Below are positions 1-64,000 of a DNA stretch of 64,000 nucleotides, in pieces. The translations under genes were made by a program, and so were the position numbers. The notes beneath the pieces are model-generated. The model had not been told where the DNA came from. It worked only from the letters and a program-made list of their open reading frames with translations, and made no database searches. The number at the start of each line of letters is the position of its first letter. The first letter of the stretch is position 1. The stretch comes from Planctomycetota bacterium (GTDB lineage Bacteria > Planctomycetota > Planctomycetia > Planctomycetales > Planctomycetaceae), in NCBI GenBank assembly GCA_003388505.1, contig QQVO01000039.1, positions 1-64,000 of the forward strand, given 5' to 3'.

Positions 1-47
1 GGACGAACCCGAATGTCATCCGTGCATGAACCGCCAAAGCTGACGAA

Positions 48-132
48 CAAAACGATGCACGGGAGCGGCCGGCGTCGTCGGTTTTGAACTCAATGTCGAT
101 CACGGCCGCCCCGTGATCTTGGACGTTATTTG
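48..132 (+). repeat. attC-like recombination site (integron cassette end)
   Basis: An imperfect hairpin. The 5' arm CACGGG (58-63) plus GCGGCCG (65-71) pairs with CGGCCGC (103-109) plus CCCGTG (110-115), leaving A64 as an extrahelical base. The outer boxes CAAAACG (48-54) and CGTTATTTG (124-132) are near-complementary and carry the AAC/GTT core. A stem with a bulged base and AAC...GTT ends is the hallmark of attC sites. The lipoprotein gene starts 30 bases downstream, as a cassette gene would. No integrase is in the window, so the assignment is an inference. Confidence 0.5.
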
Positions 133-161
133 CCCTAAACATGACGGGAGGAAAGACTCCC

Positions 162-683
162 ATGAGTCATCGCACGTCAATCGGGATTCTCGCGTTGCTG
201 ACGGCAATCACGGCCGGGTGCGACCTGAATAGCTACATGCCTTCCGCGGAGAAGCTCCGCAACCGCTCAAATCCGAGTGCGGCATTCATCGTTGGCGAGC
301 ACGACATCCGCGGCATCTACGGAAACATGGACGTTGACTCGGCAATTTACACGTACCAGACGGACACCAAAGATGAAGAGGAATTCTGGGCGTCACTTGA
401 CAAAGCAACCTCGGATGATGGGTGGACACTTCGCGAAGAACGGGACAACTATCGCTGCTACGTGCGCATCATCCCAAGAACCGGCCAACAAGTCTTTCAC
501 AGCGCCGAAGAAGTTCGCGTAGCATTCAAACCACAGTCTCAACAAGTGTTCCTCGCGTGGGTTCAGGCCGATGAACGCTCACTACCAAAGGATTTCCCCT
601 CAGACGGTGAAGGACGTTTCGCGAAGAACGTAATTTGGCCTCGGTTTGAGGAGGCACTTTACGGTGCCGAAGACGGCAAATAA
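162..683 (+). CDS. Hypothetical lipoprotein (possible cassette gene)
   Basis: A 173-residue protein of no family I recognise. The first 20 residues form a lipoprotein signal peptide ending in the lipobox ITAGC, so it is probably exported, lipidated on that cysteine and anchored in a membrane. The rest is soluble, mixed alpha/beta in character and rich in charged residues, without transmembrane segments. I prefer the ATG at 162 to an in-frame ATG at 141 because it puts the signal peptide at the very N-terminus. The gene sits directly after an attC-like hairpin and before the hicAB remnant, which fits a captured cassette. Function is unknown. Confidence 0.7.
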   Translation: MSHRTSIGILALLTAITAGCDLNSYMPSAEKLRNRSNPSAAFIVGEHDIRGIYGNMDVDSAIYTYQTDTKDEEEFWASLDKATSDDGWTLREERDNYRCYVRIIPRTGQQVFHSAEEVRVAFKPQSQQVFLAWVQADERSLPKDFPSDGEGRFAKNVIWPRFEEALYGAEDGK

Positions 684-745
684 CTTGGTCTTTATCACAT
701 GCACGCCCGTTTTCCCTCAGTTTACCTATGCTCTTGCACTTATCG

Positions 746-934
746 ATGACCGTTCGAGACGCCATCAAACTGATCGAGGCCGACGGTTGGTCGCAAGTGC
801 CCCGGAAAGGGAGTCATCGATAGTTCAAGCATCCCGAGAAGTTGGGGCGTGTTACAATCGCGGGACATCCGAAAGAGGATCTTGCTCCGGGAACCCTGAA
901 CAGCATTCTGCGGCAAGCCGGACTCAAGGATTAA
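746..934 (+). pseudogene. hicA: hicA-type toxin gene interrupted by an in-frame amber codon
   Basis: Read through, this frame encodes a 62-residue HicA-family mRNA interferase (dsRBD-like fold). It begins MTVRDAIKLIEADGW, contains the family core RKGSHR with the catalytic histidine at residue 24, and ends in AGHPKEDLAPGTLNSILRQ. Codon 26 is TAG (821-823), where the family normally has glutamine (HRQF), so one C-to-T change (CAG to TAG) explains it. Everything before and after is in frame and well conserved, which suggests a recent loss, amber readthrough or a sequencing error. hicB follows three bases after the stop, as in intact hicAB operons. Confidence 0.8.
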
Positions 935-937
935 GCA

Positions 938-1159
938 ATGTCGACTGATTATCTCGTTGTGATCGAAACCACTGGCAAGAATCTGTCGGCCTATTCACCG
1001 GACCTTCCTGGTTGCGTGGCGACCGGAGCGACCGAGGATGAGGTTCGAGAGCGGATGGCCTCCGCCATTCGGATGCACATCGATGGCCTGGCCGAAGACG
1101 GCGCCCCCATCCCGCAGCCCACGGCGAAGTCGACCACCGTCGCTCCGGCGTCGGGATAA
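938..1159 (+). CDS. hicB: HicB-family antitoxin
   Basis: A 73-residue protein of the short HicB antitoxin family. It has the typical opening YLVVIETTGKNLSAYSPDLPG followed by GCVATGATEDEVRERMASAI and a helical end (HIDGLAEDG). HicB binds and neutralises the HicA mRNA-cleaving toxin and usually represses its own operon. This version lacks the extra C-terminal DNA-binding domain seen in longer HicBs. It is intact although the upstream hicA is broken, so it may now be an orphan or protect against HicA toxins elsewhere. The stop codon runs straight into an attC-like hairpin. Confidence 0.88.
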   Translation: MSTDYLVVIETTGKNLSAYSPDLPGCVATGATEDEVRERMASAIRMHIDGLAEDGAPIPQPTAKSTTVAPASG

Positions 1160-1241
1160 CGATGCGGTGCACCGGCGCCGCGGGCAGCGCGAGTGCTGAA
1201 ATCAAAGTCGTTCGCCGCCGCCCGGTTGCCGTGGGCGCTCA
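1157..1241 (+). repeat. Degenerate attC-like site after hicB
   Basis: The hicB stop TAA is the start of TAACGATGC, matching the AACGATGC that opens the site at 51-58. A GC-rich left arm, an ~20-base AT-richer middle and a GC-rich right arm (around CGCCGCCCGGTTG) follow with the same spacing, but pairing is imperfect and the 3' GTT box is degraded. It would close the hicAB cassette. The match rests on comparison of the two sites only. Confidence 0.35.
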
Positions 1242-1429
1242 GCATCGGAAGGTCACATCGGCCGAAGGTGGCGCGCACTCCCGGTGCATGAACCGAACTG
1301 AGCAAGCCGCATGTGGCTGCAGTTCCACTGGCCAACTCTCTCCAGCACCACGCGCCGCACGACCGCCTCGAATAGACGGCGGGTGACGCGGATCTGGCGG
1401 GTAGTCGCTGATTGGTGTAGAGAGTGAGT

Positions 1430-1474
1430 GCCCCCGTTTTTTTTTGAACCCGGCCTTTACATCGCGACGGGGGC
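1430..1474. repeat. Inverted repeat enclosing a T-tract
   Basis: GCCCCCGT (1430-1437) is the exact complement of ACGGGGGC (1467-1474), with a run of ten T's starting in the left arm. It lies in the 1242-1678 gap, where I see no gene. Confidence 0.4.
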
Positions 1475-1574
1475 GTCAACTTGAGACAATCGGTTCCCTT
1501 CCGAGTCCGTAATCGCATCGCGATTGCGTTTTCGGACATCATGGCGTCTAGTGCTGCATCAAAGTTGGATTGGC

Positions 1575-1650
1575 GGGTGCCACTGGCTCCGCCAGTGCGA
1601 AACAGAAAGGACGTCTACTCCGCGATGCACTGGCACAGCCAGTGGCACCC
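1575..1650. repeat. Double-hairpin palindromic repeat (CACTGGC family)
   Basis: Two small hairpins, CACTGGC-tcc-GCCAGTG (1581-1597) and CACTGGC-aca-GCCAGTG (1628-1644), are themselves arranged as a larger inverted repeat with arms of about 24 bases, opening GGGTGCCACTGGC and closing GCCAGTGGCACCC. A related single hairpin is at 63540-63558. It looks like a REP-type element. Confidence 0.6.
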
Positions 1651-1678
1651 AACCCGTCAACTCAGAACTGAACGCCCA

Positions 1679-2191
1679 CTAGGTTGTCGACGATGGATAT
1701 CGCGGCGCGTACTTTGGTGAGTTCGCGATAAGCTGATCGACGATCTCACCGAACGTCGTTCCCTCCGTGATCCAGCGCGTGGTGTCATTCTCTGAGTGCA
1801 TGAGTCGCGTCTCGAACGCCCGTTCGATCCGAAATACGGCGTCCAATTCGCAGCAGTCACCCGTCCGCAGTTCGATCATGATTTCGAAGGGGTCTTCCGG
1901 GATGAAGTACGGCCGATCCCACCCGATTGCTTCAACGCAAGCATCGACGACGACGTTGGCAGCCTCGATGCGCATTTCGTCGTCGTCCCAAGCAGAGTCT
2001 GGAACGTGAGTCCGTTGATCCATTTGTGCGTCGATAAAATCCCACGCCGGTCGCTTAAGACGGCGATACTCGAGAGCGGCTGCCACGATCCAGCCGACAA
2101 CCGGAATCCACCTCCCGATCTTTTCAACCAGGCCCGGCGGTTCCGGCCACCCTTCAGGGTAATGCAACGGTGGATAGATCGGAGGCGGCAA
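1679..2191 (-). CDS. Hypothetical protein
   Basis: A 170-residue protein that I do not recognise. The N-terminus is proline-rich (PPPIYPPLHYPEG), followed by one hydrophobic stretch (IPVVGWIVAAALEY, about residues 28-41) that could be a membrane segment. The rest is acidic and soluble, with several tryptophans and phenylalanines. The ending around EGTTFGEIVDQL resembles the short C-terminal helices of small acidic proteins such as acyl-carrier-like domains, but no phosphopantetheine serine motif can be identified. It is convergent with nothing and is followed on the minus-strand side by repeats. Its reality rests on length, coding character and the lack of a better frame. Confidence 0.55.
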   Translation of the reverse strand: MPPPIYPPLHYPEGWPEPPGLVEKIGRWIPVVGWIVAAALEYRRLKRPAWDFIDAQMDQRTHVPDSAWDDDEMRIEAANVVVDACVEAIGWDRPYFIPEDPFEIMIELRTGDCCELDAVFRIERAFETRLMHSENDTTRWITEGTTFGEIVDQLIANSPKYAPRYPSSTT

Positions 2192-2321
2192 TTCCGGATC
2201 CTCCCTTGTGCTCCCACTCTCGTATGGGCACTCGAACTCCTTCCCATCGACGGCCGAACATCAGCGGCAATCCCCTGAATCCGCGTCATCCGCGGCCCGT
2301 TCGACACGCATACCAATACGC

Positions 2322-2344
2322 GCACGCTGGCAGCGTGCGGCTAC
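2322..2344. repeat. Partial copy of the GCACGCTG..CAGCGTGC repeat
   Basis: A GCACGCTGGCAGCGTGC hairpin followed by GGCTAC resembles one arm of the 74-bp palindromic element found whole at 43432 and 50382. It sits just downstream of the oxidoreductase stop codon. Confidence 0.45.
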
Positions 2345-2347
2345 AGG

Positions 2348-3637
2348 TCAGACGACCGGTTCCCAGCCCGGTTCGTATTCGCGGCCCCACTGTTTCATGG
2401 CGTCATCGTCGCCGATGATGCGGCCGTCGGTGGCGCTGCAGTTGAGGGTGCGGCCGGTTCGCCAGGCGATGTTGCCCAGGTGGCAGAGCAGCGTGCTCTG
2501 GTGGCCGTCGAGGATCTCGGCGTTCAGTTCGAGCGGCTTGTCGTTGCGGATCGCGGCGAGCAGGTTCGCCACGTGGTCGGCGTCGTTGTAGCCGGACTTC
2601 TCTTCGCGGATCACCTTCTCGTTGATGTCCAGCACTTTGAAACTGCCTGTGTGCTCGAGCGAGAGCGTCCCCTCCTCCCCGTAGAATTCGACGAACCCGC
2701 TGGCGATGCGGTGCTTGTTGCAGCTCAAGCCTTCCCAGGTCGCCATCATGCCGCCTTCGAATTCGTAGGCGGCGATGTGGGTGTCGGGTGTCTGCTGGTC
2801 GTCGTCAAAGCGGTAGCGTCCACCGGAGGAGGTGACGCGGACGGGATAGTCGACGCCGAGTCCCCAGCGGCAGATGTCGAGGGCGTGGACGCCGTTGTTG
2901 CCGAGTTCGCCGTTGCCCCAATGCCAGAACCAGTGCCAGTTGTAGTGCACGCGATTATCGATGTAGGGGGTGCGCGGGGCGGGGCCCTGCCACAGATCGT
3001 AGTTGAGCCGTTCGGGCACTTCGGCCGGCTGGCCGGCGCCGATCGACCCCCGCAGGCTGTTGTACCAGGAGCGGGCGAGATAGACGCGGCCGATCACGCC
3101 TTCCTGGAGGAGTTGCACGGCGAGTTGGAAACCGGGGCTGCTGCGGCGCTGCGAGCCCATCTGGACGGCGCGGTTGTACTTCCGTGCGGCTTCGACGAGC
3201 AGTTCACCTTCGCGGGCGTTGTGCGAGCACGGTTTTTCGACGTAGACGTGCTTCTCCGCCGTGCACGCCAGAATGGAAGCCGGGGCGTGCCAGTGATTGG
3301 GCGCGGCACACACGAGAACGTCGACTTCGGGGTCGTCCAGAATGGTGCGGAAGTCTTCCACGCCTGCGGGGCGCTGCTCGGAATTCTTTTCGATGTGGGC
3401 CACCGCCGAGGCCAACCGCTCGCTGTCGACGTCGCTGACGTACTTGAGCTTTACGCCGGGCTGCGCGCCGAATGTTCCACAGAGCGAAAGTCCGCGCGAG
3501 AGGCCCATCACCCCGACGGTGATCTGCTCCGAGGGGGGAACGCCGTCGTCGGAACGGGCCGCTCCGAAGAAGGTCGTCGCGGCTGCGGTCGCGGCGGTGG
3601 TGGAGAGAAACGAGCGGCGGTTGAAGACATCCGACAT
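2348..3637 (-). CDS. Gfo/Idh/MocA-family oxidoreductase, Tat-exported
   Basis: A 429-residue protein with an N-terminal twin-arginine signal (NRRSFLSTTAATAAATTFF), a Rossmann NAD(P)-binding domain (residues ~35-160, VGVMGLSRG and the EKPCSHN motif containing the conserved lysine) and the C-terminal alpha/beta domain of the family (NYDLWQGPAPRTPY, WHWFWHWGNGELGNNGVHALD). Such secreted Gfo/Idh/MocA proteins are abundant in planctomycetes and probably act on sugars or their derivatives in the periplasm. The cofactor and substrate are not known. The start at 3637 is chosen because it places the Tat motif at residue 7. The downstream gap carries palindromic repeats. Confidence 0.9.
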   Translation of the reverse strand: MSDVFNRRSFLSTTAATAAATTFFGAARSDDGVPPSEQITVGVMGLSRGLSLCGTFGAQPGVKLKYVSDVDSERLASAVAHIEKNSEQRPAGVEDFRTILDDPEVDVLVCAAPNHWHAPASILACTAEKHVYVEKPCSHNAREGELLVEAARKYNRAVQMGSQRRSSPGFQLAVQLLQEGVIGRVYLARSWYNSLRGSIGAGQPAEVPERLNYDLWQGPAPRTPYIDNRVHYNWHWFWHWGNGELGNNGVHALDICRWGLGVDYPVRVTSSGGRYRFDDDQQTPDTHIAAYEFEGGMMATWEGLSCNKHRIASGFVEFYGEEGTLSLEHTGSFKVLDINEKVIREEKSGYNDADHVANLLAAIRNDKPLELNAEILDGHQSTLLCHLGNIAWRTGRTLNCSATDGRIIGDDDAMKQWGREYEPGWEPVV

Positions 3638-3752
3638 CGACGGGCTCCGTATTCGTTGCAAATTGAGCGGTTGATTTCCGGTTTTCAGGATACCGCACGC
3701 GCATGCATCAGTCGAGTTTGATCGACGGCAAGCGGGGCACGTTCGGGTTCGC

Positions 3753-3776
3753 GTTCCCAAATGGAAATTCGGGAAC
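3753..3776. repeat. GTTCCC palindromic repeat, copy 1
   Basis: GTTCCCAAAT and a near-complementary ATTCGGGAAC enclose a four-base loop. Related 24-base copies are at 23351 and 49104, each between genes. Confidence 0.55.
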
Positions 3777-3806
3777 GAGGTTTTTCGGCGACTTGGGGAG
3801 TACGGG

Positions 3807-5513
3807 TTACGCGCTTGCGTGTTGGGGCGAGACGGCGGCGGCGGTCGGGGGATTGGGGTCGAAGATTTCTCCTTCAGCGACGCGGCCGAGGAACCTGTCG
3901 GCGTTTCCCAGGCAGTGCGCGCGCAGCGCCCAGGCGGCGGCGGCGAAGACCGCCAGCGCGCCGGCGATCTCCAACGTGCTCACCAGCAGGTTGACCTCGT
4001 CCGGTCCGCGCTTCAGTGTATGCCAGTCTTCCAGCCGCTGGACGATCCGCACGGGAGAGACGTCGAGCAATACCTGTGCGATTTCCGGCAGGCGGACGCC
4101 CCAGACGCGGGTGAAGAGGTAGTCGATCAGCACGGGGAGCATGACGATCAGCGAGACGACCGCCAGCGTGAGGAAGACAGCGCGAATGTGCGAACGCAGC
4201 TTGAGTCCGATCCAGAGAGACATCCAGGCGGTCAACGGGACGAAGACAAAGACCGTTGCGAGAGAGAGCAATAGATAGAGAACCTCGCTGCGGTAGTCCC
4301 GGAACCAGTGGTGAAACAGGAAGATGGTGGTGAAGGGGACGAGCAGCACGGCGTGGAGGCGTCGTAAGCCGGCCATTTTCTGCAGGAGCAGCTCCCGGCC
4401 GGTGAGGGGTGCGGTGAGCAGGACGTCGAGCGTTTGCCGGGAGCGCTCGGACGAGACGACGCTGGCGGCGTGCACGCACACCATGGCGACGGCGATGACC
4501 CACAGAATCTGCAAGAGCGCCGAGACGACGGAGTCGTTGCGGACCGAGTTGATGTTGACCAGTTGTGCGACGAACAGGATCGGGACTTCCAGTGCGACCA
4601 TGACGCGAAACAGGTAGCGGAAGGTGCCGAGCGATTTCTTGGCGGTCTCGCGCCACGCGACGGGACGATCGCCGGGCAACGGGTCGCCGTCCTTGACGAG
4701 CACCACGCCTCCGGTGACCTGGTTCCACTCGTTGAACATGCGGTCGAGAGCGTGGAACAGATCGAGCATGACGTTTCGGGGCGGGATGAATGCTCGATGG
4801 ACCAGGAAGATGCGCGCCCACGTGAGGCAGGCGACGATGACGACGAGGGAGATCACGGTTGTCGCCGCAAGCCAGCCGGGCGCCGCTGTGCTGCTCTGCA
4901 CGCGAATCGCGGCGTCGATGAACGTCACAGGACAGCAGAACACGGAAATCGCCAGCAGGGCGTAGGTGGCAATGAAGGCCTCGACGGTGGTGCGGAAGAA
5001 ACTGGAGCACATCACGGCGACGGACGCGACGTACAGTACGAACAGCGTCAGCATCCACATGGCGGCGTAGACGCTCTCGGTCGTCACGCCGCCGAAGCTG
5101 TAGGCGGCCGCCATCAGCGGGAAGGAGAGGACGACGAAGCAGAGCATGGGGATGACGCGGCTGAGGACTTTCTGCAGAAGGATGGCAGTGGGCCGCATGG
5201 TTGTCAGCAGCAGCAGGGTGAGCGTGTCGCGTTCCTTTTCGACGGTGAGCGCTCCGGCCGTCATCGCCGGAAGGAAGAGGAAGACACAGGCGAATTGCAG
5301 CCGAACGATCTGTTCGAAAATTTCCGCACCCTGACCGAGCCTGGCGGTCGAGGAAACCGCGCCGCCGGTGCGTCCGTACAGGATCATCAATCCGCCGCCG
5401 AAGAGGAGGGCGCCGAAGAGGAAGCGGACGACGTACGTGCGGCGGCGGTTGGCCAGTTCGGTCAGTTCTTTGGTGAGGAGCGGAAACCAGCCGCCGATCC
5501 CGAGCGACCTCAT
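3807..5513 (-). CDS. ABC-2 type transporter permease
   Basis: A 568-residue integral membrane protein forming the membrane part of an ABC exporter. It begins cytoplasmically (WFPLLTKELTELANRRRTY), followed by two blocks of hydrophobic helices (about residues 25-260 and 330-545) joined by a hydrophilic loop containing DRMFNEWNQV. The second block repeats the RSRQTLDVLLTAPLTGREL pattern of the first (EKERDTLTLLLLTTMRPTA), so this looks like two fused ABC-2 permease halves. The start ATG at 5513 overlaps the ATPase stop in an ATGA, so the two are translationally coupled. The substrate is unknown. Confidence 0.88.
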   Translation of the reverse strand: MRSLGIGGWFPLLTKELTELANRRRTYVVRFLFGALLFGGGLMILYGRTGGAVSSTARLGQGAEIFEQIVRLQFACVFLFLPAMTAGALTVEKERDTLTLLLLTTMRPTAILLQKVLSRVIPMLCFVVLSFPLMAAAYSFGGVTTESVYAAMWMLTLFVLYVASVAVMCSSFFRTTVEAFIATYALLAISVFCCPVTFIDAAIRVQSSTAAPGWLAATTVISLVVIVACLTWARIFLVHRAFIPPRNVMLDLFHALDRMFNEWNQVTGGVVLVKDGDPLPGDRPVAWRETAKKSLGTFRYLFRVMVALEVPILFVAQLVNINSVRNDSVVSALLQILWVIAVAMVCVHAASVVSSERSRQTLDVLLTAPLTGRELLLQKMAGLRRLHAVLLVPFTTIFLFHHWFRDYRSEVLYLLLSLATVFVFVPLTAWMSLWIGLKLRSHIRAVFLTLAVVSLIVMLPVLIDYLFTRVWGVRLPEIAQVLLDVSPVRIVQRLEDWHTLKRGPDEVNLLVSTLEIAGALAVFAAAAWALRAHCLGNADRFLGRVAEGEIFDPNPPTAAAVSPQHASA

Positions 5514-6442
5514 GCCGTCTTCCCCTGCGTGAGCTTCATGAAGGCGGTCTCCATGTCCATCGCCTCCGGCTGAAACATGCGGATGCGGCAGCCGAGGGCG
5601 TGGATTTCGTCGAGCAGGTCTTCGGCGGCGATGTCTTCGGCCCGCAAGCGGACGGCGAGGCGGTCGACCTGGCGATTGACGTCTTCGACTCCGGGCAGGG
5701 CCTCGATGCGGCGGACGTGTTCGTCGGTGAGATTGACGATCTGGATGTGGACGGTCTGCAGCAGTCCGAGGCTGTGATAGATTTCTTCCAGAGAGCCTTC
5801 GGTGATCATCCGCCCGGCTTCGATAATGCCGATCCGCGTGCAGAGTTGAGCCAGTTCGTGCAGGATGTGGCTGGAGACGATGATCGTCTTGCCCATCGAT
5901 TTGAGGGCCTTGAGCAGTTCGCGGACTTCGATGCGGGCTCTGGGATCGAGACCGCTGGCCGGTTCGTCCAACAGCAACAGATCGGGGTCGTGCAGGAGAA
6001 CGCGGGCCAGGCCGAGGCGCTGCTTCATGCCGCGGGAGAGGGAATCGACGGCGGAGTCGGCCTTTTCGGAGAGGTCGGTGAGGGCCAGGACGTCGGCGAC
6101 TGTGCGGTCGCGCTGGCTTCTCGGAATCTGAAAGGCGGCTGCGTAGAAATGGAGGTATTCGCCGGCGGTGAGGTCTTCGTAGACTCCGAAGAAGTCGGGC
6201 ATGTAGCCGATCATGCGGCGGATCTGCATGGGGTTGCTCGGCACGTTGACGCCGCCGATGGTGACCCGCCCGCGATCGGGCCGTTTGAGTGTGGCGAGGA
6301 CTTTGATGGTCGTCGACTTGCCGGCGCCGTTGGGGCCGATGAAGCCGAAGACTTCGCCGCGCGGGACGTTGAACGAGACGCCGCGGACCGCGGTCACAGA
6401 GCCGTAGGAGACCCACAGGTTGTCGATCTGAACGAACGACAT
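5510..6442 (-). CDS. ABC transporter ATP-binding protein
   Basis: A 310-residue nucleotide-binding subunit that would power the permease encoded immediately downstream. Visible motifs are Walker A GPNGAGKST (about residues 36-44), the signature LSRGMKQRLGLARVL, Walker B DLLLLDEPASGLDP and the switch histidine in VSSHILHELAQLC. A C-terminal extension after residue ~215 is typical of ABC-2 export ATPases of the CcmA/NatA type. ATG at 6442 overlaps the upstream gene's stop by one base (TGATG), and its own stop overlaps the permease start. Longer in-frame extensions upstream lie over the neighbouring gene and are not used. Confidence 0.93.
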   Translation of the reverse strand: MSFVQIDNLWVSYGSVTAVRGVSFNVPRGEVFGFIGPNGAGKSTTIKVLATLKRPDRGRVTIGGVNVPSNPMQIRRMIGYMPDFFGVYEDLTAGEYLHFYAAAFQIPRSQRDRTVADVLALTDLSEKADSAVDSLSRGMKQRLGLARVLLHDPDLLLLDEPASGLDPRARIEVRELLKALKSMGKTIIVSSHILHELAQLCTRIGIIEAGRMITEGSLEEIYHSLGLLQTVHIQIVNLTDEHVRRIEALPGVEDVNRQVDRLAVRLRAEDIAAEDLLDEIHALGCRIRMFQPEAMDMETAFMKLTQGKTA

Positions 6443-8616
6443 CAGGGCGCCTCGTGCAACAGTCGCCGATAGACCTGGAAGCGGCCGGCTTCGCTCTCGG
6501 TCACAACGAGCAACAGCAGTGCGGAATCGTCTGTGCGGTCGAGCAGCGCCAGGTCTTCGAAGTTGCCGGCCGCGTTCGGCGCGATCTGTGCCACGAGTTG
6601 GAAGAGTCCGGTTTCGTCGCGTGCGCTGGCCTGCAGGGCGGTGTGAGCGGCCTGTTCCAGTCGCGTGGCGAACGTTTCCGACTCGGCGAGGGGGGTGACT
6701 TCCCCGGTCGCCGGATCGACGACCAGTTCCAACGGCGGCCGATTCCGGGAAGCGGACTGCTGCTGTTCGAGAGGTTGCGTGCTTTGAACGCTGCGTGATG
6801 AGACGACGGCCACCCAGGCGTCGGGCAGGTCGCGCCGCACCTTCGCAGCCCACTCCTGAAAGCCGGTCTCGGTGCGGAGTTGATCGAACGTTGCTTCGCT
6901 CCAGGGGATGCGAGCGGCGGGATTATTGGGGGCCCATTCGCCAGTGAAGGCAGTCCGGCGCTGCAACTGGGGCGACCACTGCTCCAATTGCCGGGTGACG
7001 GAGTAGCGGGTTGGCACCCGGCCGGCGTAGACGAACGGTTTTCCGCTGAGTTCATCTTCCAGATCGTAGCGGCTGAATTGCGATACGCGGCCGGTTCGGT
7101 TGTAGCGAAAGCCGGGCGTGAAGGAATCGGACGACGCGGAGGCACGGTATTCGAACGGGGTTACGTACTCGGACTGGAACGATTCCGAACGGGTTTTGGA
7201 AGTGTTGGCGAACGTCAGTTCGAAGCTGCTTGTGCGGGCGATACGGCCGTCTGCGGTGAGATCGACGAACTCGAGCGAGGTGAGCGAATCGGTCTGGCCG
7301 ATGTGCGATTGTGCGATTTTCATCGTCAGCAGCGTGAACGCCACGGCGACGGACGGGAAGAGAATCCACGTCCAGCGACGCCTCCTCAACCAGCCCAGAA
7401 GCAGATAGTCGCCGGGGGCGACTGCCAGCAGACAGAGGCCGAGCAGAACACAGACGGTCGAGAAGGGGACGCCTTCGATTGTGTCGGGGATGAGCCAGTT
7501 ACCGAGAGCGGATTCCGCGGCGAGCGGGTCGGGGGAGAAGCGGTACGTGAAATCAAACATATTTTCGTCCGGTTCGTCGTCGACGACGGCGCGCGACGGA
7601 TCCGAGGTCTCTGGCAGCTTCTGGTCGGCTCGAATTCCCCAGAGCCAGTAGACGGCCGCCGCCCAGTCGCGCGAGCGAACGTCGATCGGTTCGGTTGAGA
7701 CGATCGCGCGGCCGACGCCGGGCGTTCCCCGCCGCCAGTTTGCCGCGTGGGGCCGCAGCAATCGGAGTTCTCGGTCGCCGTCGAGTTGGAGGACCGGGTT
7801 GAGCGGCGAGTCTTCCAGCAGACGACGGAGGCATGCCTGGTGAGCCGAAGTATCGGCATGTCCAGAGACGAGACAGACCCGGCCGCCTGCTTCGACCCAG
7901 TCAGCCAGTGGGGTCAGTTGTTCCGGTCCCAGCCGGTCGAAGCCGGCGTCACTGACAATCAGCAAGTCGAACATCACAAATTCGAGCGGCGAGCGTGGGA
8001 GATCGCCGGGGAGCACGCTGACGACCCGGCACGACAGGTCTCGGGCCCGGACGTCGAGGCCGGGGTTGGTCTCGAGCCGCAGCGAATCCTGCAACGCGAA
8101 CGGCCTTTCGTCCGGTCCTTTGAAGCTGCCGTTCTCCTGCACGAGGTCGAACGGATGGACGATGCCGGCGATGAGAATGCGTTTGGGATCGATCGGGACC
8201 GCGACGTCGTAATCGCCGAGGAAGATGGTGTGATCTTCGGTGAGGAACTCGGCGCGGACGGTGTACTTGAAGTCTTCATCGGGGATCAGCGCCGGCGGCA
8301 GCATCAGTCGCAAGGGCAGTTCGCCGTCCGAGAGGGCGACTTCCTGGCTGATCCAGGTTCCGCGATGCGTCGAGTCGACGTAGAACTCAAGCCGGAGCCG
8401 GCCTTCGAGGAGCCGGGGAGAGGACCAGGCGAGGTTGGCGTCCAGCAGGATCGGCGACTGACTGCGGATCGAGTCAACGGCCGAGGCGAGCGTGAGTCGC
8501 AGCTTCTTGCGGACGATCTCCGGTGACTGGGAGTAAAGTTCGGTCGGCCAGGACGCGATGCCGAGGAACAGCAGCAGCGCCGGCAACCATTGACAACGAT
8601 TCCGCAAGCGTTTCAT
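6442..8616 (-). CDS. Secreted/membrane protein of ABC exporter operon, amidotransferase-like middle
   Basis: A 724-residue protein, first gene of the three-gene ABC operon. It has an N-terminal signal (LPALLLFLGIASWPTELYSQ), an extracytoplasmic beta-rich region, a middle with a class I amidotransferase-like fold hint (LTPLADWVEAGGRVCLVSGHAD, about residues 270-290), and two hydrophobic helices around residues 420-470 (VCVLLGLCLLAVAPGDYLLL and the segment after RRRRWTW), then a large hydrophilic C-terminal part. Planctomycete ABC-2 operons often contain such a partner, of unknown role, resembling gliding-type ABC accessory proteins. The start at 8616 is preferred over in-frame ATG 8718 because it gives a clean signal peptide. 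TGATG overlap couples it to the ATPase gene. Confidence 0.75.
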   Translation of the reverse strand: MKRLRNRCQWLPALLLFLGIASWPTELYSQSPEIVRKKLRLTLASAVDSIRSQSPILLDANLAWSSPRLLEGRLRLEFYVDSTHRGTWISQEVALSDGELPLRLMLPPALIPDEDFKYTVRAEFLTEDHTIFLGDYDVAVPIDPKRILIAGIVHPFDLVQENGSFKGPDERPFALQDSLRLETNPGLDVRARDLSCRVVSVLPGDLPRSPLEFVMFDLLIVSDAGFDRLGPEQLTPLADWVEAGGRVCLVSGHADTSAHQACLRRLLEDSPLNPVLQLDGDRELRLLRPHAANWRRGTPGVGRAIVSTEPIDVRSRDWAAAVYWLWGIRADQKLPETSDPSRAVVDDEPDENMFDFTYRFSPDPLAAESALGNWLIPDTIEGVPFSTVCVLLGLCLLAVAPGDYLLLGWLRRRRWTWILFPSVAVAFTLLTMKIAQSHIGQTDSLTSLEFVDLTADGRIARTSSFELTFANTSKTRSESFQSEYVTPFEYRASASSDSFTPGFRYNRTGRVSQFSRYDLEDELSGKPFVYAGRVPTRYSVTRQLEQWSPQLQRRTAFTGEWAPNNPAARIPWSEATFDQLRTETGFQEWAAKVRRDLPDAWVAVVSSRSVQSTQPLEQQQSASRNRPPLELVVDPATGEVTPLAESETFATRLEQAAHTALQASARDETGLFQLVAQIAPNAAGNFEDLALLDRTDDSALLLLVVTESEAGRFQVYRRLLHEAP

Positions 8617-8775
8617 TCTCGCTGCGCCTTTTCCTCCGGGGGACCGAGCCAGGGACGTGATGCGAAATGTCGTCTTTCTGTACGCTTTGCAGAGGCCGAG
8701 CGTTGGACGGTTCAACATAACAGGGGGGACGAAGTCACGGCAGTCAGGGGGTGACTGATTCAGGTTCGGTCGAGT

Positions 8776-8880
8776 TTAGAGCAAATTGCTCTACCATGTG
8801 TCCGCGTCGAGCGGTGTCTGGACTTTCGAGGACGAGAATCCGCGAGACAGATCGCCAACACTGACTTGCAAAGCGCTATA
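8776..8880. repeat. ~105-bp dispersed repeat, copy 1
   Basis: One of three near-identical copies (others 11961-12066 and 60568-60670), all in the same orientation. It opens with the palindrome AGAGCAA-A-TTGCTCT and closes with AGCGCTATA. This copy contains the TAG stop (8876-8878) of the minus-strand membrane protein gene. Confidence 0.9.
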
Positions 8881-10867
8881 AAGACCGGCCCATGGCGACG
8901 ACTTCCATCCGTTCGCGGGCGAGCAGCCGACGCCGGCCGTCCTGCAGTTGGCGGTCGAGTAGCACGACGCCGAAGGGGACTTCCTCGCAAGACCAGGCAT
9001 CAAGGCGGTGAATCAGAGTCTCGCCCGTGGCATTGCGGGTGGACACGGTCGCGTATCCCTGCAGGCAGTGAAACGCATCGCGCCTTAGCGGGAACCTCAG
9101 ATAGCGGCGCGCGCCGGCTGCGTATCGGCCGGGCCGGGGCAAGCCGTGCCAGAAGACATAGGCGTTGCGTCGCTCATCGTCGGAGGGTTCGCCGTTCGGC
9201 CAGATGAGGAAGTCGGCCGGGCCGCGGCCCGCGAGGAATGAGTTGGAATCGATCCAGTAGCGTTCGACCTGTTCGGGCGCTCCCTGCTGTTGGCTTGTGA
9301 CTTCGACAATCCGCGCCTGGCGGCCGCCAACGTTGTCCGGCCCGGCGTCTGCCAGGCGGAGGCGCGAGAGCCGGCCGTCGACGTCGCGTCCGGCGAGTTC
9401 GATCCAATAGTCGTCATCCTGTTGGGGCCCGCCGGGAAGGCTGTAGACCCAGGATCGCACGGGGCGATCGAATTCGGGGTGCGGTTCGCGATAGTCGATC
9501 CAGCCGGCATTCTCCATCAGGGTATAGATCCACGGCTGTTTCCACGGCCCATCGAGTGGATACCAGGCGGAGAAGACCGAGACGGCCAGCGCGACGGCGG
9601 CCGCAGCCATCATCCACCAGCGGCGTCCCCAGCGGTCGAAGACCGGGATCAGGCCGAGGAGCCAGAACGGGACCAGCCACAACAGCCATCGGAGCGCGAC
9701 GCTGACGCCGCCGTAGTTGTAGTTCTCGGTGCGCGTCATGAAAAACGTGAAGACGATGAGCGTGAGGGCTGCGCCCATGGCATGGAAGAGTGTCTGCGAA
9801 GCGAGCAGGCCGCCGGAGTTGCCGCCGGCACGCGAGCCGGTCCGGAAAATTGAGAACAGCGCCAGTGCCCAGCCTGCGAGGGTCAGCAGCCAGATCGGGC
9901 TCAGCGAAAACAGGCCGTGGTGGCCGACCGTGCAGTGCAGCAGGTAGACGGGGAACGAATCGGTCGCCTTGTCGATTCCGCGAGGGTCCATCCAGTAGCT
10001 GGGGACGCCTTCGTAGACGAATTCGTACTTCTCCGTGCCGTAGGCGGAGTAGAACGGCAGCCAGTCGTCCGTGACGCGGAGATTGAGCGCGAAGAACGGA
10101 ATGACCGGAATGAGGGCGGCGGGCAGGAACCCGCTGAGCGTCTGCCGGGGCGCATTCCACAGCAGCGTTACGAATAGCGCGGCGACGAAGGCCGCCGCCG
10201 TCAGTTCGTTGGTAAATGCGAACGCGGAGAAGAAGCCTGCGGCGGCGAACCGCCACCAGTCGCGCCGACCGAGCACGACGATCCTCATCGCCGGTGCGAG
10301 GGCGAAGACGACGCAGACGGCGGCGGGCGTGTGATTATTGAGCGAATTGAGGAACGGGAGCAGCAAGGTGCCGAAGCAGGCGACCGCCATGACGGCGATG
10401 CGGGTGCGGGCCGATTCGGTGAGGGTCGCCGTCAGGTTAGAGAGAACGATGAGCGCGGCCGTCGTCGGCAGGATGTTGATCAGCAGCAGGACGAGCCGCG
10501 TTGTTTCCGCGAGGTGCGTCTCGAAGGTCCAGCCGGTCAGCTTGTCCAGTGTCCAGTAGAGGCCGGCGACGAGCGTGGGGAAGAGAGGGGGCTTGGTGGA
10601 ATAGAAGTGCCCTTCGTGACGCACGAGGTCGATCGTGTCCCAGCCGGGCTGTCGCCGCACGTCGTCGATGACATAGGTGCCCTGCTCGGCCAGCGCGCGG
10701 ATGGTGCACCACCGCGACCGGTCGTTGGCGCTTTGCAACGGTTCGGCCTGCATCAGCCGTGCGGTGGAGATCGCCGTTGAGAGAAGAATGAGCGTCCAGC
10801 AGACGAGTGACGCACTGCGATCCTGTCGAGAGGGGGCGGCAGTCGGTTCCGGGTGGTGAGGCGACAT
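8876..10867 (-). CDS. Polytopic membrane protein, possible PMT-like glycosyltransferase
   Basis: A 663-residue protein with about ten predicted membrane helices between residues 15 and 455 and a soluble C-terminal domain of roughly 200 residues. The layout (first helix, then a periplasmic loop with DRSRWCTIRAL and STKPPLFPTLVAGLY, then many helices) recalls the dolichyl-phosphate-mannose protein mannosyltransferase / ArnT superfamily, where the first loop holds the catalytic acid. The segment YSTKPPLFP in particular fits the KPP region of that group. The acceptor and sugar donor are unknown. Start ATG 10867 is chosen over the upstream in-frame codons, which overlap ftr. The stop lies inside a dispersed repeat, so the last residue is repeat-encoded. 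Confidence 0.68.
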   Translation of the reverse strand: MSPHHPEPTAAPSRQDRSASLVCWTLILLSTAISTARLMQAEPLQSANDRSRWCTIRALAEQGTYVIDDVRRQPGWDTIDLVRHEGHFYSTKPPLFPTLVAGLYWTLDKLTGWTFETHLAETTRLVLLLINILPTTAALIVLSNLTATLTESARTRIAVMAVACFGTLLLPFLNSLNNHTPAAVCVVFALAPAMRIVVLGRRDWWRFAAAGFFSAFAFTNELTAAAFVAALFVTLLWNAPRQTLSGFLPAALIPVIPFFALNLRVTDDWLPFYSAYGTEKYEFVYEGVPSYWMDPRGIDKATDSFPVYLLHCTVGHHGLFSLSPIWLLTLAGWALALFSIFRTGSRAGGNSGGLLASQTLFHAMGAALTLIVFTFFMTRTENYNYGGVSVALRWLLWLVPFWLLGLIPVFDRWGRRWWMMAAAAVALAVSVFSAWYPLDGPWKQPWIYTLMENAGWIDYREPHPEFDRPVRSWVYSLPGGPQQDDDYWIELAGRDVDGRLSRLRLADAGPDNVGGRQARIVEVTSQQQGAPEQVERYWIDSNSFLAGRGPADFLIWPNGEPSDDERRNAYVFWHGLPRPGRYAAGARRYLRFPLRRDAFHCLQGYATVSTRNATGETLIHRLDAWSCEEVPFGVVLLDRQLQDGRRRLLARERMEVVAMGRSL

Positions 10868-10899
10868 GACTCTCTGCGCGAACAGGCGATATCCGCGCC

Positions 10900-11796
10900 C
10901 TATAACAGTTCGCGCAGATGGAAATGGTGCTTGCCGAGTTTCCCACCGTAATTGCCGGCCGTGACGTGCTTCAAGCCGGGCGAGTGACAGGCGGCGTGCA
11001 GTCCGGCGCGGAGGGCGGATTGCACGGCATCGAAGGAGAGTCCATCGACCACGATCTCGTAGACCGCGTTGCATTCGTCGGGGACGTGCGATTCGGTCTG
11101 GGCGCGAAGCGTGGGGCAGTAGGCGTCGTTGGTGCTGGCCTTGAGCGCCTTATACTTCGAGCCGACTTTGCTGCCGGAACGGACGATTCCGCCGGGGAAT
11201 GGGAGAATCACGTCCGGGACTTCGCGGATGGCAGCCACTGCGGCCTCGGCGGCGGTGAGCGTTTGTGCCTGATCGACTCCGCAGAGCAGCAGGTTGCCGC
11301 CGCCGACGCCCTTGGCCGTTCCGAAGCGGTCTTCGCAGACGAACTCTCCGTCCATCACGGGAATCCGCCAGTAACGCCGGGCGCCGAGCTTCTTGGAGGA
11401 CTGAAAGCCGTCGCCGAAGTAGCGGATTGCGCCGCCGACGGAGATCTGCTGATCGCGCGGCTGGTCGAGCAGGCCGCTGTAGCAGGCGGTTGTGGCGCAG
11501 GTCAGGACGCACTGTCCAACGCGGGCCGCCATGGCAGACGCCAGAGACTTCTTGTTGAAGGCGAAGGCGAGCACGTTGACTCCCGGACGGCCGTCGGGCG
11601 TTTCGTCGGGCGAAGCGATGCTCTCGACGCCGGCTTCGCAATCGCAGGCGATCACACTGGTGGCGTAGCCGCATAACTGGGTGGCGGCGGTTTGAGCCCA
11701 CTCCTGCGTGGCGGCGGTGATGACGAGTCGCGTGGCCGTCATCGAAAAGGCTTCGGCGAACGTATCGGTGATGTCGACTCCATTGAGATCGGGCAT
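10900..11796 (-). CDS. fhcD: Formylmethanofuran:tetrahydromethanopterin formyltransferase
   Basis: A 298-residue protein, the usual length of the Ftr/FhcD family. It carries the family opening NGVDITDTFAEAFSM, the central GGAIRYFGDGFQSSKKL, the strongly conserved GVGGGNLLLCGVDQAQ and the C-terminal SPGLKHVTAGNYGGKLG. The enzyme moves the formyl group between methanofuran and tetrahydromethanopterin in C1 metabolism, where planctomycetes use it for formaldehyde oxidation or detoxification. Start ATG 11796 gives the canonical N-terminus. No other H4MPT-pathway gene is near, so it is a stand-alone locus. The upstream region is occupied by an inverted repeat and the ~105-bp element, so its promoter must lie within or next to repeats. 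Confidence 0.95.
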   Translation of the reverse strand: MPDLNGVDITDTFAEAFSMTATRLVITAATQEWAQTAATQLCGYATSVIACDCEAGVESIASPDETPDGRPGVNVLAFAFNKKSLASAMAARVGQCVLTCATTACYSGLLDQPRDQQISVGGAIRYFGDGFQSSKKLGARRYWRIPVMDGEFVCEDRFGTAKGVGGGNLLLCGVDQAQTLTAAEAAVAAIREVPDVILPFPGGIVRSGSKVGSKYKALKASTNDAYCPTLRAQTESHVPDECNAVYEIVVDGLSFDAVQSALRAGLHAACHSPGLKHVTAGNYGGKLGKHHFHLRELL

Positions 11797-11885
11797 TGTG
11801 AATACTGGACGAGTAACGGCGGGTGCTTCAGCGATGACGACTGGACAGTGTACCGCGTCGACGGTAAATGAGAACTGTTGCGGGG

Positions 11886-11955
11886 TAGTAGCCGAAGTCG
11901 TGAGACTTCGGGCGAACAGGGCAAGAACGCGAGGAAGTCTCACGACTTCCGCTGC
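11886..11955. repeat. Inverted repeat GCCGAAGTCGTGAGACTTC family
   Basis: Arms AGCCGAAGTCGTGAGACTTC (11890-11909) and GAAGTCTCACGACTTCCGCT (11934-11953) can form an ~18-bp stem. A half copy (GAAGTCTCACGACTTCGGCT) is at 13231. It lies in the fhcD upstream region. Confidence 0.7.
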
Positions 11956-11960
11956 GTCGC

Positions 11961-12066
11961 TTAGAGCAAATTGCTCTACCATGTGTCCGCGTCGAGCGGT
12001 GTTTGGACTGTCGAGGACGAGAATCCGCGAGACAGATCGCCAACACTGATTTGCAAAAACGCTATA
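11961..12066. repeat. ~105-bp dispersed repeat, copy 2
   Basis: It differs from copy 1 by a handful of substitutions and one extra AA near the right end (TTTGCAAAAACGC). It lies between the divergent fhcD and SecA-like genes, directly abutting the previous inverted repeat. Confidence 0.9.
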
Positions 12067-12098
12067 GCCCCCATGTCATTCTGGGCGGGTGTTTCCGA

Positions 12099-12785
12099 AT
12101 GGGACTGCTTTCACGACTCTTCGGGCAGAGCGCGCGGCCTGCGTTCTCTGCGGAGGCGGATCAGATCTTTCTCACGGCCGACGCCAAATGGCGGGCGCTG
12201 GCGAAGGCTGTTCGTGCGCGGCGCAATGACGGCGAACGGGTGCTGATTCTGGCTCACTTCCCGGCGACGCTGAGAGAGGCCCGCGACCGTCTCGCCGCGA
12301 GCGAGATCGCCACGGAGATCATCGACCGGCCACTCAGCGGCGGGGGCGTCCCGGAGTTGTTTGAGCGCAGGGCGTCTGCGGAGGCGGTGCTGGCGCCCGT
12401 TCCGGCCCTGACTGTCGACGAACACGAAACGCAACCGACGCCTCCTTTCGACATGCGGGTTGCGATTCTCTCTCTCGAAGTTCATCCGGCGGATGAGGTG
12501 GAGCAGGACGTGTTGCGTTTTGCGGCTTCGATCCCGTGTGCGACGCGGTTGTTTCCGTTCGTGTCGCTGGAGGATCCGCTACTGGCGCAGTTTGCGGGGC
12601 CCGCGGTGCAGGACATCCTGCGGAAGCTGGGCATGCAGGAGGATGAAGCGATCCAGAGCGGAATGGTGTCCCGCCGCGTCCGCCGCGCCCAGGCGAGAAT
12701 GTCGAGCCGGATCACGTCGTGGGCGCCGGCGGACAGTGCGGAGGAATGGATTGCGAAGAACGTTGAATCGGAGTCATCGACGTAG
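12099..12785 (+). CDS. SecA C-terminal-region-like protein
   Basis: A 228-residue protein. Residues ~160-210 (SLEDPLLAQF, then ILRKLGMQEDEAIQSGMVSR and RRAQARM) match the helical region of SecA preprotein ATPase that normally reads SLxDxLMxxF...G..xDExIxxxMVxxxIxxAQ. The ATPase motor domains (Walker A/B) are absent, and the N-terminal part only loosely resembles a helicase C-terminal Rossmann half (RVLILAHFPATLREARDRLA). It could be a SecA-derived accessory or regulator. I start at ATG 12099 because upstream in-frame codons lie in the dispersed repeat. The start codon directly follows that repeat, which may therefore carry its promoter. Confidence 0.55.
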   Translation: MGLLSRLFGQSARPAFSAEADQIFLTADAKWRALAKAVRARRNDGERVLILAHFPATLREARDRLAASEIATEIIDRPLSGGGVPELFERRASAEAVLAPVPALTVDEHETQPTPPFDMRVAILSLEVHPADEVEQDVLRFAASIPCATRLFPFVSLEDPLLAQFAGPAVQDILRKLGMQEDEAIQSGMVSRRVRRAQARMSSRITSWAPADSAEEWIAKNVESESST

Positions 12786-12917
12786 AACAGGCTGCCGGCC
12801 GGTTCGGCGCGCTCAGCGCGACAGGCGATGATTCGCCAATCGGTTTCTCGCGAGCGTGGAGTGGCGGTTCAGGGGTCCGGAGCGATGAGGTAGCTCAATT
12901 CCTGTGACTTCCGAGCG

Positions 12918-13202
12918 CTGACAGTTACACACATCTCTCAATCTCCATTTGAGCGACTCTCCGAGAGATTCGAATGGAACGCGGATGACCACGGTTTGGA
13001 CCGATTTCCACTGATTTCCTTCTTGCGTATCGACGCCATGCGGGCCTGGATCGATGCAGTTTCAGCGCTACTGCCTGTTGAGGAATACCACGCAAAATCC
13101 GTGATGATCCGCCAAATCCGCGAAAATCTGTGTCCTGTTCGAGAATCCCCTGGGCCCGATTCCTCGGCACCGGACCCAAGGCGAGTTGTGTGTAAGCGAC
13201 AG
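12918..13202. repeat. ~285-bp element with terminal inverted repeats (MITE-like), copy A
   Basis: The left end CTGACAGTTACACACATCTC and the right end, whose complement reads CTGTCGCTTACACACAACTC, form ~20-bp terminal inverted repeats. The flanks extend the symmetry (AGCGC/GCGCT). The interior is shared with 50283-50717 and 61944-62231. No protein-coding frame is conserved between copies, so this looks like a non-autonomous transposable element. Confidence 0.8.
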
Positions 13203-13227
13203 CGCTTGAGCGCCCTACACTCGTTCG

Positions 13228-13252
13228 TGCGAAGTCTCACGACTTCGGCTAC
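13228..13252. repeat. Half copy of the GAAGTCTCACGACTTC repeat
   Basis: GAAGTCTCACGACTTCGGCTAC matches the right arm of the element at 11886 and forms a short hairpin of its own. It fills part of the 12786-13377 gap next to the MITE-like element. Confidence 0.6.
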
Positions 13253-13377
13253 ACGTTCTTGAGGGCGGTGAAGTTGGGTGCGATCATGTCTACACTCTTG
13301 CCGGAATATTGGTCTTGCGAACCGCGTCGTTCGTTTCTTTCAGACATTCTGACGCGACCTGGACTTCTTGAAAAGAC

Positions 13378-14157
13378 ATGACTGCTCCTGCACAACTTGC
13401 GGCGTGGATTTCGGAAGCGCGCAGCGCCGTGGCGTTTACCGGGGCGGGGATCTCGACGGAGAGTGGGATTCCCGATTTTCGGTCGCCGGGGGGCGTGTGG
13501 TCGCGATCGCAACCGGTTTACTTCGATGAGTTCCTGCGCGACCCCGCCGCGCGCGAGGAGTACTGGCGGCAGAAGGCCGAGTCGCATCGCGACTTCAGGG
13601 AGGCTCGTCCCAACATTGCGCATGAAGAACTGGCGCGGTGGGAGGAGTCAGGGAGACTGGTCGGGGTCATCACGCAGAATATCGACGGGCTGCATCAGGT
13701 GGCCGGCAGCCGGACTGTGTGGGAACTGCACGGGACGGCCCGCGAGATCGCGTGCCTGGAATGCACTCACCGTGAGAACGCCGACCGTCTCGTCGAGCAG
13801 TTCATCGCGGAGGGACGGGCGCCCGACTGTCCCCGGTGCGGCGGCCTCATCAAGCACGCGACGATTTCGTTCGGGCAAGCCCTGCCGGAGGACGTGCTCC
13901 TGGCGGCCGCTCAGGCGGCGCAGCGGGCAGACTTGTTCATCACGATCGGCTCGTCGCTGGTGGTCACGCCGGCCGCGAATCTGCCTGTCATCGCGAAGCA
14001 GAGCGGCGCGAAGCTGGTGATCATCAACCGGGACGCGACGCCGCTTGATTCGATGGCCGACCTGGTGATCAACGCGGCGATCGGCGAGACGTTTCGGGCG
14101 GTGCGGGCTGAAATCCAGCCAAGAGTCAAGACGGACGAATCACCACGGAGGCACTGA
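13378..14157 (+). CDS. cobB: NAD-dependent protein deacylase, Sir2 family
   Basis: A 259-residue bacterial sirtuin that removes acyl groups from lysines using NAD+. The NAD site GAGIS (22-26) and IPDFRS, the TQNIDGLH motif (99-106), the catalytic His118 in ELHG and the four zinc cysteines C126/C129 and C151/C154 are all present. No A-x-x-Y-x-x-R desuccinylase signature is evident, so the acyl preference cannot be assigned. It starts at ATG 13378. The final residues and stop lie inside a palindromic repeat (14141-14271), so the tail after about residue 250 has probably been rewritten by that insertion. Confidence 0.95.
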   Translation: MTAPAQLAAWISEARSAVAFTGAGISTESGIPDFRSPGGVWSRSQPVYFDEFLRDPAAREEYWRQKAESHRDFREARPNIAHEELARWEESGRLVGVITQNIDGLHQVAGSRTVWELHGTAREIACLECTHRENADRLVEQFIAEGRAPDCPRCGGLIKHATISFGQALPEDVLLAAAQAAQRADLFITIGSSLVVTPAANLPVIAKQSGAKLVIINRDATPLDSMADLVINAAIGETFRAVRAEIQPRVKTDESPRRH

Positions 14158-14271
14158 GACACGGAGGCGGCGCGGAGCCGTTGAATTGATGTTGAAGGAG
14201 TTCACCCAATACGGCGTGCGTCGCATCTGCGGCGGGAGACAGTTTCGATGATTCTCGGTGTCTCCGTGGTG
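14141..14271. repeat. CACCACGGAG palindromic element between convergent genes
   Basis: The left arm CACCACGGAGGCACTGAGAC and the right arm CTCGGTGTCTCCGTGGTG are inverted copies separated by ~95 bases. It spans the 3' end of the sirtuin gene and the gap to the amphi-Trp gene. Relatives are at 43328, 54307 and 55104. Confidence 0.7.
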
Positions 14272-14282
14272 AGCCCTTGCGG

Positions 14283-14507
14283 TTACTTGTGCGACCACTT
14301 GATCTGGAATTCGATCTCTTCAACGTCGCCTTCGCGTTCGTGCTCAATGTTGTATTGGGCGCGGACCGGGACGTAGATTCGTTCGCCGGCGATCTGAATC
14401 TCGAACTGCTCGCCGTTTTCCAGATCGTCGGCCAGACGACGAAGTTTGGCGATGAACTCCGGGAGCGGGTATCCCTTCTCGATATCGCGTTCCGGTTTGT
14501 CGGACAT
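14283..14507 (-). CDS. amphi-Trp domain-containing protein
   Basis: A 74-residue cytoplasmic protein matching the amphi-Trp family. It has an amphipathic helix (LPEFIAKLRRLADDLENGEQF), a beta section with the IYVPVRAQYNIEHERE pattern and a terminal strand EIEFQIKWS containing the conserved tryptophan. The biological role is not established for the family. It stands between the sirtuin gene (convergent) and the DUF1501 gene, with its start 31 bases from that gene's stop, so it could be co-transcribed with the DUF1501 operon. Confidence 0.8.
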   Translation of the reverse strand: MSDKPERDIEKGYPLPEFIAKLRRLADDLENGEQFEIQIAGERIYVPVRAQYNIEHEREGDVEEIEFQIKWSHK

Positions 14508-14537
14508 TGCTGCTCCCGAGGTTGAGTGCGTAAGGAA

Positions 14538-15989
14538 TCAGGCGAGAATCGGCTTGATGACGTGGCCGTGGACGTCGGTGAGGCGGCGTTCGAGGCCGTT
14601 GTGGTAGAAGGTCAGGCGTTCGTGCTGCAGGCCGAGGATGTGCAGAATGGTGGCGTGGAAGTCGTGGACGGTGGCGACGTCTTCGACCGCCTTATAGCTG
14701 AACTCGTCGGTCGCACCGTAAGTAAAAGGGGCCTTAACACCTGCACCCGCCAGCCAGGCTGTGAAACCGGACGGGTTGTGGTCGCGGCCGCTGGCGCCGG
14801 CCTGGAAGGTCGGCATGCGGCCGAATTCGGTGCACCAGACAACGAGCGTGTCTTCCAGCAGGCCGCGTTGCTTGAGGTCGTGCAGCAGTCCGGCGGTGGG
14901 CTGGTCGAGCACGGGGCCGTGCCTGGCGTACTGTTCGGCGAGGACCTTGTGTCCGTCCCAGTTGCTCACGCCTTCGCCGCCGGTCTGGTAGGCGCCGTTA
15001 AAGAGTTGAACGAAGCGCACTCCCTGCTCCAGCAAGCGGCGGGCGAGGAGGCAGTTGCGGGCGTAGGATGCCTTGAGGGGATTCTCGGTGTCGTCCGCGC
15101 CGTACAGGCGGATTGTCGAGGCGGACTCGGTGGAGAGATCGCTGACTTCCGGGACGCTGAGCTGCATTCTGGCGGCAAGCTGGTAGCTGGCGATGCGGGC
15201 GGAGAGTTCGCTGTCACCGGGATACTCCTTCAGATGGCGACGATTCAGAGATTGCAGAAAGTGGCGGGTCTGCCGGTCGGTTTCGGGGTCGACGCCTTCC
15301 GGTCGGTCGAGGTTGCGGAGCGGTTTGGCCGCGTTGAAATCGGTTCCCTGATAGGCGGCCGGGAGAAACCCGGGGCCCCAGTTGTTGACGCTCGACTGCG
15401 GCGTTCCGCGCGGATCGGGAATCGCCACGTAGGCGGGCAGCTCCTGGTTTTCGGTGCCGAGGGCCCAGGTGACCCAGGCGCCCATGCTGGGGAAGCCGTC
15501 GAGGGTGAAGCCGGTGGACATGAAGTTCTCACCGGGGCCGTGCGTGTTCGTCTTCCCGGTCAAGGAGTGGATGAAGCACATGTCGTCGGCCATGTCGCCC
15601 AGCATGGGGACGAGGTCGGAAACCATCTTGCCGCACTCGCCCCGCGGCCGGAATTCCCAGGGACTCCTGGTGAGATTGCCCTGGGCGCCCTGGAAGGTGA
15701 TCAGGTTTTCGCTGCCGGGCAGAGGCTGGCCGTGGCGTTTGATCAGTTCCGGCTTGTAGTCGAACGTGTCGATCTGGCTGCATGCGCCGGAGCAGAAGAT
15801 GACGAGCACCTTGTTGGCGCGGGGCGTGTGGTGCGTCGGCCGGGGTGCGAAGGGTTGCGCCGGATCGATGTTTGGACGGAGCGGCGAGGTTTCGGCGGCA
15901 AGCAGACCCTGCTCGTGCAGGATGCTCGCGAGCGCGATGCCGCCCAGGCTGCCGGCCGTGTCGAGGAGGAGTTGACGGCGGGATTGCAT
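14538..15989 (-). CDS. DUF1501 domain-containing protein (Tat-exported)
   Basis: A 483-residue planctomycete DUF1501 protein, related to the alkaline phosphatase/sulfatase superfamily. The N-terminus has a Tat signal ([15 protein letters not shown]). The body shows [20 protein letters not shown], the ENFMSTG segment, [17 protein letters not shown], the CTEFGRMP motif and the C-terminal [15 protein letters not shown]. Its reaction is unknown, but it is routinely encoded beside DUF1549/DUF1553 haem-motif proteins, as here (106 bases upstream, same strand). Start ATG 15989 is used, and an ATG 15 bases upstream is also possible. Confidence 0.92.
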
Positions 15990-16094
15990 GGTTGGAAATA
16001 TCATGATCGCGTTGCGAGTCGTAGTTGAGCGCTCCCCTGCGGGTCGCGGCTAAACGGGAACTGGACAAGCGTGTCGGCGTTATGAAACGCAGAG

Positions 16095-19406
<3,312 letters not shown>

Positions 19407-19731
19407 CAGTTCCTGTTCTCCCGGTTCGAAAGCGGCTTTGTCAGTTTGTGCCGGTCGTTGATCGTGTGCTTGAGCAGGGCATTGTTCCAAGCGCCATTCT
19501 GTACAGTTCATCGTAACGGATCGATGGAGGGCGAGTCAGCCGAAGTGGAGCAGGCCTGGTCGGGCGGGCCCCAGTGACTCCGGGCGAGTTGCCAAATGGG
19601 GCGCGGTTTGGAACGATCGCCGGGACTTTATTCGACGTGAGTTTCCTCCGAGTTTCAACGGCCAGCGATCAAGGACCGGGACGATTCACCTTCTGCTCCC
19701 CTTCTGTTCCAGTCTGCTGGTCGTCTGCGGG

Positions 19732-20556
19732 TTGCTCTGCCTGAAGCGGGCACACGAGCGGGGGGTGTCGACCTGGACGTCGATGATCGTTGTGTGCTGG
19801 ACGTCGGCCGTGGTGTTTCCGCCGCTGGCGCTGCTGGGCGGGACAATGCCATCGCCAGCGCTTCTGTGGCAACCGGTCGTCATCGGGCTGCTGTTTCTGG
19901 CCGGCCAACTGTTCACATTTCTCTCCGTGGCGCGGGGAGACGTTTCGATCGCCGCTCCGGTGCTGGGGATCAAGGTGCTGATCGTGCCGGCGGCTGCGGG
20001 ATTCGTGGTGGATGAAGAACTGCCGGCCCGCGTGTGGGTCGCGGCAGCGGTAGCGATGGTCGGGATCGCGTTCGTTCAGGCGCGCGACGCCGCTGTCGAT
20101 CGGTCGCGAATCCTGGCCGCCGTCGGCTACGCGCTGCTGGCGGCCTGTTCGATGACGCTGTTCGACCTCTTGATCCAGCGCTGGGCCCCGGCCTGGGGAG
20201 CGGGCTATCTGCTGCCGATCGCTTTCGGGTGCGCGGCTGTTTCGTCGTTGTTGTTCCTCACGGTCGCCGATCGGCCGACGGACATCCGGCAGGCCGGCGC
20301 AGTGCGGCCGCTGATGTTCGGGGCGGTGCTGATGGCGATTCAGGCGATCGGCATGACGCTCACGCTGGGCCTGTACGGCGACGCCACGCGGGTCAACATC
20401 GTCTATTCGTTACGCGGTCTGTGGGGCGTGCTGTTGACGTGGATCGTCTCCCGTCACGCCCCGGCGGGGGATGCGCAGCCGAGCCACCGGACAATGCTGC
20501 TGCGGTTCGTCGGGGCGGTGTTGATTGGGATGGCGGTTGTGATTTCGGTGGTGTAG
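19732..20556 (+). CDS. EamA/DMT-superfamily transporter (true start probably upstream)
   Basis: A drug/metabolite-type transporter of at least 274 residues with about nine hydrophobic helices, including repeated EamA features (RGDVSIAAPVLGIKVLIVPA in the first half, ATRVNIVYSLRGLWGVLLTW in the second). The substrate is unknown. The first canonical start in frame is TTG 19732, but the open frame continues upstream and encodes another hydrophobic helix (IHLLLPFCSSLLVVCGLL), which would be the missing first helix. An AAGGA ribosome site at 19671-19675 is ideally spaced before an ATT codon at 19684 in the same frame. No ATG/GTG/TTG exists upstream in this frame to about 19570. Confidence 0.78.
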   Translation: MLCLKRAHERGVSTWTSMIVVCWTSAVVFPPLALLGGTMPSPALLWQPVVIGLLFLAGQLFTFLSVARGDVSIAAPVLGIKVLIVPAAAGFVVDEELPARVWVAAAVAMVGIAFVQARDAAVDRSRILAAVGYALLAACSMTLFDLLIQRWAPAWGAGYLLPIAFGCAAVSSLLFLTVADRPTDIRQAGAVRPLMFGAVLMAIQAIGMTLTLGLYGDATRVNIVYSLRGLWGVLLTWIVSRHAPAGDAQPSHRTMLLRFVGAVLIGMAVVISVV

Positions 20557-20576
20557 GTAGCGGGCCTGCTTGCATT

Positions 20577-20624
20577 GTGCCCTTCGTGACTTCGTGGATT
20601 CATCGTTTGGAATCACGACGGCAC
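20577..20624 (+). repeat. Direct repeat flanking the HEAT gene, left copy
   Basis: A 48-bp sequence (GTGCCCTTCGTGACTTCG... ending GACGGCAC) matching about 80% of 22750-22797 in the same orientation. The pair brackets the HEAT-repeat gene. Confidence 0.7.
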
Positions 20625-20654
20625 GAAGGTTCAAGTGGTCGGTTAGAAGAGTCG

Positions 20655-22733
20655 TTACCGTGCAGTTAGACGATGCTCGATCGCGTCAATCGCGGCCTGT
20701 GCCGTCTGCTGAAGCAGCACATGCTCTGAACGACAGACCTCTTTCAGCCGTGGAAGCGCCCCTTCGGCGGGGGGGCCGATGCGTTCCAGCGCTCCGGCGG
20801 CGGCGACCTGCACGCCGAGATAGTCGTCCGCGAGCAAGGCCATCAGAAGCGGCAGCGTCTGCAGCACATCGTCTGGAAACCGCGCAAGCGCATCGGCCGT
20901 AGCGGCCCGGACGAAGGGACGCGGATCGTTGACCGCGCCTGAAAGCACGGGCAGACAGATTTCGGGGGAGTCGCCAATCGCTGCCAGACACTGCACGGCG
21001 ACCTCCCGGACGCGGGGGTGCGGGCTTTCGACGTGCAGAAGAACTGAATCGAGAGCCGGGGCGGCGTCTGCGCCGAAGTGCGATAGAGTCTGCAGCACGA
21101 GGCCGTGATGCTGCGGTGAGCGCTGGTCATCCTCAAGCGCCGTTCCCGACAATGGAACGACACCCGGTCCCATATTCACAAGGGCATCAGATAGACTGGG
21201 GTTGTAGAAGTATCCACCGAGCACTTCGATGAAATAGGGTGCAAGTTCGATGCCGTCAGGGCCAAGTGCCTCGGCCGTATAGAAGACATTAGAATCAACA
21301 CTCTGGAGTTCCCCCGATTCTGTACGCTGCTGTAGATACTCCCGCAAGATCGGGACGGCTGGCGCAGCGAAACGGCCTCCTGCGCGGAGGTCGTACCAAC
21401 TGTAACCACCACCGTTTTGCAGGTGATTCTCAAGAATCATCAACGCATCTTGCGCATCGTCGCCGAGTACGCAGATCAGAGCCGCGACAGCTTCGTCCTG
21501 AAGTTCCAGGTCTTCCCTCTCGAGCAGTTCACGAATTCGTGGTGCGGCACGGGCTGCCTTCGGTCCCAGTTGCGTTATGTATCTAAGCGTGATGTGGGGT
21601 GATTCGTCTTCGCGAATCTGCAACTCAAGTTCGTCCTCCAAGACTGTCATCAGCGAATCGACGATGTCCGGATTGAATTCTGCCAATCGAGTCAGCGAAT
21701 CAAGCGCTGCATCCTGTGCAGGAGAATTCGAGTCCGACGCGTACTCGACCAGCCGGTTGCTGACCTCAACAGCATGGTCGGTATAGTTCGCCAAAGCGTA
21801 CACAGCGTCGTTCGCGACGTAGCTGCCAGAGCCGATGTGGTTCGACGCTGCGAACCAGTATGTATCATCGTCGACCAACGCGGCGAACAGAACAGGTATG
21901 GCGCGAGGCGCGGCCTCCGGGTAGGTGCCGAGCGATCTGGCGGCGAATCCACGAACACGCGCTGACTCGTCGTCCATCGCGGAGATCAACACATCGACGA
22001 CGGCGTTCGTGTCTCGTTCCGGGTCTGCGAACCATCGTTTCGCGGGGGGGGCTCGTTCCCCGAACGGGTCAAAATGCGTCCATCGTCCCAGCCAGGCGGC
22101 TGATGTTTCGCGTACATCAACGTCTTCGTCGTCGAATCCTGCGATCAGGAGCGGGACTGCGACGCGGCCGTCCGGGTCACACATGGCGACGACCGAGAGG
22201 TAGTAACCTCGCTGCCGGGCCTCGGTCTCCGAAGATTTGAAGCGATCAATCACGAGAGGGATTATCTCACGTGCCTGCGTTTCCAGTATCCAGGCGACGT
22301 ATGCAGCCTGCCACTGTTGATCCGATGGCATCTCAGGAAATCGAATCGCGAGTGCATGCACCCCTTCAGAACCGATCGCCTCCAACGCCCATGCTGCACG
22401 ATTGTTGACGTCGTACGGAAAACCGAACTCACCGCGATAGTGGCCTGGATCGCCCAGCAGTTGAATCAGCTCCGGCACTGCGGATCGCGCCTCGGGCCCG
22501 AAGATGGCGAGTTGCTCTGCGGCTTCTCCACGGGTTCGCGGCGATTCATCGCTGAGCAGTTCTCTCAGTTCAGCAACTCGCTCCGCCGAGAAGTCGGCAT
22601 CAGTGAGTGCGAATTCCTCCGAGTCGGCTGCGTGCAGTGTCTTATAACAGTGAGCGGCCGCGAGGACAGTGCAAAGGGCGGCAGTCAGCCGGATGAAACG
22701 GATTCGCAGGTACGGTTTCGTATGTGCGTTCAT
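20655..22733 (-). CDS. Secreted HEAT-repeat protein
   Basis: A 692-residue exported protein (signal RLTAALCTVLAAAHCYKTLHA) built from tandem HEAT/PBS-lyase-type repeats of roughly 30-40 residues. Typical units are SPRTRGEAAEQLAIFGPEA (near residue 60), DESARVRGFAARSLGTYPEA and HPRVREVAVQCLAAIGDS. It forms an alpha-solenoid scaffold for protein binding. The partner is unknown. Acidic overall. ATG 22733 is chosen because it puts the signal peptide at the N-terminus. It is a stand-alone gene bracketed by 48-bp direct repeats. Confidence 0.88.
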   Translation of the reverse strand: MNAHTKPYLRIRFIRLTAALCTVLAAAHCYKTLHAADSEEFALTDADFSAERVAELRELLSDESPRTRGEAAEQLAIFGPEARSAVPELIQLLGDPGHYRGEFGFPYDVNNRAAWALEAIGSEGVHALAIRFPEMPSDQQWQAAYVAWILETQAREIIPLVIDRFKSSETEARQRGYYLSVVAMCDPDGRVAVPLLIAGFDDEDVDVRETSAAWLGRWTHFDPFGERAPPAKRWFADPERDTNAVVDVLISAMDDESARVRGFAARSLGTYPEAAPRAIPVLFAALVDDDTYWFAASNHIGSGSYVANDAVYALANYTDHAVEVSNRLVEYASDSNSPAQDAALDSLTRLAEFNPDIVDSLMTVLEDELELQIREDESPHITLRYITQLGPKAARAAPRIRELLEREDLELQDEAVAALICVLGDDAQDALMILENHLQNGGGYSWYDLRAGGRFAAPAVPILREYLQQRTESGELQSVDSNVFYTAEALGPDGIELAPYFIEVLGGYFYNPSLSDALVNMGPGVVPLSGTALEDDQRSPQHHGLVLQTLSHFGADAAPALDSVLLHVESPHPRVREVAVQCLAAIGDSPEICLPVLSGAVNDPRPFVRAATADALARFPDDVLQTLPLLMALLADDYLGVQVAAAGALERIGPPAEGALPRLKEVCRSEHVLLQQTAQAAIDAIEHRLTAR

Positions 22734-22749
22734 GCTTGCTACGCCTTCT

Positions 22750-22797
22750 GTGTCCTTTGTGACTTCGTGGTCTCTTCGTTTGGAACCAGGACGGCAC
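22750..22797 (+). repeat. Direct repeat flanking the HEAT gene, right copy
   Basis: GTGTCCTTTGTGACTTCGTG... ending GACGGCAC, a direct repeat of 20577-20624, lying just upstream of the HEAT gene's start. Confidence 0.7.
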
Positions 22798-22831
22798 ATA
22801 GCGTGGGCGAACGACTAACCGGCGCTGTGGT

Positions 22832-23242
22832 TCACTCTTCCGGCTGCCAGCCGACGGCGTCCCGAATCTTCTCCATCGCGTCGTCCATCATGGCGGGGTC
22901 GGGGTTGGTGTCCTGGCGGTCGAAGTCCATGTCGCGGATTTGCCAGATGGGGACGAGGTGGATGTGGACGTGGGGGACTTCGAGACCGGCGATTGTCAGG
23001 CCGACCTTCTCCGGGCTGTAGACCTGCTGGATGGCGTCGCCGATCTTTTGAGACACGGCGAAGAGGTGCTGGTTCAGATCGGGCGGGAGATCGAGCCAGT
23101 GGTCGTACTCTTCGATCGGGACGACGAGCGTATGGCCGGGCTGCATCGGGGCGATGGTAAGGAAGGCGACGCAGCGGTCGTCGCGGTAGACGAACCGGCC
23201 GGGGAGTTCGCCGTTGATGACTTTGGTGAAGACGGTTGGCAT
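22832..23242 (-). CDS. HIT-family nucleotide-binding protein
   Basis: A 136-residue member of the histidine-triad superfamily, hydrolases or transferases acting on nucleoside phosphates or dinucleotides. The N-terminal FTKVINGELPGRFVYRDD and AFLTIAPMQPGHTLVVP stretches and the catalytic triad motif HVHIHL are typical of the HINT/YcgF branch. A C-terminal tail (MDDAMEKIRDAVGWQPEE) follows. Start ATG 23242 gives the canonical N-terminus. No operon partner. Confidence 0.92.
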   Translation of the reverse strand: MPTVFTKVINGELPGRFVYRDDRCVAFLTIAPMQPGHTLVVPIEEYDHWLDLPPDLNQHLFAVSQKIGDAIQQVYSPEKVGLTIAGLEVPHVHIHLVPIWQIRDMDFDRQDTNPDPAMMDDAMEKIRDAVGWQPEE

Positions 23243-23350
23243 GGTGTGTCCAATCGCAGGACGTGATTATTGAACCACGGAATTCACGGAAAGCACGAAA
23301 GGCAGGGATCGTCTCGTGTTCCAGAACGTCCGTTCGCCAGCGCATTGAGT

Positions 23351-23374
23351 GTGCCGAAACGGAAGTTTGGGCAC
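23351..23374. repeat. GTGCC(C) palindromic repeat, copy 2
   Basis: GTGCCGAAAC and GTTTGGGCAC flank a GGAA loop, a diverged relative of the repeats at 3753 and 49104. It lies in the 23243-23474 gap, where I see no gene. An AT-rich ACCACGGAATTCACGG stretch at 23271 resembles the CACCACGGAG family. Confidence 0.45.
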
Positions 23375-23474
23375 AAGGTGGACGGGGTGGTCGATTGAGG
23401 TGCGGTTTCGTGATTCGGGCCCACGGGGCGCGGCCTTGGGCTTTGGAGTGGAGACCGGGCTCATTGATCCCGGG

Positions 23475-24737
23475 CTACAGGGTAGGCCAGCGGAGGGGTG
23501 GGCCGGTGAGGCGTTTGGTGTAGCGGTCTTTGAAGTGATAGAACTTGTCGTCGGCCGTTTGCTGGGCTTCCATTGTGGCTGCGCCGTATTGCAGGGCCGT
23601 GTCGACGTCGCCCTGCAGTCCGAGCGATTCGAGTACCTTCAGAGCTTCGGCAAGCTGCTCGTCCTGGCGGATGCGATCTTCCAGTCCCTGCCGGTCTCCG
23701 TTGGCCTGCTCCGTCTGGGTGTGCAGCCAGATCGTTTCCCACTTGCCGCCGGGCATGCGGGCGATGAACTGCGACTCGACGGTGACCTGGTTCTGCGCGA
23801 GGTTGTGTTCCATCCGCGTGACGCGAAAGCCGGTGAGTCCGCGTTCTTCGGCGATCTTTGACGCGGCGTCGAGCCAAGCCGGTTGTTTCGGTTTCGTCTT
23901 GTTCCCGCCCTGGCCGAGCGCCTCTTCTACAAGATCCGAGAGATCGTTTCCCAGTCCGCCCTGGAGCAGTCCGATGAGCAATTCGGGGCCGGCCGGCTGC
24001 TGCCCGTCGCCGGCTTCCACGATGAAGTCCCCCGTTCCCTGGAAATCGAGTCGCTTACGGAATGCGTACTCATAGATCGCCCGCCGTGCCGCCCAGGCAC
24101 GGTCGTCGTCCACCGCAACCGCCGGCAACCGGTCGGAGAGATCGACTTGTGCGTTCTGCCAGTCGATGCCCTCGTCTTCGAGTTGTTGTTCCAGTCTCGG
24201 CAACCGGAGTTCTTCGACGCGCTCCAGGCCCGTCTGCCAGGCGACGAGTCCCACCTGCTTCCGCCGGGCCGGTTGTGCGAACACGCGGTGCAGATCGTCG
24301 GCTGCGACGTCGATCAGCACGAATTCCGAAGGCTCAGCGTCCTCGGCCGGTTGCGGTTGTTCCTCCGCTTTGCGGAATGCGGCCAGTTCATCCCGGAGAA
24401 TCGCGGAGAGTTCAACGTCGTCTGAGCGTTCGTCGAGCCAGCTCTCGGTGCGTTCGATGAGCGTCTGCCGGGCGGCAATGCGAGCCTCGGCTTCTTCGGC
24501 GGCGATGTCCTCCGCCATCCGCGGTTCGTTCTCTTCGAGCCACTCCCGACGCACGGCGATGGTGAGCGATCCATCCTCACTGCGAGCCACAATGCTGCCC
24601 CGGAGTTCGCGGCCCCGTTTGACCTGAACGACGTCGACACAGAGGCGGGCGGCGGTGTCCCGGGTGACTTGAGCGGTGGCTGTGGTGGTGAGGCAGATCG
24701 AAACGACGGCTGAGAGGTGCAGTGCGAGGGAGCGCAT
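23475..24737 (-). CDS. Hypothetical exported protein
   Basis: A 420-residue protein with a Sec signal (LALHLSAVVSICLTTTATAQ). The following region (VVQVKRGRELRGSIVARSED) resembles a small SH3-like or Sm-like barrel seen at the start of many planctomycete secreted proteins. The middle is helical and charged with coiled-coil character (residues ~80-145), and the C-terminal third contains the sequence VESQFIARMPGGKWETIWLH. I recognise no family and assign no function. ATG 24737 is chosen for the signal peptide. The gene has no close neighbour on its strand. Confidence 0.72.
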   Translation of the reverse strand: MRSLALHLSAVVSICLTTTATAQVTRDTAARLCVDVVQVKRGRELRGSIVARSEDGSLTIAVRREWLEENEPRMAEDIAAEEAEARIAARQTLIERTESWLDERSDDVELSAILRDELAAFRKAEEQPQPAEDAEPSEFVLIDVAADDLHRVFAQPARRKQVGLVAWQTGLERVEELRLPRLEQQLEDEGIDWQNAQVDLSDRLPAVAVDDDRAWAARRAIYEYAFRKRLDFQGTGDFIVEAGDGQQPAGPELLIGLLQGGLGNDLSDLVEEALGQGGNKTKPKQPAWLDAASKIAEERGLTGFRVTRMEHNLAQNQVTVESQFIARMPGGKWETIWLHTQTEQANGDRQGLEDRIRQDEQLAEALKVLESLGLQGDVDTALQYGAATMEAQQTADDKFYHFKDRYTKRLTGPPLRWPTL

Positions 24738-25135
24738 CGAGAGCCTCCGGTTGCGGACGACGGGAGAAGCATTTTCATCATAGACGCGGCCGCTGATACT
24801 GAATACACCGGCTCCGGCGTGCCGGGGTCTGCGGGGGCATGCGGTCATCCGTGGTGTGCGCTGCTTCTCTGCGTCGGCGAGAAGGAGTCATTGTCTACGC
24901 CCTAACGGCAACCACAGCCGTTCGCACACCCGGAATCGCGTACGCTCCGTGCTCCTTCGCATAAGGCGCATCATCTCGTGTCAAACCAGGCGGTTTGTGT
25001 GGGTTCGCCAAGGAAATCGCGACATCATGTCGACCCGAACGTGTCGCCCGTCGACGTCAGCGGTTGATCTTGTCGATACGAGAATTACGGAATTCGCACT
25101 GACTGTCGTTTCCATCTACGGGACGGATCCCCGCG
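24738..25135. other. Intergenic region between divergent genes
   Basis: About 400 bases with no convincing gene. It must contain the promoters of both flanking exported proteins, but I cannot pick reliable -35/-10 boxes. Confidence 0.5.
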
Positions 25136-26563
25136 ATGCCCCGAAGACTGACCTCTCTTGCGGTCGTGCTGGCTTGTGTCTGGCTGATTTCCCTGCAGGC
25201 CGGAATGGCTCTTGCTCAGGAGCGCTGCGGCCTGTGTCAGTCGATTTCGAGCGATTCCTGGCTGAGTCGAATCTGGGAAGAGGAGAGCTGCCTCCGAAGT
25301 GTCTCCCCCTGTGAGGACTGGACGTATTCCCTCGGAGTCGAGATCCGGCATCGTTACATGGACGAGCGGGGTCGCCTGCGTCCACCGGGGCCGGGTCGAA
25401 GTCGGTATCAGTTGTGGCGGGTCCGCCCCTTCGCCGAAATCACGTACCGCGACTGGGTGACGGGATACGTCGAAGCGATCGATGCCTCCAGCTTCGGCGA
25501 AGACCTGCCCGTCCTGCCGATCGACGTCAACCGCGACGACCTGCTGCAGTACTATCTCGACGTGAATCTGTGGAGCAATGATGCACACAGCATGCGGCTT
25601 CGCTACGGCCGACAGCTGCTCAAGTATGGTTCCCAGCACCTGGTCTCGCCACTCGGGTGGGCCAACACGATGCGCAACTTTGAGGGGGCGAAACTGTATT
25701 ATCGCGGCGGTGACTGGTCGATCGACGGATTTTTGATGCAGTCCGTAAATGCAGCGGCCGGTGGACAGTTCCGTCCATTCTCGTTCGATACGCCCGACCA
25801 GAGTCGCTGGTTCAACGGCATCTACGCGACGTACGCCGGCCTGCCGAACTCCGTCGTCGACGTCTATTGGCTATGGCTTCGAGAAGCTGAGCCACGTGCC
25901 GATCGTATCGACGGAAACCGGCACACGATCGGAGCGCGCTGGGCGCCGACGGTTTCGATCAGGGAAGGCGAACAGACGGTGCGCACCTGGTTCGCCGACG
26001 TTGAAAGCGCCTACCAGTTCGGGACAGACAGTTTTGGGGCCGCAGACGATCAGGACGTGAGTGCCGGATTCTTCTCCGCGATCGTGGGACACACCTGGAA
26101 CGCGCTCCCCTGGTCGCCGACGGTTCAAGGCGTCTTCTGGTGGGGGTCGGGAGACGATGATCCGACCGACGGAACGAATCACACGGTTTCGACACTGTAT
26201 CCATTGGGCCATGCGTACTGGGGCCAGATTGACAACTTCGCCGGACAGAATCTGCTGGACTACAGCATCCAGGGATCGATCAAACCGCGCAAGGACATTA
26301 CACTTTCGGCCGCCTGGCACCGGTTCGACAAGGACGAATCGGCCGACTTCATCTACAACATCGGCGGCGCGCCGCTGGGGCCGTCCGGAACGGACAAGAA
26401 CCTGGGGCACGAACTCGACCTGGTCGCCACGTTCCAACCCTGTGAACGGCTCGGCTTCCAGGCCGGGTATTTCTGGTTCTGGTATGGCGAAGCCGTCACC
26501 CAAACGGCGCTTGCGCGTCCCGACGCGCACCAGTTTTACTTTCAGTCGACCTTGAGCTACTGA
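25136..26563 (+). CDS. Alginate-export-family outer-membrane porin
   Basis: A 475-residue outer-membrane beta-barrel of the AlgE/alginate export type. After a signal peptide (SLAVVLACVWLISLQAGMALAQ) comes a short Cys-rich segment, then barrel strands including EIRHRYMDERGRLRPPGPG, LRYGRQLLKYGSQHLVSPLGW, NTMRNFEGAKLYYRGGDW and a terminal strand ending FYFQSTLSY with the aromatic C-terminus of barrel proteins. Probably a substrate-specific or general porin. The natural substrate is not known. No alginate biosynthesis genes are nearby. Confidence 0.88.
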   Translation: MPRRLTSLAVVLACVWLISLQAGMALAQERCGLCQSISSDSWLSRIWEEESCLRSVSPCEDWTYSLGVEIRHRYMDERGRLRPPGPGRSRYQLWRVRPFAEITYRDWVTGYVEAIDASSFGEDLPVLPIDVNRDDLLQYYLDVNLWSNDAHSMRLRYGRQLLKYGSQHLVSPLGWANTMRNFEGAKLYYRGGDWSIDGFLMQSVNAAAGGQFRPFSFDTPDQSRWFNGIYATYAGLPNSVVDVYWLWLREAEPRADRIDGNRHTIGARWAPTVSIREGEQTVRTWFADVESAYQFGTDSFGAADDQDVSAGFFSAIVGHTWNALPWSPTVQGVFWWGSGDDDPTDGTNHTVSTLYPLGHAYWGQIDNFAGQNLLDYSIQGSIKPRKDITLSAAWHRFDKDESADFIYNIGGAPLGPSGTDKNLGHELDLVATFQPCERLGFQAGYFWFWYGEAVTQTALARPDAHQFYFQSTLSY

Positions 26564-26564
26564 A

Positions 26565-26897
26565 TCAGTCCAGCTTGACGAGCGTCTGAGTCTCGTCGCG
26601 ACAGAGCGGGATGCTGCCCCCGCTTTCCGCAAGGACATCGGCCAATGTCGTGTTGCGGGACACCTCCTCGGCGTGTGCCAGAACCTCATTCAGCCGCCGA
26701 TGCAACGGGCAGAGTCGGCCGCCGTGCGATTTGATGTTGAGGGGGCATTTCGCGAATCGTTGCATCGGTTCAACGGAGTTGACGATGTCCAGCAGCGGGA
26801 TCTCGTGCGGCTCGCGTGTCATCGCGAATCCGCCGTTAGGTCCCCGTTGGGACTCCACGAGGCCGGCGCGCACGCGCCGCCGCGCCTCGGGGTTCAC
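26565..26897 (-). pseudogene. N-terminally truncated Rrf2-family regulator
   Basis: The 110-residue frame matches the second half of an Rrf2/NsrR-type transcription factor: GLVESQRGPNGGFAMT (the wing of the winged helix), the EIPLLDIVNSVEPMQRF region, cysteines in KCPLNIKSHGGRLCPLHRRL and the terminal TTLADVLAE. The first ~45 residues, with the recognition helix, are missing. Upstream of 26897 none of the frames on this strand continues the homology, and stops are close by. Rrf2 proteins often hold a Fe-S cluster and sense NO, oxygen or iron. This remnant could not bind DNA normally. An ATG exists but is probably not a native start. Confidence 0.75.
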
Positions 26898-27018
26898 GAC
26901 AGTTCAAGCGGACATGTCTATCAGCACACATTATGACGTAGAAGCACGACACGAAGACCGCCAAAATGGGTCACCGAGCCAGCCACGCTTGCCCCTGTCG
27001 CACGGAGGAGTGAATGCC

Positions 27019-27570
27019 GTGAACGCCGCCGACCTGATCCGCCGTCTCCATCAACATCGCATGTGGGTCAACCACCGACTGCTGGTGGCGATGCGTTCTC
27101 TTTCTGAGGAACAGCTTCGCCAGCCCTTTGCCATCGGGCAAGGTTCAGTCTGGCGGACACTGACACATCTGCTCGCCGCTGAATACGTTTGGCTGGAAGC
27201 GATGCTCGGAAACGAGTCGCCTGTAATGCCGGGAGATGTGCCGGGAAAGCTTCCGGGAAATCAAGAAGGCGAAGAAGCGATCCGGTCGCTCCACGAACTG
27301 ATCTCGAAGTGGCAAGAACTCGACCACCGTTGGAACGAGTATCTCAATTCCCTGACCGACGACGATCTCGATGAGGTGGTCTACAAGACCAGCACCAGTT
27401 CTGGACGAGGGAAGCGTCATGGGACGAGGCAAGCCGACGTGCTGCTCCACGTCTGCACACATGCCCAATACACGACCGCCCAACTGATGAACATGCTGCG
27501 GCAACTGGGCGTGACTCCACTCTCCGACGTGATGCTGATTTCATTAGCCCGGCAGGAAGTCGGCACATGA
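27019..27570 (+). CDS. DinB-family protein
   Basis: A 183-residue four-helix-bundle protein of the DinB/YfiT superfamily, enzymes that bind metal with a histidine triad and often transfer thiols or detoxify. The candidate ligands are the His in LTHLLAAEYVWLE (about residue 52) and the pair in LLHVCTHAQYTTAQLMNMLR. GTG 27019 is chosen because GGAGGA lies nine bases upstream. An earlier in-frame ATG at 26914 would add 35 residues of low-complexity sequence. Its stop overlaps the next gene start (ATGA), so the two form one operon. Confidence 0.8.
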   Translation: MNAADLIRRLHQHRMWVNHRLLVAMRSLSEEQLRQPFAIGQGSVWRTLTHLLAAEYVWLEAMLGNESPVMPGDVPGKLPGNQEGEEAIRSLHELISKWQELDHRWNEYLNSLTDDDLDEVVYKTSTSSGRGKRHGTRQADVLLHVCTHAQYTTAQLMNMLRQLGVTPLSDVMLISLARQEVGT

Positions 27571-28028
27571 AGCCGATCATGTTCACCTGCGAAGCCAAGC
27601 TTTCGCAGAAGCCCGAGGAGATCGCCAGCCAGATACTCGATCTCAGCAAGTGGCCCGAGTTCGATGGCTACGGGCCGCTGCCGGGGATCAGAGAGGCCGG
27701 GTTCCAGACGAGGACCGTCGAAATCGTCGGGACAAGAATCCGTGTCACGAATCGGGACGGATCAACCCACGTCGAAGAGATCGTCGAGTGGGAACCGACA
27801 CGACGCCTGCGCTTGCACATGCACGAGTTCTCGCCGCCCGTGTCCCGGCTGGCGACGGCCTTCGACGAGACTTGGGCATTCGAGCGAGACGGTGATCGGA
27901 CGCACGTGGTCCGCTCCATCGAGATGTATCCGAAGAATTCACTGACGAGACCGCTGCTTTGGCTGATCTCCCTCTTGTTGAAGCGAGCCATCGCTCGGCA
28001 TCTGGATCAGTTGTCTCAGTCAAGATGA
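27567..28028 (+). CDS. SRPBCC-family (START-like) protein
   Basis: A 153-residue helix-grip-fold protein of the SRPBCC superfamily, which bind hydrophobic ligands. Visible features are the N-terminal strand FTCEAKLSQKPEEIASQILD, the SKWPEFDGYGPLPGI loop, central beta strands and the long C-terminal helix (LLWLISLLLKRAIARHLDQL). Ligand unknown. It is translationally coupled to the DinB gene. Its 3' end overlaps the convergent DUF488 gene by 13 bases. Confidence 0.82.
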   Translation: MKPIMFTCEAKLSQKPEEIASQILDLSKWPEFDGYGPLPGIREAGFQTRTVEIVGTRIRVTNRDGSTHVEEIVEWEPTRRLRLHMHEFSPPVSRLATAFDETWAFERDGDRTHVVRSIEMYPKNSLTRPLLWLISLLLKRAIARHLDQLSQSR

Positions 28029-28375
28029 TCTGCAAGGAAGCATTTCAGAACAGCAACGTGACCATGATCTAAGTCCTTAGTGGAAGTCACCAGCGTCACT
28101 GGCGACGTTTCCAATGAAGCGAACAATCCGGTGATGTCAGCGAAGCGTTCTTGGAGTTCGATCCGGTATCTCTCGGCGAAGTCGGCGTGTTGATCCGGGT
28201 GGTCGTGAAACCACTTTCGCAGTTCATGAGACGGCGTGAGTTCCTTCGCCCAGAGATCGATCTTGGACGCCTCTTTTGAGACGCCCCTCGGCCAGAGGCG
28301 ATCTACCAGCAGGCGAACGCCGTCGTCCGCACTTGGCTCTTCGTAGATGCGTTTCACCCGAAACTCAGTTGCCAT
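28016..28375 (-). CDS. DUF488-family protein
   Basis: A 119-residue DUF488 protein (PF04343). It begins with KRIYEEPSADDGVRLLVDRL, then WPRGVSKEASKIDLWAKELTPS and ELRKWFHDHPDQHADFAERY, all family hallmarks. The structure is known for homologues but the function is not. These genes frequently occur beside stress or nitrogen-oxide related genes. It ends one base before the downstream sigma-54 activator gene and is oriented the same way. The 13-base tail-to-tail overlap with the SRPBCC gene suggests compact packing. Confidence 0.9.
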   Translation of the reverse strand: MATEFRVKRIYEEPSADDGVRLLVDRLWPRGVSKEASKIDLWAKELTPSHELRKWFHDHPDQHADFAERYRIELQERFADITGLFASLETSPVTLVTSTKDLDHGHVAVLKCFLADHLD

Positions 28376-28376
28376 C

Positions 28377-29933
28377 TCAGCGCTCCACGATGATGCCGAG
28401 TTTCTCCATCCGACTGCGGAGCGTGTTCGGATTCATGTCGAGGATTTTCGCTGCCCCGTTCGGCCCGGCGACCACACCGTTCGTGTGCTCCAGCACGGCC
28501 CGAACGTGTTCCGTCTCAACGTCGGTGAGTGATCGCAAGACCGGTTGCTTCATTTTCTGACGACGGACGGGAATGATGCCGCTGGGAAGGTCGAGCGTGT
28601 CCCCCGTTGAGAGAATCATGGCCCGCTCCACAATGTTTTCCAGTTCTCGGACATTGCCCGGCCAGTCGTACTTCTGAAGTGTCAAAAGGACATTGGACGG
28701 TACGGTGTCGATCTGTCGTCCCAGCCGTTCTGCGAGTTTCTTGAGAAAGAACCTGACCAGCGTGGGAATGTCTTCCTTGCGTTCCCTCAAGGCGGGCACT
28801 TGAATCGGAAAGACATTCAACCGGTAGAAGAGGTCTTCCCGAAACGTTCCCTCGTCCACCATGTCGAGCAGATTGCGATTCGTAGCGGCGAGGACTCGGG
28901 TATCGACCCGAATCGTCTGGCTGCTGCCAACTCGTTCGAGTTCCTGCTCCTGCAAGACACGCAACAACCGTGACTGGGCGGGCAACGGCATTTCGCCAAT
29001 CTCGTCAAGGAAGATCGTGCCGCCATCGGCCAACTCGAAACGTCCCGTTCGTTGTTGGGTCGCTCCGGTGAAGGCCCCATGCTCGTGTCCGAAGAGTTCG
29101 CTCTCCAACAGCGATTCCGGCAGAGCCGCACAGTTGACTCGGACGAACGGCCCGCTGCTTCGCTTGCTGTTCTTGTGGATGGCCCGAGCGACGAGTTCCT
29201 TTCCGGTGCCGGTCTCTCCGACGATCAAGACGGTGCTGTCAGTCGGAGCCACCATGTCGATACTGCGCAGCACCTTCCAGATGCCGTCGCTCTCGCCGAC
29301 GATCTCCGAGAAGTCGGATCGTGAGCGCAACTCTTCCCGCAGGTAGGCGACTTCCGCTTCCATTCTCTGGCGTTCGATGCGCAACCGATGTTCCCGCTGG
29401 CGGCTGTCGTCGAGTTGCCTGACGGCTTGCCGACGAATCAACTCGGCGGTCGCACGGGCGGCAAAGATGTGGAAGATCGAAAGCTCTCGCTCGTCGGCAT
29501 CGAGCGGTTCGTCATCGATGACGGCGAGGTGCCCCACGACGACCCCGGCATCGTCCATCAGGGGAATTGCCAGATAGCTGCGAGCATTCAGTTCCTTGAG
29601 CAGAGAATTCGTGGGGAAGGTCTGCTGGATGTCATCGGGAAAGTGTTGAATGGCTCCCGTGAGAATCTGTTTGCAGGGCGTTCCTTCGATGTCGAAATCG
29701 AAGTTGGGGACGTGCTGATCGCCGACCCAGACGGCCAGCGTCTGCACCTTCGTTCGCTCGGCATCGAACTCGGCGACGAATGACGCCTTCACATGCAGCG
29801 AGACGGCAAGGTACTGCACCAGTGAGCGGAAGAAGTGCTCACCGCTGGCCCCGGCAGTCCCCTCCATGATCGACCGCAGGGTCGCATCCGGGTCTATGGA
29901 AACTTGCTCTGTCGTGCTCTGCTGTGTCGGCAT
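28377..29933 (-). CDS. GAF-domain sigma-54-dependent transcriptional activator
   Basis: A 518-residue enhancer-binding protein. An N-terminal GAF domain (about 35-170, sensing an unknown small ligand) is followed by a coiled linker and the AAA+ domain: Walker A GETGTGKE (239-246), the sigma-54-contacting loop GAFTGA (286-291) and Walker [12 protein letters not shown] (304-314). The C-terminus is a Fis-type helix-turn-helix ([20 protein letters not shown]). It closely resembles NorR/FhlA-type regulators. The divergent operon has a consensus sigma-54 promoter 150 bases away, so this is the obvious activator. ATG 29933 avoids an upstream extension into the promoter region. Confidence 0.95.
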
Positions 29934-30069
29934 CGGCGTCCCTCTCGAACAAGTGGGCGTCACGGTATTTCGTGCCCCAGTACGACATATCATACCGGCT
30001 GACCCAGTCTTGGAAAACGCATGGAATCCATAAGTGATTGATAAACGGCGATTTGCGGCCTTCCGTGTC

Positions 30070-30087
30070 CCACAGGACATCCTGTGG
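30070..30087. promoter_or_regulatory. Palindromic operator-like site overlapping the sigma-54 promoter
   Basis: CCACAGGA and its exact complement TCCTGTGG are separated by CA. The right arm overlaps the -24 element, so a bound protein would block the promoter, more like a repressor than an activator site. The ligand is unknown. Confidence 0.5.
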
Positions 30088-30100
30088 CATCCACCTTGCA
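30085..30100 (+). promoter_or_regulatory. Sigma-54 (RpoN) promoter
   Basis: TGGCATCCACCTTGCA matches the -24/-12 consensus: GG and GC ten bases apart, with the TGGCA and TTGCA cores. It lies 71 bases before the P460 start codon and reads toward it. A matching activator gene is encoded divergently. Confidence 0.85.
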
Positions 30101-30170
30101 ATAGCGACGAGCGTGCCAACTGGACGTTGTGGTTCAGGGCCATCCGATTCACCAACGCAGGAGATCACTC

Positions 30171-30821
30171 ATGACCAACACCGAGAAGTTGAGTTTGTTG
30201 GGAACGGCAACGCTGCTCTTCGGAGCCGTGCTGACGCCACTGTTCCTCTCGGGATGTGGAGCGTCCGCATTTCCAACGACAAACGCCACGGCCAGCGCCG
30301 CCGAGGAGAGGCCCCAAACGAGGACGAAGCCCGGTGCAACCTACAACGACAAGGGCGAACTGATCCGTCCCGCCGATCACCGGGAATGGGTCTTCGTGGG
30401 CGCACCAGTCACGCCCAACGACATGAACGACGGCAAGGCGGCCTTCCCCGAGTTCCACAACGTCTACATCGATCCCGCCAGCTATGCGGCCTACAAGCAG
30501 ACCGGAAAGTTTGCCGATGGGACGGTGATCCTGAAGGAGCTTGTCTCGGTGGGGGGCAAGCAGATGGACAGCGGCAACGGCTACTTCCAAGGGGAGTTCG
30601 TCAGCCTCGAAGCGATGGTGAAGGACTCAAGTCGGTTCAGCGACGAGCCGGGGAGTTGGGCCTTCTTCCGATTCGGAGAAGCCCCGAACTACACAGCGAC
30701 GGGAACTCGCATGAAGACCGAATCATGCAACTCCTGCCATTCCGGGGCCAACGAGGATTACGTCTTTACCTCCACCTACCCGGTCCTGCGAGCAGCAAGA
30801 CCCAAGATGACCGGCGAGTAG
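30171..30821 (+). CDS. Cytochrome P460-family lipoprotein
   Basis: A 216-residue periplasmic c-type cytochrome of the P460 family. The signal peptide ends at the lipobox LSGC (Cys29). The body has FPEFHNVYIDPASYAAYKQT, the KFADGTVILKE motif and the haem-binding CNSCH (186-190). Relatives oxidise hydroxylamine or bind nitric oxide using a lysine cross-linked haem, though many homologues have no proven activity. An AGGAG ribosome site stands ahead of ATG 30171. The upstream sigma-54 promoter makes this the first gene of a three-gene operon with the YHS and SPW-like genes. Confidence 0.92.
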   Translation: MTNTEKLSLLGTATLLFGAVLTPLFLSGCGASAFPTTNATASAAEERPQTRTKPGATYNDKGELIRPADHREWVFVGAPVTPNDMNDGKAAFPEFHNVYIDPASYAAYKQTGKFADGTVILKELVSVGGKQMDSGNGYFQGEFVSLEAMVKDSSRFSDEPGSWAFFRFGEAPNYTATGTRMKTESCNSCHSGANEDYVFTSTYPVLRAARPKMTGE

Positions 30822-30877
30822 TGACGACCGACTCTCACGATCCCCTCCACGACAACCATCAAGAAGGACAACTCTCC

Positions 30878-31252
30878 ATGACTCAGAACCACCCCCCGGA
30901 GCTTCAAGGACACTGCCCGGTCGCCTACTTCGCTGTGGGTGAACCGATGAAAGGCGATCCACAGTTCTCGTCCACCCACGACGGCAAGGTCTATCACTTT
31001 GCCAACGAGGAGGCCAAGCAGGAGTTCGACACCAACCCGGATAGGTACATCCCGGCCTACGGTGGACAGTGCGCCTTCGGCATATCCATCGACAAGGAGT
31101 TCGAGGCGTGTCCGACGAACTTCAAGATCATTGACGGCAAGCTGCACCTGTTTCTGAAGAACGACGAGACCGACGCCTTGGAACTCTGGAACAGGGAAGA
31201 CGAGGCCAAGTGTCTCGCCAATGCCGACAGGCATTGGTCAGCACGCCGTTAG
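30878..31252 (+). CDS. YHS domain-containing protein
   Basis: A 124-residue protein with a YHS-type domain, a small metal-binding module found in metallochaperones and oxygenase partners. The pattern is GKVYHFANEEAKQEFDTNPD then YGGQCAFGISIDK, followed by a second strand region (NFKIIDGKLHLFL) and a short helix (DEAKCLANADRHW). Cys and His residues could hold a metal or haem. The start at 30878 has AAGAAGGA upstream. Larger in-frame readings begin inside the P460 gene and are not used. It is 56 bases after P460 in the same operon. Confidence 0.88.
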   Translation: MTQNHPPELQGHCPVAYFAVGEPMKGDPQFSSTHDGKVYHFANEEAKQEFDTNPDRYIPAYGGQCAFGISIDKEFEACPTNFKIIDGKLHLFLKNDETDALELWNREDEAKCLANADRHWSARR

Positions 31253-31315
31253 CAGGAACCCGATTCGAACGATTCACGACGACCTTCACAATCAACATTC
31301 ATCAGGAGAACACTC

Positions 31316-31684
31316 ATGAGATTCGTGACCAAGACCATCCACGCCTACCTTGATTATCCCGTCGCAGCACTGCTGATGGGGATGCCGTTCCTGCTTCATC
31401 TGGGCAGCTCACAGCCATTGGCGAAATGGCTGTCCGTCGTCACGGGTGTTGCCGCACTCGTGCTGACGGTCTTCACCGACCACAAGTTGGGGGTCATTCG
31501 AGTGCTGCCGTACTCGGTTCATCTGGCGGTCGATTTTCTCGTCGGTGTCGTGTTCGTCATTGCTCCATTCGCACTGGGGTTCAGGGGCCTCGACGCCATG
31601 TTCTACTGGGCCAACGCCGCCGCCGTGCTGACGGTCGTGAGCCTGCACAAGCCGGAAGCACTACCACAAGCTGCGATGGCGTGA
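31316..31684 (+). CDS. Small SPW-repeat-like membrane protein
   Basis: A 122-residue integral membrane protein with four hydrophobic helices (approximately 15-35, 37-55, 63-82, 88-110), matching the SPW-repeat/DUF group by layout. An AGGAG ribosome site precedes ATG 31316. Function unknown. It is the last gene of the sigma-54 operon, with a strong terminator 13 bases after its stop. Confidence 0.75.
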   Translation: MRFVTKTIHAYLDYPVAALLMGMPFLLHLGSSQPLAKWLSVVTGVAALVLTVFTDHKLGVIRVLPYSVHLAVDFLVGVVFVIAPFALGFRGLDAMFYWANAAAVLTVVSLHKPEALPQAAMA

Positions 31685-31696
31685 GAGAGCGAACTG

Positions 31697-31728
31697 GGCC
31701 GACCGAGATCATGGCATCTCGGTCGGCC
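31697..31728 (+). terminator. Rho-independent-type terminator hairpin
   Basis: GGCCGACCGAGAT and ATCTCGGTCGGCC form a perfect 13-bp stem around CATGGC, followed by TGATTT. It directly follows the P460-YHS-SPW operon. Confidence 0.8.
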
Positions 31729-31820
31729 TGATTTCCGTGCATCCGAACGACGTCAATCGGATCACGTGAGAGCCGTGCGGCCAAACCACAATCGTCGAGC
31801 GAATTGGCAGTCCGCTGCTC

Positions 31821-32537
31821 TTACTGACCATCTCCTTCGATCTCTTGAATGGCTTCATTGCTCGCCTGATCGATGGTTTTGTCGTTGTCACGTTCTGCTG
31901 CCATCCGTATCGCCGGAATTGCCTCTCTTGAAAGTGCCCCCATCTCTCCCAAATACGAAATTGCCTGGTATGTTGTGGATGGTTCGTTCAAAGCCTCAAT
32001 CAAGACGGGTACCAGTGGTCGAAGCTTGTCGCCCAGATGGGAACTCGTTATCACCGGGTCCATGTCAATCATGGCAGACTTTCGCAAGAAGAGGTCTTCC
32101 TGCTTGAGCAGGTCTACAAAGAGCGGGATCAAGTCTTCGTTCTCTTGTCCCATTCCCAGATCGCAGCGTATGAGAGCGACATTAAAACCCGCTTCTGTTC
32201 TGACGAACGGTGACGGGTCATCCAATTTACCTTCAAGGAACCGAAGAAACGCTTCGTTTTGGGTCTCGTCAAACTTCGCAATCTTCTCAAGCGCCTCCCA
32301 ACTGGCCTGCTCATCCTGCTCACTGGCGTCTGGGAGAGTCGCCTTTACAATCGCGGCGAACATGTCATCAAATCTCAACGATTGCTGATCAGGCTCAACA
32401 GAAGCATCGTTGACTTGAGGCGATGAAGGTGGTTGGGATGACGCTGCCTCTGGTTGCGGGGCGGCATCTTGATTGCAGCCAGCAATTCCAATCGTTGCGG
32501 AAATCAGCACTCCCACCACCAACGCCGACGACCTCAT
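31821..32537 (-). CDS. HEAT-repeat lipoprotein
   Basis: A 238-residue lipoprotein (lipobox IAGC near residue 20) with an Asp/Glu/Ser/Gln-rich linker and then HEAT-type helices: DDPSPFVRTEAGFNVAL, EDLFLRKSAMIDMDPVI, YQAISYLGEMGALSREAIPA. Probably a membrane-anchored alpha-solenoid scaffold. Partner unknown. ATG 32537 fits the signal peptide. Confidence 0.8.
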   Translation of the reverse strand: MRSSALVVGVLISATIGIAGCNQDAAPQPEAASSQPPSSPQVNDASVEPDQQSLRFDDMFAAIVKATLPDASEQDEQASWEALEKIAKFDETQNEAFLRFLEGKLDDPSPFVRTEAGFNVALIRCDLGMGQENEDLIPLFVDLLKQEDLFLRKSAMIDMDPVITSSHLGDKLRPLVPVLIEALNEPSTTYQAISYLGEMGALSREAIPAIRMAAERDNDKTIDQASNEAIQEIEGDGQ

Positions 32538-32744
32538 CTTTTTCCCCTCATTTCCGGAATCACATCACCATCGTCGAAGGTCAAATTACCGAATCAGCCC
32601 AGCAATTTCAGTAGCGGGAGCCTGTTCGAACCACGTCAACGTCAGGTTGAACAACGACCTGCAGCAAAGTCGCCATCCTCAAGCCTCCGGTCAGTCGACG
32701 CCGATTGATCCGAAGGGAATGAGCGACAAACGCCCTGTTTCAAG

Positions 32745-32778
32745 CAAAAAGCCCACCGCCGAAATGACGATGGGCTTT
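32745..32778 (-). terminator. Terminator after tRNA-Pro
   Basis: On the minus strand AAAGCCCA...TGGGCTTT forms an 8-bp stem followed by five U's (AAAAA at 32746-32750 on the plus strand). It lies 14 bases past the tRNA 3' end. Confidence 0.8.
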
Positions 32779-32791
32779 CCCAGAAAGTTAG

Positions 32792-32865
32792 TCGGGACGA
32801 CAGGATTTGAACCTGCGACCTTTTGACCCCCAGTCAAACGCGCTACCAGGCTGCGCCACGTCCCG
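32792..32865 (-). tRNA. tRNA-Pro (GGG)
   Basis: 74 nt. The acceptor stem CGGGACG/CGTCCCG closes with discriminator A. Anticodon loop CTGGGGG gives anticodon GGG. The T-arm is GGTTCAAATCC. CCA is not encoded. It reads the CCC codon. Confidence 0.95.
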
Positions 32866-32958
32866 AACGGGTGAAAAATAGCTGCTCTGCCCCGTTCGCT
32901 CAAGAGAGGATGCGCGAATGGTCCATTTGGTTCGCGCCGGCCGCTGGATTGATCCGGC

Positions 32959-34413
32959 TTACGTCAGGATGTCGTGGACGACGTTTCCGTGGACGTCGGT
33001 GAGGCGGAAATCGCGGCCCTGGAAGCGGTAGGTGAGCCGTTTGTGGTCGATGCCGAGGCAGTGCAGGATCGTCGCGTTGAGGTCGTGGATGTGCACCGGG
33101 TTCTCGGTGACGTTGTAGCTGAACTCGTCGGTCGCCCCGTAGGTGATGCCCGGTTTGACGCCGCCGCCCGCCATCATGATCGTGAAGCAGCGGGGGTGAT
33201 GGTCGCGGCCGTAGTTCTCGCGGGACAGCGCGCCCTGGCAGTAGACCGTGCGGCCGAACTCGCCGCCGAAGATGACCAGCGTGTCCTCCAGCATGCCGCG
33301 CTGCTTGAGGTCGCCTATGAGCGCGGTGAGAGGCTGATCGACGTCTTTGCATTGCATCGGCAGGTCTCCGGTGAGATTGCCGTGCTGGTCCCATCCCCGG
33401 TGGAAGATCTGCACGAACCGCACGTCGTTCTCGAGCAGTCTTCGCGCGAGGAGACAGTTGGCGGCCACGGTGCCGCGCGTGTTCACGTCGGGCCCGTAGG
33501 CTTCGAGCGTATCCTGAGTCTCTGATGAGAAATCCATCAGTTCGGGGACCGACTGCTGCATGCGGTAGGCCATCTCATACTGGGCGATCCGCGTGTTGAT
33601 CTCGGGATCGCCGAACTCCGAGAACTGTTCCTCGTTCAGGGCGGCGAGCGCATCGAGCATATGGCGGCGCGTGTCGCGCGAGACGCCGGGCGGATCGGAA
33701 AGAAACAGCACTGGATCCCCGGCGGACCGCAGCGAGACGCCGGCCAGGTGGGACGGCAGGAACCCTGCGCCCCACAGCCGTTCGTAGATTGCCTGCGCAT
33801 CGCGTTTGCTGCTCCAGGTGGAGTGCAGAATGACGAATGACGGCAGATCGCTGTTCATGGACCCCAAACCGTACGAAAGCCACGCGCCGAGGGAGGGACG
33901 ACCGGGGCGCTGCGTCCCGGTCATGATGTAGGTGATGGCCGGGTCGTGATTGATCGCTTCGGTGTAAAGGCTCTTGATGAAACAGCAGTCGTCGGCCACG
34001 GTTGAGAGGTTCGGCAGCAGTTCGCTCAGCCACGCTCCGGACTCGCCGTGCTGCGCGAATTTGAATGCGGAGGGAGCGACCGGAAATCGCGCCTGCCCGG
34101 AGGTCATCGTCGTCAGCCGCTGCCCCATCCGAATCGACTCGGGCAGGTCCTTGTCGAACCACTCGTCCATCGTCGGCTTGTAGTCGAACAGATCCAACTG
34201 CGACGGCGCACCGTTAGCGACGAGATACACGATCCGCTTCGCCTTCGCCGGGAAATGCGTCTGCTCCAGCACGCCTCCCGAACCGGCGGAACTGTCCGCA
34301 GCCAGATCCCCGGCCAGCAGCGAACCGAGCGCGGCCGTACCGACGCCGAGCGCCGCCCGGCCGAAGAGTTGACGGCGGGTGCTGAGCAGTTCGTATTCGC
34401 GAAGGAGGTCCAT
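32959..34413 (-). CDS. DUF1501 domain-containing protein (Tat-exported)
   Basis: A 484-residue second DUF1501 protein, with a Tat signal ([19 protein letters not shown]) and the domain features [64 protein letters not shown] and [18 protein letters not shown]. The reaction is unknown. It is the last gene of a three-gene operon with the DUF1549/DUF1553 protein and an Uma2 gene. ATG 34413 has AGGAG ten bases upstream. GTG 34416 is equally possible. Confidence 0.92.
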
Positions 34414-34470
34414 CACAGTTGCTCCTGATTGTTCGATTGTCTTTTGAATGCTGAGACCGGCGACGGGAGA

Positions 34471-35112
34471 TCACTCCGCCTCGTCAAACCAGTCGCGGAT
34501 CGACAGCGTGAATCCCGGCAGCACGTCGCCGCCGTCGAGAGTGTCGTCTTCGCCGAATTCCGTGAACTCCTGAGCCGACGTGTAGACGCGCACGGTGCGC
34601 GACTGCGGATCGACGATCCACACCAGCCGCACTTCGGACGCGAAAAAGTCGCCCAGCTTGCGCTCGATCTCTTTCTCGGTATTGCCCGGGCTGAGGATCT
34701 CGACCGCCAGATCGGGCGGCACCGGACAGATCTGCTCCTTCGGCAGTTTCCCGCCCGGCAACCGGCTGCGGAGGATCACCGCGACATCCGGCATACGAAT
34801 CTGGTCGCCGAAGTAGCGCGTCAATCCGTCGGGGCCCAGAAAGGCGGCGACTTTCGACAGGCCGGGATGACGGCCAAGGATCATCAGCAGCACAGCCGCG
34901 ATTGCCGATTCCGGTGCACCCATCGCTTTCACCACCAGAGTTCCGTCGACCAGTTCGCACATCCGCCGGACGTCGTTCGGGAGGCGCAGCAGATCTTTCT
35001 CGGTCGCCGTACCGGGCTGCGGCCGCGTCAACACACGATCGGCCGGAACGTGCCCTAAGCGCTCCAGCACGTCGGCCATCGTTTCGACGGTTTCTTCAAG
35101 GACGGCGGACAT
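34471..35112 (-). CDS. Uma2-family (DUF820) putative restriction-endonuclease-fold protein
   Basis: A 213-residue Uma2/DUF820 protein with a PD-(D/E)XK-like core: the conserved YELVDG-like turn here reads RMCELVDGTLVV (residues ~50-61), then RMPDVAVI (about 107-114) and PPDLAVEILSPGN (132-144, catalytic E), with DFFASEVRLVWIVDPQ following. Uma2 proteins are very abundant in planctomycetes and their function is unknown. An AAGGAG ribosome site overlaps the upstream stop. It is inserted between the DUF1549 and DUF1501 members of a pair that normally stands alone. Confidence 0.9.
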   Translation of the reverse strand: MSAVLEETVETMADVLERLGHVPADRVLTRPQPGTATEKDLLRLPNDVRRMCELVDGTLVVKAMGAPESAIAAVLLMILGRHPGLSKVAAFLGPDGLTRYFGDQIRMPDVAVILRSRLPGGKLPKEQICPVPPDLAVEILSPGNTEKEIERKLGDFFASEVRLVWIVDPQSRTVRVYTSAQEFTEFGEDDTLDGGDVLPGFTLSIRDWFDEAE

Positions 35113-35115
35113 GCC

Positions 35116-38100
35116 TCACTCCTTGGTGACGGTCACGTCGAGGTTGAGCAGGAGGTTCGCCACCATGGTCCAGGCGGCCAGTTCCGGGTCGTCTGTGCGG
35201 TCGCGATCGAGGTGATCGGGTTCGAGCAACGTGGTGGCAGAGTCGATGAACTCGCTCGCGGCCGCAGGATTGCCGGCGAAGTCTTCCCGTTGCCGATCCA
35301 GCACCGTCTGCAGGATTTCGAGTTGCCGCGCGTCAGGGTGTCGCGCGGAAACGCTGCGGTAAGCGAACACCAGCCGCTCCTGATCGGTCTTGCCGCCCTG
35401 TCGTAAAATCCGCTGGGCGAAATGCCGCGCGGCTTCGACAAATTGCTTATCGTTCATCAGCGCCAGGGCCTGCAGCGGCGTGTTTGTCCGCTCCCTGCGG
35501 ACGGTACACGACTCGCGCGAGGGGGCGTCAAAGATCGCCATCGACGGCGGATGCGACGTCCGTTTCCAGAACGTGTACATACTCCGGCGATACAGCTTGG
35601 GGCCGTCGTCTTGGGAAAAGCTCACCGTGTTGCTGCCGGAGTAGCCGACCGCTTTCCACAATCCAGCCGGCTGGAACGGCTTTACGCTCGGGCCGCCGAT
35701 GTCGGGCTTCAACAGTCCCGAAACGAACAGCGCCGTGTCGCGAATCATCTCGGCTTCCATGCGGAAACGGGGCCCTCGCGCCAGCAGGCGGTTCTCCGGA
35801 TCGGCCGCCAGTTTCTCGGGCGTGATCTTCGACGACTGACGGTAGGTCGCCGACATCACGATCAGCTTCTGAAACTCCTTGACGTTCCAACCGCTCTCCT
35901 GGAACTCAACCGCGAGCCAGTCGAGCAGTTCGGGGTGCGACGGGGGATCGCCCTGGATGCCGAAGTCTTCGGCGGTCTTGACGAGTCCGGTTCCGAAGTA
36001 GCGTTGCCACCAGCGGTTGACGGTGACGCGGGCCGTCAGCGGATGAGCCGGATCGACCAGCCACCGCGCGAGCCCGAGCCGGTTCAGCGGCGCGCCTTCC
36101 GGCAACGGCGGCAGCACTGACGGCAGATGCCGTTCGACCGGTTCCCCTTTGTTGTCGTACTCCCCGCGATTGAGGACGAATGCGGGCTTCGGCTCGGGCA
36201 GTTCTTCAGTGATCATCGACTTGGGGATCGCGGCGTTGACCGCATTCAACTCACTCTCAATATTCGATCGCTCGGCGTGCAGCTCTGCAAATGCCTGCTT
36301 CGTCTCCGCGTGCACGTTCTCCAGAAAATACTCGCGCAATGCGCGCTTCTGGTCGTCGTTCCGTTCCGCGGGGGCGACCTTGATCGCGTCTTTGACAGGT
36401 TGTGGAAGATCGGCCGCTTCGCCGACGGCCAGTTCCCACACTCGCTGCGAGTCGAACGTCTGCCCTGCCTGGGGAGTGCGGGTGACGATGCCCGCGGTGT
36501 CCCAGTACACGGTGCCGCCGTGCTGGGTGAACGCCCAGCCGTTGACCATAGCTCCCGGCTCCAGGCCGACCTTGGCGGCCTCAACTTCCAGCCGCACCCA
36601 TTCGCCGGCCGGGGGCAAATCGCCGCCCAGCGCGCGACTGGCCTGCCCGTCCTGTCCCCAGGGGATGACATTCTCGCCCCAGTAGGCGCGGTGCTCCCAC
36701 GATCCGTCGTTCCACTGCAGCATGATCTCCTGCGGCGGATTCTCGGGGTCCAGGTAGACGTAGGTGAACAACACGTCTCCCTGACCGATCCGGAGCGGGG
36801 GATTCGCACCGGTAAAGAAGTGCTGCACCAGTCCGTCTCCCGTCCGCTTGTGGGCCTTCTCACCCGTATTGACCGGCTCCGGCGCCGCGACATACTCCCA
36901 CGGATGGCCGCTCTGTTGAGCCTGCGCTCCGGCCGGTAATTCGTCGTCAATCCAGACGAACTCCTCCGGCTCCAGCGACTCAGGCGTCGCCTCGGCGTTG
37001 GGATCGGTGTACTCAATGGCGGCGAGTTGCGTGCGGATCTTCTCGTTCACTCCGGCAAGCCGCGTCTGCAATTCGGAGCGCTGCTGCACCTGTTCATCGG
37101 TCGGAACTTCAATCACGGGCGGCGGCAGCAGCGCGTTGCCGTCCATCGGGTTCTCGTTAAAGCTGTTGTAGAACGCGAACAGTCCGTAGAACTCCTTCTG
37201 GGAGACGGGGTCAAACTTGTGGTCGTGGCAGACTGCGCATCCGAGCGTGAGTCCCATGTAGACGGTCGACATCGTCTCCACGCGGTCGACGGTGTAGCGG
37301 ACGTAGAACTCTTCGGGGATCGAGCCCCCTTCGCTGGTGGTGACGTTGCAACGGTTGAAACCGGTCGCCACGCGCTGTTCAAGGGTTGCTTCGGGCAGCA
37401 GATCTCCCGCAATCTGTTCGATCGTCATCTGGTCGAACGGCCGATTCGTGTTGAATGCGTTGATCAGCCAGTCGCGATACGGCCACAGGGACCGGATGTT
37501 GTCCAGATGCAGGCCGTGCGTATCGCCGTAGCGGACCGCGTCCAACCAGTAACGCGTCATGTGCTCGCCGTAATGGGGGGAATCGAGCAAGCGGTCGACG
37601 AGTCGTTCGTAGGCGTCGGGAGAATCGTCGGCGAGAAACGCGTCCACTTCCTCCAGCGAAGGGGGCAGGCCGGTCAGATCGTAGGTCACACGGCGGATCA
37701 GGGTTTCCTTGTCCGCCTCCTCCGATGGCTCAAATCCGTGGCGACCCATCCGCGCCAGCACAAAGTAATCGATGCCGTTGATCGGCCAGTCCGCATTGGC
37801 GATGTCGGGAAAGTCCGGACGCTCCGGCGTAATGAAGGCCCAATGCTCCTCCCACTCCGCGCCCTGTGCGATCCACCGCCGGATGAGCTCAATCTGGTCG
37901 GGTGAAAGGCGCTGATATTCCGAATCGGCCGGAGGCATCTGCTCGTCCGGATCATCCGCACTGACGCGCCGCAGCAGTTCGCTTTCCTCCGGCTCTCCCG
38001 GAACGATCACAGGTTCGCGATCGTCGCCGCCGAAAACGCCCGCTTTGGCGTCCAGCCGAAGATCGGCTTCGCGCGTGTTGGAGTCCGGCCCGTGGCATTG

Positions 38101-38337
38101 GAAGCAGTTGTTGGAGAGAATCGGCCGGATGTCGCGGATGAAGTCGACCTTCTCGCCTTCGGCCACCACCGCTTCGTTCGACGCAGTCACACCGTCTTCA
38201 CCGTGCGCTACGTCATCCGCCCGCGGGAACCCATTCAGCAGGCTGACCAGGCCGGCGATGACGCACAAGGCGCCTCGCCTGAAGTGCGTGGACACCGGCT
38301 GAAAAACGGTCGTCAAACTCCGAGTCTTTACCGTCAT
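35116..38337 (-). CDS. PSCyt1/DUF1549/DUF1553 protein
   Basis: A 1073-residue secreted protein of the planctomycete haem-motif family. A signal-like N-terminus is followed by a cytochrome-type domain (CFQCH, residues 78-82; distal MPPADSEY), DUF1549 (YWLDAVRYGDTHGLHLDNIR; second motif CAVCHDHKFDP), a middle insert containing LVQHFFTGANPPLRIGQGD and a beta domain, and DUF1553 (LTARVTVNRWWQRYFG, TPLQALALMNDKQF). Unlike the first copy, no discoidin domain is evident. Start ATG 38337 is preferred over an in-frame ATG at 38391 further upstream. First gene of the three-gene operon with Uma2 and DUF1501. Confidence 0.9.
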   Translation of the reverse strand: MTVKTRSLTTVFQPVSTHFRRGALCVIAGLVSLLNGFPRADDVAHGEDGVTASNEAVVAEGEKVDFIRDIRPILSNNCFQCHGPDSNTREADLRLDAKAGVFGGDDREPVIVPGEPEESELLRRVSADDPDEQMPPADSEYQRLSPDQIELIRRWIAQGAEWEEHWAFITPERPDFPDIANADWPINGIDYFVLARMGRHGFEPSEEADKETLIRRVTYDLTGLPPSLEEVDAFLADDSPDAYERLVDRLLDSPHYGEHMTRYWLDAVRYGDTHGLHLDNIRSLWPYRDWLINAFNTNRPFDQMTIEQIAGDLLPEATLEQRVATGFNRCNVTTSEGGSIPEEFYVRYTVDRVETMSTVYMGLTLGCAVCHDHKFDPVSQKEFYGLFAFYNSFNENPMDGNALLPPPVIEVPTDEQVQQRSELQTRLAGVNEKIRTQLAAIEYTDPNAEATPESLEPEEFVWIDDELPAGAQAQQSGHPWEYVAAPEPVNTGEKAHKRTGDGLVQHFFTGANPPLRIGQGDVLFTYVYLDPENPPQEIMLQWNDGSWEHRAYWGENVIPWGQDGQASRALGGDLPPAGEWVRLEVEAAKVGLEPGAMVNGWAFTQHGGTVYWDTAGIVTRTPQAGQTFDSQRVWELAVGEAADLPQPVKDAIKVAPAERNDDQKRALREYFLENVHAETKQAFAELHAERSNIESELNAVNAAIPKSMITEELPEPKPAFVLNRGEYDNKGEPVERHLPSVLPPLPEGAPLNRLGLARWLVDPAHPLTARVTVNRWWQRYFGTGLVKTAEDFGIQGDPPSHPELLDWLAVEFQESGWNVKEFQKLIVMSATYRQSSKITPEKLAADPENRLLARGPRFRMEAEMIRDTALFVSGLLKPDIGGPSVKPFQPAGLWKAVGYSGSNTVSFSQDDGPKLYRRSMYTFWKRTSHPPSMAIFDAPSRESCTVRRERTNTPLQALALMNDKQFVEAARHFAQRILRQGGKTDQERLVFAYRSVSARHPDARQLEILQTVLDRQREDFAGNPAAASEFIDSATTLLEPDHLDRDRTDDPELAAWTMVANLLLNLDVTVTKE

Positions 38338-38458
38338 GTCGAAAAGCGCTCTTCGAGGTTGTGTACGGAAAGCTGTTGCCGAATACTGCATTCTACCACG
38401 ACCGGAAAATGAATGAACAGGCTTTGCCCGGTGCGAACAGCACTTGATGGAGGTCACC

Positions 38459-39355
38459 GTGAAACCCGCGCTCTTTTCCGTCAGTTACGCCGGCTACTGG
38501 GGCCAGCATCGATTAGGAGTCGTCGATTTTCTCGAGAAAGCGGCCGCACTCGGGTATCCGGCGGTCGAAATCGTCGGGAAGCGACCCCATCTCTCGCCGT
38601 TGGATTACCCCGGTGATGAATCACTGGCGCAGGTGCGCGAAGCTGCTGAGCGTCTCGGCGTCGAAGTAGCGACGATCGCCGGTTACAACGACTTCACCTC
38701 CGGCCGGCAGGCTGCCGAAGTCCCGTTTGTCGAGATGCAGATCCGCTACGTCGCCGATCTGTCGCGCATCGCAAACAGCCTCGGCGCATCAATCGTCCGC
38801 GTCTTCAGTGGATACTTCACGGACGAGGCGAACTACCAGAGCGACTGGACGCGCTGCGTGACTGCGCTCCGCGAATCGGCCGCCGTCGCAGCAGACTACG
38901 GAGTCGTCCTCGGCCTGCAGAACCACCACGACGTCGGCGTCTCGGTGAACGCCTACGAGGAACTCTTCGCCGACGTCGATCATCCGAACATGAAAGCGAT
39001 GTTCGACCCCTGGTCCATCGCTCTCATCGGTGAGGACTTGTACGAGTCTGCCCGTCGCCTGGCGCCCCGCATGGTCCAGACCACACTCGCCGATTACGTC
39101 AGGCTGCTCCGCTTCCGCTATCGTCCGGAACTGGTCAACTACGATCGCTGCGATCCGGCCGCCGTCCGGGCCGTCCCGCTCGGCGAAGGCTTCATCAACC
39201 TCGAGGCGTTCTTCGCCGGACTCAAGGAGGGAGGCTTCGACGGTTACGTCACGTACGAGATGTGCTCGCCCCTTCGCGGAGGCGGCAGCGAAGAGAATCT
39301 CGACCACGCGGCAACCAGGAGCCTCGAGAGAATCCGCACGCTCGCCCAGCCGTAG
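38459..39355 (+). CDS. Sugar phosphate isomerase/epimerase-type TIM barrel protein
   Basis: A 298-residue AP-endonuclease-2/xylose-isomerase-like TIM-barrel protein. It opens ALFSVSYAGYWGQHRLGVVD and has GYPAVEIVGKRPH, the metal-binding LGLQNHHDVGVSVNAYEEL (HH pair), the DHPNMKAMFDPW motif (D for metal) and the C-terminal FDGYVTYEMCSPL. Probably acts on a sugar in inositol- or glucoside-type catabolism. Substrate unknown. GTG 38459 is chosen for its GGAGG five bases upstream. ATG 38447 is an alternative. Stand-alone gene. Confidence 0.85.
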   Translation: MKPALFSVSYAGYWGQHRLGVVDFLEKAAALGYPAVEIVGKRPHLSPLDYPGDESLAQVREAAERLGVEVATIAGYNDFTSGRQAAEVPFVEMQIRYVADLSRIANSLGASIVRVFSGYFTDEANYQSDWTRCVTALRESAAVAADYGVVLGLQNHHDVGVSVNAYEELFADVDHPNMKAMFDPWSIALIGEDLYESARRLAPRMVQTTLADYVRLLRFRYRPELVNYDRCDPAAVRAVPLGEGFINLEAFFAGLKEGGFDGYVTYEMCSPLRGGGSEENLDHAATRSLERIRTLAQP

Positions 39356-39370
39356 CCGTGCCGGCGCCGC

Positions 39371-40036
39371 TCAATCCGAATCGGGGATCGTTGTGTATCC
39401 CGGCGGCAGCGGGGCAAGCTCCATGTCGTTCGTGTGGTTCTTCTGCGGCGGCGAATCGCTCACAGCAACCGGCGGAGCGTGAAACGGAGCCGAGGCGCAA
39501 GCGGCGGTCGGCACACACGCGCAGTTGTCGCACGCATCACTCGATCCGCAACCGCAGCCGCAGCCACCACCTGACCGGATGCGCTGCATTCGGAACGTGC
39601 CGTGGTCCTTGTCGGCGCGATAGGACGCCACAAACGTCGATCCGTCGGCGTACCCGTTGTAGTGGTAGACGCCCCCCGCCAGCGGACCGAGATCCTGCAC
39701 GCCGGAGAAGTAGGTGACATTCCCCTGCGTACTGGCGTTGTGCACCGTCTCGTAGGCATAGGGAATGACCATCGCGAACGTCGCGTGATAATGCGCGCGG
39801 TACTTGCCCGGGCCGCACGGCGTGACGATCGCCCGCAGCTTGCCGTTGTGGCCGTTGTAGTCGCTCTCCCAGGAGCCTTCCCACAATCCGGCGAGGTTGT
39901 CGCAGGGGACCGGCTGCCGTTTCGCCGCGCACCACTTCATCTCGAACGAGCAGCACCCCGTCGACGAGGCCGCGAACAGACCAAGGCAGAACAGCCAGTG
40001 AAGATGTACCATCGGGCGAGCAAGTGTCGTGGGCAT
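39371..40036 (-). CDS. Hypothetical Cys-rich lipoprotein
   Basis: A 221-residue lipoprotein (signal LHWLFCLGLFAASSTGC). The middle is a compact beta domain (AGLWEGSWESDYNGHNGKLRA, YRAHYHATFAMVIPYAYETV) of a type often annotated only as hypothetical in planctomycetes. A Cys/Gly-rich stretch follows (GGGCGCGCGSSDACDNCAC, about residues 154-172) that could bind a metal, then a proline-rich tail. No function assigned. ATG 40036 gives the best signal peptide. It runs convergent with the isomerase gene. Confidence 0.75.
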   Translation of the reverse strand: MPTTLARPMVHLHWLFCLGLFAASSTGCCSFEMKWCAAKRQPVPCDNLAGLWEGSWESDYNGHNGKLRAIVTPCGPGKYRAHYHATFAMVIPYAYETVHNASTQGNVTYFSGVQDLGPLAGGVYHYNGYADGSTFVASYRADKDHGTFRMQRIRSGGGCGCGCGSSDACDNCACVPTAACASAPFHAPPVAVSDSPPQKNHTNDMELAPLPPGYTTIPDSD

Positions 40037-40260
40037 GGCCTCCAAGCCTCATTGAGAGAGTCGGGTCCGTCTTCAACAATCAATCGGCTGAAACCGGTCG
40101 CATCGATTCGGAGCATACGGCCGGCCCGTATAATCCGGATCACCCGAACAACCGGCCCCGCCGGCTGACGTGAGAGCCGGCGCACATTCTCCGCGACACG
40201 ATCAATCTGGGGCGTGTGAGTCGTGTTGAGCCCTCTCCACGATGGGCCTAGAATTGCGGA

Positions 40261-41103
40261 ATGTCCGACTCCCCCAATTCACGGCTGCAAATCGACCGCA
40301 CACCCGAACTGACCGACGCCACCCTCGTCCTGGCATTCTCCGGCTGGATGGACGGCGGCGACGTCTCCACCGGCACCGTGCGTCGCATCATCGATCTGGT
40401 CGACGCCGAACAGTTTGCGGAAATCGAGACCGAACCGTTCTACCTCTACAACTTCCCCGGCTCGATGGAAGTCGCCTCGCTGTTCCGGCCGCACATCCGG
40501 ATTGAAGGCGGGCTGGTGCGATCGGTCGACATGCCGTCGAACGTTTTTTACTGCCACGAACCATCCAACCTTGTGCTCTTCATGGGCACCGAGCCGCACC
40601 TCGGCTGGTCCAGCTTCTGCGACTGCATTTTCGAACTCACTCGCCGTGTAAATGTCTCCCGCATCGTCTTCGTCGGTTCCTTCGGCGGCGCGGTCCCTCA
40701 TACGCGGGAGCCGCGCGTTTACGTCACCTGCTCGACTCCCGAACTGCTCGACGAGATGCAGCAGTACGCCGTCGGACGCACCGGTTACGAGGGCCCCGGC
40801 TCGTTTACGACCTACCTGATGACCCAGGCGCCCGACGTCGGACTGGAGATGGTCTCCTTCGTGGTGGAAATCCCCGGCTACCTGCAGGGGACCAATCCGA
40901 TGAGCATCGAGGCAGTCAGCCGCCGGTTGTCGAAGATGCTCGGCATGTCGATGGACCTCGACGAACTCCGCTCCGCCGGCACGAAATGGGAACTCGACGT
41001 TTCCACCGCCGTCGAGAAGAACGAGGAACTCGCCGAGACCGTCCGCAAACTCGAACGCCAGTACGACGACGAACTGCTGGAGCGCGAAGAGGCGGCGGAG
41101 TAG
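40261..41103 (+). CDS. PAC2-family protein
   Basis: A 280-residue protein of the PAC2 (proteasome assembly chaperone 2-like) family, known in archaea, actinobacteria and planctomycetes. Features are the N-terminal TLVLAFSGWMDGGDV, the VFVGSFGGAVPHTREPRV loop, EGPGSFTTYLMTQA and SFVVEIPGYLQGTNPMS. The C-terminus ends in a coiled coil (LAETVRKLERQYDDELLERE). The biological role in bacteria is unclear. No proteasome genes are visible nearby. It is 41 bases upstream of the C45 peptidase gene. Confidence 0.9.
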   Translation: MSDSPNSRLQIDRTPELTDATLVLAFSGWMDGGDVSTGTVRRIIDLVDAEQFAEIETEPFYLYNFPGSMEVASLFRPHIRIEGGLVRSVDMPSNVFYCHEPSNLVLFMGTEPHLGWSSFCDCIFELTRRVNVSRIVFVGSFGGAVPHTREPRVYVTCSTPELLDEMQQYAVGRTGYEGPGSFTTYLMTQAPDVGLEMVSFVVEIPGYLQGTNPMSIEAVSRRLSKMLGMSMDLDELRSAGTKWELDVSTAVEKNEELAETVRKLERQYDDELLEREEAAE

Positions 41104-41144
41104 GCTCGCGGGAAACCTTTGTCGGCTTGCCCGAGAGGAATGAC

Positions 41145-42194
41145 ATGCCGTCCACGCGCTACCCCGAATTCACCGTCAGCGGCCCCCCCCGGGAACTGGG
41201 ACGCCAACTCGGCGAAGCCGCCCGCGAGCAGATCGTCGGCTTCTGCGAGGCCGCAATGGCCAACGTCAATCGCACCGTCAAAATCTCGCGCGAGGCGGCG
41301 ATGCGGGCGGCCGCCAATGCGATTCCCCATGTTGAACAGTACGCCCCGCACATTCTCGAAGAGCTGCGCGGCACCGCCGACGCGGCCGGCGTCACTCTCG
41401 AAGACCTGATGCTTCTGCAGGTGCGAAACCAGCTTCAACCCGAGGAGTCCGCCTGTACGTCGTTCTCCATCGCCGGAGCCGGCCGGACAGGCGACATCGT
41501 GGCACAGAACTGGGACAACGACCCTAACCTGGATGAGTTCACAATCGTCCTCACCCGCCGGCCGGAGGGCAAACCGGCGCTCACGACCGTCACGCAGGCC
41601 GGCCTGGTCGCCTACATCGGATTCAACGACGCCGGCATCGGCCTCTGCCTCAACAGCCTGCCCGCGCCCAAGGCGACGGCCGGCGTGCCGCACTACTTCA
41701 CAGTCCGCGAAATCTATGAAAGCGATTCACTAGACGGCGCCGTCCAGGCCGTACGCCGCGCAACGCGGGTCATCCCCGCCAACATCATGCTCAGCACACC
41801 GCAGGGACCGGCCGACCTGGAGGTCACAATCAACGACGTGCACGTCCTCACGCCCAACGGCAGCGATAACGTCACACATACCAACCACTGCCGTCACCCC
41901 GAACTCATCGCCATCAACGACCAGTTCCCCGAACTGATCCAGTCTCACGATCGGCAGGCAAGAATCGATGAACTCCTGTCCGCTGCTGATTCCGTCGAGG
42001 GCGCACAGGCTGCGCTCAAGGATCACCAGGGACATCCCCGGTCAATCTGCCGGCATCCGAACGACGACGCCGAGACCGGAGCCTGGGTGACTGTCTTCTC
42101 CGTCGTGATTGAACCTCGCCAACAGCGCATGCACCTCACCCGCGGCACCCCCTGCGATCACCCCTACGAGACCTACGAAATGGGAACCGAATGA
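41145..42194 (+). CDS. C45-family peptidase / acyltransferase-like protein
   Basis: A 349-residue protein of the acyl-CoA:6-aminopenicillanic acid acyltransferase / C45 autoproteolytic family (Ntn hydrolases). It carries ELGRQLGEAAREQIVGFCE, the autocatalytic-site region QPEESACTSFSIAG (cleavage likely before Cys), DIVAQNWDNDP, LVAYIGFNDAGIGLCLNSLP and NVTHTNHCRHPEL. Substrates are usually amides or small peptides. Not known here. ATG 41145 sits six bases after GAGAGGA. Its stop overlaps the next gene in an ATGA, suggesting a three-gene operon from PAC2. Confidence 0.88.
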   Translation: MPSTRYPEFTVSGPPRELGRQLGEAAREQIVGFCEAAMANVNRTVKISREAAMRAAANAIPHVEQYAPHILEELRGTADAAGVTLEDLMLLQVRNQLQPEESACTSFSIAGAGRTGDIVAQNWDNDPNLDEFTIVLTRRPEGKPALTTVTQAGLVAYIGFNDAGIGLCLNSLPAPKATAGVPHYFTVREIYESDSLDGAVQAVRRATRVIPANIMLSTPQGPADLEVTINDVHVLTPNGSDNVTHTNHCRHPELIAINDQFPELIQSHDRQARIDELLSAADSVEGAQAALKDHQGHPRSICRHPNDDAETGAWVTVFSVVIEPRQQRMHLTRGTPCDHPYETYEMGTE

Positions 42195-43234
42195 ACGAAC
42201 CGGCATATCGCGGCGCGATCATCGGACTCGGCTTCATCGGCGGCGCCGACCAGGTCTCCGGCGACGCGCTCGGACAGCAGGTGAGCGATCTCGACGGCAC
42301 GCATCTGGCCGCGATGCAGAACCATCCGCGCGTCAATCTGGTGGCCGGCAGCAGTCGCGACCCTGGCCGCCGTGAGCGCTTCAGTCAGCGAACATCCGCG
42401 AAGACCTACGCCGACTGGCGGGAGATGCTTGCCGGCGAGCAACTCGACATCGTCAGCGTCGCCACCTACGCACCGCAGCATGCCAGGATGACGATCGCCT
42501 GCGCGGAAGCCGGCGTCCGCGCAGTACTGTGTGAGAAGCCGATCGCCACCTCGCTCCCCGAGGCTGAGCGCATGCTCGCCTCCTGCGCCGCTTCGGGTAC
42601 GCTGCTCGCGGTCAACCACAATCGCCGCTTTCACCCCGATTACCGCCGCCTGCGTGATTTCATCGCCACTGGCGAACTCGGTGAACTGACATCGGCCTCG
42701 GTCCAGTGGGCCTCCGGCCGGCTCGGCAACGTCGGCACGCATGTCTTCAACGCCCTCTGCATGCTGACCGGCCGGCAGGTCGAAGCGGTCTCCGCAACAC
42801 TCGATCTCTCCGGCAAACCGGACTGCCGCGGCCCCGAGTTTCAGGATCCGGGAGGCTACGGCGTTCTCCGTCTCCACGGCGGCCTCCCCGCCACGTTCGA
42901 CGCCCTCGACTACGCCACCGTTCCCGCATCGATCACGATCAACGGGAAAGACGCCACCGCAACAATCGGTGCGGGCGGTGTCACCATCGACCATCGCACC
43001 GGCTCTCGCGATCACTGGCCCCCCGCCGAGCGCACTGAGTCCTCCATGGACGTCGCCCTCAGGGAAATCGTCGACTCCCTCGACGGCAAGGTCGCCTTCT
43101 CTGATCCGCCCGAAAACTCTCTTCACACCCTCGAAACCATCATCGCCTGCCACGCCTCCCACCGCCGCAACGCCGCTTGGGTTGAACTGCCGCTGCAAAG
43201 CGACGACCGCGAACTCATCGTCCACAGCGGCTGA
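42191..43234 (+). CDS. Gfo/Idh/MocA-family oxidoreductase
   Basis: A 347-residue cytoplasmic oxidoreductase without a Tat signal. It has the Rossmann start GAIIGLGFIGGADQ, the VNLVAGSSRDPGRRERF segment, the catalytic-lysine motif EKPIATSLPEAE and the VNHNRRFHPDYRRLRDF and NVGTHVFNAL motifs of the C-terminal domain. NAD(P)-dependent, acting on a sugar or inositol-like substrate not known here. Start overlap with the C45 gene (ATGA) indicates translational coupling. The 3' region is a repeat field. Confidence 0.9.
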   Translation: MNEPAYRGAIIGLGFIGGADQVSGDALGQQVSDLDGTHLAAMQNHPRVNLVAGSSRDPGRRERFSQRTSAKTYADWREMLAGEQLDIVSVATYAPQHARMTIACAEAGVRAVLCEKPIATSLPEAERMLASCAASGTLLAVNHNRRFHPDYRRLRDFIATGELGELTSASVQWASGRLGNVGTHVFNALCMLTGRQVEAVSATLDLSGKPDCRGPEFQDPGGYGVLRLHGGLPATFDALDYATVPASITINGKDATATIGAGGVTIDHRTGSRDHWPPAERTESSMDVALREIVDSLDGKVAFSDPPENSLHTLETIIACHASHRRNAAWVELPLQSDDRELIVHSG

Positions 43235-43327
43235 CCCCCACCGCGCGAGGCCGAGACTCCCGAGGCGGCGGCACTTGTTTCGCGTCTTGTCTCAGCAAGA
43301 ACTTCAGTCAGGTGCGAAGTTTTCGCA

Positions 43328-43430
43328 AGAACCACAAAGGCACGAAGAACACCAAGGCTGCTCGCACCGCGTGAAATCGGCGAACCGGCCCCTCGGCTTG
43401 GCTTCGTGCTCTTTATGTCGTCGTGGTTCT
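43328..43430. repeat. AGAACCAC palindromic element
   Basis: AAGAACCACAAAGGCACGAA (left) and a complementary right arm ending CGTCGTGGTTCT can form a long imperfect stem. Same family as 14141, 54307 and 55104. Confidence 0.65.
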
Positions 43431-43431
43431 C

Positions 43432-43505
43432 CGTAGGGCACGCTGCCGGCGTGCGTCAGCGGTCTTTGCGATCGGCGGGACGCACGCAGCCTTGCGTGCG
43501 GTACG
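43432..43505. repeat. 74-bp palindromic element (CGTAGGGCACGC), copy 1
   Basis: Arms CGTAGGGCACGCTGCCGGCG and the near-complement of CACGCAGCCTTGCGTGCGG, with a middle TCAGCGGTCTTTGCGATC. A second copy, inverted and about 90% identical, is at 50382-50455. Confidence 0.8.
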
Positions 43506-43570
43506 TTGTCGAGGTGCTGGCGCCGCGCGCAGTTCATCGGGCCGAGCACTCAGCGCAGGGTTGCGATCGT

Positions 43571-46336
43571 TCAGGATGCCTCCTGCGGGACGAGGAGTCG
43601 GGCCAGGGTTGTTGCGAACTGTGAGAGTGATTCGTCGTCCGGGAGCGTGAAGCGGAGTTGGGGCCGGCCGGCTTCGTCCCGCTCGACGCTCTCCTGCAGG
43701 CCGTCGCGCAGGCGATTCACCAGGACCGGGTCGGGCGCCGGTCGGTTCTGTTCGCCAATCAGTTCACCCACGAGTTGCAGCGCGGCGCCGACAAGTTGAC
43801 CTCCGGCGGCGCCGACGCGTTCACGCCGTTCTGCGAGATCGCGCGTCTCTTCTTCAACGCGGGATTGCATCGAACAGTCGACGGGAGCCTCGGGCTTGTT
43901 GCCCAGCAGGCGTTCGACCCGGCGGCGGAGCTCTTCGATGCCGCTTTGCATCTGCACTTCGTCGACGTCGCTCTCGGCGTCGAGCGCCGCTTCGGCCAGT
44001 TCCGCCTTGGAAGCGAGCGTATCGAGCAGCCGCTCTTCGAGGGTCTCTTCGGTCACCAGCAGGTAAACCTGGACCGGGTTTTTCTGCCCCATGCGGTGCG
44101 CGCGGCCGATCCGCTGTTCCAGGACGGCCGGATTCCACGGCAGGTCGACGTTGATGACCGTGTTGGCCGATTGCAGGTTGAGACCGGTGCTGCCGGCGTT
44201 CGTGAGCAGGATCACGCGGCAATCCGGGTCGGTCTGGAAACGTTGCACCAGCGCCGGGCGCTGCTTCTGCGGAACGCTCCCGTCGAGGCGGACGAAGGGC
44301 ATCTCCAGGCGCTCCAGGATCGGTTCGATCTGATCGTGCATCCGCTTCCACTCGCTGAAGAGCACGATCTTGCGGTCCGATTGCTGGGCCAGTTCCTCCA
44401 GGAGTTCCGTCAGCCGAACCAGCTTGCTGCTGTAGTTCGGCCCCTCCTTGTCAACGAGCCCGGTTCCGTTGGCGCAAAGGCGGCACATCAGGAGCGCCTT
44501 CTGGAGGCGCAGCAGGTCCATCTCGGTGAGATAGGCCTTGCCGGTGATCTGGGCGACGGTCCGCATGTGGCCGTCGTGCAGTTCCAGTTGTTCTTCCGTC
44601 GGACGGATGCGGATGACGGTGTTCGTTCGCTCGGGAAGCTGCTTGAGGATCTCCGACCGCGTGCGCCGCAGAAGAATCGGCTTCAACTGTTCGCGCAATT
44701 CGTCCAGTTTGCGGATTCCAATCACGCGGCCGTTGTCGTCCACCCGGCGGTGTTTGTGAAAGAACCGGAAGGCGGGGCCGAGCCGCCGATCGTCGACGAA
44801 TTTCACCACCGTGTACAATTCGTCCAGGCGGTTCTCGAGCGGGGTGCCGCTCAGCACCAGAGCGAACCGGCTGCGCAGCGAGCGGATCACCTGCGATGTC
44901 TTCGACTCCCAGTTCTTGATGCGCTGCCCTTCGTCGAGAATGATCAGATCCCACGACGCGTGCTCGACCGGTTCCAGGTCGCGCAGGATCTGTTCGTAAT
45001 TGCAGATCGTGAAGAAGGCGTCTCCCTCGTAAATCTGCCGGCGTTCCTCCTGCCGCCCGATGACGATTTCGACGGAGCGATCGGTGAACCGCTGGATCTC
45101 GTCGCGCCACTGCCCCTTGACGGACGCCGGACAGACGACGAGCACGCGTTGAATTCCCACCAGCCGCGCCAGCAGTTCCCCGACGGCGATCCCCTGGATC
45201 GTTTTGCCGAGTCCCATGTCATCGGCGAGGATGGCGCGTCCGGCGCCGGCGGCGAAGGCCACACCGTCCAATTGGTACGGGAGCAGCGGCTGCTTGAGCA
45301 GCGTCGTGCGGAGCGGATGCTCTTCCGGGTTTTCGCGAATCTCCGCGGTCGCGCCCTGCAGGTTCCGCCGCAGCAGTTCCTGTTCAATCCACTCCTCTGC
45401 ATCGGGGTAGACGAGCACATCGTGCCCGGCGCGCTGCAGTTTGCTCAGACACTCCATCGCGGTGGAGGCGTCGCCAAGCGGCTCGCTCTCCCACCGCCCG
45501 ATGATGCTCCGGATGTCGTCGGGAGGATCGTCCGGCAGCGTGAACCGCAGGGCGGCCTCGCCGCGGTAGTCGATCCAGAGCGACGTCTGCTGAATACGGG
45601 GACGGCTTTGCAGATCGCGTTTGCGGAATCGCGTCTGCACCTTGTCCAGCGCGTAGATGATGTGCTTGCAGGTGCCGAGATGATTCGTCCGGAAGTCAGG
45701 ACAGGAACAGTAGACTTCTCCCGGCCTCTCACCGAGCAGCGACACGCGATACGTCTTGCCGGACTGATGGCTGGTCAGATTGTATTCGGTCCAGGGTGTG
45801 TCCGGATTGCTGGACCGCAGCGTCATGCGTTCCTGCTGCGCGCGTTGACGACGTTCATCGAGCGCCCGTTCGAGCAGTTCCTGCTCGGTCAGCAATTCGA
45901 AGGGAACGGTCTCGTCCGGCGGGGCGGAGAGCCCGAGCGGCAGCTTTTGTTCGAGCAGGAGGCTCAGTGCGGCGCCGGCGTGCTCGCAGGGGGTTTCACA
46001 CTGGTCGCAACGGAGATGCAGTTCCTGCTTGCGCGCGGTGACCTGCGTGAGAACAACGTTGGCCTTGCGGGTGGGCAGTGATTCGTCCGGCACGCTCACG
46101 CGAAAGAGATCCCCCGCGAGGTAGGCGTGGTCTTCCGTATTGAGATCCCAGCGCCGGCCCCCTTTGCCGAGGAGCTGTTCGCCTTCGTCGCCGAGCAGCC
46201 GACAAGCCTGGATATAGGTCAAACGGGCGAGGCGCTCGCGGAATGAAATGCGTTTCCTGCTCTTCGCGCGGCCTGCCTGGGGTTTCTTCCCGGCGGATTT
46301 CTGCGCACGACCTGAAGCTGCACCGGTGCGCGGCAT
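43571..46336 (-). CDS. SWIM zinc finger and SNF2-type helicase
   Basis: A 921-residue Swi2/Snf2 ATPase. The N-terminus has a Cys/His motif (CDQCETPCEH, 110-119) and a SWIM zinc finger (CSC at 210-212 and CKH at 223-225), both likely nucleic-acid or protein binding. The helicase core carries Walker A LADDMGLGKTIQG, the DEGQ box (instead of DEAH), SGTPLENRLDELY, LLTNAGSTGLNLQSA and the QRIGRAHRMGQKNPVQVY motif. A coiled-coil tail follows. It probably remodels DNA-protein complexes. Precise role unknown. ATG 46336 has GGAGGGG upstream. Divergent from catalase. Confidence 0.92.
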   Translation of the reverse strand: MPRTGAASGRAQKSAGKKPQAGRAKSRKRISFRERLARLTYIQACRLLGDEGEQLLGKGGRRWDLNTEDHAYLAGDLFRVSVPDESLPTRKANVVLTQVTARKQELHLRCDQCETPCEHAGAALSLLLEQKLPLGLSAPPDETVPFELLTEQELLERALDERRQRAQQERMTLRSSNPDTPWTEYNLTSHQSGKTYRVSLLGERPGEVYCSCPDFRTNHLGTCKHIIYALDKVQTRFRKRDLQSRPRIQQTSLWIDYRGEAALRFTLPDDPPDDIRSIIGRWESEPLGDASTAMECLSKLQRAGHDVLVYPDAEEWIEQELLRRNLQGATAEIRENPEEHPLRTTLLKQPLLPYQLDGVAFAAGAGRAILADDMGLGKTIQGIAVGELLARLVGIQRVLVVCPASVKGQWRDEIQRFTDRSVEIVIGRQEERRQIYEGDAFFTICNYEQILRDLEPVEHASWDLIILDEGQRIKNWESKTSQVIRSLRSRFALVLSGTPLENRLDELYTVVKFVDDRRLGPAFRFFHKHRRVDDNGRVIGIRKLDELREQLKPILLRRTRSEILKQLPERTNTVIRIRPTEEQLELHDGHMRTVAQITGKAYLTEMDLLRLQKALLMCRLCANGTGLVDKEGPNYSSKLVRLTELLEELAQQSDRKIVLFSEWKRMHDQIEPILERLEMPFVRLDGSVPQKQRPALVQRFQTDPDCRVILLTNAGSTGLNLQSANTVINVDLPWNPAVLEQRIGRAHRMGQKNPVQVYLLVTEETLEERLLDTLASKAELAEAALDAESDVDEVQMQSGIEELRRRVERLLGNKPEAPVDCSMQSRVEEETRDLAERRERVGAAGGQLVGAALQLVGELIGEQNRPAPDPVLVNRLRDGLQESVERDEAGRPQLRFTLPDDESLSQFATTLARLLVPQEAS

Positions 46337-46566
46337 GGACGTCCCCTCCGTGATTGGACCATGGGATAAGCGTTTCGGGTATCCTATTCCGGCCGACCGA
46401 TCAGTGCCATAGTGGGACCGCCTGGCAAATCGCCGATTCGATGGCAACTGAGAGCTTGACGCCTACAATCGAAGAGGCGCTCGACATCGATGGCGGACGA
46501 GCGAACCAGAGACAACCAAGCAAGGCGGGTGGCAGTTCGAAAAGGAACTTCAGGGAGATTCCGACC

Positions 46567-48021
46567 ATGGCTGACAATAATCGCAAACCCACGACCACCG
46601 ACGCCGGAATTCCCGTCGCGAGCGACGAGCATTCGCTGACCGTCGGGCCGGACGGCCCGATCCTGCTGCAGGACCATTACCTCATCGAGCAGATGGCCCA
46701 GTTCAATCGGGAGCGGATTCCCGAGCGGCAGCCGCACGCCAAGGGAGCCGGCGCCTTCGGCCGTTTTGAGGTGACGCAGGATGTCAGCGCCTACACGAAG
46801 GCGGCCGTGTTCCAGCCGGGCACGAAAACCGACACGCTGATTCGCTTTTCGACGGTCGCCGGAGAGCGCGGCAGCCCCGACACCTGGCGCGACCCGCGCG
46901 GTTTTGCGCTCAAGTTCTACACCACTGAAGGCAACTACGACATGGTGGGGAACAACACCCCCGTTTTCTTTATTCGCGACCCGCTCAAGTTCCAGCACTT
47001 CATTCGCTCGCAGAAACGGCGCGCCGACAATGGCCTGCGCGATCACGACATGCAGTGGGACTTCTGGACGCTCTCGCCCGAGTCCGCGCATCAGGTGACC
47101 TGGCTGATGGGCGACCGGGGCATCCCGAAGACATGGCGCCACATGAACGGCTACTCGAGCCACACCTACATGTGGGTCAACGCCGGCGGCGAGCGGTTCT
47201 GGGTGAAGTATCACTTCAAGACCGATCAGGGGATCGATTTTCTCACCCAGGAAGAAGCAGACCGTATGGCGGGCGAAGATTCCGATTACCACCGCCGCGA
47301 CCTGTTCCAGGCGATCGAACGCGGCGATCATCCGAGCTGGACGCTCAAAGTGCAGATCATGCCGTTTCAGGAGGCGGAGACGTACCGGTTCAATCCGTTC
47401 GACCTGACGAAGGTGTGGCCTCACGGCGACTATCCGCTGCACGAGGTCGGCCGGCTCACCCTTGATCGCAATCCGACCGACTTCCACACAGAAATCGAAC
47501 AGGCCGCGTTTGAACCGAACAACCTCGTGCCCGGCATCGGTCCCAGTCCGGACAAGATGCTGCTGGCGCGGCTCTTTTCCTACGCCGACGCGCACCGCGC
47601 TCGGATGGGAGTCAACTACAAGCAGATCCCGGTCAACCGGCCGCAGTGTCCCGTGCACAGCTACAGCAAGGATGGTGCGATGCGCGTGGAAAACGTCACC
47701 GATCCGGTGTACGCCCCGAATTCCAAGGGCGGCCCCCAGGCCGACGGCGAGCGGTTCCCGGAGGCCGAAGTCTGGAACGCCAGCGGAGAGTTCGTCCGCG
47801 CGGCCTACACCAAGCGAAAGGATGACGACGACTGGGGCCAGCCCGGCGCGTTGGTCCGCAAGGTGATGGACGACGAGCAGCGGGACCGTCTCGTCTCGAA
47901 TGTCGTCGGGCACTTGAAGCAGGGCGTTACGGAGCCGGTCCTCGAGCGGGCGTTTGAATACTGGCGCAACATCGACCAGGAGATCGGCGACCGCATCGCC
48001 AAGAACGTGCAGGCCGGCTGA
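46567..48021 (+). CDS. katA: Catalase (monofunctional haem, clade 3-like)
   Basis: A 484-residue catalase decomposing hydrogen peroxide in the cytoplasm. The catalytic His is at residue 57 in [32 protein letters not shown] contains the conserved Asn, and the proximal haem tyrosine is Tyr339 in [15 protein letters not shown]. The usual RVVHAKG is RQPHAKG here, which some small-subunit catalases share. ATG 46567 follows AGGGAG at a good distance. Longer in-frame readings start within the helicase upstream region. Probably under its own promoter, divergent from the SNF2 gene. Confidence 0.97.
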
Positions 48022-48192
48022 CAAACCGTTCGGCCTGCACAATCCAGCCGAAACGCCATTTCGCTGACCCTCGATCCGCAAAGGAGCGGGCGGGACGGCG
48101 TCCTTGGGGAATTCGCCTATACCCCTGGTGGTCCCGGTGTGAAATGATTCCGCGATCGTTAGTCCAACCCCAGTCACATTCAAAGGGCGACA

Positions 48193-49038
48193 ATGAGCCA
48201 GCTCACCGCGACTGAACTGGTGACGTTGGAGAATGCCGTGCGGCAACTGGAGACGCCCCGGTTGGCGAGCAAGCTGGCTGACGCGGTGGGAATCCCGCTG
48301 ACGACCCTGATGGGTCGCTTGCCGGACTCGGTCCAGAAGCATGTCAACGGCGCGGCCGAATCGGCCCTCCAGAAGGCGCTGAATGTTGCGCTGAAAACGC
48401 TGAATGACGAGCCGGCCGATTCTCCGTGGAATGCGACGCACAAGATCGCCGTGACGCTCACAGGCGTCGCGGGAGGGATGTTCGGCGCGCCGGCATTGCT
48501 GGCCGAACTGCCTGTTACAACGACGATCATGCTGCGGTCGATCGCCGACATCGCGCGTTCCAAGGGGGAGAACCTCTCGGACCCGGCTGTCCGCCTGGCT
48601 TGCCTGGAAGTGTTCGCCCTCGGCGCCAATGGCGAAGACGCTCCGGACGATCTGGTTGAACGGGCGGCTGAGGAGACTGAGGCTGAGGAATCGCTGCTGC
48701 GGGCGAGTTATTTCGCGACGCGTGCGGCGTTGGCCCAGCAGGTGACGGTCGCCGTCAGATCGCTGTCCAAAGGGGGCGCTGTGGAAGGGAGTTCGGCGAT
48801 TGCGAAGCTGATCTCGAAGCTGGCCGCGCGATTCGGGTTGGCGGTCTCGGAAAAAGCGGCGGCCCAGGCGGTTCCGATCGTCGGCGCCATCGGGGGCGGG
48901 TTGGTGAACATCGTGTTCATGGATCACTTCCAGGACACGGCCGAGGCGCACTTTTCCGTCCGCAAACTGGAACGCCTGTACGGGGACGCGGTCGTGCGCG
49001 AGGAGTACGAACGGCTGGCCGCCGCGATCATCAAGTAA
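48193..49038 (+). CDS. EcsC-family protein
   Basis: A 281-residue protein of the EcsC family, named from a Bacillus ABC-locus protein. Features are LPDSVQKHVNGAAESALQKAL, the glycine-rich GGMFGAPALLAELPVTTTIM and a second hydrophobic stretch AVPIVGAIGGGLVNIVFMD near the C-terminus, so it may associate with membranes. Function unknown. Start ATG 48193. It has no close operon partner, and a palindromic repeat lies 66 bases downstream of its stop. Confidence 0.9.
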   Translation: MSQLTATELVTLENAVRQLETPRLASKLADAVGIPLTTLMGRLPDSVQKHVNGAAESALQKALNVALKTLNDEPADSPWNATHKIAVTLTGVAGGMFGAPALLAELPVTTTIMLRSIADIARSKGENLSDPAVRLACLEVFALGANGEDAPDDLVERAAEETEAEESLLRASYFATRAALAQQVTVAVRSLSKGGAVEGSSAIAKLISKLAARFGLAVSEKAAAQAVPIVGAIGGGLVNIVFMDHFQDTAEAHFSVRKLERLYGDAVVREEYERLAAAIIK

Positions 49039-49103
49039 GCGGCAAAAGACGCGCCCTCCGCTGCCCCGTCATTCCCCTCCGCAGCCGGGTTGTTGGGGGG
49101 TGC

Positions 49104-49127
49104 GTTGCCAAACAGAAGTTTGGGAAC
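49104..49127. repeat. GTTGCC/GTTCCC palindromic repeat, copy 3
   Basis: GTTGCCAAAC and GTTTGGGAAC flank a four-base loop. Same family as 3753 and 23351. Confidence 0.55.
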
Positions 49128-49191
49128 GAGGAAAAACACGCGAGAAACGAACTTCGCTGTACTCCCGTCGCAATAATGCGCACACAGGAGA

Positions 49192-49218
49192 CGACCCGAC
49201 TCCGGGGAGTCGGGGTCG
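49192..49218 (-). terminator. Hairpin downstream of the small lipoprotein gene
   Basis: CGACCCGACTCC and GGAGTCGGGGTCG form an 12-bp stem with one bulge 28 bases past the gene's stop. There is no clear U-tract, so the terminator call is tentative. Confidence 0.5.
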
Positions 49219-49245
49219 CTCTGTGTGTCTTCAGGTCGGACGGAA

Positions 49246-49515
49246 TCAGTCGGTGCCTTCTTCGATCAACTCGCCTTGCTGTTCGGCGACTTCACCGGCG
49301 GCTTCGACCGTCTCGCCCTGCTCTTCGGTGATGTCCTCAGCCTCTTCGTCGGTGACCATGCCATCCTGCATGGCGTCGTCGACGACTTCTGCCGTTTCAT
49401 TCTGCTCTTCGGCCAATTCGCTCTGGGCGTCTTCGAGTTGCTGAGCATCGGTGCAGCCGACCATCGAAAGTCCGGCTACGGCGAAACAGAATGTGAGTGT
49501 GTACAACGTGCGCAT
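49246..49515 (-). CDS. Small acidic lipoprotein
   Basis: An 89-residue lipoprotein (signal TLTFCFAVAGLSMVGC) followed by an extremely acidic Glu/Gln-rich tail (EDAQSELAEEQNETAEVVDD and so on) likely to be a single long helix or disordered. Such small acidic lipoproteins are common and uncharacterised. ATG 49515 gives a clean signal peptide. A hairpin lies just downstream. Confidence 0.72.
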   Translation of the reverse strand: MRTLYTLTFCFAVAGLSMVGCTDAQQLEDAQSELAEEQNETAEVVDDAMQDGMVTDEEAEDITEEQGETVEAAGEVAEQQGELIEEGTD

Positions 49516-49615
49516 TGAGTGTTCTCCTGATTTGAAAACTGTCCGGCGATCGATCCCGACACGGCGCGGGATGCGACGCCCGTCCTTTACGACGCGCGGC
49601 GGGCGATATTATTCC

Positions 49616-50282
49616 AGAGATTTGCCAGAACGTTCGCTTTCATGGATTTCCCGGTACTGCGGTAGGGGCCGCCCCCACTTTCAAGTCGCGCATTGTCGCG
49701 GGAACATTGCCCATCGGCAGCCGTGCGGCGGAGGTTGGTGTGATGGAATGGGTCGCGGTGCGCGGCGAAGACTGTGTGCGGGTGAGGGGGCGGCCGGTTG
49801 AGACGGGGCCTGTTCACGGTTCGGTGGCCGGGCCGTAGAGTTGGGTGGTCTGGTTTTCGGGGAATTGTTCAACTCTTTAACTCTTTGAGGCGATGCGCAC
49901 ACATTGAAGTGACGGGGCGCTGTTTCGGTGTGAGGGGCGCGGGCGCGTGAGGTGGGGAGGGTTTGGCAGGTTGGGGGTGTTGCGCGTCGCACTTTGCTCG
50001 TTGCTCATTGCCGTTGGCTTGTGGCTGGTGGCGAGGGAGTCAGGGGCCTCGTAGTAAGGGCTGGTGGTTGCGCGCGGGGTGGCGACGCTTGACTCGGTGG
50101 CATGGGGGCGGGTCGCGTGAGGGACTTCGGCGTACGATCAGGGCTGCGGGCGGTGAGGCAAGTTCTCGCGTGTGCGATGGGTCGTCTTGTTGTTGCCGGC
50201 CCCGGCCTTGGAAGGCTGGGGTACCTAATTGGCGGGCCGTCAGGGGCTGAGCGGGGTGAGGCAGGTTGGGGAGGGGGGGCAT
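49616..50282. other. Non-coding, strand-skewed region
   Basis: About 670 bases without a convincing gene. From ~49790 the plus strand is strongly G/T-rich with many runs such as GTGGGGAGGG and TGAGGGGGCGGCC, and short segments recur (AGGCAGGTTGGGG-like at 49965 and 50259). Frames on either strand give only low-complexity proline- or arginine-rich readings. Possibly a decayed gene or untranslated RNA. Confidence 0.5.
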
Positions 50283-50717
50283 GGTCTGTCGTTTCCACAC
50301 ATCTCTCGATCCCCGTTCGAGTGACTCGCCGATAGAAATGGGACGCGGATGACCCCGGCGCGGGCGTCTCCCGCAACCCAACGTAGCGCACGCAGCCTTG
50401 CGTGCGTGCCGCTGATCGCAAAGACCGCTGACGCACGCTGGCAGCGTGCGCTACGGACAAACGCGACAATTTGCGCAAGACGACAAACTTTCGCCAGTGA
50501 GCAGCACGGATGGGACCGATTTCCGCTGATCGCTGTCTTGCGTGTCGACGCCCTGTGCGCCTGAATCGATGCGGCCTCGGTGTTGTCGCCTCTTGAGGAA
50601 TACCCCGCGAAATCCGTGCTGATCCGCCGAATCCGTGGAAATCCGTGTCCTATTCGAGAATCCCCTCGGCCCGGTCCTCCGGGGCGAGCCCCAGCCGAGT
50701 TGTGTGTAACTGACAGG
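50283..50717. repeat. MITE-like element copy B, interrupted by a second repeat
   Basis: The left end GTCTGTCGTTTCCACACATC and a right end with the complementary GTTGTGTGTAACTGACAGG match copies A and C, but ~151 bases (50355-50505) are inserted between GATGACC and CACGGAT of the interior. The insert contains the 74-bp palindrome at 50382-50455, so one repeat landed in another. Confidence 0.8.
50382..50455. repeat. 74-bp palindromic element (CGTAGCGCACGC), copy 2, nested
   Basis: Inverted relative to the copy at 43432 and about 90% identical, including the middle GCTGATCGCAAAGACCGCTG. It lies inside the insertion that splits MITE copy B. Confidence 0.8.
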
Positions 50718-50730
50718 TTCCGTGGTTTGG

Positions 50731-51852
50731 TTACTGCGGGTCATCGACGCGGAACTCGTTGATGATTGCATCGTCGAGTTCGATCCCCAGACCCGGTCCG
50801 GTGGGAACGGGGACTCGGCCGTCGACCATTGGGGGGAGGTTCTTGACGAGTTTGCGCATGAGGGGGGAGGGGCGGAGGCAGTATTCGACGAGGTCGGCGT
50901 CCGGGACGGTGGAGATCCAGTGCAGGGAGGCGGTGAGGTTGATGCCGGTGCTGAAGCAGTGAGGGACGACGCGGCGGCCGTGCTGCTGCGTCATGTCGGA
51001 GACGCGGCGGCAGACGGTGAGGCCGCCGCAGAAGGCGACGTCGGGTTGGACGACGTGAACGCCGCGTTCGATGAGATCGGCGAATTCCCAATGGGTGACG
51101 TCGCCTTCGCCCCCGGCGATGGGGACGGGCGAGCGGGGGCAGAGCCAGGCGTAGCCGGCGCGGTCGTCCTGTGAAACCGGTTCTTCGAGCCAGCCGATTC
51201 CGAGTGGGGCGAAGAGTTCGGCGCGCTGGAGGGCGGTTTCGGCGTCCCAGGCGTGACCGGCGTCGACCATGAGATCGCGCTCCTGACCGAGGATGTCGCG
51301 GGCGGCGGCGACGTGTTGGACGTCGAGGGCCGGGTCTTTGCCGAACGGTCCCCAGCCGAACTTGGCGGCGGTGAGGCCGAGGTCGACGAATTCGCGGGCG
51401 AGTCTGGCGGTGTCGTCTGGGGTTTCACCGAAGAGGACGCTGGCGTAGGCGCGGACGGTCTCGCGCTGCGGTTGGCCGAGGAGCTGGTTGACGGGCTTGC
51501 TCTCGATTTTGCCTTTGAGATCCCAGAGTGCGATGTCGGCCCCGCTGATGGCGTGAATGGCTGCGCCGCGGCGACCGTAGCGGTTGGTTTCGTAGTACAT
51601 CTTCTCCCAGAGCCGCTCGGGGTCGCCGGGGTCTTCGCCGAGGAGGATGGAGGTGAGTCCGTGCCGGCGTGCGGCGGAGCGGGGGGCGTCGAAGCAGGCT
51701 TTGCAGACGTAGGACTGGCTGGTGACTTCGCCGACGCCGGTGAGGCCTTCGTCGGTGTGGATTTTGACGATGAGGACATCGAGCGTTCCGTCGGCGATTT
51801 CTTCAACGACGGGAACGCGGAGGTGGATCGGTTCGACGGCGGTGATTTTCAT
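50731..51852 (-). CDS. Mandelate racemase/muconate-lactonizing (enolase superfamily) enzyme
   Basis: A 373-residue enolase-superfamily acid-sugar dehydratase/racemase. The capping domain starts MKITAVEPIHLRVPVVEE. Barrel residues visible are Lys164 (AAKFGWGP), metal ligands Asp197 (VDAGHAWD), Glu223 (WLEEP) and Glu249 (GGEGD), with His298 (VPHCFSTG) as the other catalytic base. Probably dehydrates an acid sugar. Substrate not known. Third gene of a minus-strand operon with an amidohydrolase and a TauE permease. A palindrome separates it from TauE. Confidence 0.93.
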   Translation of the reverse strand: MKITAVEPIHLRVPVVEEIADGTLDVLIVKIHTDEGLTGVGEVTSQSYVCKACFDAPRSAARRHGLTSILLGEDPGDPERLWEKMYYETNRYGRRGAAIHAISGADIALWDLKGKIESKPVNQLLGQPQRETVRAYASVLFGETPDDTARLAREFVDLGLTAAKFGWGPFGKDPALDVQHVAAARDILGQERDLMVDAGHAWDAETALQRAELFAPLGIGWLEEPVSQDDRAGYAWLCPRSPVPIAGGEGDVTHWEFADLIERGVHVVQPDVAFCGGLTVCRRVSDMTQQHGRRVVPHCFSTGINLTASLHWISTVPDADLVEYCLRPSPLMRKLVKNLPPMVDGRVPVPTGPGLGIELDDAIINEFRVDDPQ

Positions 51853-51884
51853 GGGGTGTTTGCCGCAAGGGCGTGCTGACGAAC

Positions 51885-51908
51885 GCCCACGGGTTGCAAC
51901 CCGTGGGC
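51885..51908. repeat. Perfect palindrome inside the catabolic operon
   Basis: GCCCACGGGTT and AACCCGTGGGC form an 11-bp stem around GC, between the TauE stop and the enolase-superfamily start. It could act as a processing site or attenuator. Confidence 0.7.
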
Positions 51909-51925
51909 TTTGGGGCGGATTCGTG

Positions 51926-52702
51926 TTACCTCGAGGTCGCGAGATGCAGGATCAAGCTCACGGCGATGAAAAGCAAGCCGACGTAGACGAACTTGAGGAA
52001 TCGCGCTCCGGGGATCGCCCGGTTCAGCCTTGAGCCGACGGGAAGCGTGATTGCCAACACGGGCACGGTCCAGAGGACGTACTCGAAGACCTGTCTCGTC
52101 CAGAGGCCCTTGGCTGCGTGCATCGGCAGGACGCACAGACCGGCGATCAGGAAGTAACCCTGGAGGGTGGCGCGGAATTGCTGCGGTTTCCAGCCGCGGA
52201 TTGCGCCGTAGATGACGAGGGGCGGACCGAATGTGAGGTAAACGCTGCCGATGAGTCCCGCGAAGAATCCGAAGACCCAGGCGAGCCAGTCCTTGTCTGC
52301 GGGCTCTTCGGAGGAGGAAGCGGGGGGCGGGGGGTGACGCTGCAGCCAGTAGGCGCGTGCCAGGGAGAATGTGGAGAAGCTGACAATGAGAATCGCCAGG
52401 AGCAGTTTCACGGAGAACTCGCTGATGGAGGTCAGCCACCAGAGTCCGATCGGGGCGCCGACCAGGGTGGCCGCGAGCAGGCGCCAGGCGCTGCCGAGGT
52501 GGATGTGCCGCCAGTCCTGGACGACGATCACCAGGGCCATGGCGGTGGCGTTGAGGGCGACCAGCGGCGTGGCGACCGTTGTGATGGGCATAACGAACGC
52601 GAGCAGCGGCATGGCGATGAGGGCTTCGCCGAAGCCGAAGGTGGCGCGGGTGAGCGACGCGACGAAGAAGACGGCGACGACGAAGAGGTATTCCGGCGGC
52701 AT
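51926..52702 (-). CDS. TauE/SafE-family sulfite or sulfonate exporter-type permease
   Basis: A 258-residue permease with about eight membrane helices, matching TauE/SafE: ATFGFGEALIAMPLLAFVMP near the N-terminus and GSVYLTFGPPLVIYGAIRGW in the second half. Family members export sulfoacetate, sulfite or related anions. The direction and substrate here are unknown. ATG 52702 overlaps the upstream amidohydrolase stop by one base (TGATG). Middle gene of the operon. Confidence 0.9.
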   Translation of the reverse strand: MPPEYLFVVAVFFVASLTRATFGFGEALIAMPLLAFVMPITTVATPLVALNATAMALVIVVQDWRHIHLGSAWRLLAATLVGAPIGLWWLTSISEFSVKLLLAILIVSFSTFSLARAYWLQRHPPPPASSSEEPADKDWLAWVFGFFAGLIGSVYLTFGPPLVIYGAIRGWKPQQFRATLQGYFLIAGLCVLPMHAAKGLWTRQVFEYVLWTVPVLAITLPVGSRLNRAIPGARFLKFVYVGLLFIAVSLILHLATSR

Positions 52703-53874
52703 CAGGCGGTCTCTTCGGCCAGGCGGCGTGCGTGCTGCGAGCCGCCGCCGGGGAGAATGTTGCCGTTGCGGATGGTGAGCGCGGCGGAGAGGAGTTCGGT
52801 TCCGGTTCGATGGTGACCGTAGCTGTCGGTGAACTGGAACCGGCCTTCGCGGCGTTCGAGCAGTGCGATATCGGCGCGGGTGCCTGCCTTGAGCGTGCCG
52901 ATTTCGTGATCGCGACCGAGCGCCTGCGCCGGACGGAGCGTTGAGAGTTCGATCACCTTTTCCAGTGAGAAGCCGAGTTTGAGGAACTTGCTCATCGTGG
53001 TGGGCATGTCGTAGACCGGTCCGCGAATGTTCTTGACGTGGAGATCGGTGCTGATGGTGGTCGGCTCGAATCCGTGTTCGACGGCGGCTTCGACAGTTTC
53101 CCACTCAAAGCTGCCGGCTCCGTGGCCGACGTCGAAGATGATGCCGCGCGCGGCGGCTTCACGGACGGCGTCGTAGAGGCGGTCGTTCTCGTCGAGGATT
53201 CTGGTGCTGCCGCCTTTGAAGCAGTGGGTGATACAGTCACCGGGCTGGAGATGCTCGAACATCTCGGGCACGGGCATGGGACACTCGCCGATGTGGATCA
53301 TCAACCATGTGCCCGACTCGCGGGCGGCACGGACGGCGTCGTGAAAGTTGTCCCAGCCCTGTCGGCCTTCGCCGATGAGGTGTTTTCCGGCGCGGATCTT
53401 CACGCCGACGGCGACATCGGGATGCTCGCGGATGGTACGGACGACGCCCTCGGGATCGGCGTAGCGGCGGTCGAGCAATTCACCCAGTTGGCCGCACAAC
53501 AGGCCGATGCAGGAGAGGTTGACGAGACCGAGAACTTCGGGGACGGCCGTGTCGATGTAGTTCCGGCGGAAGGCGTCGAACTGATACGACCCGGCCGTCC
53601 CGGTGTCGAGGATTGTCGTCACGCCGCCGGCGGCGCAGAGCGGATCGGGTTCGAGGCCGAAGGGGGAGTGCGGGTAGACGTGGGCGTGCAGGTCGATGAG
53701 GCCGGGGACGACGTAGAGGCCGCGGGCGTCGACGGTGTATTCGGCATCTGCGGGATCGATTGTCTCGTCGATGTTCTGGATACGATCGCCGGAGACGGCG
53801 ACGTCGCGGACGGCGCTCAGGTTTTGTGACGGATCGATGACGTGTCCGCCGCGGATGAGGATGTTGTGTTTCAT
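52702..53874 (-). CDS. Amidohydrolase/deacetylase family metallohydrolase
   Basis: A 390-residue dihydroorotase-type amidohydrolase. Features are DLHAHVYPH (His63, His65), a probable carbamylated Lys159 in AVGVKIRAGKH, the histidines His194 (MIHIGE) and His217 (THCFKGG), and the aspartate in STDLHVKN. It resembles the EF_0837/AHA_3915 group of uncertain substrate. ATG 53874 is used. No strong Shine-Dalgarno is evident. First gene of a three-gene operon with TauE and the enolase-superfamily enzyme. Confidence 0.9.
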   Translation of the reverse strand: MKHNILIRGGHVIDPSQNLSAVRDVAVSGDRIQNIDETIDPADAEYTVDARGLYVVPGLIDLHAHVYPHSPFGLEPDPLCAAGGVTTILDTGTAGSYQFDAFRRNYIDTAVPEVLGLVNLSCIGLLCGQLGELLDRRYADPEGVVRTIREHPDVAVGVKIRAGKHLIGEGRQGWDNFHDAVRAARESGTWLMIHIGECPMPVPEMFEHLQPGDCITHCFKGGSTRILDENDRLYDAVREAAARGIIFDVGHGAGSFEWETVEAAVEHGFEPTTISTDLHVKNIRGPVYDMPTTMSKFLKLGFSLEKVIELSTLRPAQALGRDHEIGTLKAGTRADIALLERREGRFQFTDSYGHHRTGTELLSAALTIRNGNILPGGGSQHARRLAEETA

Positions 53875-54017
53875 GGGGAGCGGGTTGGATTCAGGAGGAG
53901 GCGCCGTTTGAGTTTCGCTGCACAGGGGGCTCGCTTCGCTCGCCCCCTGCCACCGGTCGAGTGGACGGTGTGCTGGCGCCGCATTCGCGGCTCGGTGCTT
54001 CGGTGTTGAACTCATTC

Positions 54018-54035
54018 AGCGGGCTGACGCCCGCT
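54018..54035. repeat. AGCGGGC-TGAC-GCCCGCT hairpin
   Basis: A 7-bp stem with a TGAC loop. The same loop recurs in CCCGAGGC-TGAC-GCCTCGGG at 58582-58601, suggesting a family. Confidence 0.5.
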
Positions 54036-54209
54036 GCTATCTGCTTTCGCGGCTTCGCCGCTGTTAGCGCCGCGCGGCGGCAGTGTTCTTCTTCGCGCAG
54101 CAACAGGAGCGCGCGTGTGACCCGGGTTGGGCGGGCGTATCATGTGGGGTTGGGGCTGAGCCCCATTCGACGGAAACAGGAACCGGTTCGCAAGTCCCGG
54201 GACGAATCG

Positions 54210-54296
54210 ATGCGCATCACAGACGTTTCGGTCACGGTCGTTGAGATTCCGCAGGTCGATCCGGAGCGGGTGGAGAGGTACCGGGTCGATTGTTGA
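54210..54296 (+). pseudogene. 5' fragment of an enolase-superfamily gene
   Basis: Only 28 codons remain: MRITDVSVTVVEIPQVDPER and six more, then TGA. The start resembles the capping-domain N-terminus of mandelate-racemase-type proteins, one of which lies at 50731-51852. No further homology follows, because a palindromic element begins at 54307. Probably a truncated remnant. Confidence 0.45.
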
Positions 54297-54306
54297 TCGG
54301 GGGGTT

Positions 54307-54535
54307 CAACACAGAGGCGCAGAGGTTGCACAGAGAGGTGTTTCACAGGAGGAAACGAAGGGAAGGAAGAGGTGGCGGATGAGTTGGCGGTATTGAAGTA
54401 TCGGGGCTTCCTTCACTTCGTTCAGTCCAGCCCCGGCCACCCACGTTCGTCGGAATCGAATATCTTCCCAATATGGACGTTGTCGTTGCTTGAACCTCCC
54501 TGTGCCCCCTCTGTGCCTCAGTGTCTCTGTGGTGA
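54307..54535. repeat. ACACAGAGGC palindromic element
   Basis: AACACAGAGGCGCAGAGG on the left is complementary to the CCTCAGTGTCTCTGTGGT end, 200 bases away. Same family as 14141 and 43328. Confidence 0.6.
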
Positions 54536-54567
54536 TCGTCGCGAGCGGCCGAGACGGGTGGATGCGG

Positions 54568-54972
54568 TCAATCGTCACCGGTTTCGTCGTAGGCTTGGCG
54601 TTCGAAGGGATTGTCGCGATAGGGGCGGCGGCCGGTGAGCCACAGATAGAGGGACGCGAGGAGGTAGGCGGGGCCCATGAAGGGGCCCCAGCGTTCGAAC
54701 TGGCGGACGTGGACCAGTTCGTGGTCGCGGGCGATGTCGAGGGAGGCGTCGGTCTGGCCGAGAATCGTGTGGCCGAGCGTGAGTGCCAGGGTGAATTGCC
54801 CGTGGGGCAGCCGATGGAGCAGCCATTTGACTGCGCCGCCGTAGAACTCGATGGTGCGGCCGCGGCGCCGGCTGCGGCCGCCGGTACAGAGGCCGACGGC
54901 CCCGATGACGAGGCCGAGCAACGTATAGGGAGAGGCCCATACGATTCCGAGTGTGTTGCACAACAGCCGCAT
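54568..54972 (-). CDS. Hypothetical protein with HExxH motif
   Basis: A 134-residue protein with a hydrophobic N-terminus (GIVWASPYTLLGLVIGAVGL) and the motif RDHELVHVRQFERWGPFMGP, whose HELVH is a zinc-metallopeptidase-type HExxH. A further conserved-looking ending DNPFERQAYD follows. Similar small membrane-associated predicted peptidases occur in planctomycetes and are uncharacterised. Activity not shown. Confidence 0.6.
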   Translation of the reverse strand: MRLLCNTLGIVWASPYTLLGLVIGAVGLCTGGRSRRRGRTIEFYGGAVKWLLHRLPHGQFTLALTLGHTILGQTDASLDIARDHELVHVRQFERWGPFMGPAYLLASLYLWLTGRRPYRDNPFERQAYDETGDD

Positions 54973-55103
54973 TCAGAGATGATGATAGACAGTTGCGCAG
55001 GACTCCAGACTCCGGGCACGGACGTCCGACGGACCGGGACGCTTTTTCAGAAGGGCGACTTGTGGACGATTGACAGTCAGGGACCGACGATTCGTTGGTC
55101 GTG

Positions 55104-55221
55104 GACCACGACGACACCAAGGACACGAAGCCCGCTCGCGAGATCGGTCGGCGCATTAGTCGGCTCTCAAGATTCACGTCATCCGTTTCTACTTCTTCGT
55201 GCTCTTCGTGCCGTTGTGGTA
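55104..55221. repeat. ACCACGACGACACC palindromic element
   Basis: ACCACGACGACACCAAGGAC on the left and the complement of CTTCGTGCCGTTGTGGTAG on the right form a long imperfect stem. Part of the CACCACGGAG family. It occupies most of the 54973-55295 gap. Confidence 0.65.
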
Positions 55222-55295
55222 GGCCAGTCGAGCGTCGAATGCCCGGATGAGTCACAGGATTTTCACCATCAGTCGCAGGGAGGGATTCTGCAATC

Positions 55296-56897
55296 ATGAC
55301 CACGCAGCAAATCAAGAGTGGAAGCCAGGTTTCTCTTCAGGACGACGTCGAGACGCTGCCGTTCAGCCTGCCGCTTGAACTGACGGTGCGGGATACGGAG
55401 GTGATCGCCGCGCTGTGGGAGTACGCAGACGGCGACGCGCGGGAGGAGTTTGCGCTGCGGGCGCTGCGGATCGGCGTGCTGGCGCTGCAGCAGGCGCAGG
55501 GACAGATTGACGCGGGCGCGGTGCGGCAGGAGGGGGAACGGCTGCTGAAGAACGTGGAAGGGGCGCTGGAGAAACATCAGCAGTTGCTCAACGAGCGGAT
55601 GACGTCGCAACTGAAGGATTACTTCGACCCGCAGAACGGCCGGTTTCAGGAGCGGGTGGAACGGCTGATCCGGCAGGATGGTGAGCTGGAGCAGGTGCTG
55701 CGGCGGAACATCGGGGAGGACGACAGCGAACTGTGCCGCACGCTGGCGGCGCATATCGGGGACCAGAGTCCGGTGATGCAGTTGCTCGATCCCGAGGGGA
55801 GCGACGGACTGACCGCCGAGCTGCGAAAGATCGTTGAAGAGAAACTGCACGAGCAGCGGCAGAGGTTGCTGGAACAGTTCTCGCTCGACACGGAAGAGGG
55901 GGCGCTCTGCCGGTTTCTGGGCGAGTTGCGGAAACATTACGACGGCGTGAGCGGCGACCTGACCGAGAAGATCGACAAAGCGGTGGGCGAGTTCTCTCTG
56001 GACGATGACAACTCGGCTCTCAGCCGGCTGGTGACGCGCGTCAAGACGGCGCAGGAAACGATCACCAAGGAATTCTCGCTCGACGAGGAGAAGTCGGCAC
56101 TGTCGCGGTTGCGGAACGAGTTGACGACGCTGCTGAAGGACCAGACGAAGACGAACCAGGAGTTTCAGGAAGAAGTCAAAGTCGCGATTCGCGAACTGCA
56201 GGCGAGGAAGAAGGAAGCGGAACGGTCGACGCGGCACGGGCATACGTTCGAGGAACAGCTCTATGCGTTCGTTGAAGGGGAAGCGTTGCGGGTGGGGGAC
56301 GTGGCCGAGTTTACGGGGAACACGACGGGACTGCGGAAGAACTGCAAGGTTGGGGACGTTGTGCTGGCGTTGAATCCGGAGAGCGCGGCGGCCGGGGCGA
56401 AGATCGTGCTGGAGGCGAAGAAGAAGGCCCACGTCAAACTGGCGCAGGCGCTGGAGGAATCCGAGACCGCGCGGAAGAACCGCGGGGCGCAGGTGGGGCT
56501 GTTCGTGTTCTCACAAGGGACTGCGCCCGAGGAGATGGAGCCGGTGATGCGGTACGGGGAGGATGTGGTCGTCGTGTGGGATCACGAGGATCCGTCGACG
56601 GACATCTATCTGAAGGTGGCGTTGACGCTGGCGCGAGCGCTGTGTGTGCGGGAGCAGCGGAGCAATGTCGCGGAGGCGGCCGACCTGGAGCAGATTGACC
56701 GGGCCGTGATTGAGATTGAGAAGCGGGCGGGGCAGCTTGATGAGATTAAGTCCGGCGCGGAGTCAATCAAACGGTCGGCGGACAAGATCCTCAAGCGCCA
56801 AGACCTTATTCGCGAAGCACTCAACAAGGAAGTTGCTGTATTGCAGGAGCGAACGAGCGACCTGCGCAGCCTGCTGGGAGAGAGCGACGGAGGTTAG
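55296..56897 (+). CDS. Coiled-coil protein with PD-(D/E)XK-like core
   Basis: A 533-residue protein of no family I know by name. Residues 70-310 are largely coiled coil and include three copies of an FSLD..(S/G)AL.R(L/F) unit (195, 233, 260). Residues 314-430 form a compact alpha/beta section with GHTFEEQL (E319/E320), GDVVLAL (Asp354) and VLEAKKK (E373, K375). The D...ExK spacing matches PD-(D/E)XK nuclease cores, much as in DUF2130 proteins. The C-terminus is helical. First gene of a four-gene operon. Nuclease activity is an inference. Confidence 0.7.
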   Translation: MTTQQIKSGSQVSLQDDVETLPFSLPLELTVRDTEVIAALWEYADGDAREEFALRALRIGVLALQQAQGQIDAGAVRQEGERLLKNVEGALEKHQQLLNERMTSQLKDYFDPQNGRFQERVERLIRQDGELEQVLRRNIGEDDSELCRTLAAHIGDQSPVMQLLDPEGSDGLTAELRKIVEEKLHEQRQRLLEQFSLDTEEGALCRFLGELRKHYDGVSGDLTEKIDKAVGEFSLDDDNSALSRLVTRVKTAQETITKEFSLDEEKSALSRLRNELTTLLKDQTKTNQEFQEEVKVAIRELQARKKEAERSTRHGHTFEEQLYAFVEGEALRVGDVAEFTGNTTGLRKNCKVGDVVLALNPESAAAGAKIVLEAKKKAHVKLAQALEESETARKNRGAQVGLFVFSQGTAPEEMEPVMRYGEDVVVVWDHEDPSTDIYLKVALTLARALCVREQRSNVAEAADLEQIDRAVIEIEKRAGQLDEIKSGAESIKRSADKILKRQDLIREALNKEVAVLQERTSDLRSLLGESDGG

Positions 56898-56924
56898 TTC
56901 CGGTGAGCGTGAGCGGAGGACGGG

Positions 56925-57431
56925 ATGCAGAACCGGGATATTGATGAGTTTTTTGCGGAGGCGGATCTGGTTGGAAGCGTTCTTCGCAGCGACCAGCCGC
57001 CGGTGGCGTTGTGGGAGTTTCGGGGGCTGGGGTTTCCGATGCTGATTCAGACGCAGGAATCGGTCGATCGCATGCGGATTGTGGTCTTCATCGGAGAGGC
57101 GGGTGAGTTGAGCAGCGATCAGATGCGGGTGCTGCTGGAGGCGAATTATCACTCGGCTCTGGACGCTCGCTATGCGATCACGGAAGGGCATCTGGTCGCG
57201 CTGTTCCTGCATCCGTTTGAAGAACTTTCCGAGACGCAGTTCATTCTGGGGCTGTATCAGGTGATCAACTGTGCGGCGACGTGCGGCACGACGTTTTCAG
57301 GCGGAATTATGGTGTTCGGGCCGCCGGAGGAACCGTCGATTGGAAACGACGGCGCCCGACTGGTTGACGAACCTCGGCGGGACATCCGCGGCGAGGTGAT
57401 CGCGATGATTCGCGGAGGAGATGAGGCATGA
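56925..57431 (+). CDS. CesT/YbjN-type fold protein (putative)
   Basis: A 168-residue protein that resembles the small type III secretion-chaperone/YbjN fold in pattern: MRIVVFIGEAGELSSDQMRV, then LLEANYHSALDARYAITEGH and LVALFLHPFEELSETQFILG. The likeness is general and uncertain. It lies 27 bases after the nuclease-like gene, and its stop overlaps the DUF3472 start (ATGA). Confidence 0.5.
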   Translation: MQNRDIDEFFAEADLVGSVLRSDQPPVALWEFRGLGFPMLIQTQESVDRMRIVVFIGEAGELSSDQMRVLLEANYHSALDARYAITEGHLVALFLHPFEELSETQFILGLYQVINCAATCGTTFSGGIMVFGPPEEPSIGNDGARLVDEPRRDIRGEVIAMIRGGDEA

Positions 57432-58342
57432 GCAGAATTCGATCGAGTCGCCTGAGAACGGGACGCGGCGGACTGCACGTCGCCGTGATGCTGCCGGCGG
57501 TCATGCTCACTGCCGGGGTCGTTCCGCGTGAAGCGGCGGCCGATAAGTCGCTGGAAGGGATCGCCTGCCGGTCGGTGCACCTGCAATATCCGGCCGAACC
57601 GGCGGTTGCGTTCTACAACGAAGTGACGGTGGAACAGAGCGCGCCGGGGACGTACTTCTGCGTGTGCGGGTTTCACAAGGGGTACTACGGCATCCAGGGA
57701 CTGGCGGACGGCAAGAGGTTGCTGATCTTCTCGGTGTGGGATCCCGGGGACCAGAACAACCCGGAGGAGGTCGACGCGGAACAGCGGGTGAAGCTGCTGC
57801 ATCGAGACGACGCAGTGCGGGTGGGGCGCTTCGGGAACGAAGGGACGGGCGGGCAGTCGTTTTATGACTTTGACTGGGAGATCGGAAAGACGTACCGCTT
57901 CGTGGTTACGGCCCGTGCGAATGGAAAGCGCACCGAATTCGGCGCGTATTTCCTGGACCCGGACGGGAGTGAGTGGAAGCATCTCGTGACATTCTCCACG
58001 CTGGACGAGGCGGGCTCGTTGCGGGGGCTGTATTCGTTCGTGGAGGATTTTCGGCGGAATCGCGTTTCTGCGACGCAGGAGCGAAGGGCGACATACGGAC
58101 CGGGCTGGGTGTTGTCCGCCGAGGGAGAGTGGGTACCGCTTGTGAAGGCGCAGTTTACGGCGGACAGCAACCCGGTGGTGAACATCGACGCGGGGGAAAA
58201 GGAGGGGCGGTTTTTTCTTGCGACGGGCGGGGAGACGGCGAACGATCACACGATGTTGGGCGATGTGATGGCAATCGATCGGGACGATGAGATACCATCA
58301 TTGCTGAAGGAGTGGACCGCAGCGAGTCGGGACGAACAATGA
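57428..58342 (+). CDS. DUF3472 domain-containing secreted protein
   Basis: A 304-residue protein with a probable signal peptide (LHVAVMLPAVMLTAGVVP) and then DUF3472: ACRSVHLQYPAEPAVAFYNE, CGFHKGYYGIQGLADGKRLL, IFSVWDPGD, RFGNEGTGGQSFYDFDWEIG and RRATYGPGWVL. Such domains occur in secreted planctomycete proteins of unknown, possibly carbohydrate-related, role. Start overlaps the CesT-like stop (ATGA) and its stop overlaps the antitoxin-like start (ATGA). Confidence 0.85.
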   Translation: MSRIRSSRLRTGRGGLHVAVMLPAVMLTAGVVPREAAADKSLEGIACRSVHLQYPAEPAVAFYNEVTVEQSAPGTYFCVCGFHKGYYGIQGLADGKRLLIFSVWDPGDQNNPEEVDAEQRVKLLHRDDAVRVGRFGNEGTGGQSFYDFDWEIGKTYRFVVTARANGKRTEFGAYFLDPDGSEWKHLVTFSTLDEAGSLRGLYSFVEDFRRNRVSATQERRATYGPGWVLSAEGEWVPLVKAQFTADSNPVVNIDAGEKEGRFFLATGGETANDHTMLGDVMAIDRDDEIPSLLKEWTAASRDEQ

Positions 58343-58539
58343 CCGACCAGATGAGGCAGGCGTTGCACCGACTCGCAGAGCAGCTTCCTGACGATGCGTC
58401 ATGGGACGACGTCGTGCAGGCGATTTTCGTTTGCTCGAAGATCGAAGCAGGTCTGAAAGACGTTGAGGAAGGCCGGCTGCTCACTGACGACGAGGTGTTT
58501 GCGGAGTTCACCGATGCCCCGAGTTCTTCCTCCCTCTGA
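58339..58539 (+). CDS. Antitoxin-like small protein (orphan)
   Basis: A 66-residue protein (MTDQMRQALHRLAEQL, KIEAGLKDVEEGRLLTDDEV) resembling the RelB/ParD-type antitoxins seen with RelE-type toxins. No toxin frame follows; the next gene is a methyltransferase 91 bases on. It overlaps the DUF3472 stop (ATGA). Whether it acts alone is unknown. Confidence 0.6.
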   Translation: MTDQMRQALHRLAEQLPDDASWDDVVQAIFVCSKIEAGLKDVEEGRLLTDDEVFAEFTDAPSSSSL

Positions 58540-58581
58540 GAAGTACGCCGCCGAATAAGGCGGTTTCACTGAAGACAGGAT

Positions 58582-58601
58582 CCCGAGGCTGACGCCTCGG
58601 G
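58582..58601. repeat. CCCGAGGC-TGAC-GCCTCGGG hairpin
   Basis: A perfect 8-bp stem with a TGAC loop, in the gap before the methyltransferase gene. Same loop as the hairpin at 54018. Confidence 0.6.
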
Positions 58602-58630
58602 CTCGCCGGTTGGACTCGAAGTAACAAGCC

Positions 58631-59356
58631 ATGCCTCTCCTCCTTCCGGACCTTTCGGAGCGCGATCGGCAGCCGGAGTTGATGGATGATCCCGCGCTGG
58701 ATGAGGGGTTGCACCGGCAGGCGCTGACCGGGCTGGAGCGGGTCAATCGGATCAGCGGGGTTGTCGGAGTGCTGTGGGGCGCCGTTCGGCCGTTATGTGA
58801 ACAGCACCGGGACCGTCCGCCTCTCCGGGTGTTGGACGTGGGGTCGGGGGGTGGAGACATCAGCGTCGGGCTGTGGCAGCGGGCGAAGAAGGCCGGTCAT
58901 GCGATCCAGGTCGGCGGCTGCGACATCAGCCCGAAGGCGATCCGGATGGCGAGCGAGCGGGCCGAGCGGGCGGGGGCCGATGCGAGGTACTTCAGCGTCG
59001 ATGTGCTGAATGACGATCTACCGAGTGACTGGGACGTGATGTACTGCTCGCTGTTTCTGCATCACTTTGACGAAGAGCAGGGAGTGCGGCTGCTGTCGAA
59101 CATGGGCCGTGCGGCGCGGGAGATGGTGCTGGTCGACGACCTGGTGCGAAGCCGGCTGGGGTACGTGCTCTGCTGGTGCGGAGTGCGGCTGCTGACGCGG
59201 AGTCCGATCGTGCACGTGGACGGGCCGCTCTCGGTGCGTGCGGGGTTCGATCCGCAGGAAGTGCTGGCGATGGCCGAGGAGGCGGGTTTAGGGGGGGCGC
59301 GGATTTCGCGTCACTGGCCTCAGCGTCTGCTGCTGACGTGGAGCCGGTCGCCATGA
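58631..59356 (+). CDS. SAM-dependent methyltransferase of the type III PKS cluster
   Basis: A 241-residue class I methyltransferase. The SAM-binding motif I is VLDVGSGGGD (67-76), followed by GGCDISPKAIRMA, with the motif IV-like YCSLFLHHFDEEQ. Its acceptor is probably the polyketide product or an intermediate. The stop overlaps the downstream FAD gene start (ATGA), so the two are coupled. Confidence 0.88.
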   Translation: MPLLLPDLSERDRQPELMDDPALDEGLHRQALTGLERVNRISGVVGVLWGAVRPLCEQHRDRPPLRVLDVGSGGGDISVGLWQRAKKAGHAIQVGGCDISPKAIRMASERAERAGADARYFSVDVLNDDLPSDWDVMYCSLFLHHFDEEQGVRLLSNMGRAAREMVLVDDLVRSRLGYVLCWCGVRLLTRSPIVHVDGPLSVRAGFDPQEVLAMAEEAGLGGARISRHWPQRLLLTWSRSP

Positions 59357-60570
59357 ACGGGACGCTCTCACTTGTGGACGCCGCGGAGCGGGAGTGGGAC
59401 GCGGTTGTTATCGGCGCGGGGCCGGCGGGTTGCCTTGCGGCGCGAGGAATCGCGGAACGCAATCGGTCGGTTCTCCTGGTCGAGTCCAAAGCGTTTCCGC
59501 GTCCGAAGGTCTGCGGAGGCTGCCTGAATGAGAACTCGCTCTCGACGCTGCGCGAAGCGGGCGCGATGCCGTACATTGATGATCTCGGCCCGGTGCCGTT
59601 GACGGGCTTCTGTCTCGCAGCGGGGGGGCGGAATGCAACGTTGTCGTTGCCGGGAGGCGTGGCTGTTTCGAGAGCCGCGATGGATGCAGCGCTGGCTCGG
59701 GCGGCGGTGGATTCCGGGGCGGAGTTCCTGCCGGAGACCACCGCGGCGGTCGGCGACGTCTCGGAGGATTGCCGATCGATCCGGCTTGAATCGCACGGCG
59801 AGTCGCGGGACGTTTCGGCACGAATCGTCGTGGCTGCGACCGGCTTGAGTGGTCGCTCGCTTTCACGGCTGGAGGGATTCCAGAGTGAAGAGGAGGCCGA
59901 TTCACGGATCGGCGTGGAGGCGACGATCTCTGAGTTTCCCGCGTTTTATGGACCGGGTGTGATCTTTATGGCGGTGGCCTCGGGGGGATATGTCGGCCTG
60001 ACGCGGGTGGAAGACGGCCGGTTGAATGTGGCCGCAGCGGTCGATGCGGCGGCCATGCGGGGGGCCGGCGGGCCCGCGGCGGCGTGTCGGCAAATTCTCG
60101 AAGATGTGGGATTCCCCTATGCCAAAGGCATGCCGGAGGCGGAGTGGCGAGGTACAATGAAGCTGACGCGGCGAACCGCCCGGAGGGCTGGTGAAAGGCT
60201 GTTCCTGGTCGGCGACGCGGCCGGTTACGTGGAGCCGTTCACGGGAGAAGGGATGGCCTGGGCGCTGGCCGGCGGTTCGACGGTCGTCCCCTTTGTGGAG
60301 AAAGGGCTGGTCGATTGGCGGCCGGACCTCGCTCGCGAGTGGGAGCAGCATTACACAAGACTGATTCAGAATCGACAGTGGATGTGTCGGTGCCTGGCTC
60401 AGGGGCTGAGAAGGAGTTGGCTGGTCCGCACGGCGGTCCCCGCCCTGGCAAGAATGCCGTGGCTAGCAAGGCCAATCATCACACGGTTGAACCGCGACGC
60501 GAACAAATCGCGGGGCGAAAGCGCGGCCGCGCGATTGTCCACGTCGTCTCGAATCGAAGCGCCGCACTAA
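59353..60570 (+). CDS. FAD-dependent oxidoreductase (geranylgeranyl-reductase-like)
   Basis: A 405-residue flavoprotein. It starts with the dinucleotide motif VVIGAGPAGCLAARG (18-32), contains FPRPKVCGGCLNENSL and AARIVVAATGLSGRSL-like segments, and the GDAAGYVEPFTGEGMAWAL motif of the geranylgeranyl-reductase/PHBH family. It likely oxidises or reduces the polyketide product. ATG 59353 overlaps the methyltransferase stop. The terminal TAA (60568-60570) is the first part of a dispersed ~105-bp repeat, so the C-terminus borders the repeat. Confidence 0.88.
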   Translation: MNGTLSLVDAAEREWDAVVIGAGPAGCLAARGIAERNRSVLLVESKAFPRPKVCGGCLNENSLSTLREAGAMPYIDDLGPVPLTGFCLAAGGRNATLSLPGGVAVSRAAMDAALARAAVDSGAEFLPETTAAVGDVSEDCRSIRLESHGESRDVSARIVVAATGLSGRSLSRLEGFQSEEEADSRIGVEATISEFPAFYGPGVIFMAVASGGYVGLTRVEDGRLNVAAAVDAAAMRGAGGPAAACRQILEDVGFPYAKGMPEAEWRGTMKLTRRTARRAGERLFLVGDAAGYVEPFTGEGMAWALAGGSTVVPFVEKGLVDWRPDLAREWEQHYTRLIQNRQWMCRCLAQGLRRSWLVRTAVPALARMPWLARPIITRLNRDANKSRGESAAARLSTSSRIEAPH

Positions 60571-60670
60571 AGCGAATTGCTCTACCATGTGTCCGCGTCG
60601 AGCGGTGTTTGGACTGTCGAGGACGAGAATCCGCGAGACAGATCGCCAACACTGATTGGCAAAGCGCTAT
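60568..60670. repeat. ~105-bp dispersed repeat, copy 3
   Basis: Same orientation as copies 1 and 2. It starts at the TAA of the FAD gene and ends 33 bases before the PKS start codon. The palindrome is degraded on one side (AAGCGAATTGCTCT instead of AGAGCAAATTGCTCT). Confidence 0.9.
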
Positions 60671-60703
60671 CATATTCCCACTGGATCGGTCGAGGTCGCT
60701 TGA

Positions 60704-61834
60704 ATGCCGCTGTCGATACTGGGTCTTGGAACGGCCCTGCCCCCTCACACGATGAGCCAGGAAGAGGCGCTGCAGATGTCGACGAACATCATCTGCCGCG
60801 ACAGGAGACAATCGCGCATCATGCGGGTGCTCTTCCGCAAGGCGGCGGTGGAGAACCGGCACACGTGCATTCCGTACCTGACCGCTTACGAATGGGCGGG
60901 ACAGGAAGTTCCGAGCGAGTCTCCCTCACACGGCAGCGAGGTGATCGTTGAAGGCAACGGCGACGCGCTCTATCGCGGACTGACGACCGGCGAACGGATG
61001 CGGGTGTTTGCGGAGAAGGCCGCGCCGCTCGCCAAGCAGGCGGTGCGGGCGTCCTTTGAGGAGGCGGGAGTTTCGCCCTCCGACGTGACGCATCTCGTAA
61101 CGGTCTCGTGCACCGGATTTGATGCGCCGGGCATCGACATCGAATTGATCGACGGGCTCAAGCTGCCGCCGACCACCGAGCGGGTGAACGTCGGCTACAT
61201 GGGCTGCCACGGGGCGATCAACGGGTTGCGCGTCGCGCGGGGGATTGCGTCACACGATCCGAGTGCCGTGGTGCTGCTGAGCGCCACGGAACTGTGCAGC
61301 CTGCACTACCGGTTTAACTGGGACGACGAAGGCATCATCGGCAATGCCCTGTTCGCGGACGGTTCGGCGGCTTTGGTCCTGGCCAACCGTGATGAGACAC
61401 CGCAGCGGCCTGCGCTGCAGTTGAAAGCGACCGGATCTTGTCTGATCCCCGATTCGCGCGACGTGATGAGTTGGCGGATCGGCGATCATGGCTTCGAGAT
61501 GAGCCTGACCGCCGACGTGTCTTACAAGATCGACGACCATCTGCGGGATTGGCTCAGCGGGTGGCTGGACCGGCAGGGGCACTCGATCGAGTCGATCGGT
61601 TCGTGGGCTGTGCACCCCGGAGGCCCGCGGATTTTACAGGCGGTTGAGTCGTCGCTGGATCTGCCGGAAGAAGCGACTCAGTTTTCGCGGAGCGTGCTGA
61701 GTGAACTGGGCAACATGTCGTCGCCGACGGTGCTGTTCATCATCGACCGGATGCGCAAAGCGGGCGCTCCCAGCCCATGCCTGGCGCTGGGGTTCGGGCC
61801 GGGGTTGATGGCTGAGGCGGCGCTGTTTGAGTAG
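60704..61834 (+). CDS. Type III polyketide synthase (chalcone-synthase superfamily)
   Basis: A 376-residue type III PKS. The active-site Cys168 (GYMGCHGAING), His304 (WAVHPGGPRIL) and Asn337 (LGNMSSPTVLF) triad is complete. The ending LALGFGPGLMAEAALFE is typical. It extends an acyl starter with malonyl-CoA. The likely products are resorcinols, pyrones or similar. Starter unknown. The upstream methyltransferase and FAD genes form its cluster, though the repeat between suggests a possible separate promoter. Confidence 0.95.
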   Translation: MPLSILGLGTALPPHTMSQEEALQMSTNIICRDRRQSRIMRVLFRKAAVENRHTCIPYLTAYEWAGQEVPSESPSHGSEVIVEGNGDALYRGLTTGERMRVFAEKAAPLAKQAVRASFEEAGVSPSDVTHLVTVSCTGFDAPGIDIELIDGLKLPPTTERVNVGYMGCHGAINGLRVARGIASHDPSAVVLLSATELCSLHYRFNWDDEGIIGNALFADGSAALVLANRDETPQRPALQLKATGSCLIPDSRDVMSWRIGDHGFEMSLTADVSYKIDDHLRDWLSGWLDRQGHSIESIGSWAVHPGGPRILQAVESSLDLPEEATQFSRSVLSELGNMSSPTVLFIIDRMRKAGAPSPCLALGFGPGLMAEAALFE

Positions 61835-61943
61835 AGGGGCGATGAGCGCTTCTGTGTGAAGCATGGCCTTCATGCGCAAATCGATGGCCGTCGCCGGCCG
61901 CGGTCGGGGAGTCGAGAGTGAGATGGGCGCCACGGCCTTGGAA

Positions 61944-62231
61944 GGCTGTCGTTTACACACAACTCTCGTTCCTATTCGAGTGACTCTCCGAGAGATTCGA
62001 ATGGAACGCGGATGACCACGGATTGGACCGATTTTCGCTGATTGCTGTCTTGCGTGTCGACGCCATGCGCGCCTGAATCGATGCGGTCTCGGCACTGCCG
62101 CCTCTTGAGGAATACCCCCAAGAATCCGTGCTGATCCGCCACATCCGCGAGAATCCGTGTCCTGTTCGAGAATCCCCTGGGCCCGGTGCCTGGGCGGCGG
62201 GCCCCAGCCGAGTTGTGTGTAACTGACAGCC
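61944..62231. repeat. MITE-like element copy C
   Basis: The left GGCTGTCGTTTACACACAAC and the right, whose complement begins GGCTGTCAGTTACACACAAC, form terminal inverted repeats of ~22 bases. The interior matches copies A and B with neither insertion nor coding potential. It fills most of the 61835-62318 gap. Confidence 0.8.
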
Positions 62232-62318
62232 ATTTGAAGCCGTGGTCGCTTTCGCCTCAGTTCCGTCGCGGCTACAACGGTCACCTCCCTCTCCACTGGC
62301 CGCTGCCGGGAGCATTGA

Positions 62319-63512
62319 ATGTCGTCAGATGTCACACAACTTGTTAACGAGAAAGCCGCCGTTGATCTGGTGATGCAGATGATGGCGGTGCCGGGGAAGA
62401 GTGGTCAGGAAGGGCGGATTGCCGAGTTCATCGTCGAGCGGCTGAAGCAGGCGGGGGCTCCCGATTCGGCGATTTCGTTTGACTCGGCGCACAAGAAGAG
62501 CCACATGGGGGGCGAGGTCGGCAACCTGATTGTCAAGCTGCCGGGGACGGAGCGGGGGCCGCGGCGGCTGCTGATGGGGCACATGGACACTGTTCCGCTG
62601 TGCGTGGGATCGCAGCCGGTTCGCAACGGGGCCTGGATCAGGTCAAAGGATCCGGAGACGGCGCTGGGGGGCGACAACCGCGCCGGGGCGGCGGTCGTGC
62701 TGGGTGCGGCTCTGACGGTTCTGAAGCATTCGCTGCCGCATCCTCCGCTGACTCTGTTCTTTCCGATTCAGGAAGAGGTGGGTCTGGTCGGCGCGCGGCA
62801 TGTGACCGGGACGCGGCTGGGCAAACCGAAACTGTGCTTCAACTGGGACGGCGGCGCGCCGAACGTGGCGGTCATCGGAGCGACGGGCGACGACCATCTG
62901 GACATCGAAGTGTACGGACTGGCCAGTCACGCCGGCGCGCATCCGGAAGACGGCGTGAGCGCGGTTGCGATCGCGGGGAAGGCGATCGCCGATCTGACGG
63001 AGAACGGCTGGCATGGGCTCATTGCCAAGGGGCGCAAGGCCGGCACGAGCAACATCGGCTTTGTGAAGGGCGGCGAAGCGACCAACGTGGTGATGAACCG
63101 CGTCACGCTGCGGGCGGAGGCCCGCAGCCACGATCCGAAGTTTCGCGCCCGGATCGTCGACGCCTATCGCCGCGCTTTTGAGCGGGCTGCGAAGTCGACC
63201 CGAAACGCGGGCGGCGAATCGGGCCGGGTGGAGATCACGGTGCGCGACAAGTACGAGGCATTCAGACTGAGCACGGAGGAGCCGTGCGTGAAAGCGGCGC
63301 TGGCGGCGGTGGAGTCGATCGGGATGCCGGCGGAGACACGGATTATCAACGGGGGCCTCGACGCGAACTGGCTGACGGCCCACGGGTTTCCCACCGTGAC
63401 GCTCGGTTGCGGGCAAGCGGGGATTCATACGGTTGAAGAGACGCTGTTCGTCGAGGGTTACCTTCAGGCGTGCCGCATCGGGCTGGTGCTGGCGTGCGCG
63501 GGTGAGTCGTAG
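62319..63512 (+). CDS. M20-family metallopeptidase (PepT-like)
   Basis: A 397-residue zinc peptidase or amidase. The ligand motifs are HMDTV (His88, Asp90), GGDNRAG (Asp119), the catalytic Glu pair in QEEVGLVGA (152-153) and a dimerisation domain beginning near DDHLDIEVYGLASHAG, followed by a return to the catalytic domain and HTVEE near the end. Likely a tripeptidase or aminoacylase. Substrate unknown. ATG 62319 is used. Confidence 0.92.
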   Translation: MSSDVTQLVNEKAAVDLVMQMMAVPGKSGQEGRIAEFIVERLKQAGAPDSAISFDSAHKKSHMGGEVGNLIVKLPGTERGPRRLLMGHMDTVPLCVGSQPVRNGAWIRSKDPETALGGDNRAGAAVVLGAALTVLKHSLPHPPLTLFFPIQEEVGLVGARHVTGTRLGKPKLCFNWDGGAPNVAVIGATGDDHLDIEVYGLASHAGAHPEDGVSAVAIAGKAIADLTENGWHGLIAKGRKAGTSNIGFVKGGEATNVVMNRVTLRAEARSHDPKFRARIVDAYRRAFERAAKSTRNAGGESGRVEITVRDKYEAFRLSTEEPCVKAALAAVESIGMPAETRIINGGLDANWLTAHGFPTVTLGCGQAGIHTVEETLFVEGYLQACRIGLVLACAGES

Positions 63513-63539
63513 ACACGCCGTCGTCACTCATGAATCGGG

Positions 63540-63558
63540 CACTGGCGGGACGCCAGTG
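63540..63558. repeat. CACTGGCG hairpin repeat
   Basis: CACTGGCG-gga-CGCCAGTG, a single hairpin of the family seen doubled at 1575-1650. Confidence 0.55.
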
Positions 63559-63781
63559 GCACCCTGCGAATGACCGCTCAATCGACTTCCGCGCTGCGGC
63601 CATGTCTGGCAAAGTCTGTGGATTCGGCAAGGAGTGACGGTCCCGTCGCGTTCACCGGATGGGCGCGGACGGGTTCGAGTGGCCTGCGGCGGCTGATCGT
63701 TCCGATGGAGATGATGGAGGGGTGGCTGCGGATTCAGCAGGAGCGAGCGGAGTGGGAGGGAACCGACCGACAGCAGCGGTG

Positions 63782-64000
63782 ATGATCGTCTGCGTCGCCG
63801 CCTTACTGGGGGCGTCGGCGGAGACGGCCCATGCGCAGGTGGTCGACGATTCGGGGGCCTGGTTTGCGCTCTTTTCGCGAGGGGATCTCGGTGCTGAGGG
63901 AGCGGACAATCGTTTCAGGTATTGGTTCGACGGGCACGCGCGGTTCTTCGACGACACGGACGGATTCGGATTGAGCATCGTGCGCCCCGGTGTGGGGTAT
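63782..64000 (+). CDS. Secreted protein, DUF2490-like, truncated by window end
   Basis: The frame runs off the window after 73 residues. A signal peptide (VAALLGASAETAHAQ) leads to DDSGAWFALFSRGDLG and FRYWFDGHARFFDDTDGFGL, which fits DUF2490 outer-membrane-type proteins. ATG 63782 or the GTG codons at 63752/63722 could be the start. Confidence 0.6.
   Translation, partial: MIVCVAALLGASAETAHAQVVDDSGAWFALFSRGDLGAEGADNRFRYWFDGHARFFDDTDGFGLSIVRPGVGY

Follow-up and report, generated by a model that had tools for sequence, protein, structure and literature searches.

Do four closely packed genes in a planctomycete genome make up a functional system, or is their arrangement incidental to a single nuclease gene? 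The question is raised by positions 55296–58539 of the window (the whole 64,000-nucleotide stretch of DNA that was analysed), in which open reading frames for 533, 168, 304 and 66 amino acids follow one another on the plus strand (Table 1). The layout is just as the earlier note had described it: 27 bases separate the stop codon of gene 1 from the start codon of gene 2, and genes 2/3 and 3/4 share ATGA overlaps (57428–57431 and 58339–58342, respectively). Because all four have homologues in other genomes, we consider them to be real genes. Genes 1–3 each have a ribosome-site-like sequence ahead of the start codon.

Table 1. Coordinates of the four genes, the predicted domains of gene 1 and the downstream hairpin
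Feature	Position in the window	Strand	Basis
Gene 1, predicted coiled-coil PD-(D/E)XK nuclease, 533 aa	55296..56897	+	ORF; homologues
Gene 1, conserved N-terminal helical domain, residues about 24–110	55365..55625	+	Alignment; profile matches in divergent members
Gene 1, FSLD repeat units, residues 195–286, 3 copies	55878..56153	+	Sequence
Gene 1, predicted PD-(D/E)XK nuclease domain, residues 312–450	56229..56645	+	Invariant residues; AlphaFold; Foldseek
Gene 1, putative catalytic-site codons D354, E373, K375	56355–56357, 56412–56414, 56418–56420	+	
Gene 1, C-terminal long helix, predicted coiled coil, residues 451–530	56646..56885	+	AlphaFold model
Gene 2, small family, weakly TY-Chap1/YbjN-like, 168 aa	56925..57431	+	ORF; homologues; weak profile match
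Gene 3, DUF3472, signal-like N-terminal segment, 304 aa	57428..58342	+	PF11958 match
Gene 4, RelB/ParD-like antitoxin without a toxin gene behind it, 66 aa	58339..58539	+	Weak RelB_ParD match
GC-rich perfect hairpin 3′ of gene 4, possible transcript end	58582..58603	+	Single exact genome copy

It had been proposed that the cluster could be a novel DNA-processing or defence unit, with the proviso, stated beforehand, that a neighbourhood not conserved with gene 1 would refute this. We therefore searched the gene 1 loci of 17 relatives and 80 further named loci, with flanks of up to 8 kb, for genes 2, 3 and 4 using tblastn. None of the three lies near gene 1 in the relatives' loci (0/17) or the named loci (0/80), that is, in any of 97 loci. 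Genomes holding several of the four genes have them on separate contigs or far apart; for example, genes 1 and 2 are on contigs 52 and 523 of one genome (G020), and genes 1, 3 and 4 are on three contigs of another (G008). Since genes 2–4 are not kept beside gene 1, the idea of a four-gene DNA-processing or defence unit falls, and the awkward presence of a secreted DUF3472 protein therefore needs no explanation. Judged from gene order, genes 2–4 appear to have become aligned behind gene 1 by chance, in this genome alone, and not as its functional partners. Tight gene spacing is poor proof of a functional system, and the three followers of gene 1 are seemingly incidental.

A regular partner of any other kind did not emerge either. 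Among 113 immediate neighbours of the gene 1 family, no Pfam family has more than three members, and each listed PADLOC family matched one neighbour only, at an E-value of 1e-20. These neighbours were delimited by a simple longest-ORF rule, of which the tblastn tests of genes 2–4 are independent. Enrichment in defence islands was considered and was not seen by plain counts of the same 113 neighbours. An McrB-like GTPase is absent among genes 2–4 and does not recur among the immediate neighbours. Mostly, gene 1 stands alone, and no partner accompanies it consistently.

What, then, does gene 1 encode? No Pfam model matched its product at the model's cut-off, a sequence search of the PDB returned nothing relevant, and PADLOC models gave weak, coiled-coil-level matches (PDC-S06 and Csn2). 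The latter two, as well as weak matches to GMT-wHTH and Cullin_Nedd8, were taken as chance or coil noise. Two features pointed out in the earlier note are present in the protein: a threefold FSLD motif, whose copies start at 195, 233 and 260, 38 and then 27 residues apart, and a D354...E373xK375 core. The FSLD motif marks a 27-residue unit, its later copies being 27 residues apart, and occurs three times here and four times in a long form of the protein. The core residues D354, E373 and K375 show no variation across an alignment of 73 homologues, and the full set of invariant positions also includes G315, F318, D335, G353, E388, N395, R396 and W428.

In the AlphaFold model, built with the 73-row alignment, the nuclease core is predicted with pLDDT values of about 97, those of residues 320–450 being mostly about 94–98. 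It comprises a helix (314–333), three strands (336–339, 355–358 and 369–375), a second helix (382–396) and a further strand (400–406), giving the order alpha-beta-beta-beta-alpha-beta; more strands follow, and then a 98-residue helix. D354 opens strand 2 and E373 and K375 end strand 3, as in PD-(D/E)XK nucleases. Long helices (268–310 and 433–530) flank the nuclease domain, within an overall arrangement that is uncertain (pTM 0.43). The first 13 Foldseek matches of the model in the PDB include MspJI, McrC/McrBC, DdmD, AspBHI, EcoT38I and BamHI; the best relevant ones are the first three, with a probability of 0.99 for McrC. With the model taken as a whole, the E-values are weak, 9.5e-3 at best, probably because coils dominate it. 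In a viral structure library, the top matches were proteins of giant viruses, including one labelled Mrr. The nuclease reading put forward earlier is thus borne out by active-site residues kept in 73 of 73 sequences, by the predicted strand order and by top Foldseek matches that are mostly PD-(D/E)XK proteins. By its active site and predicted fold, the gene 1 product is a predicted member of the PD-(D/E)XK nuclease superfamily.

Its plan recalls RmuC, in which a PD-(D/E)XK domain related to McrC lies between coiled coils and which has been linked to DNA recombination (PMC1189080). In the model of gene 1 the nuclease domain also lies between coiled coils. On the other hand, the RmuC profile (PF02646; COG1322) matched neither gene 1 nor 18 family members, the N-terminal domain and repeat spacer are unlike RmuC, and no N-terminal membrane helix is evident in either the sequence or the model, residues 1–25 being hydrophilic and mostly disordered. 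Gene 1 can therefore be described as RmuC-like in plan but, as far as profile comparison indicates, not RmuC. RmuC itself was not found in the 21 planctomycete genomes searched (this one and 20 relatives). Likeness to the Mrr_cat (PF04471)/McrC/MspJI group lies in the predicted fold, the D...ExK site, the Foldseek matches and a weak Mrr_cat match in 6 of 18 family members (best E-value 3.2e-4), which was not detected in the window protein itself; unlike that group, gene 1 carries no domain known for DNA recognition and is partnered by neither an McrB GTPase nor a methylase. Coiled coils are likewise combined with nuclease domains in the CoCoNuTs (coiled-coil nuclease tandems, Type IV), which are predicted to target RNA (PMC11090510), but these include an McrB-like GTPase and an McrC homologue, neither of which was seen beside gene 1.

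Homologues of gene 1 were found in 18 of 99 related genomes, at about 39–61% identity. A GTDB scan yielded 93 encoding stretches, 80 of which were kept as the named loci, many of the family's loci coming from metagenome bins. The kept loci belong to Planctomycetota, Pseudomonadota, Myxococcota, Acidobacteriota, Chloroflexota, Actinomycetota, Spirochaetota, Thermodesulfobacteriota and Poribacteria. The family thus has a patchy distribution that takes in nine or more bacterial phyla and, through divergent members, haloarchaeal plasmids; its tree shows mostly phylum-wise clusters with some cross-phylum mixing. Viral contigs gave no match to the single gene 1 sequence and one divergent relative to the alignment; the main family was found neither in phages nor, at full length, in plasmids. 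In plasmid records its members are labelled 'hypothetical protein' or 'restriction endonuclease' only. No Pfam or NCBIfam model recognises the family, which is unnamed.

The divergent relatives comprise proteins of six haloarchaeal plasmids (385–417 aa), one from a putative viral contig and one paralogue in this genome. They keep the plan of gene 1, including, by profile matches, the N-terminal helical domain, as well as the D...ExK site, except that Lys is replaced by Arg in the paralogue and in one other relative. Their gene contexts are diverse. VWA and MBL-fold neighbours are common to three of the six haloarchaeal plasmids (L225–L230), and helicase genes are near in several. The paralogue's locus (L045, 2070–16514; G000 contig 2) contains Type I restriction, methylase and specificity genes, BrxC/D-like ATPases and PDC-S54. 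AddAB or UvrD/PDDEXK_1 genes adjoin relatives in L074, L085/L086, L125 and the Halosegnis (haloarchaeal) plasmid L228. As a general partner AddAB was rejected, being absent from about 30 later loci, where the sole exception is a UvrD-like gene at a distance of 2.5 kb.

Among Chloroflexota, about 18 of 251 genomes were found to have a shorter form of gene 1. Five of the 12 loci retrieved encode Ku on the same strand, 103–148 bp downstream, and in a sixth a single gene intervenes; LigD comes next in three (the Ku-linked loci are L276, L278, L279, L281, L282 and L284). Such proximity suggests an additional nuclease serving end joining in bacteria, though it is seen in only one subfamily, whose loci may share a single inherited gene order. 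Another Chloroflexota relative, closer to the main family than the shorter form is, has an OLD-like ATPase on one side and a GmrSD_N protein on the other in a same-strand array that also contains an Eco57I-type methylase (L273, 5268–14130); this array is a candidate defence cluster. Separately, one genome (G327) carries a damaged gene 1 copy with an in-frame stop (L223, 189–9615), with P-loop and SIR2-like ORFs, recognised by eye, nearby.

Which role would suit such a protein? We see about an even chance that gene 1 encodes a stand-alone PD-(D/E)XK nuclease of an unnamed family acting on DNA ends or branched DNA, genes 2–4 being incidental. In the mechanism we envisage, the N-terminal helical domain and a variable, repeat-built helical spacer would lead to the nuclease domain, followed by the long C-terminal coiled coil. 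The coiled coils would hold the nuclease on DNA as a dimer or higher oligomer, and it would trim or cut DNA ends or branched DNA in double-strand-break processing, similarly to the action thought for RmuC. A DNA-repair role is favoured by the divergent relatives near Ku/LigD (Chloroflexota) or AddAB/UvrD-type genes; against it, close relatives as a rule have no repair-gene neighbour, and some relatives reside in restriction or defence clusters. A broader proposal is distinctly more tentative: gene 1 may represent an undescribed family of coiled-coil DNA-end nucleases of bacteria and haloarchaea, which separate lineages would have recruited to end joining with Ku/LigD, to resection with AddAB or to restriction clusters, and may be the missing end-processing nuclease where RmuC is absent.

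Alternatively, gene 1 might be a single-gene anti-phage or anti-plasmid nuclease, anchored by its coiled coils and degrading incoming DNA, which we regard as possible but on balance doubtful. A precedent is ShdA, the coiled-coil RmuC nuclease of Shield, which provides phage immunity as a single gene (PMC10270631; PMC11090510). Since ShdA shows that an RmuC-like plan can defend against phage with one gene, a defence role is conceivable for gene 1. Gene 1 shares with ShdA a predicted long coiled coil and PD-(D/E)XK-type nuclease domain, whereas ShdA, found specifically in Pseudomonas, is bound to the membrane and contains an RmuC domain. The patchy distribution and cross-phylum mixing are consistent with defence, as are the Chloroflexota array, the damaged copy near P-loop and SIR2-like ORFs and the distant paralogue in the Type I restriction-modification and BrxC/D cluster of this genome, but that paralogue has Arg for the catalytic Lys. 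Moreover, gene 1 resembles PADLOC families at the coiled-coil level only, each defence family was seen in just one of the 113 neighbours, and the failure to find the main family in phages or, at full length, in plasmids also argues against such a role.

It is rather improbable that gene 1 acts on RNA, or that it is mainly a structural coiled-coil protein with the nuclease fold serving as a binding module. Helical, coil-like segments are predicted to make up more than half of the protein, and the predicted RNA targeting by CoCoNuTs, a coiled-coil Type IV branch, offers a parallel. However, the residues for metal binding and catalysis do not vary among the 73 sequences, and the haloarchaeal relatives retain them too; a protein with no more than a structural task would not need this. 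The structural relatives found by Foldseek cut DNA. The weakest reading, a lineage-specific unit of genes 1–4 (for example, a nuclease with a chaperone-like regulator and an antitoxin), would account for the tight packing, the overlaps, the ribosome-site-like sequences and the single-copy hairpin but is very hard to credit, given that no relative keeps any of genes 2–4 near gene 1 and that neither an orphan antitoxin nor a secreted DUF3472 protein has an obvious tie to a nuclease.

As for the individual identities of genes 2–4, the description of gene 2 as CesT/YbjN-like is tentative: TY-Chap1 (PF22551) matched weakly one of five relatives (E-value 0.005) and did not match the window protein. 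Its homologues occur in 6 of 99 related genomes, and a single-sequence fold model (pLDDT 47) was too poor for a fold search. The assignment of gene 3 to DUF3472 proved right (E-value 5.8e-86; 288.9 bits against a curated cut-off of 24.8), and homologues are present elsewhere in 49 of 99 related genomes. Gene 4 had been called antitoxin-like, in agreement with a weak RelB_ParD match (E-value 0.0096) and with ParE/RelE-like ORFs downstream of its homologues in several loci. No toxin gene follows it in the window, where a sole 14-codon ORF occupies the position of the relatives' toxin; gene 4 is thus a putative orphan RelB/ParD-like antitoxin without its toxin. The hairpin beyond gene 4 has no T run, and a terminator scan made no call there; having one copy in the genome, it was ruled out as a repeat element. 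Upstream of the operon, an Acido-Lenti-1 RNA (RF01687) was detected on the plus strand at window positions 54017–54062, scoring 45.2 bits where the gathering score is 37.
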